DNA of 64,000 bases from Mailhella massiliensis (lineage in GTDB: Bacteria > Desulfobacterota > Desulfovibrionia > Desulfovibrionales > Desulfovibrionaceae). Numbering within the stretch: the first letter of the stretch is position 1; each line of letters opens with the position of its first letter. Shown here piece by piece: positions 1-64,000 of the stretch. The stretch covers positions 805,534 through 869,533 of the forward strand of contig NZ_LT706951.1 of the NCBI RefSeq assembly GCF_900155525.1, given 5' to 3'. The notes under the pieces are model-generated. The model made no database searches. It was not told the DNA's origin and saw nothing but the letters and a program-made list of their open reading frames with translations. The position numbers were made by a program, and so were the translations under genes.

Positions 1-392
1 TCCTCTCTGCCCCTTCCGGCGCGTTCCTCCTCTCCTCGTGCGTCATTCTTTTCCTCCCATGATATCTTTGAGCTGACCGCCGGTGATGTTTCCGGCGGCA
101 TACATGACCGGAAACGGCGTGTGCGGCAAAAAACGCCCATGCCGGAAGCCCGCATTTCCGGCATGGTTTCCTCCTTTTCTTCGCATCATCAGGCAGGAAC
201 GCCGTTTTCGCGCCGTGCTTCCGCGGCTTCCCGCCGGAAGGAGCCAAGCGGCGTTTTTGTTGTTTTATCCGGTCTTTTCCGGCAGGTTCCGAACTGTTAC
301 GACGGGGGGCTTGTTCCGGGGGCGCGTTTTTTCCGGGCCGGGGCGCGTTTTTTCCGGGCCGGGGTTCAGGCCGGTTGCCCGGCCTTTTCCGG
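1..392. other. Non-coding left edge downstream of portal gene
   Basis: I see no convincing gene here. Short open frames exist on the plus strand but lack ribosome binding sites and recognisable proteins. The stretch lies 3' of the leftward phage portal gene and contains a tandem repeat (323-364) rich in T runs and GC blocks. The next phage structural genes would be expected further left, outside the window. Confidence 0.5.
323..364. repeat. Perfect 21-bp tandem duplication
   Basis: The unit starts CGCG, runs through six T residues, then CCGGGCC and GGGG. It occurs twice back to back, at 323-343 and 344-364. It lies about 30 bases past the stop of the portal gene. Its role is unknown. It may be a replication slippage product in a terminator-like region. 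Confidence 0.85.
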
Positions 393-2438
393 CTAAAGCC
401 CGACGCCCTTGATATTCGTCAGTTCGCTTCCCTTTTCGCCCATGGCAAGGCGCGTCTGGTCCAGTTCCTTTTCCATGTTCATTTCCATGGCCTTCAAGGC
501 AAGACGGCCTTCCAGCTTCTGCTTCTCCAGCGCCATCCTGCTCTGCGTTTCCCAGGCCCTGCGCCGGGCTTCCGTCTGCGCCTTCTGCCGTTCCAGCTCG
601 AACTTCTGCTGTTCCAGCTGAAGTTTCTGCTGCTCCGCCGAAGGCTGGGCAGGCGCGTTCAGCATGGCGGCCTCGGCTTTTTTCGCGTCCTCCTCTGTTC
701 CGAAGAACCTTTCCGGCGATTCCAGACCGGCCGCTTCCGCCATTTTACGGCAGGGATAGGCAAGATGCGACAGGCGCACGGGAGAGTTCTTTCCGAGCCT
801 GTTCATGAAGTCCTGCTGAATCTGCAGAATCTGCCGGTACGCGGCCACAAGCCTGCTCCGGTTGCCCGTGCCGAGGCCCACGGCCACGGCGATATCCATG
901 TCCGGGTCCCACCTGCGCGGATCAAAGGCCATGAAGCGCCCCTTGAGCCTGAGCTGCACGGCCTTGTCGTGGTAGCGGTGCAGAAGGTGCAGAATATAGC
1001 GGCCGAGAGGCTTGAAAAAGGTTTCCGCATACACGCGGGCAATGAGTTCCAGGCGCTGATTCACGGCTTCTTCCATAATGCTCGCCCCTGTGGCCGTGTT
1101 CTGCAGCGCATCGGCCTGAAGGCTCTGCGTACGGCTCGACACCCCCGTGCGCCGCTCGATGAGCGCGGAACTCATCTCAAGCCCCTGCAGGGCCTCGCCG
1201 GAAGAGGTCGCCACCGGCAGGGGCGTGATGGTGGCGTCGCCCTTCACGCGGTGCACCGCCCCCACGCCGCGGGCAAGAAGGCTGTCGTATTCCACGCTGC
1301 CGCTCATGCCCTCGTTCACCACCAGCTCGCCCTGATTGCCGAGGGCCAGACTGTCCAGATACTGGCGCGTCATTTCGGTGCGCAGATCCTGCACATCGGT
1401 CACAAGGTCGGCCAGGCACAGCCCTACGGCCTGATGCGGCAACGGCACGGAACAGGCGGAAAAAAGCGGCGCACGGTACAGCGGCCATTCCTCCACCTTG
1501 AGCACGCGGCAGGCCTCCGCCTCTCCGCAGAAGGTGGCCTTCACCTTTTCCGCCATGCCGTCGCCGTTCAGGTCCATGTCGAACCATGCCTCGTAAATCC
1601 GGTACTCCCGCCTGTCGCCCCCGAAATTCCGGCCGCCCTCGTCGTTCACGGCAAGGCCTGCCCCGGTTTCCGGCATTTCGTCCCCTTCCGCCATGGGCGG
1701 CAGGCTCTCGATGAGCTCCTGGTCGTAGCCTTCCTTCCGCAGGTCGAAGGCCGTCTTCTTCTCCCAGCAGGCAATGAAGCGGGCGCTTTCCACATCCTGC
1801 GCATCGGCGGAAAGAATGACGTTTTCCGAAGGCACGGGGTCGATGCGTATGTCGCGCCGCTTCACCTTCCGGCGCAGGGAAATGTCGTAGCGCACCCCCT
1901 GCGGCGTGGCGCAGCTTTCCACGCGAGGCTCGCCCGCCGCCTCCCCTTCCGCCGAAGGATCGGCCAGAAGGGCCACGGCCTCCTGTTCCGAAAGCCCGGC
2001 GTACTGCAGAAGAAGCGTTTCCTCCCTTTCCGGGCAATGGGCGATGCACCAGCCCACGCGCTGGTACAGCCCGTCGGAAAGCACGTCGTGCACAAGGCGG
2101 AACATGTTCCGGCCGAACACCACCTGATTGACGTACAGGGTGGCATCGTCCGCCGCCTGCTCCTGCGCCGGGGTGCGCGGTTCAAAGCGGATGATTTCAT
2201 CGGTGCAGAACACGCGCATGAGCCCGGGCTTGGCCCATTCCACGGTTTCCATCACCGTGCGGTCGACGTAGGTGGAAAAGCCCCTCTCCTCGCGTTCCCC
2301 GTCCACGCCGTAGCCGCAGCCCAGATACCTGCGCTTGAGCGCGGCCCGCTCCGCCGAAAGCTTCGACCCCTCGCGCCCCATGCACTGTTCCATTTCCCGC
2401 AGTATGATGCGGCGTACCCTGTCCTTTTTGTCGTCCAT
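393..2438 (-). CDS. Phage portal protein (P22-like head-tail connector)
   Basis: This predicted 681-aa protein forms the dodecameric portal through which DNA is packaged and ejected. The length and overall pattern match P22-type portal proteins: an acidic and aromatic N-terminal part, a central region around SGSVEYDSLLARG, and a long charged Gln/Glu/Lys-rich C-terminal helix (about residues 575-665) resembling the portal barrel. The ATG at 2438 overlaps the TGA of the large terminase gene (TGATG), so translational coupling is likely. A GTG two codons upstream is the alternative start. It is the last gene of the leftward packaging block. Phage portal is well supported; the exact portal family is inferred. 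Confidence 0.85.
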   Translation of the reverse strand: MDDKKDRVRRIILREMEQCMGREGSKLSAERAALKRRYLGCGYGVDGEREERGFSTYVDRTVMETVEWAKPGLMRVFCTDEIIRFEPRTPAQEQAADDATLYVNQVVFGRNMFRLVHDVLSDGLYQRVGWCIAHCPEREETLLLQYAGLSEQEAVALLADPSAEGEAAGEPRVESCATPQGVRYDISLRRKVKRRDIRIDPVPSENVILSADAQDVESARFIACWEKKTAFDLRKEGYDQELIESLPPMAEGDEMPETGAGLAVNDEGGRNFGGDRREYRIYEAWFDMDLNGDGMAEKVKATFCGEAEACRVLKVEEWPLYRAPLFSACSVPLPHQAVGLCLADLVTDVQDLRTEMTRQYLDSLALGNQGELVVNEGMSGSVEYDSLLARGVGAVHRVKGDATITPLPVATSSGEALQGLEMSSALIERRTGVSSRTQSLQADALQNTATGASIMEEAVNQRLELIARVYAETFFKPLGRYILHLLHRYHDKAVQLRLKGRFMAFDPRRWDPDMDIAVAVGLGTGNRSRLVAAYRQILQIQQDFMNRLGKNSPVRLSHLAYPCRKMAEAAGLESPERFFGTEEDAKKAEAAMLNAPAQPSAEQQKLQLEQQKFELERQKAQTEARRRAWETQSRMALEKQKLEGRLALKAMEMNMEKELDQTRLAMGEKGSELTNIKGVGL

Positions 2439-3700
2439 CAGCACACTCTCAGGTTTTTACGCGGCGGCAGTTTCTGAAACTCTCCCCGCCCCGCCGTGTT
2501 CTCCACGCCCATGGCCAGGTAGCGGAAGGCGTCGGCCCCGTGGCTTGTCCAGTCGTGCCGGGGCCTTGCGCGAAAATCCCCGGCCCTGTCGTCCCATTCG
2601 CGCTGGTAAAGGCGCAGGGCTTCCAGCCCCTGCGCGCATTTTTTCGCGTCGAAAAAACAGCGCGGCAGAAGAAGGCGCACGGCGTTGATGCCGTCGTCCA
2701 CCCGCGTCATGGGCAGCACGCGGCCGTGCACGCCGAGCCTTCGCAGCGTTTCCAGCCTTGTGGTTCCGGTGCCGAGTTCCGAGGCCGCCGCATCGTGGGG
2801 AAAAAGGTGTTCGCCGTACACATAGCCCCGTTTCTGAAGCTCGCGCACATAGTGTTCCAGCCCCACGCCGGAGGCCTGATAATAGTCGATGACATGCACC
2901 TCGGAACCCACCAGCTGTGCAAACCATATGGCCGTGGAATCGGAAAAGCCGAGATCCCACGCCGTCATCACGGGGAACCCCGGCCGGTACGGCACGGAGG
3001 CGATGCGCCCCTCCCTGTCGAGCTGTTCCATGAGCCTGCCGTAATAGGCCCCGGTAACGGCCGCGGTGAAGGAACATTCGTATTCCTGTTCATATTCCGC
3101 TTCGCTCGATTCGCGCCTCGCCACGGCAAGGTCTTCTTCGGAAAGAATGCCCGTTTCCGAAGCGCGGTACATGAGCGCGGCCCACTTCTCCTCGTGGAGC
3201 CTTGCGTTCTCCCACACCTTCCACAGGGCGTTTCTGCCCTTGGGCGTACCCAGAAAGAGCGCCCTGCCGTGCGTGGCGAGCAGCATGGGCAGCACGATTT
3301 CCGACCACATGGCATAGGGCATCTGCGCCACTTCGTCGAACACCACGTCGCACAGGTTCAGCCCGCGCAGCGAGTCGGGGTTTTCCGCGCCGTAAAGGCG
3401 TATGCGCGCCCCGTTCGGAAAGTCCACGCGCAGCTCGCCCTCGTTCACCTTCGCCCCCGCGGCAAGGGCTATCCTCTTCACATAGTCCCAGGCCACATCC
3501 TTGGCCTGTCGGCAGGTGGGCGCAATATACGCCCCTCGGTAGGAGGAACCGCCCTGCGCGGCGTTGCGGCACAGCCTCGCCACGGCAAGCACCGTCTTGC
3601 CGAAACGCCTGTGGCAGATGAGCACGCCGTAGTCGCGCGTATCGAGCTTTTCCAGCGCCCTCTTCTGCCAGGGCCGCAGGCGGATCCTCACTTCCATCAT
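2438..3700 (-). CDS. Phage terminase large subunit
   Basis: This 420-aa protein is the ATP-driven DNA packaging motor and headful nuclease. It begins with an RLRPWQKRAL segment, followed by a Walker A-like CHRRFGKT (about residues 29-36) and a Walker B-like DVVFDEVAQMP (about residues 118-128). The C-terminal half carries acidic clusters such as TAWDLGFSDS that fit the RNase H-like nuclease. Its start (ATGATG) overlaps the stop of the upstream small-terminase-like gene, and its stop overlaps the portal start, so the three genes form one coupled unit. The length is typical of Terminase_6-type large subunits. Confidence 0.93.
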   Translation of the reverse strand: MMEVRIRLRPWQKRALEKLDTRDYGVLICHRRFGKTVLAVARLCRNAAQGGSSYRGAYIAPTCRQAKDVAWDYVKRIALAAGAKVNEGELRVDFPNGARIRLYGAENPDSLRGLNLCDVVFDEVAQMPYAMWSEIVLPMLLATHGRALFLGTPKGRNALWKVWENARLHEEKWAALMYRASETGILSEEDLAVARRESSEAEYEQEYECSFTAAVTGAYYGRLMEQLDREGRIASVPYRPGFPVMTAWDLGFSDSTAIWFAQLVGSEVHVIDYYQASGVGLEHYVRELQKRGYVYGEHLFPHDAAASELGTGTTRLETLRRLGVHGRVLPMTRVDDGINAVRLLLPRCFFDAKKCAQGLEALRLYQREWDDRAGDFRARPRHDWTSHGADAFRYLAMGVENTAGRGEFQKLPPRKNLRVC

Positions 3701-4272
3701 CCCTCACCGAACAGAATCACTTTCACGCTCTCCGCACCCGGGAATCCGCCCCTGTTCACGGGCTTTTCCCCCAGCGTGTCGCGCACCCAGTCCGCGGCGG
3801 ACTTTTCCCCTCCGGCCGCCTTCAAAATCATGGTTCTGCACACCGCCACACGCACGGAAACATCCTCAAGGGCGTTCACCTCCTCAAGGCTCATCTCCAT
3901 AAGTCTTCCGAGCACGGCCGCAAAACCGCCTTCCGCATCTCCGGCATTTCCCGCAGTCTTTTTCCGCGCGGCCGCTCTCCGGCCGGGAGGGGCGGCAGAA
4001 GAAACAGCGCTCCCCTCCGCCCTGCCGGAACCTCCCGCATCTTCCGTTGCGGCAGTTTTCCCTTTCCCCTTCCGGGCAGGAGAAGACGCGGCTTCCCCCA
4101 CGCCTTCCCTCCGGCGCGGCGCTTCCGGCAAAAGAGCGCGCGCTCCGCGCTCCGCGCTGTCCGGGAAAGCGCCCTCCTGCTGCCCCTGCGCCGCTTCTGC
4201 ACGGCGTGCGCCCGTGCGTGCAGCCCTCCGCGGCGCCTTACGCGCCGTATTGTCCTTCGTTTCCTGCTCCAT
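3697..4272 (-). CDS. Putative small terminase subunit
   Basis: This 191-aa protein has a long Ala/Arg/Gly-rich, low-complexity N-terminal half and a compact C-terminal half (from about residue 120) containing RLMEMSLEEVNALEDVSVRV. I assign a small terminase role mainly from position, directly before and overlapping the large subunit. The start at 4272 (MEQETKD) is preferred over an in-frame ATG 69 bases upstream because an AAGGAAAG ribosome binding site sits just before it. The basic N-terminus could bind DNA. No specific family motif is visible, so another packaging-associated protein is possible. Confidence 0.6.
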   Translation of the reverse strand: MEQETKDNTARKAPRRAARTGARRAEAAQGQQEGAFPDSAERGARALLPEAPRRREGVGEAASSPARKGKGKTAATEDAGGSGRAEGSAVSSAAPPGRRAAARKKTAGNAGDAEGGFAAVLGRLMEMSLEEVNALEDVSVRVAVCRTMILKAAGGEKSAADWVRDTLGEKPVNRGGFPGAESVKVILFGEG

Positions 4273-4356
4273 GGCCTTTCCTTCGCTTCCGGGCACGGCA
4301 AGGCTCCGGCATGTGCCCGGAACATGTGCCGCCTTCCGCAATCCATGCGGTCTTTT

Positions 4357-4845
4357 TCACGCTCCGCCTGCCTGAGGCCGTTCCGCATCCACGGTCAGAC
4401 ATTCATCCCCGCGGAAGGGGCAATGCTCCACATGCCTTTTCCGCAGTTCCGGCGGCATGGTTCTGCGTATGTCGTTGATATCGTCGGGATTCATGAGATC
4501 CACCACCGACAGGCCGAGTTTCTTCAGAAACCACAGCTTTACCGTTTCCCCGCCCAGTCCGCTCACGGCCATGGAAACCGCCACCTGCATTTCCGGCGTG
4601 ACCTCCGGCACGAAAAGCGGCAGCAGCAGCGCGCAGCTTACCGCCATGGACGTGGTGAGCGCCGCGTTCAGAAACACCGTCGCCGCCCTGTCCCTGCAGG
4701 AACGCTGTTTATAGCCGCGTTTGAGCTGCCTTGCGGCAGAGGCCAGAGCCACGGCTCCGGCCATGAGCGCGAGCGGCCACGCTCCCCGTACCGCGCCGAT
4801 GTATTCCGCGGCGTGCTCCGCGCCGTCCGATCCGATCTGACTCAC
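4357..4845 (-). CDS. LydA-like phage holin
   Basis: This 162-aa membrane protein has three hydrophobic segments: around WPLALMAGAVALASAA, around FLNAALTTSMAVSCALLLPLF, and a weaker one around VAVSMAVSGLGGETVKLWFL. The last resembles LydA-type three-TM phage holins. Holins form the timed lesion that releases endolysin. The start is GTG at 4845, with a G-rich ribosome binding site about 5 bases upstream. It sits between the lysis genes and the packaging genes, on the same strand as both. The C-terminal 50 residues are charged and cytoplasmic-looking. Confidence 0.65.
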   Translation of the reverse strand: MSQIGSDGAEHAAEYIGAVRGAWPLALMAGAVALASAARQLKRGYKQRSCRDRAATVFLNAALTTSMAVSCALLLPLFVPEVTPEMQVAVSMAVSGLGGETVKLWFLKKLGLSVVDLMNPDDINDIRRTMPPELRKRHVEHCPFRGDECLTVDAERPQAGGA

Positions 4846-4946
4846 CGCACCCCCTGACTCGTGATTTTTTTTACACTCGCCAACAGTCTATTTTTCATGT
4901 TATACACGCTAATTGCCTCTGATTTCCAACCCTCCGAGGAGAACGC
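4846..4946. promoter_or_regulatory. Divergent intergenic region between holin and Lar-like gene
   Basis: This short AT-richer gap separates the leftward holin/terminase block from the rightward zinc-ribbon gene. On the minus strand TATAAC (about 4900-4905) can serve as a -10 element, but a good -35 at 17 bases is not evident. Promoters in both directions are expected here. Neither is clear enough to assign firmly. Confidence 0.3.
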
Positions 4947-5207
4947 ATGATCGTACACGCCTGCCCCTACTGCGAGTCGGAAGATACCGGCATCATCGAC
5001 ATTCTGGGGAACATCTATTCCGTCGGCTGCCGCAACTGCGGCATGACCGGCCCCCATGCGGAAAGCAGGGAGGAAGCGGAAAACGCCTGGAACGGCCTCT
5101 GCCTCAAAATATGCAGCCACTGCATTTCCCGCCCCTGGGGCCGCGCCATGGCAAAACGCATCAAGGCCATGAGCGAGGAAGCGGAACGCGAAAACGGAGG
5201 CGCGTAA
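4947..5207 (+). CDS. Lar-family restriction alleviation-like zinc ribbon protein
   Basis: This 86-aa protein begins with CPYCES and has a second pair, CRNCG, about 25 residues on. That makes a two-CxxC zinc ribbon followed by an EEAENAWNGL segment, typical of the Lar/restriction-alleviation family found on phages and prophages. A third CxxC pair (CSHC) lies near residue 57. Rac-prophage Lar modulates type I restriction; the function here is inferred from the fold only. The ATG follows a GAGGAG site at good spacing. It is the only rightward gene in the phage block. Confidence 0.7.
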   Translation: MIVHACPYCESEDTGIIDILGNIYSVGCRNCGMTGPHAESREEAENAWNGLCLKICSHCISRPWGRAMAKRIKAMSEEAERENGGA

Positions 5208-5251
5208 CGCCGCCGTATCGTCCGGCAGGCGCCGCTGCGCGCCTCCGCATT

Positions 5252-5283
5252 CCCGGGGAGCCGGCCTCCCGGGGAGCCGGCCT
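5252..5283. repeat. 16-bp GC-rich tandem duplication
   Basis: The unit CCCGGGGAGCCGGCCT occurs twice in tandem (5252-5267 and 5268-5283), shortly after the stop of the Lar-like gene. It is partly self-complementary and could fold as a hairpin serving as a transcription end for that gene or for the lysis genes facing it. No T run follows. Confidence 0.7.
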
Positions 5284-5374
5284 CCGCGCTCCCCGCGCTT
5301 TGTCTGCCGCGGCCGCTCCGGCGGAAAAGCCGCTCCTTCAGGAACGGCGCAGCGCCGGATACCGGTTCCCCTGT

Positions 5375-5593
5375 TCAGCGGCCGTTCTCTCCGGTCACGC
5401 CGTATATCCACAGCGCAAGGCGGCCCGCGTCATCGCTGCTCATCCACACGCCCGCCTGCCCGTTCCGGTCCATGTTCTGCAGACTGCTCAGTACGGGCAG
5501 GGGCGGAATCTCCGCCGGGGTTGAGCTGGGCAAGGAGCACCCCTGTGCCGTCAGAAGCAGCACGGCGGCGAAAACCGGCCGCACGCTCCGCAT
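5375..5593 (-). CDS. Putative Rz1-like outer-membrane spanin lipoprotein
   Basis: This 72-aa protein has a signal sequence with a lipobox-like LLTAQGC (Cys19), then a proline-rich stretch (SSTPAEIPPLPVLSS). That is the usual make-up of Rz1 o-spanins, which link to an inner-membrane partner to fuse the membranes in the last step of lysis. The ATG at 5593 has a GGAAAGG site just upstream. It lies inside another open frame (5430-5660), as Rz1 usually lies inside Rz. The lipobox is imperfect (Gln at -2). A longer in-frame start at 5662, overlapping the preceding stop, is possible but would bury the signal peptide. Confidence 0.6.
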   Translation of the reverse strand: MRSVRPVFAAVLLLTAQGCSLPSSTPAEIPPLPVLSSLQNMDRNGQAGVWMSSDDAGRLALWIYGVTGENGR

Positions 5594-5660
5594 CCAGCCT
5601 TTCCAGAAGGCGCAGCCCAGCTTCGAGCAGCGCGGCAATGAGTGCGGCCCAACCCTCCAC
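5430..5660 (-). CDS. Overlapping small phage ORF (possible spanin partner)
   Basis: The predicted 76-aa product uses GTG at 5660, with a GGAAGG site upstream. Residues 4-21 (WAALIAALLEAGLRLLER) are an amphipathic, Leu/Ala-rich helix followed by a charged region. It starts two bases after the stop of the 70-aa membrane gene and fully overlaps the beginning of the lipoprotein gene in another frame. By position it would be the Rz-like partner, but it lacks a clear transmembrane segment. It may instead be an unrelated coding frame, or not be translated. Confidence 0.4.
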   Translation of the reverse strand: MEGWAALIAALLEAGLRLLERLDAERAAGFRRRAASDGTGVLLAQLNPGGDSAPARTEQSAEHGPERAGGRVDEQR

Positions 5661-5661
5661 A

Positions 5662-5874
5662 TCACCCCTTCCTTTCCTGCGCCGCATCGTCGGCGTTCTT
5701 CGCTCGGCCCACGTTCACGGCCAGCACGTTGAGCAGCCTGTACAGCACGCGGTATGCCTTGCCGCTCTCTGCCGAGGGCGCGGGCAGAAGCGCCGCCACG
5801 GCCGCGCACACCCCCATGAGGGCAAAAACCAGCGCCGCGTATTCGCCGCATACGTCCATAATCATCTCTTCCAT
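5662..5874 (-). CDS. Small phage membrane protein
   Basis: This 70-aa protein has one strong N-terminal transmembrane segment (about residues 12-31, ALVFALMGVCAAVAALLPA) and a short tail with YRVLYRLLNVLAVNVGRAKNA. The tail pattern recurs in small lysis-region proteins of phages. It could be an antiholin, a second holin or an inner-membrane spanin. Its stop overlaps the ATG of the longer lipoprotein frame (TGATG), tying it to the lysis genes that follow. The function is inferred from position only. Confidence 0.65.
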   Translation of the reverse strand: MEEMIMDVCGEYAALVFALMGVCAAVAALLPAPSAESGKAYRVLYRLLNVLAVNVGRAKNADDAAQERKG

Positions 5875-5957
5875 TCCTCTTGCTCCCTGGTGATATGAGT
5901 CCCGTCTCTACGGGCACCCCATGCGTTCGTTCCGTGCGCCAGTACGGATACGGCCAT
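5862..5957 (-). CDS. Possible 31-aa phage microprotein
   Basis: A short frame beginning MAVSVLAHGTNAWGARRDG overlaps the next gene's start by 13 bases, as is common in phage lysis modules. No clear ribosome binding site is visible and the product is unrecognised. It is listed because it fills the gap between the 54-aa gene and the membrane protein. Confidence 0.25.
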   Translation of the reverse strand: MAVSVLAHGTNAWGARRDGTHITREQEEWKR

Positions 5958-6210
5958 GCAGAACCGCCGCACGCGGCACGGAGCCTGCGCCGCCGTCAGC
6001 GGCTCTCCCCTGCCTGCGGAACAAAAACCTTCCTCCGCAGGCCGCGCGAACCTTTGCCGCAAGGGCGGTATGCCTTTTCTCAGAGGGCCCACCGGCCCGG
6101 GGGGAAAAAAACGCCCCATGTGCCGGAAGGGCATCCCGTCTGCCGGGGCCTTTTCCCGGAACACCTTGCGGCCCCTGCCCGGAGAGCCGACGAAGCCCTC
6201 TTCCCCTCCT

Positions 6211-6375
6211 TCATGGTCGGGGGACAAAAGGTTCCATGCCGCAATGCTTCACCCTGTCGCGCTCCTCGGCGCGCTTGGCGTTGTTGAACCTGTCGGTCGT
6301 ACCCACAAGGTAGCCGGTAATGCGCCGTATGCGCTCAAAGGGCACGCCCCTGCCCACGCTCTCCTGTCTGTCCAT
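6211..6375 (-). CDS. Stand-alone NrdD C-terminal-tail-like protein
   Basis: This 54-aa protein contains RITGYLVGTTDRFNNAKRAE followed by ERDRVKH. It resembles the C-terminal tail of class III anaerobic ribonucleotide reductase (NrdD), which ends with a GYL...W/FN..K..E..DRV pattern next to the glycyl-radical loop. Here there is no catalytic barrel, no glycyl-radical motif and no zinc cysteines. The start at 6375 follows a GGGGGAAAG site. It lies between endolysin and small membrane genes. Whether it modulates host NrdD or has another job is unknown. Confidence 0.6.
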   Translation of the reverse strand: MDRQESVGRGVPFERIRRITGYLVGTTDRFNNAKRAEERDRVKHCGMEPFVPRP

Positions 6376-6502
6376 GCTTTCCCCCTTTTCCCGGCCCCGC
6401 CACGGGGCCTTTCCGCCTCCTTGCGCAACGGCAAGGGACTTGAACGCAAAATCCTCAGGCCTTCCCGCCTCACGACGCCTGCCGCAACGCGCGCCAGGCG
6501 CC

Positions 6503-7042
6503 CTAAGCCGTCTCCACCGTCTCTTCCAGAGCATCCGCGCGGCGCAGCCAGCCGTTCAGAAACGGAGCCAGGGCGGGATTGTTCCAGGCCAGTTCGCAGT
6601 AGCGCGCACGGCGTATATGACACATGGCCGCGGCGGTTTTTCTGTCGTCGCAGCTTTTGAGCGCCGCCCAGGTAAGGGGCCCCCAGCGCCCGTCCGCCTG
6701 AAGTCCCAGCGCCTGCTGCGCCATCTTCTTCGCGTAGGAAACGCCCATGTTCACGGCCGTGTCGTACACGACCATGGCGCACAGAGGCTGTACGTTGTCG
6801 AGGGGGAACACATCCCAGAAGTTGCGGCGCAGAACGCGCGCGGCAAGGGCGGGCGTAAGGGCGCGCACGTCCTCTTCGTCGATGTCGCCGTCCCTGTCCA
6901 CATCGCCCGTGTCCAGCCCCTGTTCACGCAGAAAACGAAGGGAAACGCCGTACTTCGTCGCGCCGCCCGGGTCCGAAGGATGTTTGACGAATCCGCCTTC
7001 CCAGCGCGAGGTGAAGGCGTGTGCTTTCTTGAAACCGTTCAT
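6503..7042 (-). CDS. GH108-type phage endolysin with EF-hand-like insert
   Basis: This 179-aa protein is a predicted peptidoglycan muramidase of the GH108/ZliS family. The N-terminus has FTSRWEGGF with the expected catalytic Glu15, then DPGGATKYGVS. A calcium-loop-like DVDRDGDIDEED (residues 47-58) interrupts the catalytic domain. The C-terminal half has GLQADGRWGPLTWAAL, a PG_binding_3-type domain. The start at 7042 follows an AAGGAG site; an upstream in-frame extension of 108 codons lacks support. No signal peptide is seen, so export should depend on the holin. Confidence 0.88.
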   Translation of the reverse strand: MNGFKKAHAFTSRWEGGFVKHPSDPGGATKYGVSLRFLREQGLDTGDVDRDGDIDEEDVRALTPALAARVLRRNFWDVFPLDNVQPLCAMVVYDTAVNMGVSYAKKMAQQALGLQADGRWGPLTWAALKSCDDRKTAAAMCHIRRARYCELAWNNPALAPFLNGWLRRADALEETVETA

Positions 7043-7512
7043 GCCGACTCCTTTTTTCCCGGAGCCTAGCAGCCCGCCCATGCGCGGCACAGGGGAGAAA
7101 GGAGCGGCGCGCCTTTTCCCGTGCCCCGACGCCTCCCGCAGAAGGAACCCGCCTGCGAAAAAGCCGCCTTCCGGGCTTTCCCGGTCCTCTCCCGACACCA
7201 GAAAAGCCGCCTTCCGGTCCCGGCCCGACGCGGATTCCGGTATTCCGCCGTCCCCTCCGAACCGGAGCGCCCAAAGCAGAAGCGGCCTCTCCGGCGGTTC
7301 CTTCCGTCCATCTTCCCCTTCACCCGGACGGCGCCCCGCATAACCTTCAAAAACAGAAGGCGGCATATCCTCTCCGACGCCGCGCTTTCTCTGCGCTCCC
7401 CATTGTCTCCCGCGCCGTTCTTGTCTATGCTGAACACAGAAGGCGCTGTTTTCGCCGGAAAGGGAAAGGTACTTTGCCTTTCCCGCAAGCCTCCTTCCGG
7501 CAAGGAGAAGAC
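7043..7512. other. Intergenic region between prophage and LysR gene
   Basis: This 470-base stretch separates divergently read units: the prophage lysis genes to the left and the PGA regulator to the right. Promoters for both should lie here, but I cannot pick out convincing hexamers in the GC-rich sequence. No integrase or attachment repeat is visible, so the prophage edge is not defined. Confidence 0.4.
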
Positions 7513-8433
7513 ATGCAACACCCGTTCAGCGGCGATCTGCTGCAATGGATACATACGTTTCTGTCGGTTCTGGAAACGCGCAGCATCCAGCGTTCCGCAC
7601 AAAGGCTGTGCCTTTCCCCCTCCGCCGTCAGTTACCAGATCCGCAAACTGGAAACGGAACTGAACCGCACTCTTTTCGAACGCACAAGCACGGGCATGAC
7701 GGCCACCCATGAAGGGATGCAGCTGAAAAACGCCGTACTGCCCATACTCGACGCTCTCGACAGGCTCAGGCAGGGGGAAAACGCCGAACGCCCTCTGGAA
7801 GGCACCATTTACCTCACCTGTCTGGACAGGCTCGCTCACGAACTGGTTTTCCACATCCTGAACTTCCGCAGGCTTCACCCCGACGTCCACTTTTCCCTGG
7901 ACGCCACATCCTCCAAGCACGTTCATCAGCTCGTGGCCTCCGGCCTGGCGGATTTCGGACTCACCATCTACCGCGAAGTGCCGGGCTTCATCCAGTTCAC
8001 GGAACTTCGGCGCAGTTCCGCCTTTCTCTACACGCCGAAGGGCAACCCCTACAAGCTTCCTCCCCGACCGGACTGGAAGAGCATCTGCGCCCTGCCCTTC
8101 ATCGCCCTCACCCTCGACGGCTACGTCAACCCCATTCTGGCCACCACGCCCGACCTGCCCCAACCGGAAAACGTGGTCATCGCCATCAACAACTTCATTC
8201 TTGCCCTGCAACTGGTCCGGCAGGGAGTAGGCGCGTGCATCGCTCCTCCGCTCACGCCGCTGGAATCGGCGGATGACTACACCATCTTCAATATCGACCA
8301 TATCTTCGCCATCGGCACCCTCGGCATACTCAGCCGCAGGAAAAAGCTCCTTTCCTCTCCGGCGCGCGCCTTTTTCGACTATCTGCGCCTCGTCTACCCC
8401 GAGCAGCCGCAGGAACATGCGCCCGCCTCCTGA
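7513..8433 (+). CDS. LysR-family transcriptional regulator
   Basis: This 306-aa regulator has an N-terminal winged helix-turn-helix (about residues 8-65) with SIQRSAQRLCLSPSAVSYQI and the typical LETELNRTLFER wing, followed by a periplasmic-binding-like effector domain (about residues 90-295). The ATG at 7513 follows AAGGAGAAG; an in-frame ATG 39 bases upstream is less likely. It lies immediately upstream of, and on the same strand as, the PGA operon. A LysR-type box in the intervening gap suggests it controls that operon. The effector is unknown; glutamate or gamma-glutamyl peptides are plausible. Confidence 0.9.
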   Translation: MQHPFSGDLLQWIHTFLSVLETRSIQRSAQRLCLSPSAVSYQIRKLETELNRTLFERTSTGMTATHEGMQLKNAVLPILDALDRLRQGENAERPLEGTIYLTCLDRLAHELVFHILNFRRLHPDVHFSLDATSSKHVHQLVASGLADFGLTIYREVPGFIQFTELRRSSAFLYTPKGNPYKLPPRPDWKSICALPFIALTLDGYVNPILATTPDLPQPENVVIAINNFILALQLVRQGVGACIAPPLTPLESADDYTIFNIDHIFAIGTLGILSRRKKLLSSPARAFFDYLRLVYPEQPQEHAPAS

Positions 8434-8701
8434 CCTCCCGCGCCCCTTCCTCTGAAAGCATCCCGGGGAAGGGGCGCCTCCATGCCCTCCTCATCCTCAG
8501 GGCGGCGCCTTCGCGCAGCCTTTCTCCCCGCAACCGGGGGCTTTCCCTTTCTTCCGGTTTCCGTTTCTCCGGGAACCTCTCCCCCTTCTCTGCGGTCGCT
8601 CCGCATGGCCGCTCTCCTGCGGCCCATGCTTTTCCATCCCTCCGGCCAAAAACAGGCGCCTTTACCGCAACTTCCTCCTTTCACAGACTTTTCATTCCGT
8701 G

Positions 8702-8716
8702 TGCAATTATATTGCA
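8702..8716. promoter_or_regulatory. 15-bp inverted repeat upstream of PGA operon
   Basis: TGCAAT, three bases, ATTGCA: a perfect 6-bp inverted repeat in the AT-rich leader of the GGT gene, about 200 bases before its start. A TTGACA hexamer follows at 8740-8745, without a well-spaced -10. It could be a second regulator site. Confidence 0.4.
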
Positions 8717-8818
8717 TACCGCCGTACAAAAATAATCTTTTGACAATATCCTTCATTACGGTGTTCTCTAATCATAGAGGAGAAGTCTTCTTCAGCACGC
8801 CTTACAACAACATTCATG

Positions 8819-8839
8819 TTGATATAACGTCTTTATCAA
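8819..8839. promoter_or_regulatory. LysR-type box (ATA-N9-TAT) upstream of GGT gene
   Basis: TTGATA, nine bases, TATCAA. This perfect 6-bp inverted repeat contains the classical LysR T-N11-A arrangement as ATA-N9-TAT (8822-8836). It lies about 75-90 bases before the GGT start and 385 bases after the LysR stop. It is the best operator candidate for the neighbouring regulator. Confidence 0.5.
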
Positions 8840-8911
8840 AAAATGACGGGTCTTGTTTTACGGTGCGTTTTCCAACGTCACACGTCCACCTCTTTCTTTC
8901 AGGAGGCGCAT

Positions 8912-10738
8912 ATGCAAGGATTCAACAAGGCAAGGCGGTTCATGACCATGCTGCTGGCAGGCATAGGGCTGACCACGGTCTGCTTCTCCCCGGCTGCGGG
9001 CTTCGAGTACAAGTCGGAAAAACATCTGAGCAAAGCCGCAGTGTTTGCCAAAAACGGCATGGTGGCCTCTGCGCATCCTCTCGCCTCCCGCGTGGGCGTG
9101 CAGATTCTGGAACAGGGCGGCAACGCCTTTGATGCGGCCGTGGCCACGGCTCTGACCCTGAGCGCTGTGGACATGGCCATGTGCGGCCCCGGCGGCGCCA
9201 GCTTCTGGCTTCTGTGGAACGCCAAGGAAGGCAGGCTCTACGCGCTCGATGCCGATACCCAGGCTCCGGCGGCGGCCACTCCCGACAAGTTTGCCGACCG
9301 TTCCGAGCTGCTCTCCGGTCTGAAGGCCATGGGCATTCCCGGCAACATGATGGCCTACTGCACCGTGCTGGAAAAGTTCGGCACCATGCCCTTCGGCAAG
9401 GTGGCCGAGCCTGCCATCCGCTATCTTGAGGAAGGTTTCGTACTCAGTCAGCGCCAGAGTCACAACTACAAGACGCAGGCGGCGCAGGCGCCCATGATGT
9501 ATCCCAACCTTGCCCGTGTGTTCGCCCCCGAAGGGGAATGGCCCGACGCCGGCACCCTGATGAAGAACCCGGAACTTGCCGCCACCTACCGCACCATCGC
9601 CAAGGAAGGCGTGGACGCGTTCTACAAGGGTTCCATAGCGGACGAAATGATCCGCTACATGAAGGAGAACGGCGGTCTGTGGACCAGGGAAGACCTGGCC
9701 AACTACAAGGTTCTGTGGGTGGAACCGCTGCACATGAAGTACAAGGACCTCGACGTCTACGGTATGCCGCCGCCCTCCAGCTCCGTAACGTGGATGGAAG
9801 CGCTCAAGATCGCCGAAGGTTTCGACTGGTCGAAGATAGCGGACAACAGTCTCGAATACCTGCATCTCATGGTGGAAATCGAGCGCCTCGCCCATGCGGA
9901 CTCCTACGAGTTCGTGGCTGACCCGAAGTTCGTGGAAAGCCAGGCCAAGAATCTCCTTTCCGACAACTACGCGGCGGCCCAGCGCCTGCGCATCGACAGA
10001 ACCAAGGCGGCCCCCGGCAAGGTACAGCCCGGCAAGCCCGCGGAATGGAGCAGGAAGGTTCCCGCGAGCGCGGCCCTGCCCGGCAGCCTCGCCTCCGAGC
10101 CCGTATCCCTTGCGGAAAGTACCCGCAACATGGCCTACCGCGGCAACACCAACCATGTGGTGGTCGTGGACAAGGACGGCAACTGCGTCAGCTTCACCCA
10201 TACTCTCGGCCAGTTCTTCGGCGGCCAGGACATTCTCGGCAACACCGGCGTCATCGGCAACAACGGCATGGACTGGTTCGACCTTGCCGACAACCCCTGG
10301 ACGGAAAAGCCCAGCAATCTTGTGGTGGCTCCCGGCAAGCGCAACCGCTGGACGCTCTCTCCCGGCATGTTCTTCCAGAACGGCAAGCCCCGCATTCTGG
10401 TGGGCGGCTCCGGAGCGGAATCCACCATGCCCGGCATCTTCCAGGTCATGATCCGTATGCTGGAATACGGTCTCAACCCTCAGGCCGCCATTTCCGCGCC
10501 GCGTTTCCTGTACGGCGACATGTACCACTATTCCGCCGGAACGCGCCTGGCCATCGAACCGGAACTGCGCGATCTCTGGGAAAAGGACATGGTGCGCATG
10601 GGTCACGATTCCGTGCCCGGCTCGCAGATCTGGCGCATGAGTTCCGGCAACGTATGGGTCATTGAAATCGACCCCGCCACCGGAACGTACGCCGGCGGCG
10701 CCGAAATACGCGGCGACGGCCATGTAGACGCCTACTGA
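8912..10738 (+). CDS. Secreted gamma-glutamyltransferase-family protein
   Basis: This 608-aa precursor has an N-terminal signal peptide (MLLAGIGLTTVCFSPAAG region). It belongs to the Ntn-hydrolase gamma-glutamyltransferases, which self-cleave before a Thr nucleophile and hydrolyse or transfer gamma-glutamyl groups. The cleavage region reads YRGNTNHVVVVDKDGN, with Thr413 as the predicted nucleophile; the usual second Thr is Asn here. The oxyanion/glycine region is VGGSGAESTMPG rather than the common GSPGGSRI, so specificity may differ. The ATG at 8912 follows AGGAGG. As first gene of the PGA operon it may trim, release or anchor poly-gamma-glutamate, like CapD or periplasmic GGT. Confidence 0.88.
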   Translation: MQGFNKARRFMTMLLAGIGLTTVCFSPAAGFEYKSEKHLSKAAVFAKNGMVASAHPLASRVGVQILEQGGNAFDAAVATALTLSAVDMAMCGPGGASFWLLWNAKEGRLYALDADTQAPAAATPDKFADRSELLSGLKAMGIPGNMMAYCTVLEKFGTMPFGKVAEPAIRYLEEGFVLSQRQSHNYKTQAAQAPMMYPNLARVFAPEGEWPDAGTLMKNPELAATYRTIAKEGVDAFYKGSIADEMIRYMKENGGLWTREDLANYKVLWVEPLHMKYKDLDVYGMPPPSSSVTWMEALKIAEGFDWSKIADNSLEYLHLMVEIERLAHADSYEFVADPKFVESQAKNLLSDNYAAAQRLRIDRTKAAPGKVQPGKPAEWSRKVPASAALPGSLASEPVSLAESTRNMAYRGNTNHVVVVDKDGNCVSFTHTLGQFFGGQDILGNTGVIGNNGMDWFDLADNPWTEKPSNLVVAPGKRNRWTLSPGMFFQNGKPRILVGGSGAESTMPGIFQVMIRMLEYGLNPQAAISAPRFLYGDMYHYSAGTRLAIEPELRDLWEKDMVRMGHDSVPGSQIWRMSSGNVWVIEIDPATGTYAGGAEIRGDGHVDAY

Positions 10739-10896
10739 CGCACCGCGTCACCCGTGAAGCCGCCCCGTCGGCTCTGCAAAACGGCCTTTTTCCTCTCCAC
10801 GACGAAGCCCTCCCCGGCCGGGGTCCGCTCCGGCCCGGGGAAAGGCCCTCCGCAAGGGGGAAGTCCCTTTCCCAACATGCAACCAAAGGAGATACC

Positions 10897-11454
10897 ATGC
10901 GTCATCTTTTCCGTTCCGCCGTCTGTGCTCTCGGCCTGATCGCCCTGTCCGTCGTCGGCGCCCATGCCGCCGATTTCCCCAGGATACAGACCCCGGCCCT
11001 GTTCACCTCCCTGGGGCAGAGCCCCGATGCCAAGACTCTTTCCGTACTGGCCGGGCGGGCCAAGCTTGCCGGTGAATACAAGCCGCTGGCGGGCGTCGAG
11101 GACGTGGCCGCCGCCAAGACCGTGTTCGTCACCGTAGGCACCAGCCTCAAGGGCTTCGGTTCCGCAGGCGTGAACCTCGATACGGAAAAGAAGCGCTGCC
11201 ATGATCTCGTCAAGGCTGCGAAGGACAGCGGCGCGTACCTCATTCTCGTCCATATCGGCGGCGAAGGCCGGCGCGACGCCATGACCAATCAGCTTCTGGA
11301 AGAACTCGCCCCCAGCGCGGACGCCTTCCTGGTGTACGAAGCGGGCAACAGCGACGGCTTCTTCACCAAGGCTGCGGGTGAAAGGCCCATCATCCTGGTT
11401 CCCAAGGCCATAGAAATCGCCAAGGTTCTCGGCAACCTCGCCGCAGGCAGCTGA
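10897..11454 (+). CDS. Periplasmic DUF6305-like protein
   Basis: This 185-aa protein has a clear signal peptide ending near AHAADFP. The mature domain has alternating strands and helices with TVFVTVGTSLKGFG, ILVHIGGEG and a terminal PIILVPKAIEIAKVL, fitting a small alpha/beta fold resembling the DUF6305 family. The ATG has an AAAGGAG site 6 bases upstream. It lies between the GGT and permease genes, so it could be the solute-binding partner of that permease or a PGA-chain-handling protein. The family function is unknown to me. Confidence 0.7.
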   Translation: MRHLFRSAVCALGLIALSVVGAHAADFPRIQTPALFTSLGQSPDAKTLSVLAGRAKLAGEYKPLAGVEDVAAAKTVFVTVGTSLKGFGSAGVNLDTEKKRCHDLVKAAKDSGAYLILVHIGGEGRRDAMTNQLLEELAPSADAFLVYEAGNSDGFFTKAAGERPIILVPKAIEIAKVLGNLAAGS

Positions 11455-11633
11455 ACCTCCTCAAAAGGGCGGGGTTCAGGCACCCCTGCAGCAGAGCCCC
11501 GTCCTTCCTTCCGCCGGGCCTTTCCGGGCCGCAAGCCTCCGGCGGCGTCCGCCGCAGTCTTTCCGCGAAACATCCCCGTTCCGCTCCGCCTCGGAAGCCG
11601 TTTCGTTTCACACCTTCGACATGAGGGGGCCCC

Positions 11634-12971
11634 ATGTTCACACATTCCCACGGCGACGCCATGTATGTCACGGCAAGCATCGCACTTGCCGCCATGATCG
11701 TCAGCTATGTCGCCATCCTTCTGCTGGGAAAGAAATTCAGGCAGGACATCCCCATTGCCGTCAACCTGTTCGTTTCCGTCGCCATAAGCGCCGTGGTCAC
11801 GGGCTTCGGCATTCCGTTCCGCCATCTGTTTGAAGGGCCGGTCTGGTACATCTACATCAATCTCGTGATCTTCACCGGCATGATGTTCCTCACCTGTCTC
11901 AGGCAGGCGGGCAATCTGGACTGCATCGCCTACGACATCGTGACCACGTTCCGCAACAGGCCGACCATCATGTTCTGCCTCATCACCCTGCTGCTGTTCT
12001 TCCCCGGCATGGTCACGGGCGTAGGCACGGCCGCCGTGCTCAGCACAGGCATGGTCGCCATCACCATTCTGCGCATCTGCGGCATTCCCAATCTGAAAAT
12101 AGCGGCCATCATCGCCATGGTCACGTCCATCGGCGCGGCCGCCCCGCCGGTCAACCTGCCGGCCATCATCATCGCAAGCGGCATCAACATGCCCTACGAG
12201 GGATTCGACCTTCTGCTTCTGGTCATGACGGTTCCGCTCGGACTGTTCACCATCTTCTTCCTGGGGTATCGCGACTTCCGCTCCCCGAGTCTGGAAGCCA
12301 TCGAGGAAAAGCTCCCCCGGCCGGAACGCAAGAATTTCATCATGCCCTATGTGCCGCTCATCGTGGTGGTGGGCATCATGGTGCTCATCCGCGTCTTCCC
12401 CGGAGAATTTCCCGACATCGTCACTCCCATGGTCTTCGTCATCGGCACCTTCGTGACCATGTTCACGGGCAGGAAGTTCCGCTATGTGGACGCCTGCGCC
12501 GAAGCCCTGCGCGGCGGCGTGTTCTCCACCGTGGCGCTCATCTTCGTGGTCGGTTCCGTGGTACAGGTGACCACGCTCACCGGGGCCAAGGGACTGCTGG
12601 TTCTCGGCGCCATGGTGGTGGGTTCCATAGCCCCGGCGCTCATGTACCTCGCCATGGGCGTGAGCCTGCCCCTTCTGGGCGGCGTGCTCACCCATCTGGG
12701 CGCTTCGGTCATTCTGGGCATTCCCTTCACTCTGGCCATGGTAAGCAGCAATCAGATCGCCATCGTGGCGGGCTGCTCCATGCTCTGCGTGCTGGCCCAG
12801 GTCATTCCGCCCTCCGCCCTGGGCGGCTACTTCGCTCAGGAACTCACGCAGGAACCCTCCTATTCGCCCATTCTGAAGAAGAGCCTCATTCCCCTCATCG
12901 TGTGCGTGGTCTTCACCATGGCGGAACTCGTCTTCGCCAATCAGTTCGCCGCCTGGTTCGTGCCCTTCTAG
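11634..12971 (+). CDS. IT-superfamily / TRAP DctM-like permease
   Basis: This 445-aa integral membrane protein has about 11-12 hydrophobic segments. A glycine- and proline-rich loop (FFPGMVTGVGTAA...IGAAAPPVNLPAI) resembles the conserved re-entrant region of TRAP large permeases and related ion transporters. A mirrored motif occurs in the second half (LGGVLTHLGASVILG...VIPPSALGG), consistent with an inverted-repeat transporter. No DctP or classical DctQ partner lies beside it; the neighbours are a periplasmic DUF6305 protein and a 54-aa membrane protein. In this operon it probably moves glutamate, gamma-glutamyl peptides or a related acid. Substrate and direction are inferred. Confidence 0.75.
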   Translation: MFTHSHGDAMYVTASIALAAMIVSYVAILLLGKKFRQDIPIAVNLFVSVAISAVVTGFGIPFRHLFEGPVWYIYINLVIFTGMMFLTCLRQAGNLDCIAYDIVTTFRNRPTIMFCLITLLLFFPGMVTGVGTAAVLSTGMVAITILRICGIPNLKIAAIIAMVTSIGAAAPPVNLPAIIIASGINMPYEGFDLLLLVMTVPLGLFTIFFLGYRDFRSPSLEAIEEKLPRPERKNFIMPYVPLIVVVGIMVLIRVFPGEFPDIVTPMVFVIGTFVTMFTGRKFRYVDACAEALRGGVFSTVALIFVVGSVVQVTTLTGAKGLLVLGAMVVGSIAPALMYLAMGVSLPLLGGVLTHLGASVILGIPFTLAMVSSNQIAIVAGCSMLCVLAQVIPPSALGGYFAQELTQEPSYSPILKKSLIPLIVCVVFTMAELVFANQFAAWFVPF

Positions 12972-13097
12972 CAAGCTGCCTCAGGAAAACGCCTGCTTCC
13001 GCAGAACGCGGCTTCCGCCTCCGGCAGACAAAGCGTTTTCTCCTGCGCTCCCCGGCGCTCATCATGGGGGCAGACCACCATCCGCAAGGAGTTCACT

Positions 13098-13262
13098 ATG
13101 CCGCCACTGTATATCATCGTCATGGCCATGTACACCGTGCTCACCGCGTTCATACTGTACCTCGTCATCCGCAACACCCTGCGTTCCCGGAACGTCTGGG
13201 AACAGATTCTGGCCATATTCGTCATCGTTCCCTTTGCCATGCGGCTGTTTTTCATCAAGTAA
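13098..13262 (+). CDS. 54-aa two-TM membrane protein of the PGA operon
   Basis: This short gene encodes 54 residues starting MPPLYIIVMAMYTVLTA. There are two hydrophobic helices (about residues 4-24 and 36-53) separated by a basic linker, RNTLRSRNVWEQ. The ATG follows an AAGGAG site at 9-base spacing, and the stop is 11 bases before the next gene, so it is clearly placed in the operon. It could be a miniature DctQ-like subunit for the preceding permease, or a functional counterpart of the tiny PgsE/CapE proteins of Bacillus PGA synthases. No sequence similarity to either can be claimed. Confidence 0.75.
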   Translation: MPPLYIIVMAMYTVLTAFILYLVIRNTLRSRNVWEQILAIFVIVPFAMRLFFIK

Positions 13263-13273
13263 GGGAGGCCGGC

Positions 13274-14467
13274 ATGACCATCAACCACAGAAAGACGGGC
13301 TGGGCGGCCGTAGCCGTCTCCGTGCTCTTCAGCGTGCTGCTTACGCTGAACTATGTTCAGATGTGGAAGGACGACCTCATCATTCCCGGCCCGGGCGTCA
13401 CGGAAGTGAAGTGGCTCAGCGACTATGAGCCTTCCCTCAGGGGCACGCTGGGCGACACCCGCGTCTTCATCATGGAAGGCCGGGAACCGGGCGCAACCTT
13501 CCTCGTGCTCGGCGGCACCCATGCCGACGAACCGGCGGGCTGGGGCGCGGCGCTCATCCTCGTGGAACACTGCACCGTGGCCAGGGGGCGCGTCATCGTC
13601 CTTCCCCAGTGCAGCAACACGGGCTTCACCCACAACTATCCGCAGGAAGCGCACCCTCAGTTCATCAGCTTCCCCCGTCCCGACGGTACGAAGCGCACGT
13701 TCCGTCACGGTTCGCGCACGGGCAACTCGGCCGAGCACTGGCCCGACCCGGAAGTCTTCATCCAGTATCCGCACAAGCAGAAGTATTCCGGCGAGGAATG
13801 CCGCAATCCCAACCGCGCCTATCCCGGCCGCCCGGACGGCACCTTCGCCGAGCGCGTGGCCTACGGCATCCAGCAGCTCAACCGGCAGGAAAAGGTGGAC
13901 ATGCAGATCGACCTGCATGAAGGCCAGCCCGAATATCCCTTCATCAACGCGCTGAGCGGCCACCCCCGCGCGCAGGATCTCGTGAGTCTCGCCGCGCTGG
14001 AAATGCAGATGTACGACCTCGACATCGGGGCCGAAGTCTCTCCGCCTTCCTTCCGCGGACTCAGCAATCTGGAAATGGGCGACCTCTTCCCCGAGCTCAT
14101 GGCCATGACCTCCGAAACGGTCAACCCCACCCAGGGCAAGATACGCGGCATCACCGACGAATTCCTCCCCGTGGACGGCATCGACGCCTTCTACGACCGT
14201 GCGGCGGAACTCGGCTATCTCTTCGCCCCGTGGGAGGGCGGCAGCCCGCTCAAGAAGCGCATCGGCCGCAACATGCAGGAACTTCAGGCCCTGTGCGTGG
14301 CCCTCAGGGAAGTCACCGGCAAGGAAGTGGAGTTCGAACGCATTCCCTCCTACGAAGATCTCATGACCAACGGCGTGGGCTACTACTTCAATCCTCCGCC
14401 CGCAGAACCCGCGGACCCCGGCTTCCGCGCCCTGCCCGGCGTGTGGAGGCTGTTCACGCAATCCTGA
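13274..14467 (+). CDS. M14 zinc peptidase-like (AstE/AspA family) protein
   Basis: This 397-aa protein has one N-terminal membrane anchor (residues 10-30) and an extracytoplasmic zinc hydrolase domain of the succinylglutamate desuccinylase/aspartoacylase branch of M14. GGTHADEPAG supplies His83 and Glu86, and MQIDLHEG supplies His215, the expected zinc ligands. A TSETVNPTQGKIRG segment fits substrate binding. These enzymes cleave acylated amino acids or terminal amides, so an N-acyl- or gamma-glutamyl-type product is plausible. GGAGG precedes the ATG. It lies between the permease and the synthase genes, suggesting processing of PGA fragments. Confidence 0.8.
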   Translation: MTINHRKTGWAAVAVSVLFSVLLTLNYVQMWKDDLIIPGPGVTEVKWLSDYEPSLRGTLGDTRVFIMEGREPGATFLVLGGTHADEPAGWGAALILVEHCTVARGRVIVLPQCSNTGFTHNYPQEAHPQFISFPRPDGTKRTFRHGSRTGNSAEHWPDPEVFIQYPHKQKYSGEECRNPNRAYPGRPDGTFAERVAYGIQQLNRQEKVDMQIDLHEGQPEYPFINALSGHPRAQDLVSLAALEMQMYDLDIGAEVSPPSFRGLSNLEMGDLFPELMAMTSETVNPTQGKIRGITDEFLPVDGIDAFYDRAAELGYLFAPWEGGSPLKKRIGRNMQELQALCVALREVTGKEVEFERIPSYEDLMTNGVGYYFNPPPAEPADPGFRALPGVWRLFTQS

Positions 14468-14566
14468 GGCTTCTCCCCGTCCTTCCGGCGTGCCGGAGGG
14501 GCGGGTCCGACATCTTTAAAGCAAAGGTTGAAGTTTTCCCGACCGGAAAAACGCCGCTCCCAACTC

Positions 14567-14583
14567 CCCGGCAAGTTGCCGGG
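14567..14583 (+). terminator. Possible attenuator hairpin before pgsB
   Basis: CCCGGC, a 5-base loop, GCCGGG, followed after six bases by a short TTTT run. It lies in the 182-base gap between the M14 gene and pgsB and could reduce read-through into the synthase genes. The stem is short. Confidence 0.3.
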
Positions 14584-14649
14584 AACGCCCTTTTCTCCCC
14601 GCGGACCGTTTCTGCCGTGTTCCGCGCCTTTTCCTCCAGCGGAGGCTTC

Positions 14650-15834
14650 ATGATCTTCTGGCTCTGTCTTCTTCTCGTTCTTGTGCCTCTTGTGGTGGAG
14701 GGGCGGCAGCTTTGCGCATGGCGCAGGCGCGTTCCCTGCCGTATTCATGTGCACGGCACGCGGGGCAAGAGCGCGGTGGTCCGCCGCACGGCCGCGCTTC
14801 TGCGCGAAAGGGGGCTGCGCGTTCTGGCAAAGACCACGGGAGACGCGCCGGAATACCTCCTTCCCGACGGTTCCACCGCTCCCGTGCGGCGCACAGGCCC
14901 GGCGAGCATACGCGAACACATACGCATCCTGCGCATGGCCTCGGCCATGAATGCGGATGTCGTCGTGGTGGAAGGCATGGCGCTGCAGAAGGAAAACGTG
15001 CTGACCTCCGAACAGATACTGCGCGCCACCTGCGCCGTCGTCACCAATCTGCGGCCGGACCATGAGGAAACCATGGGCCGCGGCCGCAAAGGCGTGCTGC
15101 GCACCCTCTCGCTCATGATTCCGCCGGGGGCAACGGTGTACACGGGGAACGAAACGGGCGCGCTTTCCCTGTCCGCCCATGCCGCGGCCAAGGGAGCGTG
15201 CTGCCGCATCGTTGACGCGCCTCTTTCCGCCCCCGCACAGCCCGAGGCTCTGGCCCGTGCCGCAGCGGACGACGTATGCCGTGCGCTCCGGCTTCCCGCC
15301 CCGGTCTTGCCTTTCCCCGGCGCCGCCCCGTCTTCCTGCGGCACCTCTCCCGGGCAGGCCCGGCCTCTGGCCGGTACGCCGGAAGACATGCCCGTTCTTT
15401 TTCTCGACCTCTTTTCCGTGAACGACGTCGCTTCCGCGCGCATGATGCTGGCGGCCCGCGAAAGAAAGGAAGCTGCCGGCCTTCTCCGCGCGGCGCTTCT
15501 CTGCACCCGTGCGGACAGACCCCTGCGCACCACGGCCTTCACGGCATGGCTTGTTCATGAAAGCTTCTTCGACGTCCTTGTTCCGGTGGGAAGCCATGCG
15601 CCCTGCGCACTCTGGTACGGCGCGCTTTCGGCAGGGCGTCCCTGCCCTGTTCCCCGTCCCGCCCTTGTCTCCGCAGGGCTGTGGAATGCCCCCCCGCCGG
15701 AAAAGCTTGTGGCCGACCTTATCCGCACGGCCCGGGAAAAAGGCCGCTTTGGCCTGTTCGTGACAGGCCTCGGCAACGCCCACGGCTACGCGGAACGATT
15801 CCGCGCGTGTTATGGAGGCCCCCCATGCTCATAG
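14650..15834 (+). CDS. pgsB: Poly-gamma-glutamate synthase PgsB/CapB
   Basis: This 394-aa protein has an N-terminal membrane segment and a Mur-ligase-like P-loop, HGTRGKS (residues 35-41), the hallmark of PgsB/CapB amide ligases that polymerise glutamate through gamma-carboxyl phosphate. TTGDAPEYLLPDG, VVVVEGMALQ and VVTNLRPDHEETMG match conserved blocks of the family. The region from about 200 to 255 is longer and Ala/Pro-rich compared with the compact core. The ATG follows GGAGG, and the stop overlaps the start of pgsC, so the two are coupled. Identification is strong. Confidence 0.93.
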   Translation: MIFWLCLLLVLVPLVVEGRQLCAWRRRVPCRIHVHGTRGKSAVVRRTAALLRERGLRVLAKTTGDAPEYLLPDGSTAPVRRTGPASIREHIRILRMASAMNADVVVVEGMALQKENVLTSEQILRATCAVVTNLRPDHEETMGRGRKGVLRTLSLMIPPGATVYTGNETGALSLSAHAAAKGACCRIVDAPLSAPAQPEALARAAADDVCRALRLPAPVLPFPGAAPSSCGTSPGQARPLAGTPEDMPVLFLDLFSVNDVASARMMLAARERKEAAGLLRAALLCTRADRPLRTTAFTAWLVHESFFDVLVPVGSHAPCALWYGALSAGRPCPVPRPALVSAGLWNAPPPEKLVADLIRTAREKGRFGLFVTGLGNAHGYAERFRACYGGPPCS

Positions 15835-16265
15835 AATCCATCGCCACAGGTCTCGTGCTGGGCTTTTTCCTTTTTGAATGGACGGGCCTCGTGGCCGGGG
15901 GGCTCATCGCTCCGGGCTATTTCGCCCTTTCGCTGGAGCGGCCCGGCACCATAGCCCTGTGCCTCGGCGTAGCCCTCGGCACCATGCTCTGTATGCGCCT
16001 TCTCTCCCGCTTCTGCCTGCTCTACGGCCGCCGCCGCTTCATCCTCTGCGTACTCGTCGGCTTTGCCCTGCAGTGGACGCTGGGGGCCGCCGTCATGGGT
16101 ACGGATGCGGCCCTCGGGCGGGTGGAAACCGTGGGGTACATCATTCCCGGGCTGGTGGCTCATGAAATGGACAGACAGGGCCCCTGCCTCACGCTTCTCG
16201 CCCTGCTTGCCCTCACCTGCGCGGTGAGACTCGTCATGGAAATGCTGGGTCGAATGCCGTACTAG
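15825..16265 (+). CDS. pgsC: Poly-gamma-glutamate synthase membrane subunit PgsC/CapC
   Basis: This 146-aa protein has four to five transmembrane helices. The N-terminal block GLVLGFFLFEWTGLVAGGLI and PGYFAL are typical of PgsC, the membrane partner that with PgsB forms the PGA polymerase and channel. VGYIIPGLVAHEMDRQG is the second conserved block. The start lies 10 bases inside pgsB and has a GGAGG site. No PgsA/CapA metallophosphoesterase-like gene follows; a PgsW homologue takes that place. Confidence 0.93.
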   Translation: MLIESIATGLVLGFFLFEWTGLVAGGLIAPGYFALSLERPGTIALCLGVALGTMLCMRLLSRFCLLYGRRRFILCVLVGFALQWTLGAAVMGTDAALGRVETVGYIIPGLVAHEMDRQGPCLTLLALLALTCAVRLVMEMLGRMPY

Positions 16266-16365
16266 CCGCAATTTCCCAAGCCGCCTGCGCGGCAAAACGG
16301 CCCGCCACGCCCGGAGCGCACGTCGCGGCCGCAGCATCTTCCCTCCGGCAGACAGGAGGCCTGCC

Positions 16366-17484
16366 ATGTACCGTTTTCTTTCCCTTTTTCTTCAGCTTTC
16401 GGGTCCTCCGGCTCATGCTTCGCCCCCGCCGTGGAAAAAAACGCGCCTGCTGCTCTGCCTTGCCCTTGTTCTCTCCTGCCTGACCTGCGCTGTCCTGCTC
16501 ATGCGCGATCCGTGGCGGCCCGACGAAGACGCCCTGCGCGCCTCGCGCCTCATGCGCCGGGGCATGGAGGCCGTCGGAGAACTGCGCGAAGAACTCGGCA
16601 TCGCCGTAGACCCCGCGCTGGACCCGGCCCGTACCGGATTCATCGGCACGGACTACAGCGACCTCACCACCTCCATAGGGTTCCTGAGCGCCAAGCAGAC
16701 CAGCCTCAACCCCGATTTTGCAGGCCTTGTCACCTTCTGGCTGAAGCAGGCGGACGTCACCAGGGGCGACATCGTGGCCGTCTGTCTCACCGGCTCCTTT
16801 CCCGCCCTCAATCTTGCCGCACTCAGCGCCTGCGAAACCCTCGGCCTGCAACCGGTGGTCTTCTCTTCCGTGGGCGCCTCCAACTACGGGGCCAACATTC
16901 CGGGCCTTACCTGGCTGGATATGGAACGCGAACTGACCGCGCGCGGCATACTTCACGTGCAGACAGGCTTTGCCTCTCTGGGAGGCATCATGGACGGCGA
17001 CGGCGGTCTCGACGGCACGGGCTTCGCCCTCGGGGAAGAGGCCATACGCCGCCACGGCGCGGTCTCCATTCCCGAAAAAGGAGTGGAAGGCCTGGAAGAA
17101 GACATGAAGCGCCGCATGGCCATCTACTTTCAGAACGGCCCGCCCAGGGCCTTCATCAATGTAGGCGGGGGTGTGACCTCGCTCGGCTGGGTGAGCGAAG
17201 CCGCCCTGCTGGACAACGGTCTGCTCACGCGCGTGCCCGCCACAAAAAGCCCCCGGCGCGGCATCATCTTCCGCATGTACGAAAAAGGCATTCCCGTCAT
17301 CCATCTCATCAACATCGAACGCCTGGCCGCCCGCTACGACCTGCCCGCCGCCCCCACGTCCGTACCCGACGGAAAAGACAGAGAGACCCGGCGCATGTTC
17401 CGCATCACAGGCACGCTGCTGCTCTTCGCCCTCTGGGGAGCTCTTGCCGTCTGCGCCCTTCTTCCGCGACGTCAAAAAACATGA
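16366..17484 (+). CDS. pgsW: Poly-gamma-glutamate system protein PgsW-like
   Basis: This 372-aa protein has N-terminal (about residues 26-46) and C-terminal (about 345-365) membrane segments around a large extracytoplasmic domain. The N-terminal RASRLMRRGMEAVGELREE and FIGTDYSDLTTSIGFLSAKQ, and the central GGGVTSLGW, match the protein that accompanies PgsB and PgsC in non-Bacillus PGA loci and often replaces PgsA. It is the last gene of the operon; a convergent gene ends 72 bases beyond it. Its biochemical role is not known. The assignment rests on family pattern plus adjacency to pgsBC. Confidence 0.85.
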   Translation: MYRFLSLFLQLSGPPAHASPPPWKKTRLLLCLALVLSCLTCAVLLMRDPWRPDEDALRASRLMRRGMEAVGELREELGIAVDPALDPARTGFIGTDYSDLTTSIGFLSAKQTSLNPDFAGLVTFWLKQADVTRGDIVAVCLTGSFPALNLAALSACETLGLQPVVFSSVGASNYGANIPGLTWLDMERELTARGILHVQTGFASLGGIMDGDGGLDGTGFALGEEAIRRHGAVSIPEKGVEGLEEDMKRRMAIYFQNGPPRAFINVGGGVTSLGWVSEAALLDNGLLTRVPATKSPRRGIIFRMYEKGIPVIHLINIERLAARYDLPAAPTSVPDGKDRETRRMFRITGTLLLFALWGALAVCALLPRRQKT

Positions 17485-17556
17485 GCCTCCCCCCGGAGAG
17501 GACGGCATCCCTCCCGCACGGCGGAGTCACGCCGAAAACGCATTGCCCGTCACGTT

Positions 17557-20500
17557 TCAACGCTGCACGGTATCCTCAAGCCACGTCTGCACGGCGTCCG
17601 GTTCCTTTTTCAGGATATTCTCCACAAGCAGGTTCACCTCTTCCCGCATGGGGTCCTCAGCCCCGGCTTCCTCGGCTTCCTGAAAAAACATTTTCAGAAG
17701 TTCGCACAAGATACCGCCTTTCGCCCTGTCCCAGTAAACGCGGGGCATATCCCAGAACCGCGCCATGGCCGAAAACGCCTCCCGGCAATGATGGCGGGCA
17801 TAAAAACGGCACCATTCGGGAAAACCATGCAACGCTGTGAAAAGGTCGGGAAAGTTCCCCGCCGCCGTCAGTATCGCTTCCACAATATCGTACGGAACAA
17901 AAATAAAGCCCTGTTCCTGCCTGCTGAACAGCCGCATACCTTCGCTGATGATATTCCTGTCTTCCTTCCTGCAGGCCAGAATATCGCGTATGCCCGCAAA
18001 GCACATCTCCCGCAAAGGGTCGTCACCTGCGTTGAATACCAGCATCCGCATGCACTCCAGCCATACCCCGGCATGGTCGAGGGTGGAAAGCCGCCGCAGG
18101 TATTCCTCGCGCGGCATGCGCTGCAGAAGAAACGCCCATGTAAGAAGTTCCCCCAGTATTTCTGCGGAATCCTTCAGCGGCAGCGAACCCATGGCATCCA
18201 CATAGTACATGGTCTTTTCATAGTCGACATCCACACTGTCGCACAGATAATCCAGGGCAAAATCCCAGATTTCCGCAGGGCCGGGAGCCACGGCCCGGTC
18301 GAACAGCGTCCAGCCCTCCTCGGCGGGCAGGCGCATAAAGGCCAGATGGCGCAGCAGTACGGACCGCGGACCGGGATGGGAATCGGCGGCAAAGGCAAAA
18401 AGGCAGTCGTTCAGCCACGGCGGCAGAGAAAGAGCTTTTTCCCGCAGGCGTACCGCCAGCGTGCACACGGCGGAAACCCAGCTTCCCCGGACGGCGTTTT
18501 CAAACTCTTCCAGCCTATCGCTTCCCTGCCCTGCGGAAAGCCTGTCCGTCCATGCAACCATGTGTTGCAAGCTCTCCGCCTCCTTTGCAGAAGAAACAAG
18601 GTAGATGCAGGCGTGCAGCACAGCATCCGCCGCAAACACCTGCACCTTGCGCTTTTCTCCCAGTGCCCCCATAGCCGTCAGCGCATCCCAGAGCCATTCC
18701 CGGGAAGGCGTCGAGGCCACGGGCCTTGCGCCGGAAATGGTGAGATTGCCGAACCTGCTCCAGGCATGCTGTGCCACGCCTTCCATGACGGCATCGGCAA
18801 AAAGGGGCGCAATATCCTCCGGCCATGTGCTCATGCGGGGCCAGAAGGCTTCCGGCTTTCTGCGCGCCGCGCTGGAAAGCGCTCGTGCCAGTTCCTCCGG
18901 CCCGCCCATGAAATGCCCGTCCACATATTCTCTGAGTCTGTCGTCCGTACCGGGAGCGGAATAATACCGGAGCAGGCGCAGAAGTTCTTCGTCGGAAAGT
19001 TCCAGCAGCGTATCCTCATCACAGGGAGACACTACAGTGCCGACGCGCATGGACTCTCCGTCCCCGGATGCAGCAGGGGCGGGTTCCTTCAGCTTTTCCA
19101 GAACGGCCACGCTCTCCGGCAGGCGGTACGGCGCGGGCACGGCGGCAAGGTAGAGTTTCCAGAACCATGCCGCACGGTCGGCATCAGGGGCCTCTCTCCC
19201 CAGAGCAATCAAATCACGCTGAAAGGCATCAAGCACGTCTTTCTCAAGATGCGGCGCGGCCTTTTGCAGCAAAAGAGCCAAAGGCTGCCGGAAATATACC
19301 CCGCACGGAGTCGCCTTGCCTATGTGCGAAAGCGCCTCCTGCACCAGACTCAGGTTGTTCTGCGGCTGCTCCAGAAGGCCGCACAGACATAGATAGCGTA
19401 TGCCGAGTTCGTCCGAAGCCCAGAGCTTCGCGGCATGATCCTGCCACCACGGGCTGTTCTTCTCCGCATGATGTATGCAGGCCCGCACGACGGCCGAAAA
19501 CAGCATGTCGAAGCCGTACTCTGCGCCGGGTACTTTTTTTCTGATGCAGTCATGGAAAAAATACCGCGTGCGGCCATCCATGAGAGTCATGCCTCCCTCA
19601 CGGCTCCACTCCTCCATGGAGGCAATCGCCATGTCGAGCAGCACTTCCGAATCCCGCATTCTTCCCTCAAGAAAATCCCTGCGGTAAAAATCCGCCGTGC
19701 CGCATTCAAGCCTGAGGTTCCCCGCCATGCGCGCGTGCTTCACCTTACGGGTGATGAAACGCCATAAAAGGTCGTCGTTACCATTCTCGGCGTCGACCCA
19801 TTGTGACAGCGGCCTGCCCAGCATCAGATGCGGAGCATCCCCCACAACGTCCATGAGCCGCTCGAAAAGCTCCCGCAGGCCGGGAACATTCCATTCGGAA
19901 ACGTCGTTCAACCAGAAGACGGCAGCCCCCACAACGACGGCATCTTCCCTGCCTGTATCCAGCAGGTATCTCCACAGCCGGACGATTTCGGCAAGGTTCA
20001 CGCCCTCGCGGTTCCCGCACCAGATTCCAAAGCGTACCAGGCTCCACCGGTCACGTTTCTCCTTCCACAGCGGCAGAAAATGGCGGCAGAGAAAGGCAAA
20101 CCACCGCTCCGGCTCCGCCGCTTCCAGAAACGCAAAAAAAAGATGCTCATCCCTATTATTGGAAAGCAGGGAAGCATCCCTCTCTTCCGGCTCCACCTCG
20201 GCCATGGAAACAGCCAGAAGCCATTTGAAGTGGAACGCCGGTTCCGGCGAACGAAGCGCCTCGCGCACTTCGCGCCGAAAACGCGCGGAATCCCTCGCCC
20301 TCAGGGCAAAAAAGAACACCCGCACGGCGGCCCGCAGAGAGGGACGGGAGGACATGCCCGTAATGAACTCCAGCAGCGTTTTTCCGTTGCGCATGGCATG
20401 GCTTACGGCCAGCCAGTCCGTCCATGTCTGGTGTATGAACGTATAGCGGTGAATTTTCTCTTCCCAGAGCACCCCTTCGCTTTCACAGAAGCGGAGCTGC

Positions 20501-22056
20501 TCCTCCGTAAGATTCAGCTCATCCCGCCCCATGGAAAGCCGGTCTTGCTCAAGCATCCGCAGGGCGACATCTTCCAATTGCTCCCGGAGCGCGGGCCAGT
20601 CCGTACGTCTGCGGCCGAGCTGGCGCAGGTATTCCTCGGCAAGTTCCCAGGCCGTGACCGCATCGGAGCCGCCGCATTCCCGCCAGACGAAAAGAAACAT
20701 CCCAAGCATACGCGGCAGGGAAATCAGCGCCTTCTGCTTCTCCGAAAGCCGGGCAATCTCCACCCCCATGCCTTCCAGCCAGGGCAGAACATCCTTCTCC
20801 ACCTCAAGCGGCCCGGCCTCCACCTTCTTCCATGGGCGGAACATATCGAAATACGGGTCATAGTCGAAATCGAATTTCCGGCAGGCAGCCGTCACCGTCA
20901 CATCCTTCAACGGGCGGAGCTGTTCCAGCACGACGCGCACAGGCCCGAAAAATTCTTCTCCGGCCATGGAAAGCACGTCCAGAGAATCCACCACAACCAC
21001 CACCTTCCGCCGCTCCGCCATGCGGGCCACGGCATCGACGAAGGTTTCCGTCAGATTCCCGAGCTCCTCTCCTCCCAGGTCGCGCGCCTGCACAAATACG
21101 GGAAACAGGTCGGAACGCTCCTTCAGCGCATCCCACAAATCCAGCAGGATGCAGGTCTTGCCCGCTCCGGCCTCCCCGGTAAGAAGCGCATTTTGCCCTT
21201 CCTCCACAAGACGCAGCAGTTGCTGCGTCTCGCTGCGGAAAAAGCGCCGCCCTCCAATATCTCTGGGCCAGCTTGTTCCCCGCAGGGAATACTTTTCAAC
21301 ATACCGTTTCAGCTCTTCTTCACTGCGCAGGGGCGTGACGCGGCAGCCCGCCGTTGCCAGCGTATCCAGAAGGCTCTGCCGGGTAAGGTGAAACTTCTTT
21401 TCAGGAATACGGCGCCTTTTCTCAGCGTCGGCAGCATCCGTTCTTGCCGCCATGCGGCGGATTTTCTCCTTGATGGCGGCAAGAGCCGTATCTCCTCCGG
21501 CAACCTGCCGCCTGAGACGCAAAGGAATCTCTTTCTGAAGCTGTTCCAAAGAGATATTGCGAAATTCGAGCGCAAGGAAAAAACGCCGCAGGCGTTCCTC
21601 GTTCTGCTCCCCCACCGTCTGCCTGAAGTTCTCATACTCCCTTTTTGCCTTCGCGCTCATCAGCGAGAGAAACTCTCCGTCATTCTCCGCCATCCGGGCA
21701 CACTCGATGATACCCGTCAGAACGGGAAAGGGGCTGGCAGAATAAAAAACAAAGCGCTGCCCGGCGGAAGCGCACAAAAACTGCTTCCATGCCTTGAGGA
21801 GATCTTCCCTCAGGGAAGAAAAGGTCCAGTTTCCATAGCCGGGGCTGTTGACCTTGCACTGGCAGAAGACGGCGTCACCGTTTTTATGGTGAACGACAAT
21901 GTCATCCACAGGCACCTCTCTGCCCTGTGCATCAAAAAGCACCTCGCACTCAAGGCTCTGGATACTCTCGCCGTCAAGCATGTCCAGCGCCAGATTCACG
22001 GCCACAAGAACCTGATATTCATCTCCCCTGTTTGAATACATGCCGGCCCTGCTCAT
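17557..22056 (-). CDS. Avs-like STAND NTPase with N-terminal nuclease-like domain
   Basis: This is a predicted 1499-aa defence protein. Residues 1-110 resemble the DUF4297/Cap4 dsDNA nuclease domain, with NRGDEYQVLVAVNLAL and the catalytic-type pattern Asp51/Asp52 ... Gln66-x-Lys68 (FCQCK). A STAND/NACHT-like ATPase follows, with Walker A TGEAGAGKT (Lys300) and Walker B VVVVVDSLD about 60 residues on. The remaining 900 or so residues are helical, repeat-like and carry many Trp/Leu/Glu pairs, fitting a phage-protein sensor. This is the plan of Avs proteins. The start at 22056 (MSRAG) has a GGAGGG site; two upstream ATGs do not. The gene stands alone on its strand. Family placement is inferred. 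Confidence 0.72.
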   Translation of the reverse strand: MSRAGMYSNRGDEYQVLVAVNLALDMLDGESIQSLECEVLFDAQGREVPVDDIVVHHKNGDAVFCQCKVNSPGYGNWTFSSLREDLLKAWKQFLCASAGQRFVFYSASPFPVLTGIIECARMAENDGEFLSLMSAKAKREYENFRQTVGEQNEERLRRFFLALEFRNISLEQLQKEIPLRLRRQVAGGDTALAAIKEKIRRMAARTDAADAEKRRRIPEKKFHLTRQSLLDTLATAGCRVTPLRSEEELKRYVEKYSLRGTSWPRDIGGRRFFRSETQQLLRLVEEGQNALLTGEAGAGKTCILLDLWDALKERSDLFPVFVQARDLGGEELGNLTETFVDAVARMAERRKVVVVVDSLDVLSMAGEEFFGPVRVVLEQLRPLKDVTVTAACRKFDFDYDPYFDMFRPWKKVEAGPLEVEKDVLPWLEGMGVEIARLSEKQKALISLPRMLGMFLFVWRECGGSDAVTAWELAEEYLRQLGRRRTDWPALREQLEDVALRMLEQDRLSMGRDELNLTEEQLRFCESEGVLWEEKIHRYTFIHQTWTDWLAVSHAMRNGKTLLEFITGMSSRPSLRAAVRVFFFALRARDSARFRREVREALRSPEPAFHFKWLLAVSMAEVEPEERDASLLSNNRDEHLFFAFLEAAEPERWFAFLCRHFLPLWKEKRDRWSLVRFGIWCGNREGVNLAEIVRLWRYLLDTGREDAVVVGAAVFWLNDVSEWNVPGLRELFERLMDVVGDAPHLMLGRPLSQWVDAENGNDDLLWRFITRKVKHARMAGNLRLECGTADFYRRDFLEGRMRDSEVLLDMAIASMEEWSREGGMTLMDGRTRYFFHDCIRKKVPGAEYGFDMLFSAVVRACIHHAEKNSPWWQDHAAKLWASDELGIRYLCLCGLLEQPQNNLSLVQEALSHIGKATPCGVYFRQPLALLLQKAAPHLEKDVLDAFQRDLIALGREAPDADRAAWFWKLYLAAVPAPYRLPESVAVLEKLKEPAPAASGDGESMRVGTVVSPCDEDTLLELSDEELLRLLRYYSAPGTDDRLREYVDGHFMGGPEELARALSSAARRKPEAFWPRMSTWPEDIAPLFADAVMEGVAQHAWSRFGNLTISGARPVASTPSREWLWDALTAMGALGEKRKVQVFAADAVLHACIYLVSSAKEAESLQHMVAWTDRLSAGQGSDRLEEFENAVRGSWVSAVCTLAVRLREKALSLPPWLNDCLFAFAADSHPGPRSVLLRHLAFMRLPAEEGWTLFDRAVAPGPAEIWDFALDYLCDSVDVDYEKTMYYVDAMGSLPLKDSAEILGELLTWAFLLQRMPREEYLRRLSTLDHAGVWLECMRMLVFNAGDDPLREMCFAGIRDILACRKEDRNIISEGMRLFSRQEQGFIFVPYDIVEAILTAAGNFPDLFTALHGFPEWCRFYARHHCREAFSAMARFWDMPRVYWDRAKGGILCELLKMFFQEAEEAGAEDPMREEVNLLVENILKKEPDAVQTWLEDTVQR

Positions 22057-22148
22057 ACGTCCCTCCATGGAAACATGAGGCAATGGTAAGAACGCCGGGC
22101 AGACATGGCAAGAAAAACTCGACGTATGTTTTCAGAGCCGCCGCCCCC

Positions 22149-23471
22149 CTACACCATGGCGGTAAAAAGGAACACGGCGTGCATGGAAGAGACAAGCGCC
22201 GTAAAGGCCCGCTCCGCGCGGCCGTCCGCGCCCTTTCCCAGAAAGGTCATACAGAGGCCCCCGCGGGGGCAGGCGTTGAGGCAGGCGCGGCACAGGGTGC
22301 AGGAAAGTCCGGGTCCGTGTTCCGCCGGACCTTTTTCCGTAAGCGCGCCGTAGCGGCAAAAGCGCGCGCAGGCTCCGCAGGAGGTGCAGGCCGCGGTGCG
22401 GCGCAGCCGCCAGGGCGAAAGCCTGCCCAGAAGACAGGCCAGAAGGCCCAGCGGGCAGATGGCGGTGCAATAGGCGGCCCAGCCCTTTTTCCGGCTTAGG
22501 AACGCGCTCACGGGCAGCATGGCAAGGCCGAGCGCCACGCCGCAGGCCACGGCCGCGGAAGCGGAAGCGCCGCGGGAAAGAAGAAGCGCCGCGCCGCACA
22601 CCACGGCAAGGGAAAGGGCGCGCCGGCGAAGGGGGCCGGGGTGATGCGCGGGCCGCGCAAAGGAAGCGGCCCATGCATCCCACGAACCGAAATAGCACAG
22701 GTGGCTGCACCATGCGGAACCGGCCAGCAATACGGACACAAGAAAAAGCACGGGCATGAAGGAAAGCTCTCCCCGGTAGACAGCCCCGGCAACAATCACG
22801 CCCGGCACGGGAACATGCAGTTCCCCGCTCATGGAAAATACGGCCCATCCCGCCGCGGCAAGCAGCATCTGGCCGAAAAACACCACGGAAAACAGCCGCC
22901 ACACCCGCATTCTGGCGCGGTATGCCCTTTTTCCGTCCGCAAGGAGTCCGCAGACAAAGGCGCTCCACAAACCGGCCGCAAAGGCCTGCGCCACCCCTGC
23001 CCCCGGCACGAAGCGCCCGGCAAGCAGAAGATGCGGCACATACCGCGCCATACAGTACAGCGGCACAAAGGCAAGCATGAAGGCCGCGCCCTGCATGAGG
23101 GCCTGCTCCCGCCCACGGCAGAACCACGCTCGGCCGTACGCGGAAAAAAGCATGCCTGCGGCAAGCGCCGTAAACGCGGCAACGCCAAGCAGTATGGCCG
23201 CAAGGCGCATCCACGGCGCTCCCACGGCAAGGCGCATCTGCACAAGCGCTTCCAGCGTAAAAAGCCACTCCACGCAGAAAAAAAACAGCGCCGCAGCGGA
23301 AAGAACGCGCATCCACGCCGCCCGGCCCAGACAGGCCGCCGCCCACAAAAGGCACAAGAGCGCCCCGTCCCCCCGGCCCGCGCGCCACAGGTGCGCCGCT
23401 CCCAGCAGAAGGGAAAGCGCCGTCGCCGCAAAACAAAGTACGCTTCCGATGCCCCGTTGTTGTTCTTCCAT
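22149..23471 (-). CDS. NapH/NosR-like membrane polyferredoxin
   Basis: This 440-aa protein has about 10-11 transmembrane helices. Two membrane-proximal cysteine motifs are CSHLCYFG and CTAICPLG, the CxxxCP-type pair of NapH/NosR/RdxA proteins. Two 4Fe-4S clusters follow at the C-terminus, CTSCGACARFC and CTLCRACLNACP. It should carry electrons between the quinone pool and a periplasmic or cytoplasmic partner. It is divergent from nrfHA across a shared regulatory region, so a link to nitrite or nitrogen-oxide respiration is reasonable but not proven. The last 30 residues are a further hydrophobic helix. Confidence 0.8.
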   Translation of the reverse strand: MEEQQRGIGSVLCFAATALSLLLGAAHLWRAGRGDGALLCLLWAAACLGRAAWMRVLSAAALFFFCVEWLFTLEALVQMRLAVGAPWMRLAAILLGVAAFTALAAGMLFSAYGRAWFCRGREQALMQGAAFMLAFVPLYCMARYVPHLLLAGRFVPGAGVAQAFAAGLWSAFVCGLLADGKRAYRARMRVWRLFSVVFFGQMLLAAAGWAVFSMSGELHVPVPGVIVAGAVYRGELSFMPVLFLVSVLLAGSAWCSHLCYFGSWDAWAASFARPAHHPGPLRRRALSLAVVCGAALLLSRGASASAAVACGVALGLAMLPVSAFLSRKKGWAAYCTAICPLGLLACLLGRLSPWRLRRTAACTSCGACARFCRYGALTEKGPAEHGPGLSCTLCRACLNACPRGGLCMTFLGKGADGRAERAFTALVSSMHAVFLFTAMV

Positions 23472-24014
23472 GGTCTTCCTCGCAGTCTTTCGGGAAAAGT
23501 CCGTTGTCCCGTCCGTCCGGGCTTACCTTGTTTTTCTCCGCCCTGCCGTGATTCTGGTCATATGCCGCGCCTCCCCGTGAAGGGCTTTTCCCCGCCGGGC
23601 CCGGCCTGCCGCCGCCGGAACATACAGGCGCGCGCCCGCGCAGGCAAGCCCCTCCTCCGCGCATCCGCCCTCCTGCAAAGCCGTGCCGCAGGCGCACGCA
23701 GGCTTCTTCAATGCGGCAGGGCGACCTTCCCAAAGGTATCCCTCCCGCACGGGCCTTCGCTGCGCACCCAAAGCCGCGGCCGCAGCCTTCGCCCCCCCGC
23801 GCAGAGCCTTCCCGGAAGGCACCTTCCGCCCGGCGAAGCCGCAAAAAAAAGCAAAAACGGTTCCATTCCCCGCCCACGCGGCTCTTCATGCTTCTCCCCG
23901 GCCCCGCTTTTCCGGCCTTGTGCCGCCATCCGGTTTTGCGGCCGTCTTCCGTTCTTCACGCCCCGCCTTTCCGCTCCCGCACAAAAACACGTCCCTGATA
24001 TTCTTTCCCGTGTT
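23472..24014. other. Long GC-rich region between polyferredoxin and nrfHA
   Basis: About 540 bases without a gene I can support. A 99-codon minus-strand frame (23523-23822) with several cysteines exists, but it has no family resemblance and low-complexity Ala/Arg/Gly content. The right end turns AT-rich where the nrfHA promoter lies. Confidence 0.45.
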
Positions 24015-24057
24015 TGTGATTCAAATCACATTATCTTTTTTCAGGCTCGCGTATAAA
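24015..24057 (+). promoter_or_regulatory. CRP/FNR-family site and promoter of nrfHA
   Basis: A perfect palindrome, TGTGATTCAAATCACA (24015-24030), is followed by a TATAAA -10 element (24052-24057). If transcription starts 7 bases after the -10 (about 24064), the palindrome centre is at -41.5, the canonical class II activation position. No good -35 is present, as expected for an activator-dependent promoter. A CRP/FNR-family regulator such as the HcpR-type regulators of sulphate reducers is the likely activator. Confidence 0.65.
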
Positions 24058-24096
24058 GGAAGTGCCGGAGTGTTTTTTAGCGGAAGGAGGAGACCC

Positions 24097-24555
24097 ATGA
24101 AAGCATCCAGGCACGGACCATGGAAAATGCTGCTGGGGGGCACGGCGCTGGGAGCGGCGCTGGTGCTTCTGGCTGCGGCCGGAATGCAGTATTCCGATTC
24201 AAGACCTTTCTGTTCCACCTGTCACGTCATGAAGGAGGCGGCGCTCACGCACAGCCTCTCGCCTCATGCGGATCTTGCGTGCAACGAGTGCCACGCGCCC
24301 CACAGCCTTGTGGCCAAACTGCCCTTCAAGGCGCAGGAAGGCCTGCGCGACTTCGTGGCCAACCTTCAGGGCAAGGAAGCGCCGCTTCTTGCGCGGACGG
24401 AAACGCGGGACGTGGTGAACGCCAACTGCCGCGCCTGTCACGGCGTGACCAATGCGGATGTGATGATGGCCAAGCCCTACTGTGTGGACTGCCACCGGGG
24501 CATGGCGCACCAGAAGAAAATTCCTGTCAGCTTCAGGGAGGCGGCTGATGAATAA
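24097..24555 (+). CDS. nrfH: Cytochrome c nitrite reductase small subunit NrfH
   Basis: This 152-aa NapC/NirT-family membrane quinol dehydrogenase passes electrons from menaquinol to NrfA. It has one N-terminal membrane anchor (residues 11-30) and four haem motifs: CSTCH (39-43), CNECH (62-66), CRACH (111-115) and CVDCH (129-133). The ATG follows GGAAGGAGG. The stop overlaps the nrfA start, so the two are translationally coupled. Length and motif spacing match NrfH of Desulfovibrio. Confidence 0.96.
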   Translation: MKASRHGPWKMLLGGTALGAALVLLAAAGMQYSDSRPFCSTCHVMKEAALTHSLSPHADLACNECHAPHSLVAKLPFKAQEGLRDFVANLQGKEAPLLARTETRDVVNANCRACHGVTNADVMMAKPYCVDCHRGMAHQKKIPVSFREAADE

Positions 24556-26083
24556 GACAACGATGCTCACGACGGGCGCGGTACTTGTGTGTTCCCTTTT
24601 TCTTGCAGGCTGTGAAGACGACACCTGTGTGGTGAAGACGCCCATCTACGACAGCGGCCTTCCCGCCAATACGCTGAAGGCTTCGGAATTTGAAAAGGCC
24701 TTCCCGCTGCAGTACGCGTCCTACCGGCAGAACGACGAATCGTCGGTGATGACGGAATACAAGGGTTCGGTGAACTTCCGCAAGAACGACGGCGTGAATC
24801 CTCTTCCCAAGGGATTCAAGGCGGCCCAGCCGTACCTGAAGAATCTGTGGCTGGGGTATCCCTTCATGTATGAATACAACGAGGCGCGCGGCCATACCTA
24901 CGCGGTGAAGGACATTCTGGACATCGACCGCATCAACCGCTACGCGCCGGACGGCAAGGGCAACATGCCCGCCACCTGCTGGAACTGCAAGGTGCCGAAC
25001 ATTTCGCAGTGGGTGGCCGCGGAAGGCGACGGCGTGTGGAGCCGCGACTTCAACGAATACCGCACGAAGGTGGACGTGATGAACGAAAGCATCAGCTGCG
25101 CCACCTGCCACGACACCACGAACATGGAGCTTCAGCTCTACTCCATCCCGCTCAAGGACTGGCTTGCCCGAAGCGGCAAGGACTGGGCAACGCTCTCGCG
25201 CAACGAAAAGCGCAGCCTGGTGTGCGGCCAGTGCCATGTGGAATACTACTTCACCCACAAGGACAACGGCCCTGCGGGCAAGCCCGTGTTCCCGTGGGAC
25301 AACGGCTTCGACCCGGAAGACATGTATGAATACTACAACACCCACGGCGCGAACAACGGCCCGTTCACGGATTTCGTGCATGCGGTGTCGGGCGTGAACA
25401 TCATCAAGGCGCAGCACCCCGAATACGAAACCTGGCAGAACGGCCCCCACGGCGCTGCGGGCGTTTCCTGTGCGGACTGCCACATGCCCTACAAGAAGCA
25501 GGACGGCAAGAAGTACTCCAGCCACTGGTGGACCTCGCCGCTCAAGGACCCGGAACTTACGGCCTGCCGCACCTGCCATTCGGACAAGACGCCGGAATTT
25601 CTGCGTTCCCGCGTGCACGACATTCAGGAAAAGACCTACCGCCAGCTTCTCAAGGCGCAGGAAAGAAGCGTGAAGGCACACGAGGCCGTGCGCCTTGCCA
25701 ACGAGTTTGAAGGCGAAAGAAACTCCCGCTACGAGGAACTCATGGCCATGGCGCGGGAGAACGTGCGCAAGGGCCAGTTCTTCTGGGATCTCATTTCCGC
25801 GGAAAACAGCGTGGGCTTCCACAACCCTGCCAAGGCTCTCGACACGCTCATGAGCTCCACGGAATACAGCCAGAAGGCCATCGACCTGTGCCTTGAGGCC
25901 ACCAACGCCCATATCGCCGCAAACCTCGCGGGCGACATCAAGGACATCGTGCCGCCCATTCTGGAGCTCAGCCGCAAGCTCCAGCAGGACCCGGAATACA
26001 TGAAGAGCCACAAGTGGCTTACCTACCTGCCCGTGCTTCCCGAAGCGGAACAGGTGTGGGAAGGCAACAGGCGGATTCGGTAA
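24548..26083 (+). CDS. nrfA: Ammonia-forming cytochrome c nitrite reductase NrfA
   Basis: This 511-aa periplasmic pentahaem enzyme reduces nitrite to ammonium with six electrons. The active-site haem has the Lys-ligated motif CWNCK (144-148); the other four are CATCH (184-188), CGQCH (226-230), CADCH (308-312) and CRTCH (340-344). The N-terminus is a signal sequence ending in a lipobox-like FLAGC (Cys22), so it may be lipid-anchored. The conserved EYYFTHKDNGP region is the calcium and active-site segment. It is the second gene of the nrfHA operon, with a strong terminator about 115 bases downstream. Confidence 0.97.
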   Translation: MNKTTMLTTGAVLVCSLFLAGCEDDTCVVKTPIYDSGLPANTLKASEFEKAFPLQYASYRQNDESSVMTEYKGSVNFRKNDGVNPLPKGFKAAQPYLKNLWLGYPFMYEYNEARGHTYAVKDILDIDRINRYAPDGKGNMPATCWNCKVPNISQWVAAEGDGVWSRDFNEYRTKVDVMNESISCATCHDTTNMELQLYSIPLKDWLARSGKDWATLSRNEKRSLVCGQCHVEYYFTHKDNGPAGKPVFPWDNGFDPEDMYEYYNTHGANNGPFTDFVHAVSGVNIIKAQHPEYETWQNGPHGAAGVSCADCHMPYKKQDGKKYSSHWWTSPLKDPELTACRTCHSDKTPEFLRSRVHDIQEKTYRQLLKAQERSVKAHEAVRLANEFEGERNSRYEELMAMARENVRKGQFFWDLISAENSVGFHNPAKALDTLMSSTEYSQKAIDLCLEATNAHIAANLAGDIKDIVPPILELSRKLQQDPEYMKSHKWLTYLPVLPEAEQVWEGNRRIR

Positions 26084-26197
26084 CATCCTCCCCGGGCGGG
26101 ACTCTCCCGCCCGGAATTCCTGCCCGGCAGCGTAAACGCGCCCCGCCGGGCCCGAAATCATCCTCCAGGGGCGCCGTCCCTCGCCCCATCCCCTCGA

Positions 26198-26232
26198 AGC
26201 AGGCGCTTTTTGCGGAAAGCGCCTGCTTTTTC
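26198..26232 (+). terminator. Intrinsic terminator after nrfA
   Basis: A perfect 12-bp stem (AGCAGGCGCTTT / AAAGCGCCTGCT, arms 26198-26209 and 26216-26227) with a 6-base loop is followed by a run of T. This is a textbook Rho-independent terminator ending the nrfHA transcript. Confidence 0.92.
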
Positions 26233-26279
26233 GTCTGCTGATGCCGAACTTCCCGGCAAGGCGCAGGCTCAAACCTGTT

Positions 26280-26498
26280 TCACGCTGCCTTGACGCAGGG
26301 GGCATATTCACTTTCGGAGCGCGACATCCTGCTGCCATGGAGGGAGAGGCGCTTTTGCGGAACGCTCCCGCCGCCAGATCCGCCCGTTATCCCCCCCTCG
26401 TCACACTTCGCCCGGCCCTTCAGGCATACACTTTTCGTACAAACATTCCCTGTATCCGCAGCCTTTTCCCTTATGTCGACAAAAAAACTCTCCCGCAT
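26280..26498 (-). CDS. Possible 72-aa orphan protein
   Basis: This minus-strand frame starts MRESFFVDIREKAADTGN and has no family I recognise. It is listed because it has more support than other short frames: a GAGG site 8 bases before the ATG, a TATAAT -10 element about 50 bases upstream, and a perfect palindrome overlapping the expected -35 zone. The C-terminal half is Ser/Gly-rich. It may still be non-coding. Confidence 0.25.
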   Translation of the reverse strand: MRESFFVDIREKAADTGNVCTKSVCLKGRAKCDEGGITGGSGGGSVPQKRLSLHGSRMSRSESEYAPCVKAA

Positions 26499-26557
26499 CC
26501 GAAGACCTCAGAATTTTTCTTTCACAAAAAAAACAATAACACTCTGATTATATTTAC

Positions 26558-26574
26558 TGTTCAATCATTGAACA
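26558..26574. promoter_or_regulatory. 17-bp perfect palindromic operator
   Basis: TGTTCAAT-C-ATTGAACA lies in the AT-rich gap 103 bases before the dGTPase gene. On the minus strand it is immediately upstream of a TATAAT element (26547-26552). The symmetry suggests a dimeric regulator. It could control the dGTPase gene, a leftward transcript, or both. The regulator is unknown. Confidence 0.55.
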
Positions 26575-26676
26575 TCTTCTGCATCCCTTGTTGCAGGCAT
26601 GTCGCAGTTAAAGACTATTGACGCAAAAATACCATGAAGATACCTTATTTCCATAACCTGTGGAAGGAGAAGTGCC

Positions 26677-28086
26677 ATGAAAGACAAGCCATGGGAACAA
26701 CGCAGAAGCCCCAATATCCGTCGTGAACACGAATCCCGTTCTGAATGGGAACGGGATTTTGCGCGCATCATTCACAGCCCTTCCTTCCGCCGCCTTCAGG
26801 GAAAAACGCAGGTGCTCGGCATGGGCGACAGCGACTTTTACCGCACAAGGCTGACCCATTCCATGGAAGTGGCGCAGGTAAGCGCGGCGCTCGTCTCCAA
26901 CCTCAAAAAAAGAATCCGCGAAAAAGACAGATTCCCCCTTTGCGAAGTCACGAATATTCCGTCTCTTATCGTGTATGTTCTCCTGCCGGATGCCCATCTG
27001 AGCAGCGCCATAGGCCTGGCGCACGATCTGGGGCACCCCCCTTACGGCCACGGGGGAGAAGTGGCCCTGAACTACTGCATGAGAAAGCACGGCGGCTTTG
27101 AAGGAAACGGGCAGACGCTGCGCATCCTTTCCCGCCTGGAAAAATACGTCGAGGGCTACGGCCTCAACCCCACGCGCAGGCTGCTGCTCGGCGTTCTGAA
27201 ATATCCTGTTGCCTATAGTAAGGTTTTGAAATTCAAGAATACACGTTATCCGAAACCACACTCTTCCCTGCCGTGGCTCATTAAAAGAAAGGATTATATA
27301 CCGCCGAAGTGTTATCTTGACACGGAATCGAAGGTGGTTTCCTGGGTTCTCAAGCCCATCCCGAAAGAGGAAAGACAACTGTTCTGCACCCCGTACATGA
27401 AGGGCAACAAGATACACTACCACATGTCCCTCGACGCCTCCCTTATGGAGATAGCCGACGACATCTGCTACAGCGTGCACGACCTTGAAGATGCCATTGC
27501 CCTCGGCCTCGTCACACAGGAAAAGTTCGAGCGCATCATGGAGGAAAACGGGTGCACGCGGGAGTTTCTGCATGAGCTTGACCGGGAACTTAGGGAAATC
27601 TTCCAACGCGACGACCTGGAAGCCATGGAAGACACCCTGCACGGCCTTTTCAACGCGGATACCTGCGTGCGCAAGGAAAAAATAGGGCGGCTGATCCACC
27701 TTTTCATCAGCGCCTGCCGCCTGAAGGAAAAAAAAGATTTCACCTCCCCTCTGCTCCGCCTCAATGCGGAACTGCCCGAGCCCTTTGCCACCCTGCAAAA
27801 GGCACTCGGCAAGGTGGTGATGGACCTTGTCATCACATCGCCCGGCGTGCAGCAGCTGGAATTCAAGGGGCAGCGCATTGTCATCGAGCTTTTTGAAGCG
27901 CTCTCCACCGACCCGGAGCGCTTTCTGCCGGAAAGCACAAAGAACACCTACCTCGATGCCGACGGCGAAGAAGCGAAAATGCGCGTCATCTGCGACTATG
28001 TGGCGGGCATGACGGACGAATATGCCGCCAAGGTGTACGAACGCATCTTCTGCCCGCACCGCGGCTCGGTGTTCGACAGGCTCTGA
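26677..28086 (+). CDS. dgt: Deoxyguanosinetriphosphate triphosphohydrolase (dGTPase)
   Basis: This 469-aa HD-domain enzyme hydrolyses dGTP to deoxyguanosine and tripolyphosphate. The N-terminus has the RDFARIIHSPSFRRLQGKTQ signature, then RLTHSMEVAQ (first metal His) and AHDLGHPPYGHGGE (HD motif). GNGQTLRILSRLE and DDICYSVHDLEDA complete the metal site and substrate pocket. The ATG follows GGAAGGAG. It lies at the left side of the defence island; dGTPases can limit phage by draining dNTPs, but this one could equally be housekeeping. A GC-rich hairpin follows. Confidence 0.93.
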   Translation: MKDKPWEQRRSPNIRREHESRSEWERDFARIIHSPSFRRLQGKTQVLGMGDSDFYRTRLTHSMEVAQVSAALVSNLKKRIREKDRFPLCEVTNIPSLIVYVLLPDAHLSSAIGLAHDLGHPPYGHGGEVALNYCMRKHGGFEGNGQTLRILSRLEKYVEGYGLNPTRRLLLGVLKYPVAYSKVLKFKNTRYPKPHSSLPWLIKRKDYIPPKCYLDTESKVVSWVLKPIPKEERQLFCTPYMKGNKIHYHMSLDASLMEIADDICYSVHDLEDAIALGLVTQEKFERIMEENGCTREFLHELDRELREIFQRDDLEAMEDTLHGLFNADTCVRKEKIGRLIHLFISACRLKEKKDFTSPLLRLNAELPEPFATLQKALGKVVMDLVITSPGVQQLEFKGQRIVIELFEALSTDPERFLPESTKNTYLDADGEEAKMRVICDYVAGMTDEYAAKVYERIFCPHRGSVFDRL

Positions 28087-28130
28087 TGCCCCCACAGGGA
28101 AAGCCCCTGTGTGCTCTCCGCCCTGCATCA

Positions 28131-28159
28131 TGCCCCGGGGGCCTGCCGCCCCCGGGGCA
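28131..28159. terminator. Bidirectional GC-rich hairpin between convergent genes
   Basis: A perfect 12-bp stem (TGCCCCGGGGGC and its complement) with a 5-base loop sits between the stop of the dGTPase gene and the stop of the opposing 237-aa gene. There is no T run, but its position and stability fit a shared terminator. Confidence 0.6.
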
Positions 28160-28164
28160 CAGGT

Positions 28165-28878
28165 TCAAGCCACGTTGGGCACATGAGCTCTGAACCCGTA
28201 AAAACGACCTGCGGAATTGCCGTGCTCCACAGTGCCCTGCCATGACTCATGGCTCACATAGCGCACCTCCAAGGAAATTCCCCGCTTCCCGCATTCGGCC
28301 GCCAGCTCCTCATACGCCGCAGAAGGGCGATTTCTCTCCGCTAGGAATGATTCATCCGTCCCTTCCGGGGGCATGTACAGGATAACCTTTTCCAGAGCCC
28401 TGACGAAATCAAGCCTCCCCTGCTGCCGCAGCATGATGTGCTCATTTTCAGGCCACGGCGCAAAAAGGAAAAGACCTTTCTCCTGCCGGATGGACGCCAC
28501 GTCGGGAAAATATCTCTGATCCTCCGGACCATTCCTCCAATATGCAGGGTTGCTTCTGCTCACGGCAAGGTTGCCCCGCCCCAGAAGCACCCGCGTATCG
28601 TACTGGAACACCACAGGCCCGTAAAAACATGTTGTTTTAATTTCCCAAATATTTTCTACGTCAAAGAAAATATCGTTATACACACCAAACTGCTTATCCG
28701 TCGTATCAGTCTTCTGCAAGGTCTGATAGCATGTAGCCGGGTGATCTTCCACATACTGCCGGGACAACAATCCGCCGTTGCGCAGAAAGGAAAGAGAAGT
28801 GGCCACCGTGTTTGCATGAAAGATACTGTTTTTTCCGTACTGCCGGAGCAGCTCCACAAGTTCGTTCCCATCAATCAT
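28165..28878 (-). CDS. Unknown 237-aa protein beside DISARM
   Basis: I do not recognise the function. The N-terminus reads IFHANTVATSLSFLRNGGLL (residues 19-38) followed by SRQYVE, and later FGVYNDIFFDVENIWE and YGPVVFQYDTRVLL. The His-x-Asn-Thr plus FLRNGGLLS pattern is reminiscent of ADP-ribosyltransferase-like folds such as DarT (H...L..I...G), but this is only a visual analogy. The start at 28878 follows AAGGAG; an upstream in-frame ATG at 28980 would run through a hairpin. It is read in the same direction as DISARM, after drmC, with a hairpin in between, so it may be a separate transcription unit. Confidence 0.6.
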   Translation of the reverse strand: MIDGNELVELLRQYGKNSIFHANTVATSLSFLRNGGLLSRQYVEDHPATCYQTLQKTDTTDKQFGVYNDIFFDVENIWEIKTTCFYGPVVFQYDTRVLLGRGNLAVSRSNPAYWRNGPEDQRYFPDVASIRQEKGLFLFAPWPENEHIMLRQQGRLDFVRALEKVILYMPPEGTDESFLAERNRPSAAYEELAAECGKRGISLEVRYVSHESWQGTVEHGNSAGRFYGFRAHVPNVA

Positions 28879-28918
28879 CGTAGTTCTCCTTTGAGAGAAA
28901 AATATTTTTAAGCAAAAT

Positions 28919-28950
28919 AATGCCCCCTCGGCATCCGTCAAGGGGGCATT
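28919..28950 (-). terminator. Hairpin between drmC and the 237-aa gene
   Basis: A perfect 10-bp stem (AATGCCCCCT / AGGGGGCATT) with a 12-base loop. Read leftwards it is followed by a T-rich tract. It lies about 185 bases past the drmC stop and could end the DISARM transcript or act as a leader of the next gene. Confidence 0.55.
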
Positions 28951-29134
28951 CATGGAAAAATGGCAATTTTTCTTCGTCACGCGCCTTTAATCGGCATCAT
29001 ATATATGTATGGATGAATTTAACATGTACAATTACACTGTTCATTTTTCTATATACGATATGTTTTTTATCAACATCTGATTAACAAAAAACAATCAAAC
29101 ATGTGTGATGATAAACATCATATTCTTATCATCG
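28951..29134. other. AT-rich gap downstream of drmC
   Basis: This strongly AT-rich stretch contains TATATATGT and many AT runs, in contrast to the GC-rich genes around it. It probably holds the promoter of the 237-aa gene. I see no coding frame. Confidence 0.4.
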
Positions 29135-29890
29135 TCATGTTTTTACCATTTTCTTAAGGATGCCTGCGGCGATGAGGCTCGTGAACTGCCCGAGCAGCAC
29201 GACCGCCTTTTCCCTGTCGAAGCAAAGAAAGCCCAGTTCCATGTTGCAGCTCACGGCGTGTTCCGTAAGGTTGGCGCTGCTGATGAAAAAGGCCTTTTCC
29301 GTGACTACGCACTTGGCGTGCATGACGGGGTGCATCCCCGGGGCATGGCTTTCCCGCTTTTCCTTCGGCCAGTGGTAAAAACGCGCCCCCGTGAGGGAAG
29401 AAAACGCTTCCGAGGCATCGACATTCAGCCTGCCCTCGGAATCATCCTCCGTTTCCAGAACAAAGCGCGTCCGTACGCCCCGGTCTACGGCCTTCTGCAC
29501 GGCGCAAAGCAGCGAAGGAACCCTGTAGGCGGCAAAACTCACGAGCAGAAGTTCCTCCTCCGCCCCCTGCACCAGGTCCAGAATGACCTGTTCCGTCTTT
29601 CTGGCTTCCAGCACAGCGGAAGGCCCGGACCATACGAAGCTCGACCGGCGGGACTCCTCCCTGCGGCAGAAGTGCGCGCCCATGCGCAGGGCGGCGGCAA
29701 GCTCCTCGCAGGATGAGTCCCGGAGAAGCTCCGCAAATCTCCTTGCGACATCGGCATTCAGGCCGAGCTTTTTCTGAAGAGAGGCGGCGTTCTCATGCCC
29801 CTCCTCCAGCGCCCGGGCCAAAGCGTCGAGCAGCTCAGGAGGCGTGGATATGCAGAACTTGCCCGCTTTGGCGGCCAGGGCTTCATTCAT
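29135..29890 (-). CDS. drmC: DISARM protein DrmC (phospholipase D-like)
   Basis: This 251-aa protein has a single PLD-type motif, HAKCVVTEKAFFISSANLT (about residues 192-210), followed by NMELGF. The N-terminal half is helical with a helix-turn-helix-like ELLDALARALEEGHENA region. DrmC is a core DISARM subunit that is not always essential for defence. It is the last gene of the operon and overlaps drmB by 8 bases. The usual Asp of the HKD motif is replaced by Glu. Identity is supported by both fold and gene order. Confidence 0.9.
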   Translation of the reverse strand: MNEALAAKAGKFCISTPPELLDALARALEEGHENAASLQKKLGLNADVARRFAELLRDSSCEELAAALRMGAHFCRREESRRSSFVWSGPSAVLEARKTEQVILDLVQGAEEELLLVSFAAYRVPSLLCAVQKAVDRGVRTRFVLETEDDSEGRLNVDASEAFSSLTGARFYHWPKEKRESHAPGMHPVMHAKCVVTEKAFFISSANLTEHAVSCNMELGFLCFDREKAVVLLGQFTSLIAAGILKKMVKT

Positions 29891-31715
29891 CCCACTTCTC
29901 CCAGTATCCCATCACGTTGTCGCGGGTGGCAAACGTGCTGACAAGGACGTTCCTGTCCAGATAGCGGTTGCCGCACTCGCAGGAGGTTTCGGGGCTGAAA
30001 AGGCAGGCATGGCAGCTTGCGCCGTGTATGCTGCGGCCGTCGGCCTCCGGCCTGCGTTCCGCACACAAGGGGTCAGCCGTGCACAGGCGCATGCTTTCCA
30101 TGGCCTGCTGAATGTACCTGCCGAGTATGTCCGGCTTTCCCAGCGAAACCAGCCCGCCGAGCGTGCCTTCGCTGTCGGAGGCGGCGGTATAGAGCAGCAC
30201 GCCCGCCATGGGCCCGCCTTCCATGTCCGCCGTGCGGCAGTAGAGCCTTTCCCTGATGCTGGCGGCGGTATAGCCGCAGTCGAGCACGATCTGCTGCATC
30301 AGCGCATGAGAGAAGGAATGCAGCAGCACGAAGCGGATGCCGGGGTAGCCTTCGTTCACGTTTTCATAATGCCGGCTCTTCCTCCATGCCTGATGCGCCC
30401 GGAAGAAAAGCTCGTTGTGGGCCTGCACCTTCGGATTGCTTTCCCATGCCTGAAGCCTGTCTTCCCTGAAGCGGAGGAAAATCCCCTCCCCATGGCTTTC
30501 ATAGGCGGGCAGCCAGCGGGCAGGCTCGCGCGTGAGCGGAACCGTGGTCAGCGGCCTCACGATGCCGAGGTCCAGTTCCTGCTGGGTGGAAAGCCGGGTA
30601 AAGCCGTACATGGCCCGCACCTCCGTCAGCCGGGGTACAAGGGTGGTTTTTTCAAAATAGCGCCCGCAGTTCGTCGGCGCATCCACAACCTTCACTTCCA
30701 GCGTATGGGAAGCCTCCACGGGCGTCGTTCCCGTAAGGATGTTCCATTCCGGGAGCTTGATGTCGCTTTCTATCTGCGCGACATCCTTTTTCTGCTGCTG
30801 GGCATTCCGTACCTCCTCAATGGTCCGCAGTATGTCCGACACGGCAAAGGCGGCAAGCTCGGGGTGCCTGTTCGGCTTGGAAAGCCAGACTATGGCGCCC
30901 TCGTCCGCATCCTGCAGATCTTCCCAGTGTTTTTTGACCAGCGCTTCCAGCTCGCTCTTGTTGTCGGGAATGGAAAGCACGCTCAAAGACTGCGGAAACC
31001 ACAGGTTCGACGCGCCGAGCGTTATGAGGGAAGGCCTTTCCGAACAGGGCCGCGCCGCTTTTCTGCGAAGGTGCGGGTGCAGCCCCCTGCAGGCATAACC
31101 GCCCCGGTGCAGCTTGTCGAAAAGGCTGGTGAGAGGCTTTTTTGCACCGCAGTTGTCGCACCGTATCCAGATGTCATCCGTACTGCCGACAACGCCGAAT
31201 TCCGACATGTAAAGCCTGGGTTCGGCACATTCCTTGCCGTCGTGCACGAAGTCGCTCCACGGCACGTCGTACATGTGTCCATTGGAGCAGGCGAAAAGAA
31301 AACGCACGGGCACGGCTCGCGGAGCCTGACGGCCCCTGCTTTCCCGGCAGGTGGCATGAACGAAGCGCACAGGCTGAAACATGCGCTCCACTTTCGTGAA
31401 CACTCCTCCCTCCAGCGGGGCCATGTAGCCGCAGGCGGTGCAGCGCATCCAGCGGGGAAAGGGGGCGACGGGCACGCCCGTGCCCTCATCGCCGTTTTCC
31501 GGCTGAACCGGGGGAAGGCGCAGCTCCTCCACCTGCTGGCCCACGCACTGACGCACGGCGGAAAGAAGGCGGTTTTCCACAATAAGGGGACACTTTGCCT
31601 TGTCCCAGTCGTCCAGCCCCATGACCAGAGCGGAAAACTGGGGAAGGTCAACAATGGAGCCCACGCCGTAGGAAAACATGAGCTGACTGGGACGGATTTC
31701 ACCTACACAAGCCAT
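29883..31715 (-). CDS. drmB: DISARM protein DrmB (DUF1998)
   Basis: This 610-aa core DISARM component acts with the DrmA helicase as a DNA-binding complex. The N-terminal IRPSQLMFSYGVGSIVDLPQ is characteristic. Several zinc-type cysteine pairs follow: CTACGY, ACSNGHMYDVPW, CDNCGAKK and a C-terminal CLFSPETSCECGN. LLHSFSHALMQQI is the conserved DUF1998 helix. It begins one base after the drmA stop with a GGAGAAG site and overlaps drmC at its end. Confidence 0.93.
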   Translation of the reverse strand: MACVGEIRPSQLMFSYGVGSIVDLPQFSALVMGLDDWDKAKCPLIVENRLLSAVRQCVGQQVEELRLPPVQPENGDEGTGVPVAPFPRWMRCTACGYMAPLEGGVFTKVERMFQPVRFVHATCRESRGRQAPRAVPVRFLFACSNGHMYDVPWSDFVHDGKECAEPRLYMSEFGVVGSTDDIWIRCDNCGAKKPLTSLFDKLHRGGYACRGLHPHLRRKAARPCSERPSLITLGASNLWFPQSLSVLSIPDNKSELEALVKKHWEDLQDADEGAIVWLSKPNRHPELAAFAVSDILRTIEEVRNAQQQKKDVAQIESDIKLPEWNILTGTTPVEASHTLEVKVVDAPTNCGRYFEKTTLVPRLTEVRAMYGFTRLSTQQELDLGIVRPLTTVPLTREPARWLPAYESHGEGIFLRFREDRLQAWESNPKVQAHNELFFRAHQAWRKSRHYENVNEGYPGIRFVLLHSFSHALMQQIVLDCGYTAASIRERLYCRTADMEGGPMAGVLLYTAASDSEGTLGGLVSLGKPDILGRYIQQAMESMRLCTADPLCAERRPEADGRSIHGASCHACLFSPETSCECGNRYLDRNVLVSTFATRDNVMGYWEKWDE

Positions 31716-31716
31716 A

Positions 31717-34700
31717 TTACTTCTCCACGGACAGACCGGCTTCCGACAGGTCGAGACAGAGGTTCACCGTACTTTCCACGTCGCGCATACTGCTGGGGCA
31801 GTAAAAGGCATTGGCGGGGTCCTCATCGCCGACAAGCAGCCCGGCGGCACTGGACATGGGCCGATAGGAAAGGCCGGAAGTATGGTTCCGCGCCTTGCGT
31901 GCCCGCTCAAGCCACACGTCGCGCTTTTTTTCCAGCATGGCGCGCACCTGCGCCACCACCTCGCTGCTCTGGGAAACGTCGCTCACACGCTGAAGCAGCC
32001 TTTCCATGGCCCGGGTAAGCAGCGTTTCATCGTCGGGCAGCGAAATGGGGGAGGCGTTGGCGTTCATAGGCACGTCCATGAGGCGCACAAGGCTCACAAG
32101 CACGCCGGCAAGCCCCCGGTCGAGAGCGCGCCCGGCAAAGGGCGTGACGGAAAGCGCCTCCACATGGCGCTGGAACGCCTCATGATAGCTGTAGAAATCT
32201 TCAAAATGCGACATGTCGCGGGGCCTTGCCCAGTTGTAGAGCATGAGCACCAGCCCGGGAGCAGCGCCGGAACGCCCTATGCGGCTGCTCGCCTGAATGT
32301 ATTCCGAGGTGGTCTTGGGCTGGCCGTGCACCACCATGAGGCCGAGGCGCTCGATATCCATGCCCACGGAAATCATGTTGGTGGCCAGCACCACGTCATA
32401 GGGACGCATGTCCAGAGGAAGGTTCTGCACAGGCGCCTGAAAGCGGTTGGAAAGCTGCTCCAGAATGCGGGGAATGTTCCGGCTCGACTGGCGGGAGGTA
32501 AGCTCCTCCACCTTGTATATTCTGCGCTGGGCGAGGCCGCGCTGATTTTTGTCGGCCAGCCTGCCGCGCACCACGTCCCCCACAAGGCGGCGCATACCGG
32601 CAAGCTCGCGCACGGAATTGAAATAGCCCATGGTGGTCATCCACGGGTCCGCCGCTTCGCCGTACTCGTTGAAAAGCTTCTGTGCGGCGGCCATGACCGT
32701 GGCGTACAGGCGCACGGAAACAGGCGGCATACGGTGGCCTATGGCGCACAGGCCCAGATAGCTGCGCCCGGGGAAGGCCTCCGAAACGGGCCTCTCCAGA
32801 GAAAAGAAGTTGTCGCGGCTGTCGATGCCCGGGGGTGGGAACACCTCCACCCTGCGGTTGAAGAGCCTGCGTATCTGCTCCTCCGCCCGGCGTATGGTAG
32901 CCGTGGAGGCGATAACTTTGGGCCGGACGACAGTGTCGCCCATCTTCCACTCGCAAAGGCTGTCCACGGCATTTTCATACAGGGCCACCATGGAACCGAG
33001 CGGCCCGCTGATGAGGTGAAGTTCGTCCTGAATGACCAGGTCCGGCGGGCGCAGCCAGGGGTGCTCCCTGATGGGGGCTTCGGGAGCGGCTTCGTGCTTC
33101 TGGTGCACAACGCCCACCTTCTCCTCCACCTCGGGGGAAACAAAGCCGTGCCGGGGGCACAGGCCTTCCACGCGGCCGAAGAGCATTTCCACCTCGCCCT
33201 TCCACGGCATCTGGGCGAACTTGTCCACCGTGGAAATGAGGAAGGAAGGCGGGCGGCGGTAGATTTCCTCATCCACCAGCATGACGGGCAGCCCTTCTTC
33301 CGGCGACTTTCTGCGGGTGAAGGGGCATGTGCCCGAGCTGTCGCCGCAGTAGGTGACGCACCGGCCGCTCTGCCGCACGCCCTGAAACACATGAACATTG
33401 TTTTTGGTGATGGGCGCGCCGCACCACGGGCAGGTGTTCAACTGCAGGGGCGTGCTGTCGCCGGAATGCTGAAACTGCTCACCGAGGGAGCGTTCCGCGC
33501 CGTCCAGCGTGTTGGGCGTGGAATGCGCGCCCACCCACAGCCCGAGCCGGAAGGGTTCCTCGCCCCAGGTTTTCACATCCCTGCGGCGCAGTTCCTCGCA
33601 GGCGCACATGAGGGCGGAGGCGCGTTGAAACTGCTGCAAGGTGAGCAGGCGCAACGTGTAGCGCATGAACACGGCCACCCCGTGCCCGGCGTCCAGCCCG
33701 CCGAGGTCGCCCTGAAGCCGCCGTATGGCCAGCGTATAGGCGGTAAGGCCGAGGTAGGCTTCCGTTTTGCCGCCGCCCGTGGAAAACCACAGAAGGTCGG
33801 CCACGGCGCCGTAGCCCTCGCTGCTGCGGTCCTTGTGCAGCGGGTCGGTGAGCGGGGCTATGTTGAGCAGCAGAAAGGCCAGCTGGAAGAGCCTCCAGCT
33901 GCGGTTTTTCGGCACGTTCAGCTCATGCAGGAGATTCTTCTTCTGTGCGGCCGTGTACTGGCCTCCCCTCACCCTTGCCGCAAGTATGCTGTGCACGCGC
34001 TGGGAACACATGGCGCTGTTGGCGAAACGGAAGGCGCGAAGCGCGTCATCGTTGCCGCGCAGCACGGCAATGCCCTCCTTCAGGCGCTCAAGGGCGCGCA
34101 GGGCCGCCTCCTTTGCTCTTTTTGCGGCGGCCTCATGCACCGCATCCTTTTCGGAAAGCTGCAAACCGGCCGCCCATGCGGCATAGGCCGCGGCAATGCG
34201 GCTCAGGTTGGCCAAAAGCAGCTCCCCGTCCATGACGGAAAGCGTGTGCATGTCGAGCACGATATCTTTAAGAAGCGGGTCGTCCTCTTCCGTGCGCGGG
34301 CTCTGCCCCGGCACGGTGGTCACAGGCAGAAAATCCAGTGAAAGCCTGCGCGCCACGTCCGCAGGATCGCCGGGCTCCCTCTCCGCCGATATGGCGCAGC
34401 CCCGGCCCTTGCCGAACACGCCGCAGTGCCGGTACCGCAGGGCCAGATCCTCCATTTCCCGCTTTTCCCCGGGATCCAGCAGGGAAAGGTCGCCCACCGA
34501 CAGCGGCCGCTGCCTGAAGATGGGGCGGCCCGCCCCCTCCCAGGAATCCACCGCCAGCTCCACCTGAAAAATCCACTTCTTCCCGGTGCGGTCTCTCCGG
34601 CCGCGCCTCATGTTGACGATAAAAAGGCTCACATACCAGAGCCCGCCCCTGCGGCGGATATGGAAGGAAAGAACGATATCCTCATCTTCCGGCAGGGGCA

Positions 34701-35196
34701 GAACGCCGGCCCCCTCCGTGAGGTTCAGCAGCACAGGTTCGTTGCATACGGGCGTGCGCTTCCAGCCGAGCACGCGGGGCTTGCCGTTCTCATCCTCTTC
34801 CGAGTGTACGGCATGGTACTGCCCCCAGGCCGCACGCACCCGGAGGCGTTCTTCCGCCCCGTCCACCAGAAAGGTGAACCCGGCCGAGGAGGGAAGCAGG
34901 CTGTCCACCAGCGAGGCTTCCTTCTCCGTGCTGCCGTCCGCGCCTTCCGGCCCGGCCATGACAAAGCTTTCCATTTCAAGCCCGGCCTCGTCCTCCCTGT
35001 CGGGGGCGGCATCCTCCGCCCGCCCGGGCACGACATCCGGCTTACCGCCGGGGGCCAGCGCACCCACAAGGTACAGGTCGGGCAGGCGCAGTTCCCGGGA
35101 GGAAAGTTCCTCCTCCGGCCCGCCCACAGGGCCGAGCATGTCCCGCCTGATAAGGCGTATGAGTTCCTCGCGCAGGGCATAGGGCGTAACGGACAT
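31717..35196 (-). CDS. drmA: DISARM helicase DrmA
   Basis: This 1159-aa SF2 helicase is the motor of DISARM. Walker A is WFSTGGGKTEAY (about residue 474), the DEXH box is VIQDELHLISGPLG (about residue 724), motif III-like ASTATIRR follows, and motif VI is ASSRIGRSG. A zinc-binding CPWCGAP and CPFTRRK pair lies between the helicase lobes. The ATG at 35196 follows TTGAGGAG and lies 10 bases after the drmMI stop. The length is within the usual range for DrmA. Confidence 0.94.
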   Translation of the reverse strand: MSVTPYALREELIRLIRRDMLGPVGGPEEELSSRELRLPDLYLVGALAPGGKPDVVPGRAEDAAPDREDEAGLEMESFVMAGPEGADGSTEKEASLVDSLLPSSAGFTFLVDGAEERLRVRAAWGQYHAVHSEEDENGKPRVLGWKRTPVCNEPVLLNLTEGAGVLPLPEDEDIVLSFHIRRRGGLWYVSLFIVNMRRGRRDRTGKKWIFQVELAVDSWEGAGRPIFRQRPLSVGDLSLLDPGEKREMEDLALRYRHCGVFGKGRGCAISAEREPGDPADVARRLSLDFLPVTTVPGQSPRTEEDDPLLKDIVLDMHTLSVMDGELLLANLSRIAAAYAAWAAGLQLSEKDAVHEAAAKRAKEAALRALERLKEGIAVLRGNDDALRAFRFANSAMCSQRVHSILAARVRGGQYTAAQKKNLLHELNVPKNRSWRLFQLAFLLLNIAPLTDPLHKDRSSEGYGAVADLLWFSTGGGKTEAYLGLTAYTLAIRRLQGDLGGLDAGHGVAVFMRYTLRLLTLQQFQRASALMCACEELRRRDVKTWGEEPFRLGLWVGAHSTPNTLDGAERSLGEQFQHSGDSTPLQLNTCPWCGAPITKNNVHVFQGVRQSGRCVTYCGDSSGTCPFTRRKSPEEGLPVMLVDEEIYRRPPSFLISTVDKFAQMPWKGEVEMLFGRVEGLCPRHGFVSPEVEEKVGVVHQKHEAAPEAPIREHPWLRPPDLVIQDELHLISGPLGSMVALYENAVDSLCEWKMGDTVVRPKVIASTATIRRAEEQIRRLFNRRVEVFPPPGIDSRDNFFSLERPVSEAFPGRSYLGLCAIGHRMPPVSVRLYATVMAAAQKLFNEYGEAADPWMTTMGYFNSVRELAGMRRLVGDVVRGRLADKNQRGLAQRRIYKVEELTSRQSSRNIPRILEQLSNRFQAPVQNLPLDMRPYDVVLATNMISVGMDIERLGLMVVHGQPKTTSEYIQASSRIGRSGAAPGLVLMLYNWARPRDMSHFEDFYSYHEAFQRHVEALSVTPFAGRALDRGLAGVLVSLVRLMDVPMNANASPISLPDDETLLTRAMERLLQRVSDVSQSSEVVAQVRAMLEKKRDVWLERARKARNHTSGLSYRPMSSAAGLLVGDEDPANAFYCPSSMRDVESTVNLCLDLSEAGLSVEK

Positions 35197-35206
35197 GGCG
35201 TTCTCC

Positions 35207-38200
35207 TCAAATCAGGCTGCCCTGCCGGGCAGGGGCGCGCCTGGTACGTTTTTTTCCGGTCTTTTCCGCGGGTGCGGCGGCCTGTTCCTTTTCAAAGCGC
35301 TCCTTATTGAGCAGGGTAAGGCGCCTCAGCACTTCCAGGCGCACCGGTTCGGCAATGGTGCGGCGCACGTTGTCATTGTCCGGGAGATAGCCGACCTCCC
35401 GGAAATCGTGGCTCATGTCGAGGTTGCTCCAACCGTAGGCCGCGGCCGCGGCCTTGTCCAGCTCCTCATGCAGCCTGCGCAGCTCTGCCGCGCCGGGCAG
35501 GGAGCTTTCCGGGTTGTGCAGGTGATTGTAAAGCGCGGTAAGGCCCATGCCCTCCCTTTTCATCACCTGCGCGCGCAGGCCGTGCAGCTCCTCGGCCACC
35601 GTGCGGACAGGCCCGAGCAGAGACGCTTCCGGCCGGGGGAAGGTATCGAAGGCGCTGGAAGGAGTATAACGCAGATCCGATCGCATGGTGGAACACATCT
35701 TGCGCGCCCAGGCATGGTGGAAGGAGGTCTGCAGCAGGCCGAACAAGGCATAATCGTCGGAAGCAAACACAAATAACGCATGGGACATTACATATCTGTT
35801 TGGAACAAAACAGAACATACCGTATTTTGAAACACCACTAATAACGATCACTTCATTTATTGTATTAAGAGGCTTCCATCCCTGGGAATGCTTTTCAAAG
35901 GCGTCGCCCCTGCCGAGGGCATGGTAAAGGGCTGAGGAACGTTCTGCAAACAGCCACCATTGTTCTCGGCGCTGCTTTCGCTTATTTTCAGCCCGTATAG
36001 GCCGGACAAGTTCCTGAATCTGTTGAAACGGCAGGCGGTAGGAAGAGGCCCTTTCCTCCTCCCAGTCAAAAAAATTAATGACCCAGCGGGAAGGCCTCTG
36101 CTCCGGGTCGGAGGTCACGTCCGCACCGACAAGGTAGGGGAAGAGCACCTCCCTGTTGGCGGCATCGGCCTCCATCCACTGCCGGGCCTGCTCCTCCGTG
36201 GTCAGAAAGCCTTCTCCCAGAATGATGCTTCCTTGGAAGGCTATCCCCGCATTCTCCTTGAGCGGCTTAGCCTCCCATTCCTCCTGCCCTGCCTTGAGGA
36301 AGGAGGAAATAGCCTCCACCGGCACATCGCCGAGCAGCACGCTCCCGGCGTATTCTTCCCCGCCCGGACGGCGCAGAATGATCTGGCTGGTGGTCACCGT
36401 GGCGTTGCCCTCCCACGGCACGTCCGGCCAGGCCGCGCGTATGGCACAGCCTTCCCTCTCCAGCTGGAGCAGCCCCACCTCCCGGGTATCGCCCTGCGCA
36501 ATGGTGTTGGTGGCAATCAGGCCGAAATCCCCGCCCCGGCGCACAAGGCGCGAGGCCCGCAGGAAAAAGTAGGCCGCAAGGTCGGCCTGCCCGCGCACGC
36601 CGCTGCCGATGATGTTGACAAGGTACTCCCTGTAAAAATTCCCCAGATCTTCGCGCATGAGCTGGCTGCCCTTGAAGGGCGGGTTGCCCACAAGCACGTC
36701 GAAGCCGGGGTTTTCGCCTTCAAAAATTTCCGGAAATTCCAGCGCCCAGTGGAAGGGCCGGGTAAAGCCGGGGGTGGCGTCCCCGTCGTTCCCCTGCACC
36801 AGCCTGCGCCGCCGCGCCTCCACCCACGCTTCCAGCGCTTCGGGCTGCGTGGAAAAATGCGGATCAAGCAGCTCTTCCATAAGCTTTTCCCGGCTGTCCA
36901 GACTCAGCGCCCCTCTGGCCGCCACGGTGGCCATGACAAGGGCGTCGGCACGCAGGCGCAGCTTGTGCGTGGCGGCCTCGGCCTTGTCCAGCAGGGCCGC
37001 CTTGCGCTCCACGTTCAGAATGCTGTCGGAACGGAGCACTTCCAGCCCCCTGCGGGATTCCAGCGCCTCGTTGACGGCGTTCTGCATATCGGCAAAGCCG
37101 AAAAGGTACTGCTGCGTTTCCCCCCGGTTCAGGCTGAATTCCTTAATCTCTTCCATGGAGCTTATGCCCATGAGGGCGTCGCCCGTTCTCAGCGCATGGT
37201 CCAGAAAGGTGAAGGGCCTGTTCTTCCACATGGTGGTCAGCCAGAGGGAAAGCTTGGCCATTTCCACGGCCATGGGGTTGTTGTCCACGCCGTAAAGGCA
37301 GTTGTCCGCCACAAGGCGGCGCGCCAGAAAAAGTCGCTCTTCGGCATCGGCGGGCACGTCCCGGCCGGGGGCGCCCTTCTCCCACGCCTCCGTCAGCCGT
37401 TCTGCAAGGTAGCGGCACACCTGCACGAGAAACGCGCCGGAACCCATGGTCATGTCGCACACCCTGAGGGCAAGGATGCTTTCAGCATCCTTCAGCTTCC
37501 ATTCCGCGCGGGGCAGGCCCTGCGCCGGGCCTTCGTACACATGGGGTTCCAGCGTGGCGGCCACAAGGCTTTCCGTAATGGGGCGCGGCGTGTAGTGCGT
37601 GCCGGTATCCCTGCGCTGGGAACCGGCGGTCACATACAGCCCGCCTTCCGGCACAACGAGGGGCCGCTCGAAACCATCCTCCCGCAGAAGGCCGAGAAAG
37701 GGCAGAATGCGATTTTCCAGCGCCTCGTCGCCGTTCAACACGCGGCGAAGCAGCGCCTTTTTCCGCTCCATGCGCTGCTCATCCGGGGCGCGGCTTCTTC
37801 CGCGCCCTTCCCCGGCCAGGGCGCTTTTCACTTTGGCCGCCGTAAGGCCCGTAATGTTCGCCATGGCGGAGAAAAAGGCCTCCTCCCCTTCGGCGCTGAG
37901 CCGTTCCGCCTCCTCAAGGGGCAGCCAGGGTTCGGCCGCCTTCTTATCGTACTTCAGCCCCAGCAGCACCTGCGGCGCGCGGCGGGCCGTTCTGTCCAGC
38001 AGGCCCTCGTACACATGGCCTATCTGTTCCACGTCCAGCGCGCGGAAGGAAAGCCTCACGGCCTCATCCACGCCCGTGGTCGCCCTGTCGCGCAGAAAGA
38101 GCACCGATTCGAGCATGTGCAGGATAACCTTGTTGTCCACGGCAAGGGGCCGCGCCTCCACCCTCTTCCACGAGGAGCCTTCCGCCCTGCCTTCCAGGAA

Positions 38201-39331
38201 GGGATAGGCGTCGGGGTCGAACAGCGAACCGCCGTAGGCTTGCAGGCGCAGACGGTCGTGGGTAACGCCGCCGTACACCGCGCGGAAAAGGGCCAGAAGC
38301 CGCACCCAGGCATCGTGCCTTGCGGTGAGCAGCTCTTCCCCGAAGCGGTCCGCCTCTTCCCGCAGGGATTCATACAGGGTGGAGGCCGCATAGGCGCTGT
38401 CGTACACCTCATCGCCAAGGAGCATCAGGCCACGCTCTTCCGCAGAAAGCAGAAACACCAGCCGCATCATCACCGTAAGCGCCGCGTCGTACAAACGCCC
38501 GGGAGCTATGTGCCCCACAAGCGCGCCCCCGTTCGCACGGTCCAGCGCATCGAGCGCACGCAGAAATTCCGTCATGGCCCCGCGTACCTGAAGGCCCAGC
38601 TTGTCGGTCACTTCCTGCTGCTTCTCCGCGCTCTGCTCCATCAGGCGGGTAAGGCTTTCCTCCTCCTTCAGGGAAAAGAAGCGTTGCTTGCACAAAAGCG
38701 TGACAAAGGCACGCAGCGTGATGCGCTCTTCCAGCCACAGGCCCGCATCCCAGGTAATGTAGGACGTAGTCCTGTTTTTTGCGGCATACACCAGCGTGTA
38801 TTTCTCCTCCCCGCAGGCCAGGCCGAGGGGCACGCCGCTCGCCCGGCACAGTTCAGCCATGCGCCTTGCCGGGCTCCACGGACAGCCGGAACCGGAAAGC
38901 GCCCTCTCCGGGTCCTTTCCCGGAGCATGGGCAACAAGCAGCACGGGCTTTTTCTCCGCCTCGTCGCAGCATGGCTCCTCATCCAGAGAAAACGAACCCT
39001 CCGCAGGCGGCGCAAGCACATAATCCGGCCGCAGCTCTTCCTGAAATTCCGGCAGAAAAAGGCGTATGTCCCCGTATTCCGAGGCAGGCCGGAGCACTTC
39101 CTCATCGTACCCCAGCACCTCGGCAAGCACAAAATGCATGAAGGCGCGCGCGGCAGCCTCCGTCCCCGCCTGCGCTTTTTCCTCCCAGGCAAGGCGCAGG
39201 CGCGTTGCAAGGCCGTCCTCAAGCGCGTCCAGCCCGTGCGGCAGCTTTTCATTCAGCACGGGCAGCGTAAGAAAGGGGCCGGAAACATCAATAAGCGAAA
39301 GCCATTCCTTATGTTCGGCAACGTTGGGCAT
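35207..39331 (-). CDS. drmMI: DISARM class 1 adenine methyltransferase DrmMI
   Basis: This 1374-aa Eco57I/BREX-PglX-like N6-adenine DNA methyltransferase marks host DNA. Motif I is DMTMGSGAFLVQV (about residue 630) and motif IV is VLVGNPPFKG (about residue 880). The target-recognition half follows to the C-terminus, with a basic tail. Presence of an adenine methylase and the DrmD helicase defines class 1 DISARM; class 2 uses a cytosine methylase. The start at 39331 overlaps the drmD stop (TGATG); an upstream ATG is less likely. Part of the C-terminal third (35770-36080) is locally AT-richer. Confidence 0.92.
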   Translation of the reverse strand: MPNVAEHKEWLSLIDVSGPFLTLPVLNEKLPHGLDALEDGLATRLRLAWEEKAQAGTEAAARAFMHFVLAEVLGYDEEVLRPASEYGDIRLFLPEFQEELRPDYVLAPPAEGSFSLDEEPCCDEAEKKPVLLVAHAPGKDPERALSGSGCPWSPARRMAELCRASGVPLGLACGEEKYTLVYAAKNRTTSYITWDAGLWLEERITLRAFVTLLCKQRFFSLKEEESLTRLMEQSAEKQQEVTDKLGLQVRGAMTEFLRALDALDRANGGALVGHIAPGRLYDAALTVMMRLVFLLSAEERGLMLLGDEVYDSAYAASTLYESLREEADRFGEELLTARHDAWVRLLALFRAVYGGVTHDRLRLQAYGGSLFDPDAYPFLEGRAEGSSWKRVEARPLAVDNKVILHMLESVLFLRDRATTGVDEAVRLSFRALDVEQIGHVYEGLLDRTARRAPQVLLGLKYDKKAAEPWLPLEEAERLSAEGEEAFFSAMANITGLTAAKVKSALAGEGRGRSRAPDEQRMERKKALLRRVLNGDEALENRILPFLGLLREDGFERPLVVPEGGLYVTAGSQRRDTGTHYTPRPITESLVAATLEPHVYEGPAQGLPRAEWKLKDAESILALRVCDMTMGSGAFLVQVCRYLAERLTEAWEKGAPGRDVPADAEERLFLARRLVADNCLYGVDNNPMAVEMAKLSLWLTTMWKNRPFTFLDHALRTGDALMGISSMEEIKEFSLNRGETQQYLFGFADMQNAVNEALESRRGLEVLRSDSILNVERKAALLDKAEAATHKLRLRADALVMATVAARGALSLDSREKLMEELLDPHFSTQPEALEAWVEARRRRLVQGNDGDATPGFTRPFHWALEFPEIFEGENPGFDVLVGNPPFKGSQLMREDLGNFYREYLVNIIGSGVRGQADLAAYFFLRASRLVRRGGDFGLIATNTIAQGDTREVGLLQLEREGCAIRAAWPDVPWEGNATVTTSQIILRRPGGEEYAGSVLLGDVPVEAISSFLKAGQEEWEAKPLKENAGIAFQGSIILGEGFLTTEEQARQWMEADAANREVLFPYLVGADVTSDPEQRPSRWVINFFDWEEERASSYRLPFQQIQELVRPIRAENKRKQRREQWWLFAERSSALYHALGRGDAFEKHSQGWKPLNTINEVIVISGVSKYGMFCFVPNRYVMSHALFVFASDDYALFGLLQTSFHHAWARKMCSTMRSDLRYTPSSAFDTFPRPEASLLGPVRTVAEELHGLRAQVMKREGMGLTALYNHLHNPESSLPGAAELRRLHEELDKAAAAAYGWSNLDMSHDFREVGYLPDNDNVRRTIAEPVRLEVLRRLTLLNKERFEKEQAAAPAEKTGKKRTRRAPARQGSLI

Positions 39332-42300
39332 CAGTGTTCTCCGGCAGTTTGACAGGAGGCGGGAATAAACCAGCATACGGCAAGCGGCAGCAGGTTGGTG
39401 CGCGGCGAACCGTAGCGGGCGTGAAGATGCGCGATTTCCTCATCGCATTCCCGGGGAATGTTCCGCAGTCGGCGCTCCAGCACGGCCACGTCGGCGTTGT
39501 GTGTCTGTTTTTCCTCGGCGTCCAGCAGCGAAAGCCAGCGCGGCGAGGGGGCCTTCAGCTCCTGCAGCTCCGCCCTGATATTCTTTTCCAAATCGCTCAT
39601 CACTGCCCTGATGCGGCCTTCCTCCTCGGCCACACGACTGTCGATGCGGCTTTGCAGCGTCTTCACCCTGTCGCCGAGGCGCGCCTCAAGCGCGGCGTAC
39701 AGCTGTTCCTTCATGGCAGGCCATATGTCGCGCACGGCGTCCTCTTCCTGCACGGCGCGCACGCTCCCGGGCAGGGCCATGGCCGCGTTCCAGAATTTTT
39801 CCAGCTCCTGCACGCCCATGCGGGCAAAACGCCCCTCCCTCATGCGCCCCCCGGCCATGATCATTTCCTCAAGAATGCGCTGATTGGTGCTTCCGCTCAC
39901 AATAATGCGGCCGAGAAGCACCACCACGGGAGCCGACGTAAGCGAGGAAGGCACCTGACGCACGGCGGCCCGGTGCAGGCGGCAGCTCATGGGCGAAGCC
40001 CACAGCTGGGAACGCAGCGTCTGCAGGCTCAGGTTCACCAGGCGGTGATTGAGGTGGGCAAGGACCACGTCGTCCCTGCCGCGGGCAAGGTCGCCGTCGA
40101 ACACTATGGGCCGCGGCTCGTGCGTGTGGGGGTGCGCGTTGCCTTCCCGGCAGAAGCCCCATGCCCCGGTAAGCGCAGGGAGCATGAACGCACTCCCCTC
40201 CGGCAGGCCCTTCACCTTTGCCGGCACAAGCGGCGGCTGACCGGCAAGGCGCAGGGCCACCTCCACCGTATGCCGCACGTTCCCCGGCGTCAGAAGCAGC
40301 TTGTGGCGGGTCTGCTCAAGCTTGTCCCGCACGTCGGCAAGGGCTTTTTTAATATCCCTGTCCACCTTCAGCATACGCTGTGCAGCCCGTGCCTCCCGCG
40401 CAGCCCTCTCCACCTCGGCATCCTGGTCCGCCCGTGCGGGCGCCCTTCCCGCAGCCCCGCCCACGGCAAGCATGGTCTCTTCCACCTGCTTTGCCAGCAC
40501 CGGCCCCACCTTGCCGAGGTCCATGCGTATGTTTTCCACCTTCTGCACCACGCGGAAGAGAAAATCCATGTCCGCCTTCAGCATGGCGGCTCCCTCGCCC
40601 CGGCCGGCTTCTTTGCCGCCTGCGGCGATGAAGTGATAAATGTCCACCTTGGGCGCGCGCTGGCCGTGGCGGTCTATGCGGCCGTTGCGCTGCTCCAGCC
40701 TGCCGGGATTCCAGGGAATTTCATAATGAATAAGGTGGGAACACCAGTTCTGAAGGTTGATGCCTTCGGAGGCCGCATCCGTACCGAGTAGAATGCGCAC
40801 GGCAGCCTGCCCGGGCGAAGCCTGAAACGCGGCCTTGACGGCCTCCCTCTCGTCGGAAGGCGTGGAACCGTTGATGAGGCGGAGCCTCTCCCCGCCGAGC
40901 CCCACCGCGCACAGAAGTTCCGCAAGGTAATTCTGCGTGTCGCGGTATTCCGTAAAAATCACCACCCGCGTATCGTTCCAGCGCCCCTCCGGGCACAGGT
41001 TCTCCTTCAACCAGCGCACGAGCGCCCGGGCCTTGGCGTCGCTGTGCCTTGCCGCCTCGGCCGCCTTCTTCTGCATTTCCAAAAGCAACGTCCATTCCTC
41101 ATCGGCCGCCGTGGCGCCCATGGCCCCGCTGGAAAAAGCCATGGCGTCGCGCTCCATCTCCGCTCCTTCGTCATCGACAAGCTCGTCCATGTCGGGCAGG
41201 CGCATATGCAAAAACGCCGCGTCGGAAACCGCGCCCTTCTTCCTGCCTTCCACATGGGTATCCACCGAAGAGGAAAACGCATACGGCGAAGAAAAGAAGC
41301 GCTTTTTCAAAAGCTTCATCACAAACTGCACGGCCCTTCCCGCAGTAGCGGAAGCGGCGTGCCGGGCGGCGCACAGGGCGCAGTAGCGTTGCAGCAGGCC
41401 GTAAAGCGCAACCTCGCTTCCGCCGTACTCCACTTCCAGCGCCTGCACCCGGCGCGCGGGAAAGCGGGGCCTGCCGAACGCATCCACAATCTCCGTCTTC
41501 ATGCGGCGGACAAGCACCTGGGAAAGCGCGCCCCTGTCCGGGTCCATGCCGCGGACGAAGCGCTGATCGTCAAGAATTTCCAGCAGCGCGGAAAACGATT
41601 CCCGGTAGCCGTTATGGGGCGTGGCGGTCAGAAACATGCGGTGTTCAAAGTGCGGGCTTATGGTGCGTATGGCCTTTGTCCGCAGGGAGGCCTTCACATA
41701 GTTCAGACTTCCGGCAGGGGCGATGTTGTGGGCCTCGTCCACAATAAGCATGTCGTAGCGGCGCGGCCAGCGCTTTTCCCCTTCCGCAGGCAGCGTTTCG
41801 CAAAAACGCTGAAGCACGCGATCCTGCTTCAGATAGTCGATGGAGGTGATGAGCCGCGGAAAATGCGTCCACGGGTTGACGTGTATCCCCCTCTTGCGCC
41901 GCAGAAGAGAAACACTCTCGCTGTTGATGATGCGGAACTCCAGCCCGAACTTGTCGCGCATTTCCTCCTTCCACTGAACCTGAAGGGAGGAAGGGCACAC
42001 CACCAGCACCGTGTTCAGCCGGTTGCGGAGCATCAGCTCCTCCACCACCAGCCCGGCCTCTATGGTCTTGCCGAGGCCCACGTCGTCGGCAAGCAGCAGG
42101 TTCACCCGGGGCATGGTCAATGCCTTCGCCACAGGTTCGAGCTGATAATCCTCCGGTTCTATGCCGCTGCGGAACGGCGCCTGCATGGAGCTGTGGTCCA
42201 TCTGCGAAACCACGCCCCAGCGCACGGCATGAAGAAAGGCGTCCAGGTCATCGGGGGCATCGAACTTCTCCAGCGCAGGGAGCGACGAATGCTCCCGCAC

Positions 42301-42489
42301 CTCCGCGCCCGGTTCCATTTCCCACACCACAAAAAGGCGTTCATCCAGCGAATTTTCATCCAGACAGGCAAGATGAACAAGGTGCTGCACCCCTTCCGCA
42401 TCAAACGCGGCCTGCGGCGAAATGCTTTCCACAAGATAGGGGCGCCCCCGGACAAGAACGGTCTGCCCGACCTGAGGTATGGATTCCAT
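39331..42489 (-). CDS. drmD: DISARM class 1 SNF2-like helicase DrmD
   Basis: This 1052-aa SNF2/HepA-type helicase is the first gene of the operon. The Walker A region is LLADDVGLGKTIEAGLV (about residue 135), the DEAH box is LIVDEAHNIAP (about residue 250), motif III is FLTATPHNGY, and the second lobe has LLGTDAASEGINLQ and QRNGRIDRHGQ. The C-terminal 300 residues are charged and helical. The ATG follows AAGGAG. A promoter candidate and a small hairpin lie just upstream. Confidence 0.92.
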   Translation of the reverse strand: MESIPQVGQTVLVRGRPYLVESISPQAAFDAEGVQHLVHLACLDENSLDERLFVVWEMEPGAEVREHSSLPALEKFDAPDDLDAFLHAVRWGVVSQMDHSSMQAPFRSGIEPEDYQLEPVAKALTMPRVNLLLADDVGLGKTIEAGLVVEELMLRNRLNTVLVVCPSSLQVQWKEEMRDKFGLEFRIINSESVSLLRRKRGIHVNPWTHFPRLITSIDYLKQDRVLQRFCETLPAEGEKRWPRRYDMLIVDEAHNIAPAGSLNYVKASLRTKAIRTISPHFEHRMFLTATPHNGYRESFSALLEILDDQRFVRGMDPDRGALSQVLVRRMKTEIVDAFGRPRFPARRVQALEVEYGGSEVALYGLLQRYCALCAARHAASATAGRAVQFVMKLLKKRFFSSPYAFSSSVDTHVEGRKKGAVSDAAFLHMRLPDMDELVDDEGAEMERDAMAFSSGAMGATAADEEWTLLLEMQKKAAEAARHSDAKARALVRWLKENLCPEGRWNDTRVVIFTEYRDTQNYLAELLCAVGLGGERLRLINGSTPSDEREAVKAAFQASPGQAAVRILLGTDAASEGINLQNWCSHLIHYEIPWNPGRLEQRNGRIDRHGQRAPKVDIYHFIAAGGKEAGRGEGAAMLKADMDFLFRVVQKVENIRMDLGKVGPVLAKQVEETMLAVGGAAGRAPARADQDAEVERAAREARAAQRMLKVDRDIKKALADVRDKLEQTRHKLLLTPGNVRHTVEVALRLAGQPPLVPAKVKGLPEGSAFMLPALTGAWGFCREGNAHPHTHEPRPIVFDGDLARGRDDVVLAHLNHRLVNLSLQTLRSQLWASPMSCRLHRAAVRQVPSSLTSAPVVVLLGRIIVSGSTNQRILEEMIMAGGRMREGRFARMGVQELEKFWNAAMALPGSVRAVQEEDAVRDIWPAMKEQLYAALEARLGDRVKTLQSRIDSRVAEEEGRIRAVMSDLEKNIRAELQELKAPSPRWLSLLDAEEKQTHNADVAVLERRLRNIPRECDEEIAHLHARYGSPRTNLLPLAVCWFIPASCQTAGEH

Positions 42490-42519
42490 GCGACTGCTCC
42501 TTAAACATACATCTCCCCT

Positions 42520-42548
42520 ATAATAGAAAAAAGCCCCTCAGGGAGCAA
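42520..42548 (-). promoter_or_regulatory. Candidate sigma70 promoter of the DISARM operon
   Basis: Read leftwards: -35 TTGCTC (42543-42548), a 17-base spacer, then -10 TATTAT (42520-42525), about 30 bases before the drmD start. The spacer contains a small hairpin (GCTCC-CTGA-GGGGC) followed by six T residues, which may end the transcript of the upstream 430-aa gene. Confidence 0.45.
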
Positions 42549-42643
42549 GAAGCAGCATGGGAAAAAGCTTCCTGAAATACGATTCGCATCCCCAGGAAAA
42601 AATAACTCCGGCCTCATCATGGCACACAGGACATGACCCATAT

Positions 42644-43936
42644 TCAATATTGTATATCGCCATCATATTCTCTTTCAACGGCAATAAGAACCCTCCTTCC
42701 GCTTTCCAATATTTTCTTTATTATTTCTTCAAGAAACTTTGACTGCATGGAATTCGTCCCTATCCATGCATCAGCTACAAGAGCAATAAATTTTGTATTA
42801 TCAAAATATCTTTTGACATTTAAATAAGAAAGAGCCTTTCCTCCTCTCGGGCCATCCAGATCATGGCCGGATAAAAGCCTTTTCCAATAATCCAGGGGAA
42901 TATACATTCCTTTAATAAGAGAAGTATTATCCGGGTCAAACACAATTCTTGGGCAGAATTTGAAAAAAAACGGATTCTCAGAAAGCCTGTAATCATGACC
43001 TGCAGATGAATTTTGCATCCCTGACATGGTTTGCATCATGATATCCATACGTTTTATTTCTTCATCCATCTGTGCATCAGGAAGACGGAAAACATAGTCT
43101 TTTGAGGAACTTTTTTCCATGGCTTTATATTGAACGAATATAAAACTCTTATATTTTTCATGATAATAGATAAGGTCAACACCAAGAAGTTCTTCAAGCG
43201 GCCGCCGGTTGGCAAGGATAACCGTAAGATCTGTCCGCCCATCGGAAAACAGTGCGGAGCCATGAACATAGTCTTTGATTTTTGAAAAGCCGGGCACCAT
43301 ATTTAAATCATGTATAATCATCTCGTCTTCCCTGAGGCGGACCGAAGGAAGACCTTCAAGAAAAGAAACCGGCCCGGTTTGAGGAGAATAATCCCAGCCC
43401 GCAGCCTGCCCCCGGTCAAGCCCGGCTATTTCCAACGACATGAGAAGTGCTTCCTTTTCTTCCGCCAGAACCCGCTTCGCTTTTTCATTAAGACGACGAA
43501 TTCTTTCATTCCGTCGTTCATCAAAACGGAGCAGTCTCCCGCGAAGCTCGGGAATCATTTTCAGAAGTTTCTTCAGAACAAAGGAAAACGCCGCTTCCGT
43601 CAGCAGGCCTCCTTTCAAGAATCGCTTTTCGGCGGCAGAAAGGCTTCTTCGGGGCATCCCTTCCAACAACCTGCGTATGTCTAAAGGTCTCGGCAGTCTG
43701 TATATTTCCGTCATATTAAGACGGCGCAAGCCGGTTCCTGCCCGATGTCCCTTTTTTCCTATGGCTACGGCAATAAGTTGCGTTGTATTTTTCGACGTAA
43801 TCAAACAAACAAGGGGGGATGAACGCTGGTAGGAAAAATCTTCCACCGGTTCGGCAAACTCCGCTTCAAAATTTGCTTCAAAAAGCTGTCGCCTTGCTTC
43901 TGAAAGGCATACGACATATCCTTTTACCTGGTTCAT
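42644..43936 (-). CDS. Unknown 430-aa protein upstream of DISARM, possible QxK nuclease
   Basis: This is not a family I recognise. The middle is strongly basic and helical (residues 95-165, many Arg/Lys/Glu), possibly coiled coil. Residues 232-271 contain DGRTDLTVI and GVDLIYYHEKYKSFIFVQYK, giving an Asp254 ... Gln269-x-Lys271 pattern like the QxK variant of PD-(D/E)XK nucleases. The start MNQVK at 43936 has a GAGG site. It also lies inside the transcript predicted from a near-consensus promoter, whereas the longer start would overlap that promoter. Codon use is AT-richer than the drm genes. By position it may be an extra DISARM partner or an independent defence gene. Confidence 0.6.
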   Translation of the reverse strand: MNQVKGYVVCLSEARRQLFEANFEAEFAEPVEDFSYQRSSPLVCLITSKNTTQLIAVAIGKKGHRAGTGLRRLNMTEIYRLPRPLDIRRLLEGMPRRSLSAAEKRFLKGGLLTEAAFSFVLKKLLKMIPELRGRLLRFDERRNERIRRLNEKAKRVLAEEKEALLMSLEIAGLDRGQAAGWDYSPQTGPVSFLEGLPSVRLREDEMIIHDLNMVPGFSKIKDYVHGSALFSDGRTDLTVILANRRPLEELLGVDLIYYHEKYKSFIFVQYKAMEKSSSKDYVFRLPDAQMDEEIKRMDIMMQTMSGMQNSSAGHDYRLSENPFFFKFCPRIVFDPDNTSLIKGMYIPLDYWKRLLSGHDLDGPRGGKALSYLNVKRYFDNTKFIALVADAWIGTNSMQSKFLEEIIKKILESGRRVLIAVEREYDGDIQY

Positions 43937-43970
43937 ATCAACCTCATAATATATTTTATAAATGGGCATT

Positions 43971-43999
43971 ATTATCAAATAAGTTTTTTATTTTGTCAA
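43971..43999 (-). promoter_or_regulatory. Near-consensus sigma70 promoter for the 430-aa gene
   Basis: Read leftwards: TTGACA (43994-43999), a 17-base AT-rich spacer, then GATAAT (43971-43976). The predicted transcript begins about 43964, 28 bases before the chosen start codon. This is the best-matching promoter in the window. Confidence 0.7.
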
Positions 44000-44689
44000 C
44001 ACTGAAGCATTATTTAATCTCTATAATACTTGTCATTCCCCCAAAAACAGCATCAAGAAGCCATCTTTCCTTTTTTCGCACAGTTAGACACATCATCACC
44101 ACGGAATTTTTTAACATATCAAGAATCCTTGTTTGACTGCTCATCATAAAAATGCCGCATCCTGCCTTCATAGGGCTGAGCATACAAGGAAAGGCTTCCC
44201 TCTTCGGCGCTTCACTATGGTTTTTCCCGGGCGGCGTTTTCCTGCCCGCTCCAGGGAAGGTCACGCCGATCTTCATCTGTTCTTTTCAGGCAATCCCCAT
44301 GGACGACGGCTTATAAAAAAGGCATCTCCATCCGGGGCATACATGATACCGCATCGTCATGACCGACAATTTCCGCTTGTTCCAGAGCTGCGGAATCCCC
44401 CGCTGGACGATTTCTGGACTCCCCTTCCGGGAACGGGTCCGGCCCGGAACAAGGCGCCCGGCATGCCCGTCTGTCGCAAGGCGGCAAGGAGCATCCTTGA
44501 TGTTTGAAACGCAGGCCGCCAGAGAGTTCCGGTTCAGTACGAGAGAGAAGAAAGGGCGCATCGTTATCCTTCCTTTGCCGTTCTTCTGAAAACGTACGGC
44601 TACAACTGCCTCTGGTCCGACAAACGCCCTTTACTTTGCCGGAAGGCTGCATTAACCGGGCCGCGTTCCCGTCCCCCACAAGGCACAGA
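44000..44689. other. Intergenic region without a supported gene
   Basis: About 690 bases. The right part is GC-rich with short overlapping frames on both strands, none with a ribosome binding site plus a recognisable product. The left end is AT-rich and holds the promoter for the 430-aa gene. Confidence 0.45.
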
Positions 44690-44721
44690 AAAGCCCGCCT
44701 TCCCAGAGAAAGGCGGGCTTT
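44690..44721 (-). terminator. Terminator of the AddAB-like operon
   Basis: A perfect 12-bp stem (AAAGCCCGCCTT / AAGGCGGGCTTT) with an 8-base loop lies 33 bases past the stop of the AddA-like gene. Read leftwards it ends in a short T run. Confidence 0.75.
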
Positions 44722-44753
44722 CGTCTGCCGGAAGCGGAGCTCTCTTCCGGCCC

Positions 44754-47700
44754 CTACGCTTCCTCCGGCACGCAAAGTTCCAGCATCCGGCCTTCCAGCG
44801 GCAGGTGCAGCAGGGCGCGGCATTCTCTTCCCATGGCGCGCAGAGCGCGCACATACTCGCTCTGCCGCTTTCCGTAATGCGCACACAGGTGTTCCGCCAG
44901 CGCCGTTTCCTCCGCAAAGGCTTCGTACCGGCCGCATTTATGGTCCACCATGAGGCAGGGGCCGAAGGAACCGTCCTCGCGGAGCACCTCGGCCAGCAGG
45001 TCGAGACGCATGGCATCCGTGCGGAAGCCTCCTTCATCGCCGAGCAGGCGCTCCACGGGCCATTCGGTACGGACGACAAGCGCATCGCCCGGCCTTTTGT
45101 CCGCGCGTCCTTCAAACCAGTGCTGCAAGGCCTCGGCCAGATTCTCGCTCAGGGCTTCCAGATGCAGGTGCGCGTCGGGCCAGAGAGGTTCCGGTTCATT
45201 CCACAGCGCGCAGAAGCGCTCCAGCCTCTCCCGCATTCTGCCGGAAGCAAGCTCCCGCCTGCGCTGCTGCTCCTCCATGCCGAACCATACGGCAAACCAG
45301 CCGTGCAGCATGTCGCCGAGCCTGTCGCGCGGGGCATCGCCCGGCACTCCCTCCACAGGCCCGTGCCGCAGCCTCTCCCGCCATACGGCGGAAACGGCAC
45401 TCTCCGCGCTTCCGCCCCGTTCCCCGGCAAAAGAACCAGCCAACGCCGGGCCGCAGACCGGAAAACGCCTGTCCGCCCCGTTCCCGTTCTGTTCACCGCT
45501 CCGCACCTCTTCGGGAAACATGCGCAGCACGCGGCAGGGAATGCCGAGAAAACGCCCGTCCCCGCCGCCCTCCACCAGCGCGGCCAGTTCCCGCCCCGCG
45601 GTCTGACTGAAGGTGCAGAGCGCGGGCGCCACCGTTTCCTCTCCTCCCTTTTCCGAAACGGTTTCCGTTACGAGGGCAAGAATGCTCTTCGGCCGCGTCA
45701 TGGCCACATAGAGCAGACGAAGTTCCTCGTCGCGCAGGCTCTGTTCCGCTTCCCCGAACCTGCGCTGCAAAAGCTCCGGGTCCAGACAGGGCGGAATTCC
45801 GGCCCCTGCGGGAAACGCCCTTTTCAGAATATCGGGCAGCCAGCGGAAGGAACAGCGTTCCAGCGGGTCCTGCTCGCCGGTAAAGCCTTCCAGCTCGCAG
45901 ATACGGCGCACGCCCCATACGGAAGGCTCGCGCAGCCTGCCCGAAAGGCCGTACAGCACGACCATGGGACTTTCCAGTCCCTTGGATTCGTGGCACGTCC
46001 ACACGCTTACGGCATCTTCGCCCACACAGGCGCGTTCGGGGGCTTCCTCCTCCAGTTCATCCAGCCAGCCCTGAAGGGTCAGCGGTCTGCGCGCGGCCCG
46101 GGCCGTCTGTTCATAGCGGCGCACGCAGTCGCGCAAAAGTTCGATATTGGCCGCGCGCTCCTGAAGATTCCCCCACGCGGCCGCCCGGCGGAATACGTCC
46201 ATGTCCCGTATCACGGCGTCCAGAAGTTCCGAAGGCGAAAGGCGCACCATGTCTTCGTGCAGCTTTCCGAGAGGCTCGAAAAGGGGATGGAACAGCCCGC
46301 CCTCGCCCGAGGCTGCGGCCGCAAACCAGTCCCCGCCCACCAGCAGACGGTACAGCGAGGCCATGGCCGGAACATCGTGCAGGTCGGCGGCAAGCCGGCA
46401 CGCATACAGGCAGAGCCGCACCTCCTCCTGTTCCAGCAGTCCCCCGCGCCTGAGCTTTGCCGGTATGCCCCGGCTGCTCAGGGCGTCGGCCACGGCGCGG
46501 CACTGGCTGTGCGTGCGGCAGAGTACGGCAATGTCGCCGCGCACAAGCGGTCGCAGGCCCGTCACATCCTGCCCGGACTTCTTTTCCACCATCATGGAGC
46601 CGTCCAGCGAGCGTTTCACCATCTCCGCCACGGCGGCGGCACGCCCGGCATTGTTCCACGTTCCCTCCTCCGAGAGTCCCAGATGCCACACCTGAAGAGA
46701 AGGCACGGCCTTCACCACGGCAAGCTGCCTTTCGCGGGAAGCTCCGCTCCGTTCCTGCTGTCCGCTTCTGCGGCGCAGGGCGGCAGCCTCGTCGCTCAGC
46801 ATATGCCGGATATCAAGCCTGCCGCGCTGTTCCAGAAAATTCCGCCCGAACCTGTCTTCCAGCGAGGAGAAGAAGGCATTGACGAACTCAGTGACGGCAG
46901 GCAGCGAACGCCAGCACACGGTAAGCGTGTCGTGCTTCCACAGCGTCCTGCCGCCCGCGCTGCGGGGCGTGCCCGCACGGGTCAGTTCCGGCGCCGCGCC
47001 GCGGAAACCGTAAATGGACTGCTTGTCGTCGCCCACATAGATGACGCGGCCCTTTTTCTCCCCGTTTTCGATGATATGTCCCAGAAGCTGAAAAATACGA
47101 AGCTGGAGCGGACTGGTATCCTGATACTCGTCCACAAAGAGCACGCGGAAGCGGCCGCGCATGGCCTGTTGCACGCGCGGCAGGGAAAGCAGCTCCACGG
47201 CCCTGCGCTCCATGTCGGTAAAGTCCAGCACGCCGGCTTCCCTCTTGAGCTGTTCAAAGCGCTCCACCACTTCGGAAGCGGCCCGGAAACTTTCGCGGAT
47301 GAGGCGGCACGCATCCTCACGGAATTCTCTGCTGCGGCAGGCGTCGAAGGCTATCTCGTGCAGAACTTCGCGGAAGGGGGGCGCGCTTTCCCCGCCTTTG
47401 GGCTTCGGATCGGCGCGGGCGAGAAGGAACCAGTCCTTCCAGCGCATATCTTCAAAAGGCATGACATCCAGCTTTTCCAGAAGGTTGAAATGCCTCTGCG
47501 TAGACGCGCTTCTTGCCCCCCGGTACGGCCGGTACAGTTCGTCGCGGCACTGTTCGCGCCGCGCTTCGCCTATGCGCCGCTTGAGTCCGGCAAGATCCGG
47601 GGCCCCGGCCCCCGGCACGAGGAAGGATACAAACTCCCTGCAGGAAGCTTCGGCCGCTTCCTCCATGGCCCTGCGGTCAAAGCCGTGCACGCGGGCATGT

Positions 47701-48227
47701 TCGGCCAGAGCACGCACCACGGCCTGCCATACGGGTTCGCTTTCCACGCCTTCTTCCGGGTTGGCCGCCGTATCGTACATGCCGAAGGCGTGATAGAGCG
47801 AGGGCAGGTCGCTCCCCTCCTCCCCGTCGCGACGGTCGAACACGGCCCCCTGCGCCTCATCGAAAAGCCTTTGCCCGTCTTCTTCCGCAAGCTCGCGCAG
47901 AAGCGGGGAAAATCCCGCGTCGAGGGCGTATTCCTGTATGAGCCTGAGGCAGATGCCGTCCACCGTGCCGATGAGCGCGCCTTCCGCCTTTTCCGCAAGG
48001 TCGGGCCTGCCCGCCTGATGCAGCTTTCTGCGCACGCGGTCGCGCAGCTCCGCCGCCGCCTTGCGCGTGAAGGTCACGGCAATGATTTCCTCCGGGGAAC
48101 AGGGCCCCTGGGGCAGAACGTTTTCCGGCGCGCCCATGCCCAGGGCGTTGCCGTATTCCTGCACCAGATGGAAGGTCTTTCCCGTTCCTGCGCCCGCCTT
48201 GATGACAATCCGTTCCAGCCCGCTCAT
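44754..48227 (-). CDS. addA: AddA-like UvrD helicase / exonuclease
   Basis: This 1157-aa SF1A helicase has a C-terminal nuclease. The Walker A is KAGAGTGKTFHLV (residues 8-20); AVTFTRKAAAELR, VLFVDEYQDTSPLQLR and VGDDKQSIYGFRGA are helicase motifs Ia, II and III. VWTCHESKGLE and LLYVAMTRPK are motifs V and VI. The nuclease has RLDLLAE, MVDHK and a QSEYVRAL (RecB QxxxY-type) motif. The enzyme repairs double-strand breaks and degrades linear DNA. The start at 48227 overlaps the addB stop (ATGA) and follows GGAAGGA. It could be named RecB-like; AddA is chosen because of its partner. Confidence 0.85.
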   Translation of the reverse strand: MSGLERIVIKAGAGTGKTFHLVQEYGNALGMGAPENVLPQGPCSPEEIIAVTFTRKAAAELRDRVRRKLHQAGRPDLAEKAEGALIGTVDGICLRLIQEYALDAGFSPLLRELAEEDGQRLFDEAQGAVFDRRDGEEGSDLPSLYHAFGMYDTAANPEEGVESEPVWQAVVRALAEHARVHGFDRRAMEEAAEASCREFVSFLVPGAGAPDLAGLKRRIGEARREQCRDELYRPYRGARSASTQRHFNLLEKLDVMPFEDMRWKDWFLLARADPKPKGGESAPPFREVLHEIAFDACRSREFREDACRLIRESFRAASEVVERFEQLKREAGVLDFTDMERRAVELLSLPRVQQAMRGRFRVLFVDEYQDTSPLQLRIFQLLGHIIENGEKKGRVIYVGDDKQSIYGFRGAAPELTRAGTPRSAGGRTLWKHDTLTVCWRSLPAVTEFVNAFFSSLEDRFGRNFLEQRGRLDIRHMLSDEAAALRRRSGQQERSGASRERQLAVVKAVPSLQVWHLGLSEEGTWNNAGRAAAVAEMVKRSLDGSMMVEKKSGQDVTGLRPLVRGDIAVLCRTHSQCRAVADALSSRGIPAKLRRGGLLEQEEVRLCLYACRLAADLHDVPAMASLYRLLVGGDWFAAAASGEGGLFHPLFEPLGKLHEDMVRLSPSELLDAVIRDMDVFRRAAAWGNLQERAANIELLRDCVRRYEQTARAARRPLTLQGWLDELEEEAPERACVGEDAVSVWTCHESKGLESPMVVLYGLSGRLREPSVWGVRRICELEGFTGEQDPLERCSFRWLPDILKRAFPAGAGIPPCLDPELLQRRFGEAEQSLRDEELRLLYVAMTRPKSILALVTETVSEKGGEETVAPALCTFSQTAGRELAALVEGGGDGRFLGIPCRVLRMFPEEVRSGEQNGNGADRRFPVCGPALAGSFAGERGGSAESAVSAVWRERLRHGPVEGVPGDAPRDRLGDMLHGWFAVWFGMEEQQRRRELASGRMRERLERFCALWNEPEPLWPDAHLHLEALSENLAEALQHWFEGRADKRPGDALVVRTEWPVERLLGDEGGFRTDAMRLDLLAEVLREDGSFGPCLMVDHKCGRYEAFAEETALAEHLCAHYGKRQSEYVRALRAMGRECRALLHLPLEGRMLELCVPEEA

Positions 48228-50983
48228 GGCAGTTCCTTCCCCTTTTCCGCCTTTCGCCCGCACAGCAGGGAAAGGCGGCAGTACATGCAGGCGGAAACGG
48301 CCTGCGCGGCTGCGGCCTTCATGCGTTTTTCCTCATCGCCGTCCGGGTTCGGGGGCGTGCCTGCCTGCGCCCATTCCGGGGCCGAAGGCAGTTCGCCCGC
48401 GCTGAGGCACGCCTTCAGCGCCTCCCACCGCTGCATCACGGCCGCCCACTGTTCATCCAGCGTCAGGGGCGAATCTTCGCCGCTGCGTATCATCTCCGCC
48501 TTTTTCATAAGAAAATAGCACACTTCTTCGATATCGTGCCTTGCCGGACTCTTCATGCGCGAGGCGGAAGCCGCCCGTGCGCCCGCCTGAAGCGTGCCGT
48601 TGCGGAGCAGATACCGGTAGGAGGCAAGCTGTACGGAACCGGTCTGCATCTCCTTGCGGAAGGCCTTGCTCGACGACCACTTCAAATCCACGATGACGGC
48701 CGGTTCCTGCGGGTTTCCGGCACGGGCAAGGGCCATATCGTAGCGGCCCCTGTAGTTCACGCCCTGTTCCAGAACTCCCCGATAGGAGCGCTCCGTATCC
48801 AGAAAAACCAGCTCCTCCCGGACAAGGAAGCGGCACAGTTCCCGCACGCTCCGGGCAAGCCTTGCGGCCATGTCGCGCAGAAGCGCCCGCTTTTCGGGCA
48901 GGCTGAAGCGCGCTCCCTGCCGCTTCGCCGCGTTCTGCAGGCGGCGGAACATCTCTTCCTGCGAAACGGCCCTATTTTTCAGGTCGTCGCCGTATTCCGT
49001 AAAAAGCCCTTCCACCACGCCGTGGGCCAGCGTGCCGAGCAGGGCGGCATCTCCCTGAAGGGAGCGGCCGCCGTCCCTGATGTTCAGCCGGTTTTCCATA
49101 TACCAGCGCAGAGGGCAGCTCAACAGCATGTTCAGCGACGAGGGAGAAAGTTCCGTCGGCCCCTCAAGGACGCGCGGCTCCCCGCAATCCCAGGGAAGCA
49201 TGGCCGCAGGTTCGGGCAGCGTTTCCGTCTCCACGGCAAAGAAGTCCCCGCCCTCGCCGCCGCCCTTGCCCTCAAGCACGCTCTGCGCCTTCACGATACG
49301 CAGGCCGGATTCTTCCTCCAGCAGCGCCATCACGGGATGGGGCGACGTTTCCTCTCCGTTCATCACGCGGGGCGTGACAAGAACAAGGCGTTGCGCATGG
49401 AAAAAAGGCCTGCGCATGGCCGCGTTGCGGGCGCGAAGGCGTACCGCCGCGCCCTCGGGCAGCCAGGTGCGCGCCTCAAGCCACGCCTGTTCGGCACAGC
49501 TCCAGGCCGTCGTTCTCGGCACAGCCCCCTCGTCCACACAGTTCCACCAGATAACGGTAAGAGGACCGTCTTCTCCTGCGCCGTGCATCTGCCCCGGCGA
49601 GGCAAGCACCACCCACGGTCGGCCTTCGGAGGAAGAAACGCTCTTTTCCCCCCGGCCCGGCACGTCGTCGACAAGCTGTTCCAGCCTTCTGCGTGTCAGC
49701 TCTTCCGTGCCTTCCAGCAGCTTTTCCAGCGTTCGGCAGCAGCTTGCCGTCAGGGCCAGTTCCGGCCGCGCCGCAGCCTCTTCCCCGGCCCAGCGGCCAA
49801 GCTTCGCCGCGCAGGCACGGGCGCGGGCGGCAAGGCCCCTCTCTTCGTCATCCGCCTCGATGCGCCGTTCCGGCACAATCCATGCCAGCGCATCGCGCCG
49901 CTCCTTCGCGGTCAGACGGCAGGGCTTGTCCCCCTCTTCCAGAAGTTCCCTCCATGCCTTCGGCCACGACGACACGGCCGACCAGTCGCTCCCCCGCTCC
50001 GGCAGACATTCGGTAAAACGCAGCGCCGCCAGCACTTCCGCGGCAAAACTCTCCTCCAGCGGACAAAGCGGCAGAAGCAGAAGCTGGCGCAGCAGCTCAG
50101 GATCAAAGGCAAACAGATTCAGCCGCAGATAAAGGGAAAAAAGCTGATCGGCCGGGCGGGCAACGGAGCGGCGGCGGCAGCCCGTGTCGGGCAGCCCGAA
50201 GGCCTGCAGCGCCGTATCCAGCTCCACATCTTCCTCGCGGCGGATGATGACCACCCTCCCCGGAGCCTGCCGCCCCAGTTCCCGGGCCAGCACGGCGGCC
50301 AGAGCCAGCGCCGCTTCCGAAGGATTCTCGGCCGTAAGACGGAAACTTTCCGCAGGGAGCTTCAGCGCTTCATCTCCGGTCTCTTCCGCTTCGCGCAGGT
50401 TCACGCCCGCCTGTGCGAGCGCCTGAAACAGCAGGTTCCACAGCCTGTTCCAGCAGGAACGCGGCTCCGTAAGGCGTATGCCCTCAAGGCCGCCTATGCC
50501 CCACTCCCGTATATGGGAGCAGAGAAACGATACCCGGTCGGCCTCGTCCGGGCCTTCCGCCTCCGCCTCAAGGGAAAAAATTTCGGCAAGGCGCAAAAGC
50601 CCGGCGGAGGCGCATTCCCCGGAAAGACGCCGCAGTCCGGCCTTCTCCCCTTCCAGCGCGCCGGCGTCCTTCAGCTCGTCGCGCATCTGCAGAAGGCGCT
50701 TTGCGGTGTTCCAGCCGTCCGTGCGGAAGGAGGCGGCGTAAAAAGGTTCCCCCTCCTGCGGCACGGCGCCAACCCGCCGCCTGAGTCTCTCTTCCCACAG
50801 GGCCGTGCGCCTGCCCGGCACTTCCTCCCGCGCGGGCAGGCCCAGCTTCTGCTCCAGCAGGGAAAGAAATCCCGCCGGGCCGCAGATCTTCACGCCGTCC
50901 ACGGCCTTTGCTCCGCCCCCGAAGGCCGTTACCGCATCCGGCCACGCGCCCCCGTCCATGTACCTGCCGAGTATGACCTGCAT
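48224..50983 (-). CDS. addB: AddB-like PD-(D/E)XK nuclease/helicase-like subunit
   Basis: This 919-aa protein has a degenerate helicase-like N-terminal two-thirds without a clear Walker A and a C-terminal RecB-type nuclease. The nuclease has GRYDMALARA, VIVDLKWSSS and QLASYRYLL, the usual Asp-x-Lys and Gln-Tyr motifs. The C-terminus has CMYCRLSLLCG, part of the cysteine set that in AddB-type proteins holds a 4Fe-4S cluster. The start at 50983 follows AAGGGGGG. The gene is coupled to addA. The pair may be core repair genes that border the defence genes. Confidence 0.8.
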   Translation of the reverse strand: MQVILGRYMDGGAWPDAVTAFGGGAKAVDGVKICGPAGFLSLLEQKLGLPAREEVPGRRTALWEERLRRRVGAVPQEGEPFYAASFRTDGWNTAKRLLQMRDELKDAGALEGEKAGLRRLSGECASAGLLRLAEIFSLEAEAEGPDEADRVSFLCSHIREWGIGGLEGIRLTEPRSCWNRLWNLLFQALAQAGVNLREAEETGDEALKLPAESFRLTAENPSEAALALAAVLARELGRQAPGRVVIIRREEDVELDTALQAFGLPDTGCRRRSVARPADQLFSLYLRLNLFAFDPELLRQLLLLPLCPLEESFAAEVLAALRFTECLPERGSDWSAVSSWPKAWRELLEEGDKPCRLTAKERRDALAWIVPERRIEADDEERGLAARARACAAKLGRWAGEEAAARPELALTASCCRTLEKLLEGTEELTRRRLEQLVDDVPGRGEKSVSSSEGRPWVVLASPGQMHGAGEDGPLTVIWWNCVDEGAVPRTTAWSCAEQAWLEARTWLPEGAAVRLRARNAAMRRPFFHAQRLVLVTPRVMNGEETSPHPVMALLEEESGLRIVKAQSVLEGKGGGEGGDFFAVETETLPEPAAMLPWDCGEPRVLEGPTELSPSSLNMLLSCPLRWYMENRLNIRDGGRSLQGDAALLGTLAHGVVEGLFTEYGDDLKNRAVSQEEMFRRLQNAAKRQGARFSLPEKRALLRDMAARLARSVRELCRFLVREELVFLDTERSYRGVLEQGVNYRGRYDMALARAGNPQEPAVIVDLKWSSSKAFRKEMQTGSVQLASYRYLLRNGTLQAGARAASASRMKSPARHDIEEVCYFLMKKAEMIRSGEDSPLTLDEQWAAVMQRWEALKACLSAGELPSAPEWAQAGTPPNPDGDEEKRMKAAAAQAVSACMYCRLSLLCGRKAEKGKELP

Positions 50984-51481
50984 GATCCCCCCTTCCCCCT
51001 CCTGCGGGGAAGCACATAAAAACACCCGGTTCACGGTACGCCGAAAAGGCGGCTTCCGCCACAGAAAAATCATGCAGTCCACAACTGTGTGGACGGAAAG
51101 AAAGCTTATCCGCCTCCCGTATGAAAAATGCGGTGCGCAAAGCCATTGAAGGCAAAAAACGGCGTGACGCCCTCACAATTAGGGTAAAAAACGCAGCACC
51201 TGAACCCAAAGCCCCCGCATATGTACAAAGAATAAAAATAAGCTGCCCGCGCCCAGCCAGTTTGCCGGGACAGCCACACATAAAGGGCGAAACGGAACTG
51301 GCGAAAATCACGTTCTTCCCGCCATGGAGCGCAATTCTCCGTCATTCATGGAGCTTCCGACTCCCGGAAGACGAACAGTGCTATTCGAAGAAACACAGTC
51401 GCCCTTTGTCTTGTCATGCTGTAAAAACTGACATACGCTGCTTTCATGGCCAGAAACTGACGCATAGGAAGGAGTTTCTCC
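50984..51481. promoter_or_regulatory. Divergent promoter region of addB and GmrSD-like gene
   Basis: About 500 bases between divergent genes. A plus-strand promoter candidate is TTGTCA (51411-51416), a 17-base spacer and TACGCT (51434-51439), about 45 bases before the GmrSD-like start. Two imperfect copies of AAACTGAC lie at about 51426 and 51449. No other gene is visible. Confidence 0.4.
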
Positions 51482-53596
51482 GTGAAAGGTGACGCCGTCT
51501 CTCTTCTTGAATATATGAGTTCCAAAAAACGCTTTGTCATTCCCGTCTATCAGAGAAATTACGACTGGAAAAACGAACATTGCAAACAGCTCTTCGACGA
51601 CCTTGTGCGCTTGAAGAAATCCGGTCAGAAAAGTCATTTTTTCGGCTGTATCGTCTCCTTTTACGATTCGGAAGCGGACAGTGAACAGTTCCTCATCATC
51701 GACGGACAACAAAGGCTGACGACCGTTTCGCTTCTTCTGCTCGCGCTCCACGACCTTCTCGTTTCCGGCTGTCTTGAATCGACTTCCCCTTATCTCGCCT
51801 CCATGATCAAGGAAGAATATCTCATTAATAAATGGAAATCGAACGATACGCGCATCAAGCTCAAGCCGGTAAAAAACGATCAGAAAGCCTTTCAGAAGCT
51901 GTTTGAAAGTCCTGCCGAACACGTCAAGGATTCTAATCTTACGGTTAACTACAACTATTTCTGCAGGAGGCTCCGTGAAAAAACGCTTCCCGTCGACGAT
52001 TTGTTCGACGCGCTGAAGCGCCTGGTCATCATCCATATTTGGCTGAACGCTTCCGAGGACGACCCCCAGCTCATTTTTGAAAGCCTGAACTCTACGGGGC
52101 TTGCCCTGAACGAAGGCGACAAGATACGCAACTTCATTCTGATGGGGCTGGATTCACCCACGCAGGAAACATTCTACGAACAATACTGGAACAAAATCGA
52201 AGAATGCACCAACTATGACGTGAGCGCTTTCGTGCGCGATTTTCTCAGCATCAAGCAGCAGGTGACTCCGGTCATCAGTAAAACCTACTATGCGTTCAAG
52301 GAATATGTATATAAAACACAACCGGGCACATCACGACATGACGTTGAAGAGCTGCTGAAAGAGCTGCTTACCTACGCCGGATACTACAGACTTCTTTTGA
52401 AGGGGGGAACCAAAAGCAAAACGCTCAACGATTGCATTTTCCGCCTGAACTGGCTGGAAAACTCGGTGAGCCGTCCCTTTCTGCTGGAAATTCTGCGTCT
52501 TCACGAACAGGAAAACAGCCTCAGCCTTGCGGACATTGAAGCGATCTTCCAGATCGTCGAAAGTTTTCTTTTCCGGCGTATCATCTGCGAGGTTCCCACC
52601 AACGCTCTGAACAAGATATTCCTTACACTGCATAAAGAAATCATGCGCTTTGACGGAACGGCTCAACAGTATGTCGAAAAGCTGAAGTACACGCTTTCCG
52701 CGCGGCGCGAAAGCGGGCGTTTCCCGGATGATGAAGAATTCGGTACCGCTTTCACCACAAGAAACGTCTATCAGATGAAGAGCAAAAACAAAATCTATCT
52801 TTTGGAACGACTGGAAAATTACGGCACGCTGGAAACCAAAGACGTATGGAAACATCTCACGGATGGGGACTACAGTATCGAACACATCATGCCGCAGATG
52901 CTCAGTCCGAAATGGAAAAACGACCTCGGTACAGACGCGGAAAGCATCCATGCAACCTGGCTGCACCGCATCGCCAATCTCACCATGGTGGCAAGAAGCT
53001 ACAATTCTATATACAGCAATCTTTCCTTTCCCGACAAGCGGGATGTGAAAAACGGCTTTCGAGATTCAGGACTGCGCATGAATCAGCGCATTGCCCTGAA
53101 AAATGCGTGGGGACTTGCCGAGATGAAAGAACGCAGTGAAATGCTCCTGCAGCAGGCGTTGCAGATCTGGCCCCGCACTGAGTCGACGTTCCGTCCGAAG
53201 GAAAAACAGCTTGACGTTTACGACCTTGGCGAAGACCGCAATATGACCGGTCGGCAGCTTGTGTCTTTCCGCTGGCGTGGCGAAGAACACTACTCATCTC
53301 AATGGTCGGAAATGTATCAGAATGTTATTTCCTGGCTCCACGCGGACGACCCTTCCGTACTCACAAAGCTGGCGCAAGCCTCAAGTCACGACAACCTTCT
53401 CGGCAGCGTCGTTGCCACGACAAAGCCCGATGCCCGCAGCTGGGTGGAAATCGCGCCGGATATCTGGCTTCTCACGCATATGAGCACGCAGGCTAAAATC
53501 GTGCGTCTGCGTCGCTTCTTTGAACTTTACAACGTCGATGAGGGAGAACTCGTCTTTTCCCTGAAGGAAGAAAGCGTACGAAAAAGCCCTCAATGA
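51482..53596 (+). CDS. GmrSD-like type IV restriction protein (DUF262/DUF1524)
   Basis: This 704-aa protein is built like the single-chain GmrSD family that cleaves modified phage DNA. The N-terminal DUF262 has IPVYQRNYDW (residues 20-29) and DGQQRLTT (74-81), the NTP-handling region. The DUF1524 HNH nuclease has EHIMPQ (His468), followed by a RIANLTMV and NSIYSN segment. An extra C-terminal domain of about 120 residues follows. The start is GTG at 51482 with an AAGGAG site 7 bases upstream. The gene is AT-richer than the addAB genes and faces away from them. Confidence 0.87.
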   Translation: MKGDAVSLLEYMSSKKRFVIPVYQRNYDWKNEHCKQLFDDLVRLKKSGQKSHFFGCIVSFYDSEADSEQFLIIDGQQRLTTVSLLLLALHDLLVSGCLESTSPYLASMIKEEYLINKWKSNDTRIKLKPVKNDQKAFQKLFESPAEHVKDSNLTVNYNYFCRRLREKTLPVDDLFDALKRLVIIHIWLNASEDDPQLIFESLNSTGLALNEGDKIRNFILMGLDSPTQETFYEQYWNKIEECTNYDVSAFVRDFLSIKQQVTPVISKTYYAFKEYVYKTQPGTSRHDVEELLKELLTYAGYYRLLLKGGTKSKTLNDCIFRLNWLENSVSRPFLLEILRLHEQENSLSLADIEAIFQIVESFLFRRIICEVPTNALNKIFLTLHKEIMRFDGTAQQYVEKLKYTLSARRESGRFPDDEEFGTAFTTRNVYQMKSKNKIYLLERLENYGTLETKDVWKHLTDGDYSIEHIMPQMLSPKWKNDLGTDAESIHATWLHRIANLTMVARSYNSIYSNLSFPDKRDVKNGFRDSGLRMNQRIALKNAWGLAEMKERSEMLLQQALQIWPRTESTFRPKEKQLDVYDLGEDRNMTGRQLVSFRWRGEEHYSSQWSEMYQNVISWLHADDPSVLTKLAQASSHDNLLGSVVATTKPDARSWVEIAPDIWLLTHMSTQAKIVRLRRFFELYNVDEGELVFSLKEESVRKSPQ

Positions 53597-53649
53597 TGCC
53601 GCACGCCACCCGCCGCCACTGCCGGTATTCGTGCCGGAGTCCATACGCG

Positions 53650-54055
53650 TATCTCAGCCGAAGAAAGCCCATTTCTTCATGCCGCAGCCTCCAGACGAAA
53701 CTATCCGGGATGCGATGCCGGAGTCCCAATTTTCTGCGTAGCCAATCAGAATGAAACACGAATAGCACTCTATCTCGGCGCAGAGAAGGATCGCAATAAA
53801 GCGGTATTCGACCTTCTGTACCCCCATGGTGCGGATATAAAAAAGAGTATCGGACATGCCCTGCAATGGAAGCGAAACAGCGACCTTATGCACTCAAACG
53901 TCATGTACGCCCTTGAAGAGGCAGCATCTACGATGAAGTCGACTGGCTCCGTATGGCGCAATTTCATGCTCAGGAGAGCCGCCGCTTCTACGATGCGTTC
54001 ATGCCCTTCCTTGCAGGAAGTCGCAGGCTGACTTTCCCTGTTCCTTCGAACTGTC
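53650..54055 (+). pseudogene. Frameshifted DUF4268-like remnant
   Basis: Translating this stretch gives two pieces in different frames. The first, from about 53756, reads TRIALYLGAEKDRNKAVFDL and continues through DIKKSIGHALQWKR. After a frame change near 53920 it resumes as DEVDWLRMAQFHAQESRRFY then DAFMPFLAG. Together they fit the DUF4268 pattern (basic IALY strand, I..SIG.ALQW, W..M..FH....RF). No start codon with a binding site is seen. The remnant directly follows the GmrSD-like gene and may be a lost partner or fused domain. Confidence 0.6.
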
Positions 54056-54194
54056 TGCAAGAATTCTCTCCCATAACTCGAAAAGGCATCTCTTAACAAG
54101 AGTCCCCCTGTCTTCCCGGCGGCTGCGCTCTACACCTGCCCGGCAGGGAACTCCGTCCGTCACGCAAAAAACGCCCCGAAGGCCTTAAACGCTA

Positions 54195-54226
54195 AAAGGG
54201 CTTACGATATGCATCGTAAGCCCTTT
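54195..54226 (-). terminator. Terminator downstream of tRNA-Asn
   Basis: A perfect 14-bp stem (AAAGGGCTTACGAT / ATCGTAAGCCCTTT, 4-base loop) lies 10 bases past the tRNA 3' end. Read leftwards it is followed by TTTT. It is a strong intrinsic terminator. Confidence 0.88.
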
Positions 54227-54235
54227 GTGGAAATT

Positions 54236-54311
54236 TGGCTCCCCGAGACGGACTTGAACCGCCAACCTAGTGATTAACAGTCACCCGCTCTGCCTATTGA
54301 GCTATCGGGGA
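54236..54311 (-). tRNA. tRNA-Asn (anticodon GTT)
   Basis: This 76-nt cloverleaf has acceptor arms TCCCCGA and TCGGGGA, discriminator G and an encoded CCA. The anticodon loop reads CTGTTAA, giving GTT for Asn. The T arm carries GGTTCAAGTCC. It marks the right edge of the defence-gene region. tRNA 3' ends are common integration sites, but I see no repeated copy of this end elsewhere in the window. Confidence 0.97.
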
Positions 54312-55191
54312 ACGGAGCAACTCGCCGTTGCAGGAATGTGTTTAGGCGTTTTGCCCCCTGCCGTCAAGCATTTTTTTTTACTTTTTTTAAATTTTTCCGC
54401 AAAGGCCGGAAATTTTCTTCCTCCGGCACGAAAAGAGGGCGCGGGATACGGCGATATGCCGTGTTTTCTCCCCCCGTTACGGCATCTTTCACGGTATGAG
54501 CGGCGATGTTCCGCGCAGGGAAGGAAAACGCTCTTCCGAAGCCCGGGCAAGGAGCCTCGGCACAAGGCGGAACAGGGAGTCACGCCTTCCGTGCCTTCCG
54601 CACTTTTTCTTGCCCTGCGTCTCCCAGGCGGTACGCCCGGCCCCTGTGCAAAACGCGGCGCACGGCTCCCCCTCTTCGCCCACCAGGGAAAAGCCCCGAA
54701 GCGCACCGCAAACCTTGTGCGGCAAAGCTCCGGCAACAGGCAGGGGAGGCAGGTCGTCCCCCTCCGCCCTTCCGATATCAGGAAAAACGCAGGCTCACGC
54801 GACGACGCCTTTGCCCTCCCCCGTTTCTGCTGAAACGGCGCACGCCTTTCCCTGCCCCGATGTTTTTGAAACACGGCGTCCTCATACCTCCGCACGTTCC
54901 CCGCAGAGCCGGGAAGGCACGAAAACCCCCTCGCCTTCTCCCTCCGCTTCGGCAACACGCTCCGGCCTGTCGTTACGCCCGAGGCTGGCAGAAAAAGCAA
55001 AAGGCCTTCCGCCCCGGCCTGCCCGGGAACACGGCGTGCGGCTTTTCCCCTGCCGGAGAGCGCCCGGCCGAAGCCTGCCGCCCTTCCCTGCCGCAGGATG
55101 CGGCAACGCCGCCAGGTCTCCCATCCGCCGCGGCCGCCTCCCCTGGCCTGCGGAAGAGCACCGCACGTTCCGCGCGGGAACCGACGGAATG
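54312..55191. other. Long GC-rich region without a supported gene
   Basis: About 880 bases. Open frames on both strands give Arg/Pro/Ala-rich products with no recognisable family. The right part (about 55080-55191) is one copy of a diverged direct repeat whose other copy lies upstream of the ferredoxin gene. The rest looks like decayed sequence. Confidence 0.5.
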
Positions 55192-55290
55192 CTACAGGGT
55201 ACGCAAAAGCGGAGCCTGAGGAAGGATATCGCCGTTTCTGCCTATGGTCACCACTTCGCAGGGAACGTCGTGCCCGCATTCGGCCACGGC
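55080..55290. repeat. Diverged direct repeat, copy 1 (includes ferredoxin 3' end)
   Basis: This roughly 210-base segment spans the last 100 bases of the ferredoxin gene and 110 bases beyond it. It matches 56036-56250 at long identical blocks, for example GATATCGCCGTTTCTGCC and CTTCCCTGCCG, with scattered differences. The spacing between copies is about 955 bases. Confidence 0.7.
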
Positions 55291-55857
55291 ACGGCGCACG
55301 GCGTTTTCCATGCCGCCGCAGCAGGGCACGTCCATACGCACGACGGTGACGCTCCGCACGGAGTTGCCGCGCAGAATGGCGCCCAGCTTTTCCGCATAGT
55401 CCACACCGTCGAGCTTGGGGCAGCCTATGAGCACCGCCCGGCCGCGCATGAAGCGGCGGTGGAAATCGGCATAGGCATAGGCCGTGCAGTCCGCCGCGAT
55501 GAGCAGATCGGCATCCTGAAAATACGGAGCGTTCACCGGCGCAAGCTTGATCTGCACCGGCCATACGCGAAGTTCGCTCCGCATGTCTCCGGCGGGCTCG
55601 GCGGGCAGCGTGCGGCCCTGACTGTGCAGATGCGCCTTCACCGCCTCCTCGTCGTAGGCGTCGGCCTCGCGGAAATCAAAGGAAATGGCTCCGGCCGGGC
55701 AGGCGGGCAGGCAGTCGCCCAGGCCGTCGCAGTAATCGTCGCGCACAAGGCGGGCCTTGCCGTCCTGCATGGCAATGGCCCCTTCGTGACAGGCCGCGGC
55801 GCACAGGCCGCAGCCGGTGCACGCTTCTTCGTCGATATGAATGATTCTTCTGAGCAT
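55192..55857 (-). CDS. Dicluster ferredoxin-type 4Fe-4S protein
   Basis: This 221-aa cytoplasmic protein has two N-terminal 4Fe-4S clusters, CTGCGLCAAAC (Cys13, 16, 19, 23) and a second set CDGLGDCLPACP (Cys43, 49, 53). The rest (residues 85-221) is a separate domain with AADCTAYAYADFHRRF, IGCPKLDGVDYAEKL and MDVPCCGGMENAV, which may bind another cofactor or metal through its cysteines. Such proteins occur in anaerobes as electron carriers. The ATG follows CAGGAGA. The 3' end is duplicated upstream of the gene. Confidence 0.85.
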   Translation of the reverse strand: MLRRIIHIDEEACTGCGLCAAACHEGAIAMQDGKARLVRDDYCDGLGDCLPACPAGAISFDFREADAYDEEAVKAHLHSQGRTLPAEPAGDMRSELRVWPVQIKLAPVNAPYFQDADLLIAADCTAYAYADFHRRFMRGRAVLIGCPKLDGVDYAEKLGAILRGNSVRSVTVVRMDVPCCGGMENAVRRAVAECGHDVPCEVVTIGRNGDILPQAPLLRTL

Positions 55858-56035
55858 GGATTCTCCTGATGGATTATCTGGGTCCTGCGAAAAAAAGAAA
55901 AAAGTGACTGAGGGAAAAACGTCCCCGGAAACATCGTTATTCCGGCCCGTGCCCGGCCGTTCTCCGCCGCGCCATGCGCAGCACGGGCATTTTCCTCCGC
56001 GGCGGAAAGCCCCGTCCCCACGCGCGCCGGAAAGC

Positions 56036-56250
56036 CCTTCCCTGCCGCCGGATACGGCAACGCCGCCCCGAGTCCCGGCCCATCCGCGGCCGCCGCGCCT
56101 TTGCCTGCAAAAGCCCGCCGTTCCCGGAGAGCGGGAGCCGCAGAAGGCCGCAAGGGTACGCAAAGGCGGAGCCCGGGGCAGGATATCGCCGTTTCTGCCT
56201 ATGGCCGCCATGTTGCAGGGAACGGCGAGCCGGCATCCGACCACGACACG
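56036..56250. repeat. Diverged direct repeat, copy 2 (ferredoxin tail fragment)
   Basis: This segment upstream of the ferredoxin gene repeats the gene's end. Read on the minus strand it gives AVPCNMAAIGRNGDILPRAP, close to the true C-terminus DVPCEVVTIGRNGDILPQAP. The stop codon is lost. It is probably the tail of an ancestral tandem gene copy, or a recombination scar. Confidence 0.65.
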
Positions 56251-56559
56251 GCGTTTCCCCTGCCGACGCAGAGGGCGCGCCATGCTCACGGCGGCGATGC
56301 CCGCACGCGGTCGCCCGGCTCCGGGCCGCCAAAAATCCCGGCGCAGACAGCTTCACCCGGCGCAGGCTTTAACATAAGAATGATGTTGCCATGAGCAAGG
56401 GGCCGCAGCTGTGACCGCAGGCATTGACGCCGCCTTTTCCCGGCCGTACACCGGCAAAAAAGCATGGGAAAGCCGCACGGGAAGCGCCCCGCGCCTCCCC
56501 CTTTCCGGAACAAGCCGGAAAGGCCTGTCGCACACGGATTTTCCCTTGATAAGGACACG

Positions 56560-57066
56560 ATGATGGACGATATCGACCGCATTTTTCTTGCCATGACGGA
56601 GTATTTTTCCGGCGACGCCCGGCGCATCCAGCACTTTACCAAGGTACACGCCTTCGCCCGCCTGCTGGGCCGCGAAGAAGGGCTGGATGACGAAACGCAG
56701 TTCATCCTTGAGGCGGCGGCTCTGGTGCATGATATCGGCATAAAAAAGGCGGAAGCGCTCTACGGTTCCTGTTCCGGCGCGCTTCAGGAAAAGGAAGGCC
56801 CGGCGGAAGCAGAAGCGCTGCTGAACGCCCTTTCCCTGCCGCCGCACGCGGTGGAGCGCGTCTGCTACCTGGTGGGGCATCACCACACCTACACGAATAT
56901 GGACGGCGCGGACTACCGCATTCTTGTGGAGGCGGACTTTCTGGTCAATCTGCATGAAGACGGCGCGGGCAGAAACGCCGTTCGTTCGGCGCTGGAGCGC
57001 ATTTTCCGCACCAGAAGCGGCACGGCCCTGTGCCGGACCATGTTCGGCATGAAGACTGAGGACTGA
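56560..57066 (+). CDS. HD-domain phosphohydrolase
   Basis: This 168-aa protein is a small HD-superfamily enzyme of the YedJ/YpgQ type. Metal ligands are seen in RIQHFTKVHAFARLL (His30), ALVHDIGIKKAE (His57-Asp58) and VGHHHTYTN, with a later DFLVNLHED Asp. These enzymes usually hydrolyse nucleotides or phosphate esters; the substrate is unknown. The start is the first of two adjacent ATGs, after an AAGGA site. No operon partner is evident. Confidence 0.85.
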   Translation: MMDDIDRIFLAMTEYFSGDARRIQHFTKVHAFARLLGREEGLDDETQFILEAAALVHDIGIKKAEALYGSCSGALQEKEGPAEAEALLNALSLPPHAVERVCYLVGHHHTYTNMDGADYRILVEADFLVNLHEDGAGRNAVRSALERIFRTRSGTALCRTMFGMKTED

Positions 57067-57426
57067 AGGGAAAAAGACTCCTTAAAAAAGCGCCCCGAAA
57101 AAACATGTCCAACAGTCATGTGCCGCAGCACGGCTTCTTGACATATCCATAAGAAATTTTCCATTAAAACTCTTGCCATAACAGAGGAAATTCATTCTAC
57201 TCCAAAGAGGACGGAAACGCTTTGTCAGCCATAAATCAGAATGTCATGACGAGGCCGAATATCCTAATCGGACGAATCACAGCAATACGTCGAAAAAGGT
57301 AATGGCTTCGCCCGACAGCCGTGCCGAATTCTTGCGGGGCCGCCAGCCTGACCCGGATCTCCGCCGTATGCGCTCCTCCGTCAAAGCCGTAACGCCGTAA
57401 CATTCAGAGGGATGCAGGAGATAAAC
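57067..57426. other. Intergenic region before the RelA/SpoT-like gene
   Basis: This 360-base AT-richer gap has a TTGACA at 57138-57143 without a good -10 at 17 bases. No gene is supported. The shift to AT-rich DNA begins here and continues into the next gene. Confidence 0.4.
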
Positions 57427-58476
57427 ATGAACGACATTGCCCACATAGAAGTCCCCAGCAAAAGTTCCGTTCACAAGGCAGGGAGTATTCTCAGAAAAGT
57501 AGATGCTTCCTCTGAAGAACTGGAACAGGCTCTTGTCACACTCTCCAGATGGAGGGCGCTGCACTCGTATCCCATCAATACGTTTCAGGCCTATCTGCGC
57601 CTCAAGGTAAAAAAGTCTGATTACGACGACCCCATCATTGCACAACGTCTGAAAAGACTGCCCTCCATCATTCAGAAGCTGAAACGTTATCCGCGCATGG
57701 GACTGGAGACCATGCAGGACATAGGCGGCCTTCGCGTCATTTTAAAAGATGTAAGCGCTGTTTATAACCTTTATTCATCGCTGAGTAAATCAAGATTTAA
57801 ACATATTCCACTTCTTCCTCCTAATGATTACATAAAAAAACCCAAGCCGGACGGATATAGAAGCCTGCATCAGGTATATAAATACATTAATAACAACCAT
57901 CCTGAATTAAATATCCTGCATATTGAAATACAAATCAGAACAAGATTGCAACATGCATGGGCTACGGCCGTTGAAACCCTTGGCATCGTAGAAAAATCAT
58001 CCTTCAAGACTGGTGAGGGTGACGAAAAGTTCAAGACTTTCTTCAAGTTGTCAAGCGCCCTGTTTTCCATGGATGAAAAGCAGCCCGTTCTTGAAGAATA
58101 TCGTGACCATACCCATGAAGAAATAGTTCGCGAGCTGAAAGAGCTTGAAAACGATCTTCAAATAACATCAAAACTTCAAGGGCTTGCATTAACTGCGAAA
58201 CAGATAGAATCAAACAGTACAAACTATTCCGGTTACCATCTCATGCACCTTGATACCAGGAAAAATAAAATATCCATCCTCAACTTTTCACGTCAGCAGC
58301 TTGAATTTGCAGAAAATGTCTATGCTTCCCAGGAACAGGCGAATAAGAATAATCCTGATGTTTCCATCGTCCTAATTGCGGCGAACAGTATTCGGGAGAT
58401 AAAAAAGGCATACCCGAACTACTTTTTGGATACCAATGATTTTGTCAAACACCTCATGCGGATGATGAATGAATGA
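57427..58476 (+). CDS. Stand-alone RelA/SpoT-domain protein (toxSAS-like)
   Basis: This 349-aa protein has the (p)ppGpp-synthetase fold of the RelA/SpoT family: MQDIGGLRVIL (residues 96-106), KPDGYRSLHQVYKY (140-153) with the nucleotide-stacking Tyr, and IEIQIRTRLQHAWA (166-179). There is no HD hydrolase, TGS or ACT domain. The C-terminal 160 residues are helical and unrelated to housekeeping RelA. Such single-domain proteins include growth-arresting toxic alarmone synthetases and CapRel-type phage sensors. The start at 57427 has a GGAG site; an ATG 15 bases upstream does not. The gene is clearly AT-richer than its neighbours, suggesting transfer. Confidence 0.8.
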   Translation: MNDIAHIEVPSKSSVHKAGSILRKVDASSEELEQALVTLSRWRALHSYPINTFQAYLRLKVKKSDYDDPIIAQRLKRLPSIIQKLKRYPRMGLETMQDIGGLRVILKDVSAVYNLYSSLSKSRFKHIPLLPPNDYIKKPKPDGYRSLHQVYKYINNNHPELNILHIEIQIRTRLQHAWATAVETLGIVEKSSFKTGEGDEKFKTFFKLSSALFSMDEKQPVLEEYRDHTHEEIVRELKELENDLQITSKLQGLALTAKQIESNSTNYSGYHLMHLDTRKNKISILNFSRQQLEFAENVYASQEQANKNNPDVSIVLIAANSIREIKKAYPNYFLDTNDFVKHLMRMMNE

Positions 58477-58496
58477 CTTCTCCGCACACGTCCTGT

Positions 58497-58518
58497 AAGC
58501 CCGCCCCCGCGCGGGCTT
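58497..58518 (+). terminator. Terminator after RelA/SpoT-like gene
   Basis: AAGCCCGC ... GCGGGCTT, an 8-bp stem with a 6-base loop, is followed by a T-rich CTTCTTGCTTC. It lies 20 bases past the stop. Confidence 0.7.
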
Positions 58519-59129
58519 CTTGCTTCTGGAAGTCAGACAGACTCTATACATGATCTGGTGACGAAGGACAACGTTCATTCCCTGCCGCCGGGGGCCGCTC
58601 TTCCTCGCCTCCGCGCTTTTTAGAAGCAAGAAGGCGATCCCCGCCCCGGTGGAAAGCCGACGCCTCGGCCATGCCGGAAAAGAGCTTCCCTAAAAGCCTA
58701 CCCTCCCGCGCCCGGCGACGTGATCCGTGCCTGCCATAAACGCGAACCGAGCGAATAAGCCTCCCACTCCGCGCGGCATGGCTCCTCGGCGCGGACGTAC
58801 GCTTCCCCTCCCCCGGTCGCCTCTGCCCCGGGCCTTCCCATGCGTTTCCTCTTTCGCCCCTCTCGTTGCCTTTCGCCCCGGCCGCACCGGAAAGCAAAGC
58901 CTCCCTTTTCTGCCAAAAATGTTCAGGCATTGCGGAAACTTTGCCGTCTCCAAGCGAAAAAATCGGAATATTTTTTAAAAAGACGATATTTTTCAACAAG
59001 TTATATTTTATTGTCTTATTGACAAAATCATCCTCCGGGAATAAGTTCTGCAAAAGCCGACTTTCCTTGCGTCCCAAAGGCCGGAAAGGATTCCCACTCA
59101 CATCAGACCCTGTTCAGAGGTGCGCTCCC
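58519..59129. promoter_or_regulatory. Intergenic region and promoter zone of TRAP operon
   Basis: About 610 bases. The left two-thirds are GC-rich with no supported gene. From about 58970 the sequence is AT-rich and has a TTGACA at 59019-59024 with a weak TAAGTT at 17 bases, a possible promoter for the TRAP genes. Confidence 0.4.
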
Positions 59130-60218
59130 TTGAAAAAATCTCTCGCAGTCCTCATGTCCCTGGCCATGCTTCTCACCGGCGCCGCGGCCGCCGAGGCGAA
59201 AATAACCCTTAAGGTCGCCAACTCCGGCCCCGACACTCCCGAAAACCGCACCGTGTGCGCGGCCGACGTGTACACCGACATGGTACGCAAGGCCACGAAC
59301 GGCGAAGTGGAACTCGTCTTCTACCATGCCAGCAAGCTCGGCGGCGAAGCCGAAGCGCTGGAAGGCATTCAGATGGGCACCATCGACATGGGCACGCTCA
59401 CCAGCGGCCCGGCGGCCAACTTCGTGCCGCAGACCATGGCGTTCGACATTCCCTACCTCATCAGCAGCAATGCGGCGGGCTGGGAATTTCTGAAGTCCGA
59501 CTTCGTGAAGAAGCTTTCCGACGAATTCCTCAAGAGGACGGGCGTGCGCATTCTCGCCGTGGCCGAACACGGTTTCCGTCACTTCACGGCCAAGGGCGCG
59601 GAACTCAGAACGCCCGCCGACATGAAGGATCTTAAAATCCGCGTGATGGAAAACCCGGCCCACATGGCCATGACGCGCGGCCTCGGCGCGTCCCCCACGC
59701 CCATTTCCTACAGCGAACTGTACATGGCGCTCCAGCAGGGCGTGGTGGACGGCATGGAATGCCCCATCGCCAACATTCACGATTCCAAGTTCTATGAAGT
59801 GCAGGACAGCCTCGTGCTCGACGGGCATCTCTACGGCCCGCTGGTCATCTTCATCAATGAAGACAAGTACCAGAGCCTGACTCCCGAACAGCAGCAGGCG
59901 CTTCAGAAGGGCGCGGAAGCCTTCTGCATCGTGCACGCGGGCATCACCGCCGCCAGCGACGCCGCGGCCCTGAAGGACATGGCCGACAAGGGCATGAAGA
60001 TTCACGACCCCACCGCCGAAGAACAGAAGATGTTCCGCGAGGCGGCCCAGCCCGCCGCTCTGGAAATCATTGCCAAGCGCATCGGTCAGGAATGGGTGGA
60101 CGGCGCCGTCAAGGCCGCCCAGGAAGCGGAAGCCAAGGTCGCCGGCAAGGAAGACCAGCTTCTTCAGGAATGCATCCGCGAAGCGCAGGAAATGGTGAAG
60201 ATCGCCAGAGGCCAGTAG
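59130..60218 (+). CDS. dctP: TRAP transporter solute-binding protein DctP
   Basis: This 362-aa periplasmic binding protein captures a carboxylate-type solute for the TRAP permease. The signal peptide is the first 23 or so residues (LAVLMSLAMLLTGAAAAEA). Typical DctP features are GGEAEALEGIQMGTIDMGT, the conserved Arg in LKIRVMENPAH and ALQQGVVDGMECPI. The best start is TTG at 59130 (MKKSLAV) with an AGAGG site; no in-frame ATG gives a proper signal peptide. A terminator-like hairpin separates it from dctQ, which may set a higher DctP level. Confidence 0.92.
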   Translation: MKKSLAVLMSLAMLLTGAAAAEAKITLKVANSGPDTPENRTVCAADVYTDMVRKATNGEVELVFYHASKLGGEAEALEGIQMGTIDMGTLTSGPAANFVPQTMAFDIPYLISSNAAGWEFLKSDFVKKLSDEFLKRTGVRILAVAEHGFRHFTAKGAELRTPADMKDLKIRVMENPAHMAMTRGLGASPTPISYSELYMALQQGVVDGMECPIANIHDSKFYEVQDSLVLDGHLYGPLVIFINEDKYQSLTPEQQQALQKGAEAFCIVHAGITAASDAAALKDMADKGMKIHDPTAEEQKMFREAAQPAALEIIAKRIGQEWVDGAVKAAQEAEAKVAGKEDQLLQECIREAQEMVKIARGQ

Positions 60219-60332
60219 GCCGCATCCGGGCATTTCCCCCTTTTTTTGGGGGAAGGCGGCGTTCCTTTGTCGAAAGACGCCGCATCCGCAGGGCGGGCTG
60301 AGCGCCCCCTGCGGAAACGTGCCGCACGCTTT

Positions 60333-60373
60333 CCGGGAAAGGCTCATTTCACGGGCCTTTCCCGGTTGTTTTG
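60333..60373 (+). terminator. Hairpin terminator/attenuator between dctP and dctQ
   Basis: A perfect 11-bp stem (CCGGGAAAGGC / GCCTTTCCCGG) with an 11-base loop is followed by TTGTTTTG. It lies 115 bases after dctP and 190 before dctQ, so it probably lowers expression of the permease genes relative to the binding protein. Confidence 0.7.
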
Positions 60374-60563
60374 TCCCGCAACATCCGCACGGTCTTTTGA
60401 CGGTGGCATCGTCCCCGACTTTTTCCTGTGCGGGCCTTAAGAGCCTTCCCTCCGCCTTTTTTGAAGGCGCGGCCCCCGCCTTTTGCGGGGCGGTCCGTTC
60501 CGGCCGCTGCGGGAAGGCTCCAACAGGAGCGTACGCGCTCCCTTTCTTTTGAGGTTTACCTTA

Positions 60564-61190
60564 ATGAAAAATGTCATGACGTTGATATCCTTCCAGATCA
60601 ACAGGCTGACGGATGTTCTCATGAAGATCAGCCTGTGGCTGGGGATCGCCCTCTGCATTATCATGGTCGCGGCCACGCTGGGGCAGGTATTCTGCCGCTT
60701 CACCCATCTTTTCACCTTTGAGACCAGCGAAGAAATCGCCCGCTTCAGCATGTGCTGGCTGGCCATGCTGGGCAGTGCCGTGGCGCTCCGCCAGGGCAGG
60801 CATCTGGGCGTGCGCATTCTTGTGGAGCATCTGCCCGCAGGCGTGTACGACAAATATCTTGCGCCCGTCATCCAGCTTGTGATGCTGGCCTTTTTCCTTC
60901 TTGTGGTGGTGAAGGGCTGGGCCTTTGCCATGCGCGGGGCCATGCAGGTTTCGCCTGCGCTCCAGCTTCCCATGATCTATCCCTATCTGTGCCTGCCCGT
61001 GGGCGGCGCGCTCATGGCGCTCAGCATGGTGGCCGACATGCTCCAGGACAGATTCCCCACCAGCGCCGGTTCCAACGCGAGCATTGCAAGCTCGGTGATG
61101 GAAGACATGGCGGAAGTGGCCGCCACCTGCGAAAACGCGCACGACGTCCCCGTTTTCGATCCCCTGAAGAACAACGACGAAACAAAGTAG
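60564..61190 (+). CDS. dctQ: TRAP transporter small permease DctQ
   Basis: This 208-aa protein has four transmembrane helices, the small membrane subunit of TRAP transporters. FTFETSEEIARFSMCWLAMLG and RQGRHLGVRILVEHLP are the conserved DctQ region. The C-terminal 35 residues are hydrophilic and longer than usual. The ATG follows a GAGG site 9 bases upstream. The stop is 9 bases before dctM. Confidence 0.93.
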   Translation: MKNVMTLISFQINRLTDVLMKISLWLGIALCIIMVAATLGQVFCRFTHLFTFETSEEIARFSMCWLAMLGSAVALRQGRHLGVRILVEHLPAGVYDKYLAPVIQLVMLAFFLLVVVKGWAFAMRGAMQVSPALQLPMIYPYLCLPVGGALMALSMVADMLQDRFPTSAGSNASIASSVMEDMAEVAATCENAHDVPVFDPLKNNDETK

Positions 61191-61199
61191 GAAAACGCC

Positions 61200-62477
61200 A
61201 TGCTCATGCTCATCTTTCTCGTCTTCCTTGTTTCGCTGTTCCTCGGCGTGCCCGTGGCCCTGTGCCTCGCCTTCACCACGGTGGCGGGGCTTCTGATGCA
61301 CGACACCTCCCTGCTCGTGGTGGTGCAGCGCATGTTCCAGGGCTTCAACTCCTTCTCCCTGCTCGCGGTGCCCTTCTTCGTGCTTGCGGGCGACCTCATG
61401 AACAAGTGCGGCATCACCCAGCGCCTCATCGACTTTTCCTACATGCTGGTGGGCCGCATTCCCGGGGGCCTTGCCCATTCCAACATTGCGGCGTCCATGT
61501 TCCTCGGCGGCATCAGCGGTTCCGCCGTGGCCGACGCGGCGGCCATCGGCTCCATCATGGTGCCCGGCATGATCCGCAACGGCTACACCCCCGGCTTCAG
61601 CGCGGCCGTCACAGCCGCGGCCTCCACCATGGGTCCCATCATTCCGCCTTCCATCCTCATGGTCATCATGGGCGTGACCACGGGCATGAGCATCGGCGGC
61701 CTGTTCATGGCGGGCATCGTGCCCGGCCTTCTGCTCGGCCTCGCCATGATGGCCTACAGCTACTTCGTGGCCATACGCGAAAACTACCCCCGCGACCCGA
61801 ATCCCTTCACCGCCCGCCGCTTCTTCCGCGAACTGTGGAAGGCGCTGCCCGCGCTCATGGCGCCCACCATCATCATGGGCGGCATCATGTTCGGCGTGTT
61901 CACCTCCACCGAAGCCGCGGCCGTGGCCGTGCTCTACGCGCTGCTTCTCGGCGTGTGCCAGCGCACCCTGCATCTCAGGGATCTTCTGGAAGTGCTCGGT
62001 TCCAGCGTGCTCACCACGGCGGTGCTGCTGCTCATCATCGGCACGGCCAACGCCTTCGCCTGGCTGCTCGCCGCGGAGCAGATTCCCAACCAGCTTGCCG
62101 AACTCATCCAGTCCGTCACCAGCAACAAGCTCATCATCCTGCTGCTTCTGAACATTCTGCTGCTTTTCGTGGGCATGTTCATGGAAGGCGGCGCGGCCAT
62201 CATCATCCTTGCGCCCACGCTGCTCAACGTGGCCACGCAGGTGGGCATCGAGCCTCTGCACTTCGGCATGATCATGGTGCTGAACATGGCCGTGGGCCTG
62301 CTCACGCCTCCGCTCGGCGTGTGCCTGTTCGTCATCTGCGGGGTGACCAAGCTCGACCTTGCCTACGTCATCCGCGCCGTGCTGCCCTTCATCGCGGTGG
62401 AAATAGGCGTGCTGCTGCTCGTCACCTATGTGCCTGCGGTGTGCCTTGCCATACCGCGAATGCTGGGCTATCTCTGA
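61200..62477 (+). CDS. dctM: TRAP transporter large permease DctM
   Basis: This 425-aa protein has 12 or so transmembrane segments and is the sodium-coupled transport subunit. Conserved blocks are GGISGSAVADAAAIGSIMVPGM, GYTPGFSAAVTAAASTMGPI and IPPSILMVIMG in the first half and MFMEGGAAIIILAPTL in the second. It pairs with the preceding DctQ. The substrate is not evident; the following aminotransferase suggests an amino or oxo acid. Confidence 0.95.
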   Translation: MLMLIFLVFLVSLFLGVPVALCLAFTTVAGLLMHDTSLLVVVQRMFQGFNSFSLLAVPFFVLAGDLMNKCGITQRLIDFSYMLVGRIPGGLAHSNIAASMFLGGISGSAVADAAAIGSIMVPGMIRNGYTPGFSAAVTAAASTMGPIIPPSILMVIMGVTTGMSIGGLFMAGIVPGLLLGLAMMAYSYFVAIRENYPRDPNPFTARRFFRELWKALPALMAPTIIMGGIMFGVFTSTEAAAVAVLYALLLGVCQRTLHLRDLLEVLGSSVLTTAVLLLIIGTANAFAWLLAAEQIPNQLAELIQSVTSNKLIILLLLNILLLFVGMFMEGGAAIIILAPTLLNVATQVGIEPLHFGMIMVLNMAVGLLTPPLGVCLFVICGVTKLDLAYVIRAVLPFIAVEIGVLLLVTYVPAVCLAIPRMLGYL

Positions 62478-62531
62478 TTCTCCGCCCAAGATTCTGCGGG
62501 CAGGTTCCCGCAGGGTGATTCTTCCGCACGC

Positions 62532-62558
62532 AAGCCCCGGCCTTTCCGGCCGGGGCTT
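62532..62558. terminator. GC-rich hairpin before aminotransferase gene
   Basis: A perfect 11-bp stem (AAGCCCCGGCC / GGCCGGGGCTT, 5-base loop) with no T run, 23 bases before the next start codon. It may limit read-through from dctM or affect translation of the next gene. Confidence 0.45.
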
Positions 62559-62580
62559 CAAACCATCAGGGTACAGCCAC

Positions 62581-63747
62581 ATGAACACCACCTTGAGTTC
62601 CCACGTCACGCCGCTGCGCTTCAGCGTCATCCGCAGCATGGTGGAAAGGGCCGCAGCATATAAGAACGTCATTTCCCTCAGCATCGGCGAGCCCGATTTC
62701 GACACCCCCGCCTTCGTGTGCGAAGCCGCCATGAAGGACGCTTCCAGAGGCTTCACCCATTACGCGCCCTCGCGGGGCGACGCGGAGCTGCGCGCCGCCA
62801 TTCTTGCCGCGGAACGCGCCAAGCACGGCCTGCCCTGGGAAGAGGAAAACCTGCTCATCACCTCCGGCGCCATGCACGGCCTGCTTGCCGTGATGCGCAC
62901 GCTTCTGGACGAAGGGGACGAAGTCGTCGCTCCCGCGCCCTGCTTTTCCGACTATCAGGGCCACTGCGCCCTTGCCGGGGGACGCCTCGTGCAGGTGCCC
63001 ACGCGCTTTGAAGACGGCTTCATGCCCACGCTCGAAGCCATGGAAAAGGCCCTCACCCCGAAAACGCGCGCCCTGCTCGTCAACTCGCCCTGCAATCCCT
63101 CGGGCGTGGTGTTCGACGCCGCCACGCTGGACATGCTGGCCGATTTCGCCGTGCGCCACGACCTTGTGGTGATTTCCGACGAAGTGTACGACAGCATCGT
63201 GTTCCGCGGCCGGGCGGAAAGCATTGCCGCGCGGCCCGGCATGGCCGAACGCACGGTGGTGCTCAACTCCTTCTCCAAGACCTTTGCCATGACGGGCTGG
63301 CGCGTGGGTTACGCCCTCGGCCCCTCCTGGATCATGAAGGAAATGGTCAAGGTGCTGAGCTATTCCGTGGCCAGCACCGGCACGCCGAACCAGCGCGCCG
63401 CCCTTGCCGCGCTCACCGGGCCGCAGGAGGAGTTTCTCGCCTTCCGCGAAGCCTACGCGCGCCGCACCGCCCTTGCCGCCAGAAGGCTGAACGCCATGCC
63501 CGGCGTGCGCTGCCTCGAACCTGCGGGCACCTTCTACCTCTTCCCGCACATCGACGCGGCGGAAAACGATTCCCTCGCCTTTGCCGTCGACCTTCTGGAC
63601 AAGGCGCAGGTCATCGTGGTTCCCGGCTTCCCCTTCGGGCCGGAAGAAACGGTGAAGGGCTGCATCCGCATCGCCTGCACCGTGGATGAGGAAAAGCTCA
63701 CCGAGGCCATGGACCGCATCGAAGCCTACCTGAAGGCGCGCGCCTAG
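62581..63747 (+). CDS. PLP-dependent class I aminotransferase
   Basis: This 388-aa fold-type I aminotransferase of the AspC/PatA-like group exchanges an amino group between amino and 2-oxo acids. The PLP lysine is Lys233 in NSFSKTFAMTGWRVGY. NSPCNPSG and the ISDEVYDSIVF Asp/Tyr pair contact the cofactor, and the C-terminal Arg is in KGCIRIACT. The ATG at 62581 lacks a strong binding site (AGGGTAC). The gene follows the TRAP genes after a hairpin and may act on the imported substrate. Specificity cannot be read from sequence. Confidence 0.92.
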   Translation: MNTTLSSHVTPLRFSVIRSMVERAAAYKNVISLSIGEPDFDTPAFVCEAAMKDASRGFTHYAPSRGDAELRAAILAAERAKHGLPWEEENLLITSGAMHGLLAVMRTLLDEGDEVVAPAPCFSDYQGHCALAGGRLVQVPTRFEDGFMPTLEAMEKALTPKTRALLVNSPCNPSGVVFDAATLDMLADFAVRHDLVVISDEVYDSIVFRGRAESIAARPGMAERTVVLNSFSKTFAMTGWRVGYALGPSWIMKEMVKVLSYSVASTGTPNQRAALAALTGPQEEFLAFREAYARRTALAARRLNAMPGVRCLEPAGTFYLFPHIDAAENDSLAFAVDLLDKAQVIVVPGFPFGPEETVKGCIRIACTVDEEKLTEAMDRIEAYLKARA

Positions 63748-64000
63748 TTCCCTTATCCTGAGGCGCAACGCCCCGTTTTCCCTTTCCGCCTTTCCGTCCC
63801 CGGGAAGGCGGAAAGTCTGCTTCCGGCCCCGGGCGGCCAGAAGGCCGCGCGGCACAGGCGCACGGGGCAGGCCGCCGGAAGCTCCCCGCCTGCGGAAGAA
63901 GGCCCTTTTCCGCAGCGCAACAAAAAGCGGAAGGCCTTCCGGCAAGGCGCGGAAAATGCCGAAGGCCGCCCCCCGCCCGCCTTGCAGGGAAAACGCTTCA
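63748..64000. other. Right edge, non-coding, with hairpin
   Basis: A 14-bp imperfect stem (63782-63795 with 63802-63815) lies 35 bases past the aminotransferase stop and probably ends its transcript, although no T run follows. The rest is GC-rich and has no supported gene inside the window. Confidence 0.5.

What the first reader, a model, noticed from the sequence alone, without database searches (positions are those of the whole stretch)
8912..17484. PGA operon combining synthase, GGT, zinc hydrolase and a lone permease
PgsB, PgsC and PgsW homologues sit in one rightward unit with a secreted gamma-glutamyltransferase, a DUF6305 protein, an IT/TRAP-type permease without DctP/DctQ, and an M14 hydrolase, under an adjacent LysR gene. 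Known: PgsBC polymerise glutamate and GGT-type enzymes cleave or transfer PGA. Inference: this is a combined make, trim and recycle system, or a gamma-glutamyl compound pathway using PgsBC, in an anaerobic Gram-negative. I do not know of a described pathway with this set.
Basis: partly seen in the sequence, partly recalled or inferred. Interest (0 to 1): 0.82.

Follow-up and report, generated by a model that had tools for sequence, protein, structure and literature searches.

The report
Eight-gene polyglutamate make-and-reclaim operon
A gut bacterium carries eight side-by-side genes that look able to make a glutamate polymer outside the cell and probably to cut it up and take it back, and the same gene set recurs in distantly related oxygen-avoiding bacteria, which would make the polymer a recoverable store rather than only a coat.

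Summary
The window (near Mailhella, Desulfovibrionaceae) carries GGT, DUF6305, a DctM/IT-type permease, an overlooked 54-aa two-helix protein, an AstE/M14-type zinc hydrolase, PgsB, PgsC and PgsW, all rightward. A Cetobacterium plasmid has the same eight-gene order at 26-44% identity; a scan anchored on the hydrolase found 36 loci in several phyla. Of 98 Fusobacteriota genomes, the same 17 hold hydrolase, permease and DUF6305; 16 of them, and no other, hold PgsW. I infer that PgsBCW make and export the polymer, GGT and the zinc enzyme trim it, and DUF6305, the small protein and the permease form a reduced tripartite importer. Shown: anatomy, linkage, catalytic residues. Inferred: substrate and direction of transport. 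Gram-negative PgsB-PgsC-third-gene clusters are known; in the held library I found no description of the companion module.

The parts
7474..8433 (+). LysR-type regulator, adjacent; its role in this unit is inferred from position only
   Evidence: PF00126 and PF03466 above cut-off; no such family recurs in three or more related loci
8912..10738 (+). GGT-family (T03) secreted Ntn hydrolase, divergent glutamyl pocket
   Evidence: PF01019 433 bits; catalytic Thr and T409 equivalent kept, R114, N411, S462, S463 equivalents changed; N-terminal hydrophobic segment
10897..11454 (+). DUF6305, secreted flavodoxin-like alpha/beta protein, proposed receptor
   Evidence: PF19823 137 bits; model pLDDT 88.7; lipobox in 8 of 10 Bacillota rows of A5 (read)
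11634..12974 (+). DctM/IT-superfamily permease
   Evidence: 22 of 27 family members match PF06808 at E up to 0.1, this member does not on its own; many hydrophobic segments
13098..13262 (+).
   Evidence: family found in 36 of 38 loci, directly before the hydrolase; dN 0.016, dS 0.20 against L008
13274..14467 (+). membrane-anchored AstE/M14-type zinc hydrolase, proposed gamma-glutamyl carboxypeptidase
   Evidence: H83, E86, N180-R181, E281 in 31 of 31, H215 in 30 of 31; AstE_AspA matched by 30 of 31 members at E up to 0.01; one N-terminal hydrophobic segment
14650..15834 (+). PgsB amide ligase, divergent
   Evidence: TIGR04012 160 bits, below its cut-off; P-loop GTRGKS read in the translation
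15825..16265 (+). PgsC membrane subunit
   Evidence: TIGR04011 above cut-off; overlaps PgsB by 10 bases
16366..17484 (+). PgsW, third gene of the Gram-negative PGA cluster
   Evidence: TIGR04332 296 bits; model pLDDT 88.1, no PDB match at E below 0.001

Best explanation
This is an eight-gene poly-gamma-glutamate operon that couples synthesis with reclamation. PgsB and PgsC polymerise glutamate with ATP and PgsW takes the place of PgsA in passing the chain out (inferred from family). Outside the inner membrane a GGT-family hydrolase and a membrane-anchored zinc hydrolase shorten the chain, the first classically from the N-terminal end, the second by inference from the C-terminal end. DUF6305 (binding), the two-helix protein (small subunit) and the DctM-like permease then act together as a reduced tripartite importer of glutamate or short gamma-glutamyl peptides. 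PGA would thus be an adjustable coat and a glutamate reserve.
For: Same eight-gene order in Cetobacterium at 26-44% identity. In 98 Fusobacteriota genomes hydrolase, permease and DUF6305 occur in the same 17, PgsW in 16 of them and in no other; 14 of 15 fetched regions carry all eight families on one strand, the 15th being cut by its contig end. In a Clostridia sample PgsW and the hydrolase occur in the same 2 of 274, one of them the genome the sample was centred on. PgsC is found at E up to 0.001 in 16 of 16 genomes searched behind hydrolase loci (14 over cut-off), including seven whose fetched stretch shows no PgsB or PgsC. Zinc ligands and the NR motif are kept (their meaning is recalled). 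A D-glutamate cyclase-like gene (PF14336) precedes GGT in L012, and related ORFs sit there in L013 and L014; a glutamate-racemase-like lipoprotein precedes pgsB in L031 and L032; a family whose L035 member is a C69 dipeptidase follows the hydrolase in five Spirochaetes loci that show no GGT. B. [quoted passage not shown]
Against: No substrate was tested. The window's GGT lacks the usual glutamyl pocket, as do 8 others of 27. PgsB scores below its cut-off. Direction of transport is inferred from the permease superfamily. One Desulfobacterota genome (G227) has PgsBCW without the hydrolase, and one contaminated genome (G269) has hydrolase fragments without PgsW. Four of 20 genomes or records behind hydrolase loci show no PgsW, all MAGs. 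DUF6305's fold gives no binding-protein match.
Confidence: 0.55

Rival explanations
1. The companion module serves export and maturation, not reclamation: the hydrolases release or size the polymer, and the permease and DUF6305 handle a counter-ion or a by-product during secretion.
For: Synthesis genes are present in most searched genomes that hold the module; Bacillus PGA operons also have release or trimming enzymes beside them (PMC4497714 and PMC8909396, passages seen).
Against: A D-glutamate cyclase-like gene and racemase-like genes beside the unit in a few loci point to use of the products; DctM-type permeases are importers (recalled).
Confidence: 0.25
2. The unit makes and handles a short gamma-glutamyl compound or conjugate rather than PGA; PgsBC build a short gamma-glutamyl chain and the divergent GGT and the AstE-type enzyme remove acyl groups.
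For: The window's GGT has lost glutamyl-binding residues; nearest solved relatives of the hydrolase include N-acetyl-L-2,4-diaminobutyrate deacetylase; PgsB is divergent.
Against: 18 of 27 cassette GGTs keep the canonical pocket, three of these with Ser for T409, as do all 21 in the fetched Fusobacteriota regions, one with Ser for T409; PgsC and PgsW pass their cut-offs.
Confidence: 0.12
3. A scavenging system for PGA or gamma-glutamyl peptides made by others, with PgsBCW kept for an unrelated capsule.
For: Some loci have the module without PgsB or PgsC on the fetched stretch (for example L012-L014, L035, L037).
Against: Those five genomes all hold a PgsC match elsewhere, and in Fusobacteriota the two never separate, apart from one contig break.
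Confidence: 0.06

Closest known systems
Gram-negative three-gene PGA cluster (PgsB-PgsC-third gene; Candela et al. 2009, Fusobacterium nucleatum)
   Same: PgsB, PgsC and PgsW (TIGR04332) in this order
   Different: Five further conserved genes (GGT, DUF6305, permease, small protein, zinc hydrolase) stand with it. The paper is known to me from citations in PMC3815933 and PMC4497714; its three-gene finding is recalled, its text is not held
Bacillus pgsBCAE/capBCADE operons
   Same: PgsB and PgsC; a GGT-family enzyme, CapD, in the cap operon (PMC4497714, passage seen)
   Different: No PgsA or PgsE family among the nine window proteins scanned; PgsW, permease, DUF6305, small protein and AstE-type hydrolase are added
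TRAP transporters (DctP-DctQ-DctM)
   Same: DctM-like large permease with an extracytoplasmic soluble protein and a small membrane protein beside it
   Different: The soluble protein is DUF6305 (185 aa with its signal) and the small protein has two hydrophobic segments and 54 aa; neither matched a DctP or DctQ family
PghP gamma-PGA hydrolases (PF05908) and Csd4-type M99 carboxypeptidases
   Same: Zinc-dependent M14-like hydrolases that act on gamma-glutamyl bonds (PghP: PMC4497714 passage; Csd4: recalled)
   Different: No PF05908 match at E up to 0.01 in any of 31 members; M99 matches weakly in 8 of 31, below its cut-off in the window; AstE_AspA is the best family

Membership tests
PgsBC-type gamma-PGA synthase | PgsB amide ligase with P-loop | tested here: inconclusive
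   TIGR04012 160 bits, below cut-off 222.7; P-loop GTRGKS present
PgsBC-type gamma-PGA synthase | PgsC membrane subunit beside PgsB | tested here: met
   TIGR04011 110 against 96, overlapping gene
PgsBC-type gamma-PGA synthase (Bacillus type) | PgsA/CapA third subunit | tested here: not met
   no PgsA family among the nine proteins; rest of genome not searched
Gram-negative PgsB-C-W cluster | PgsW (TIGR04332) directly after PgsC | tested here: met
   296 bits against 100
Gram-negative PgsB-C-W cluster | production of PGA | not testable with these tools
   needs cells
Gamma-glutamyltransferase (T03) | catalytic Thr at the subunit junction | tested here: met
   aligned with E. coli T391
Gamma-glutamyltransferase (T03) | glutamyl-binding residues R114, N411, S462, S463 (roles recalled) | tested here: not met
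   replaced in the window, both L010 copies and L011; kept in 18 of 27 cassette GGTs and in 21 of 21 from fetched Fusobacteriota regions
TRAP transporter | DctM-type large subunit | tested here: inconclusive
   22 of 27 family members match PF06808, the window member does not on its own
TRAP transporter | DctP and DctQ subunits | tested here: not met
   no such family among the unit's proteins; DUF6305 and a 54-aa protein instead
AstE/M14-type zinc hydrolase | HxxE...H zinc site and catalytic Glu | tested here: met
   H83, E86, E281 in 31 of 31, H215 in 30 of 31
PghP gamma-PGA hydrolase | PF05908 match | tested here: not met
   none of 31 members at E up to 0.01

The most novel reading that the evidence does not exclude
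DUF6305, the two-helix protein and the permease are a new minimal tripartite transporter, parallel in plan to TRAP but with unrelated receptor and small subunit, dedicated to gamma-glutamyl peptides or D/L-glutamate. With it, anaerobes of several phyla run PGA as a reversible extracellular glutamate reserve, made in one state and reclaimed in another.
Probability: 0.4. Interest if true: 0.8.

Novelty: new variant of a known kind. Interest (0 to 1): 0.66.

Why it matters
PGA is studied mainly in Bacillus as a capsule or a product. In the Fusobacteriota searched here, and in loci of other anaerobes, the PGA genes come with a five-gene hydrolase-and-permease module. That gives DUF6305, a tiny membrane protein, a permease family and an AstE-type family a common context and a testable role, and makes the question of what PGA does for Gram-negative anaerobes directly testable by deleting the proposed importer.

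Tried and rejected
Chance neighbourhood: rejected, since the order recurs across phyla. PghP-type hydrolase: no match. Known fold for DUF6305: only common Rossmann/flavodoxin-like matches (Foldseek best E 5e-4; VIA-align best Z 9.1, 3.0 A over 137 residues, with many unrelated rows close behind), so no function follows. Known fold for PgsW: no Foldseek match at E below 0.001. Profile search of the permease against PDB sequences: nothing up to E 1; of DUF6305: best E 0.04, taken as chance. Viral contigs for PgsW: no relative. Plasmids: 1 record, Cetobacterium. Literature: nine searches of the held library. No paper holds DUF6305; none holds poly-gamma-glutamate with succinylglutamate desuccinylase, nor the two term sets that joined PGA with transporter words; pgsW as a word gave four papers that are unrelated by title. 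The PGA papers listed were seen as listings only, except three of which I saw passages (PMC3815933, PMC4497714, PMC8909396). Most subscription papers are not held, so absence in print is not shown.

Weak points kept: PgsB is the least conserved part (26% to Cetobacterium; dN/dS about 0.29 against L008). L010's hydrolase has Pro in place of the third zinc ligand. L029 shows the hydrolase without a detected small protein before it. The Clostridia sample was centred on a genome known to have the system, and the second PgsW match in it (G635) is a fragment below the cut-off. The D-glutamate cyclase-like gene has a Pfam match but no NCBIfam match at E up to 1e-5, and the racemase-like gene is below NCBIfam's cut-off. 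Rows dropped before counts: one search kept only + strand matches above a bit-score floor per family. Nearly identical, truncated or N-terminally extended rows were left out of A2 (27 of 35 permeases used), A3 (33 of 36), A4 (31 of 38), A5 (24 of 30), A6 (22, A5 less the plasmid row and L035) and A7 (19 of 22). The GGT table used only sequences over 400 aa. One search was given 16 and another 20 of the 37 loci outside the window; L034 was given to neither.
Full report
What is there. On the + strand of the window stand GGT (8912-10738), DUF6305 (10897-11454), a permease (11634-12974), a 54-aa membrane protein (13098-13262), a zinc hydrolase (13274-14467), PgsB (14650-15834), PgsC (15825-16265) and PgsW (16366-17484), with LysR at 7474-8433. 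Family support is: GGT, DUF6305, PgsC and PgsW pass curated cut-offs; PgsB does not (160 against 223 bits) but keeps its P-loop; the hydrolase sits exactly at the AstE_AspA cut-off; the small protein matches nothing, and the permease only a weak DcuC model far below its cut-off. The two + strand terminator-like sites lie upstream, at 8525 and 8607, and the scan finds no + strand promoter-like site; its counts do not exceed shuffles.

Organism. A Mailhella MAG locus (L008) matches the hydrolase at 97%, so the genome is of or near Mailhella, Desulfovibrionaceae (inference). The system is rare in relatives: PgsC in 2 of 99 genomes of the family sample, none of the other 3 of the genus; PgsW in 2 of 395 of the phylum sample. 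The other family member with a hit, G086, has a PgsC-PgsW fusion and no PgsB on the fetched stretch. Between window and L008, dN is well below dS for the five genes compared (small protein 0.016/0.20, hydrolase 0.016/0.41, PgsB 0.21/0.71, PgsC 0.053/0.47, PgsW 0.13/0.55), so these are under purifying selection; GGT, DUF6305 and the permease were not compared, as L008 begins inside the permease.

Conservation. A plasmid of Cetobacterium somerae (Fusobacteriota) carries the same eight genes in the same order, annotated as GGT, DUF6305, TRAP large permease, hypothetical, succinylglutamate desuccinylase, pgsB, pgsC, pgsW; identities are 33, 36, 36, 36, 44, 26, 32 and 30% in gene order. A scan of the species-genome collection anchored on the hydrolase gave 36 loci, by record titles from Deltaproteobacteria, Bacillota, Cetobacterium, Treponema and other Spirochaetes, Synergistaceae, Aminicenantes and Marinimicrobia. 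Over these, the window and the plasmid (38 hydrolase loci), profile searches find the small protein in 36, the permease in 35, DUF6305 in 30, PgsB in 25, GGT in 24, PgsC and PgsW in 22 each; several contigs end inside the unit, so the lower counts are floors. The order permease-small protein-hydrolase is nearly invariant, while GGT, DUF6305 and PgsBCW move. In L040 a second, diverged permease-small protein-hydrolase set stands before the first, as if the three were copied as one.

Co-occurrence. In the 98 Fusobacteriota genomes searched, the hydrolase is in 17, the permease in the same 17 and DUF6305 above cut-off in the same 17 (two more genomes show sub-cut-off scraps); PgsW is in 16 of the 17 and in no other; the seventeenth, G501, has a contig that ends inside pgsC. 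Fisher's test gives 2e-17, but kinship makes this only indicative: 15 hydrolases there are 68-99% identical in pairs and form four groups at 80%. Fifteen regions were fetched. In 14 all eight families stand on one strand, with an extra GGT in seven of them; in one of these (L088) a GGT copy stands between DUF6305 and the permease, and L095 has DUF6305 and permease split over frames; the fifteenth, L102, is cut by its contig end but agrees. In a Clostridia sample PgsW is in 2 of 274 and the hydrolase in the same 2; one is the genome the sample was centred on, and the other's PgsW match is a fragment below cut-off, so this is weak. Of the 37 loci outside the window, the genomes of 16 were searched for PgsC: 16 of 16 have a match, 14 over cut-off, among them seven whose fetched stretch shows no PgsB or PgsC (L012, L013, L014, L023, L030, L035, L037). 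Another 20 (19 genomes and the plasmid) were searched for PgsW: 16 have it; the four misses are MAGs (L019, L029, L036, L011). L034 was in neither call. Against strict coupling: G227 has PgsBCW without the hydrolase, and G269 (9% contamination) has hydrolase fragments but no PgsW.

GGT. E. coli GGT residues were mapped (their roles are recalled). Of 27 cassette GGTs over 400 aa, 18 keep R114, T391, T409, N411, D433, S462 and S463, three of these with Ser for T409; so do all 21 from the fetched Fusobacteriota regions, one with Ser for T409. Nine of 27 are altered, and all nine keep T391 and T409. The window, both L010 copies and L011 have D or G for R114, G for N411, W for S462 and T for S463. 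L024 and L040 (Bacillota), L028, and the second copies in L031 and L032 are altered in other ways. So the window's enzyme is probably active, but a plain gamma-glutamyl substrate is doubtful.

Hydrolase. The zinc ligands H83 and E86, the presumed catalytic E281 and N180-R181 are kept in 31 of 31 members, H215 in 30 of 31. Closest families are AstE_AspA (30 of 31) and weakly Peptidase_M99 (8 of 31); closest PDB sequences include N-acetyl-diaminobutyrate deacetylase and, weakly, a secreted protein (4wcm) that I recall as Csd4. M99 (Csd4) enzymes cut a gamma-D-Glu bond (recalled), which makes a gamma-glutamyl carboxypeptidase plausible; one N-terminal hydrophobic segment suggests a membrane-anchored, outward-facing enzyme. 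This is inference.

Transport part. Twenty-two of 27 permeases match DctM at E up to 0.1. DUF6305 has a signal-type N-terminus and, in 8 of 10 Bacillota rows, a lipobox (L020, L018, L016, L026, L022, L030, L025, L040; not L012 and L014; read). Its model is confident (pLDDT 88.7), a single flavodoxin-like domain without a telling match. The small protein has two hydrophobic segments in the window and three invariant residues over 33 rows. I propose receptor, small subunit and large subunit, in plan like TRAP but not a TRAP member, since DctP and DctQ are lacking.

Clues to the product. A D-glutamate cyclase-like gene (PF14336, 187 bits, tested in L012) stands before GGT, with clustered ORFs in L013 and L014. 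A racemase-like lipoprotein with both Cys motifs (motif meaning recalled) stands before pgsB in L031 and L032; the L031 copy passes Pfam's Asp/Glu racemase cut-off but scores 83 bits against NCBIfam's 147. A family whose L035 copy is a C69 dipeptidase follows the hydrolase in five Spirochaetes loci that show no GGT. These fit a polymer with D-glutamate whose units are reused, but they concern few loci.

What is known. Gram-negative PGA production by F. nucleatum is on record (Candela et al. 2009, seen as a citation in PMC3815933 and PMC4497714; the distinct third gene is recalled). A survey of PgsB/PgsC and PghP (PMC4497714, passages seen) treats distribution; the passages I saw do not mention this module. 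I found no paper on the eight-gene unit within the held library (searches listed under Tried and rejected).

Verdict. A real, conserved operon; a new variant of a known kind (PGA systems) with a proposed new transporter type inside. The system assignment is firm; reclamation is the best of several readings.

Noticed in passing
window 17557-22083 (- strand): A 1508-aa gene with a sub-cut-off AAA match and a PADLOC LmuA-like hit (E 3e-9) lies between pgsW and sequence (from 22144) that in the related L008 follows pgsW within about 150 bases; it looks like a strain-specific insertion of a candidate defence gene.
   Followed up: partly
window 6503-7366 (- strand): A glycosyl hydrolase 108 protein with a peptidoglycan-binding domain (endolysin type) stands upstream of the LysR gene, hinting at a prophage remnant.
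   Followed up: no
L006 8248-9315 (- strand): In a genome of the same family, PgsC and PgsW are fused in one ORF with inner parts missing and no PgsB on the stretch, probably a decayed copy.
   Followed up: partly
L040 5045-11140: Two permease-small protein-hydrolase sets, one strongly diverged, with DUF6305 between them.
   Followed up: no
L095 and the G566 hydrolase locus: In G545 (L095) the DUF6305 and permease genes are split over frames, and in G566 the hydrolase match contains one TGA.
   Followed up: no
L017, L018, L020, L026, L027, L028, L031, L032, L040: A second, shorter AstE-type protein is encoded between the main hydrolase and pgsB; only the L018 and L031 copies were scanned against Pfam. 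L016 and L024 also have one.
   Followed up: partly
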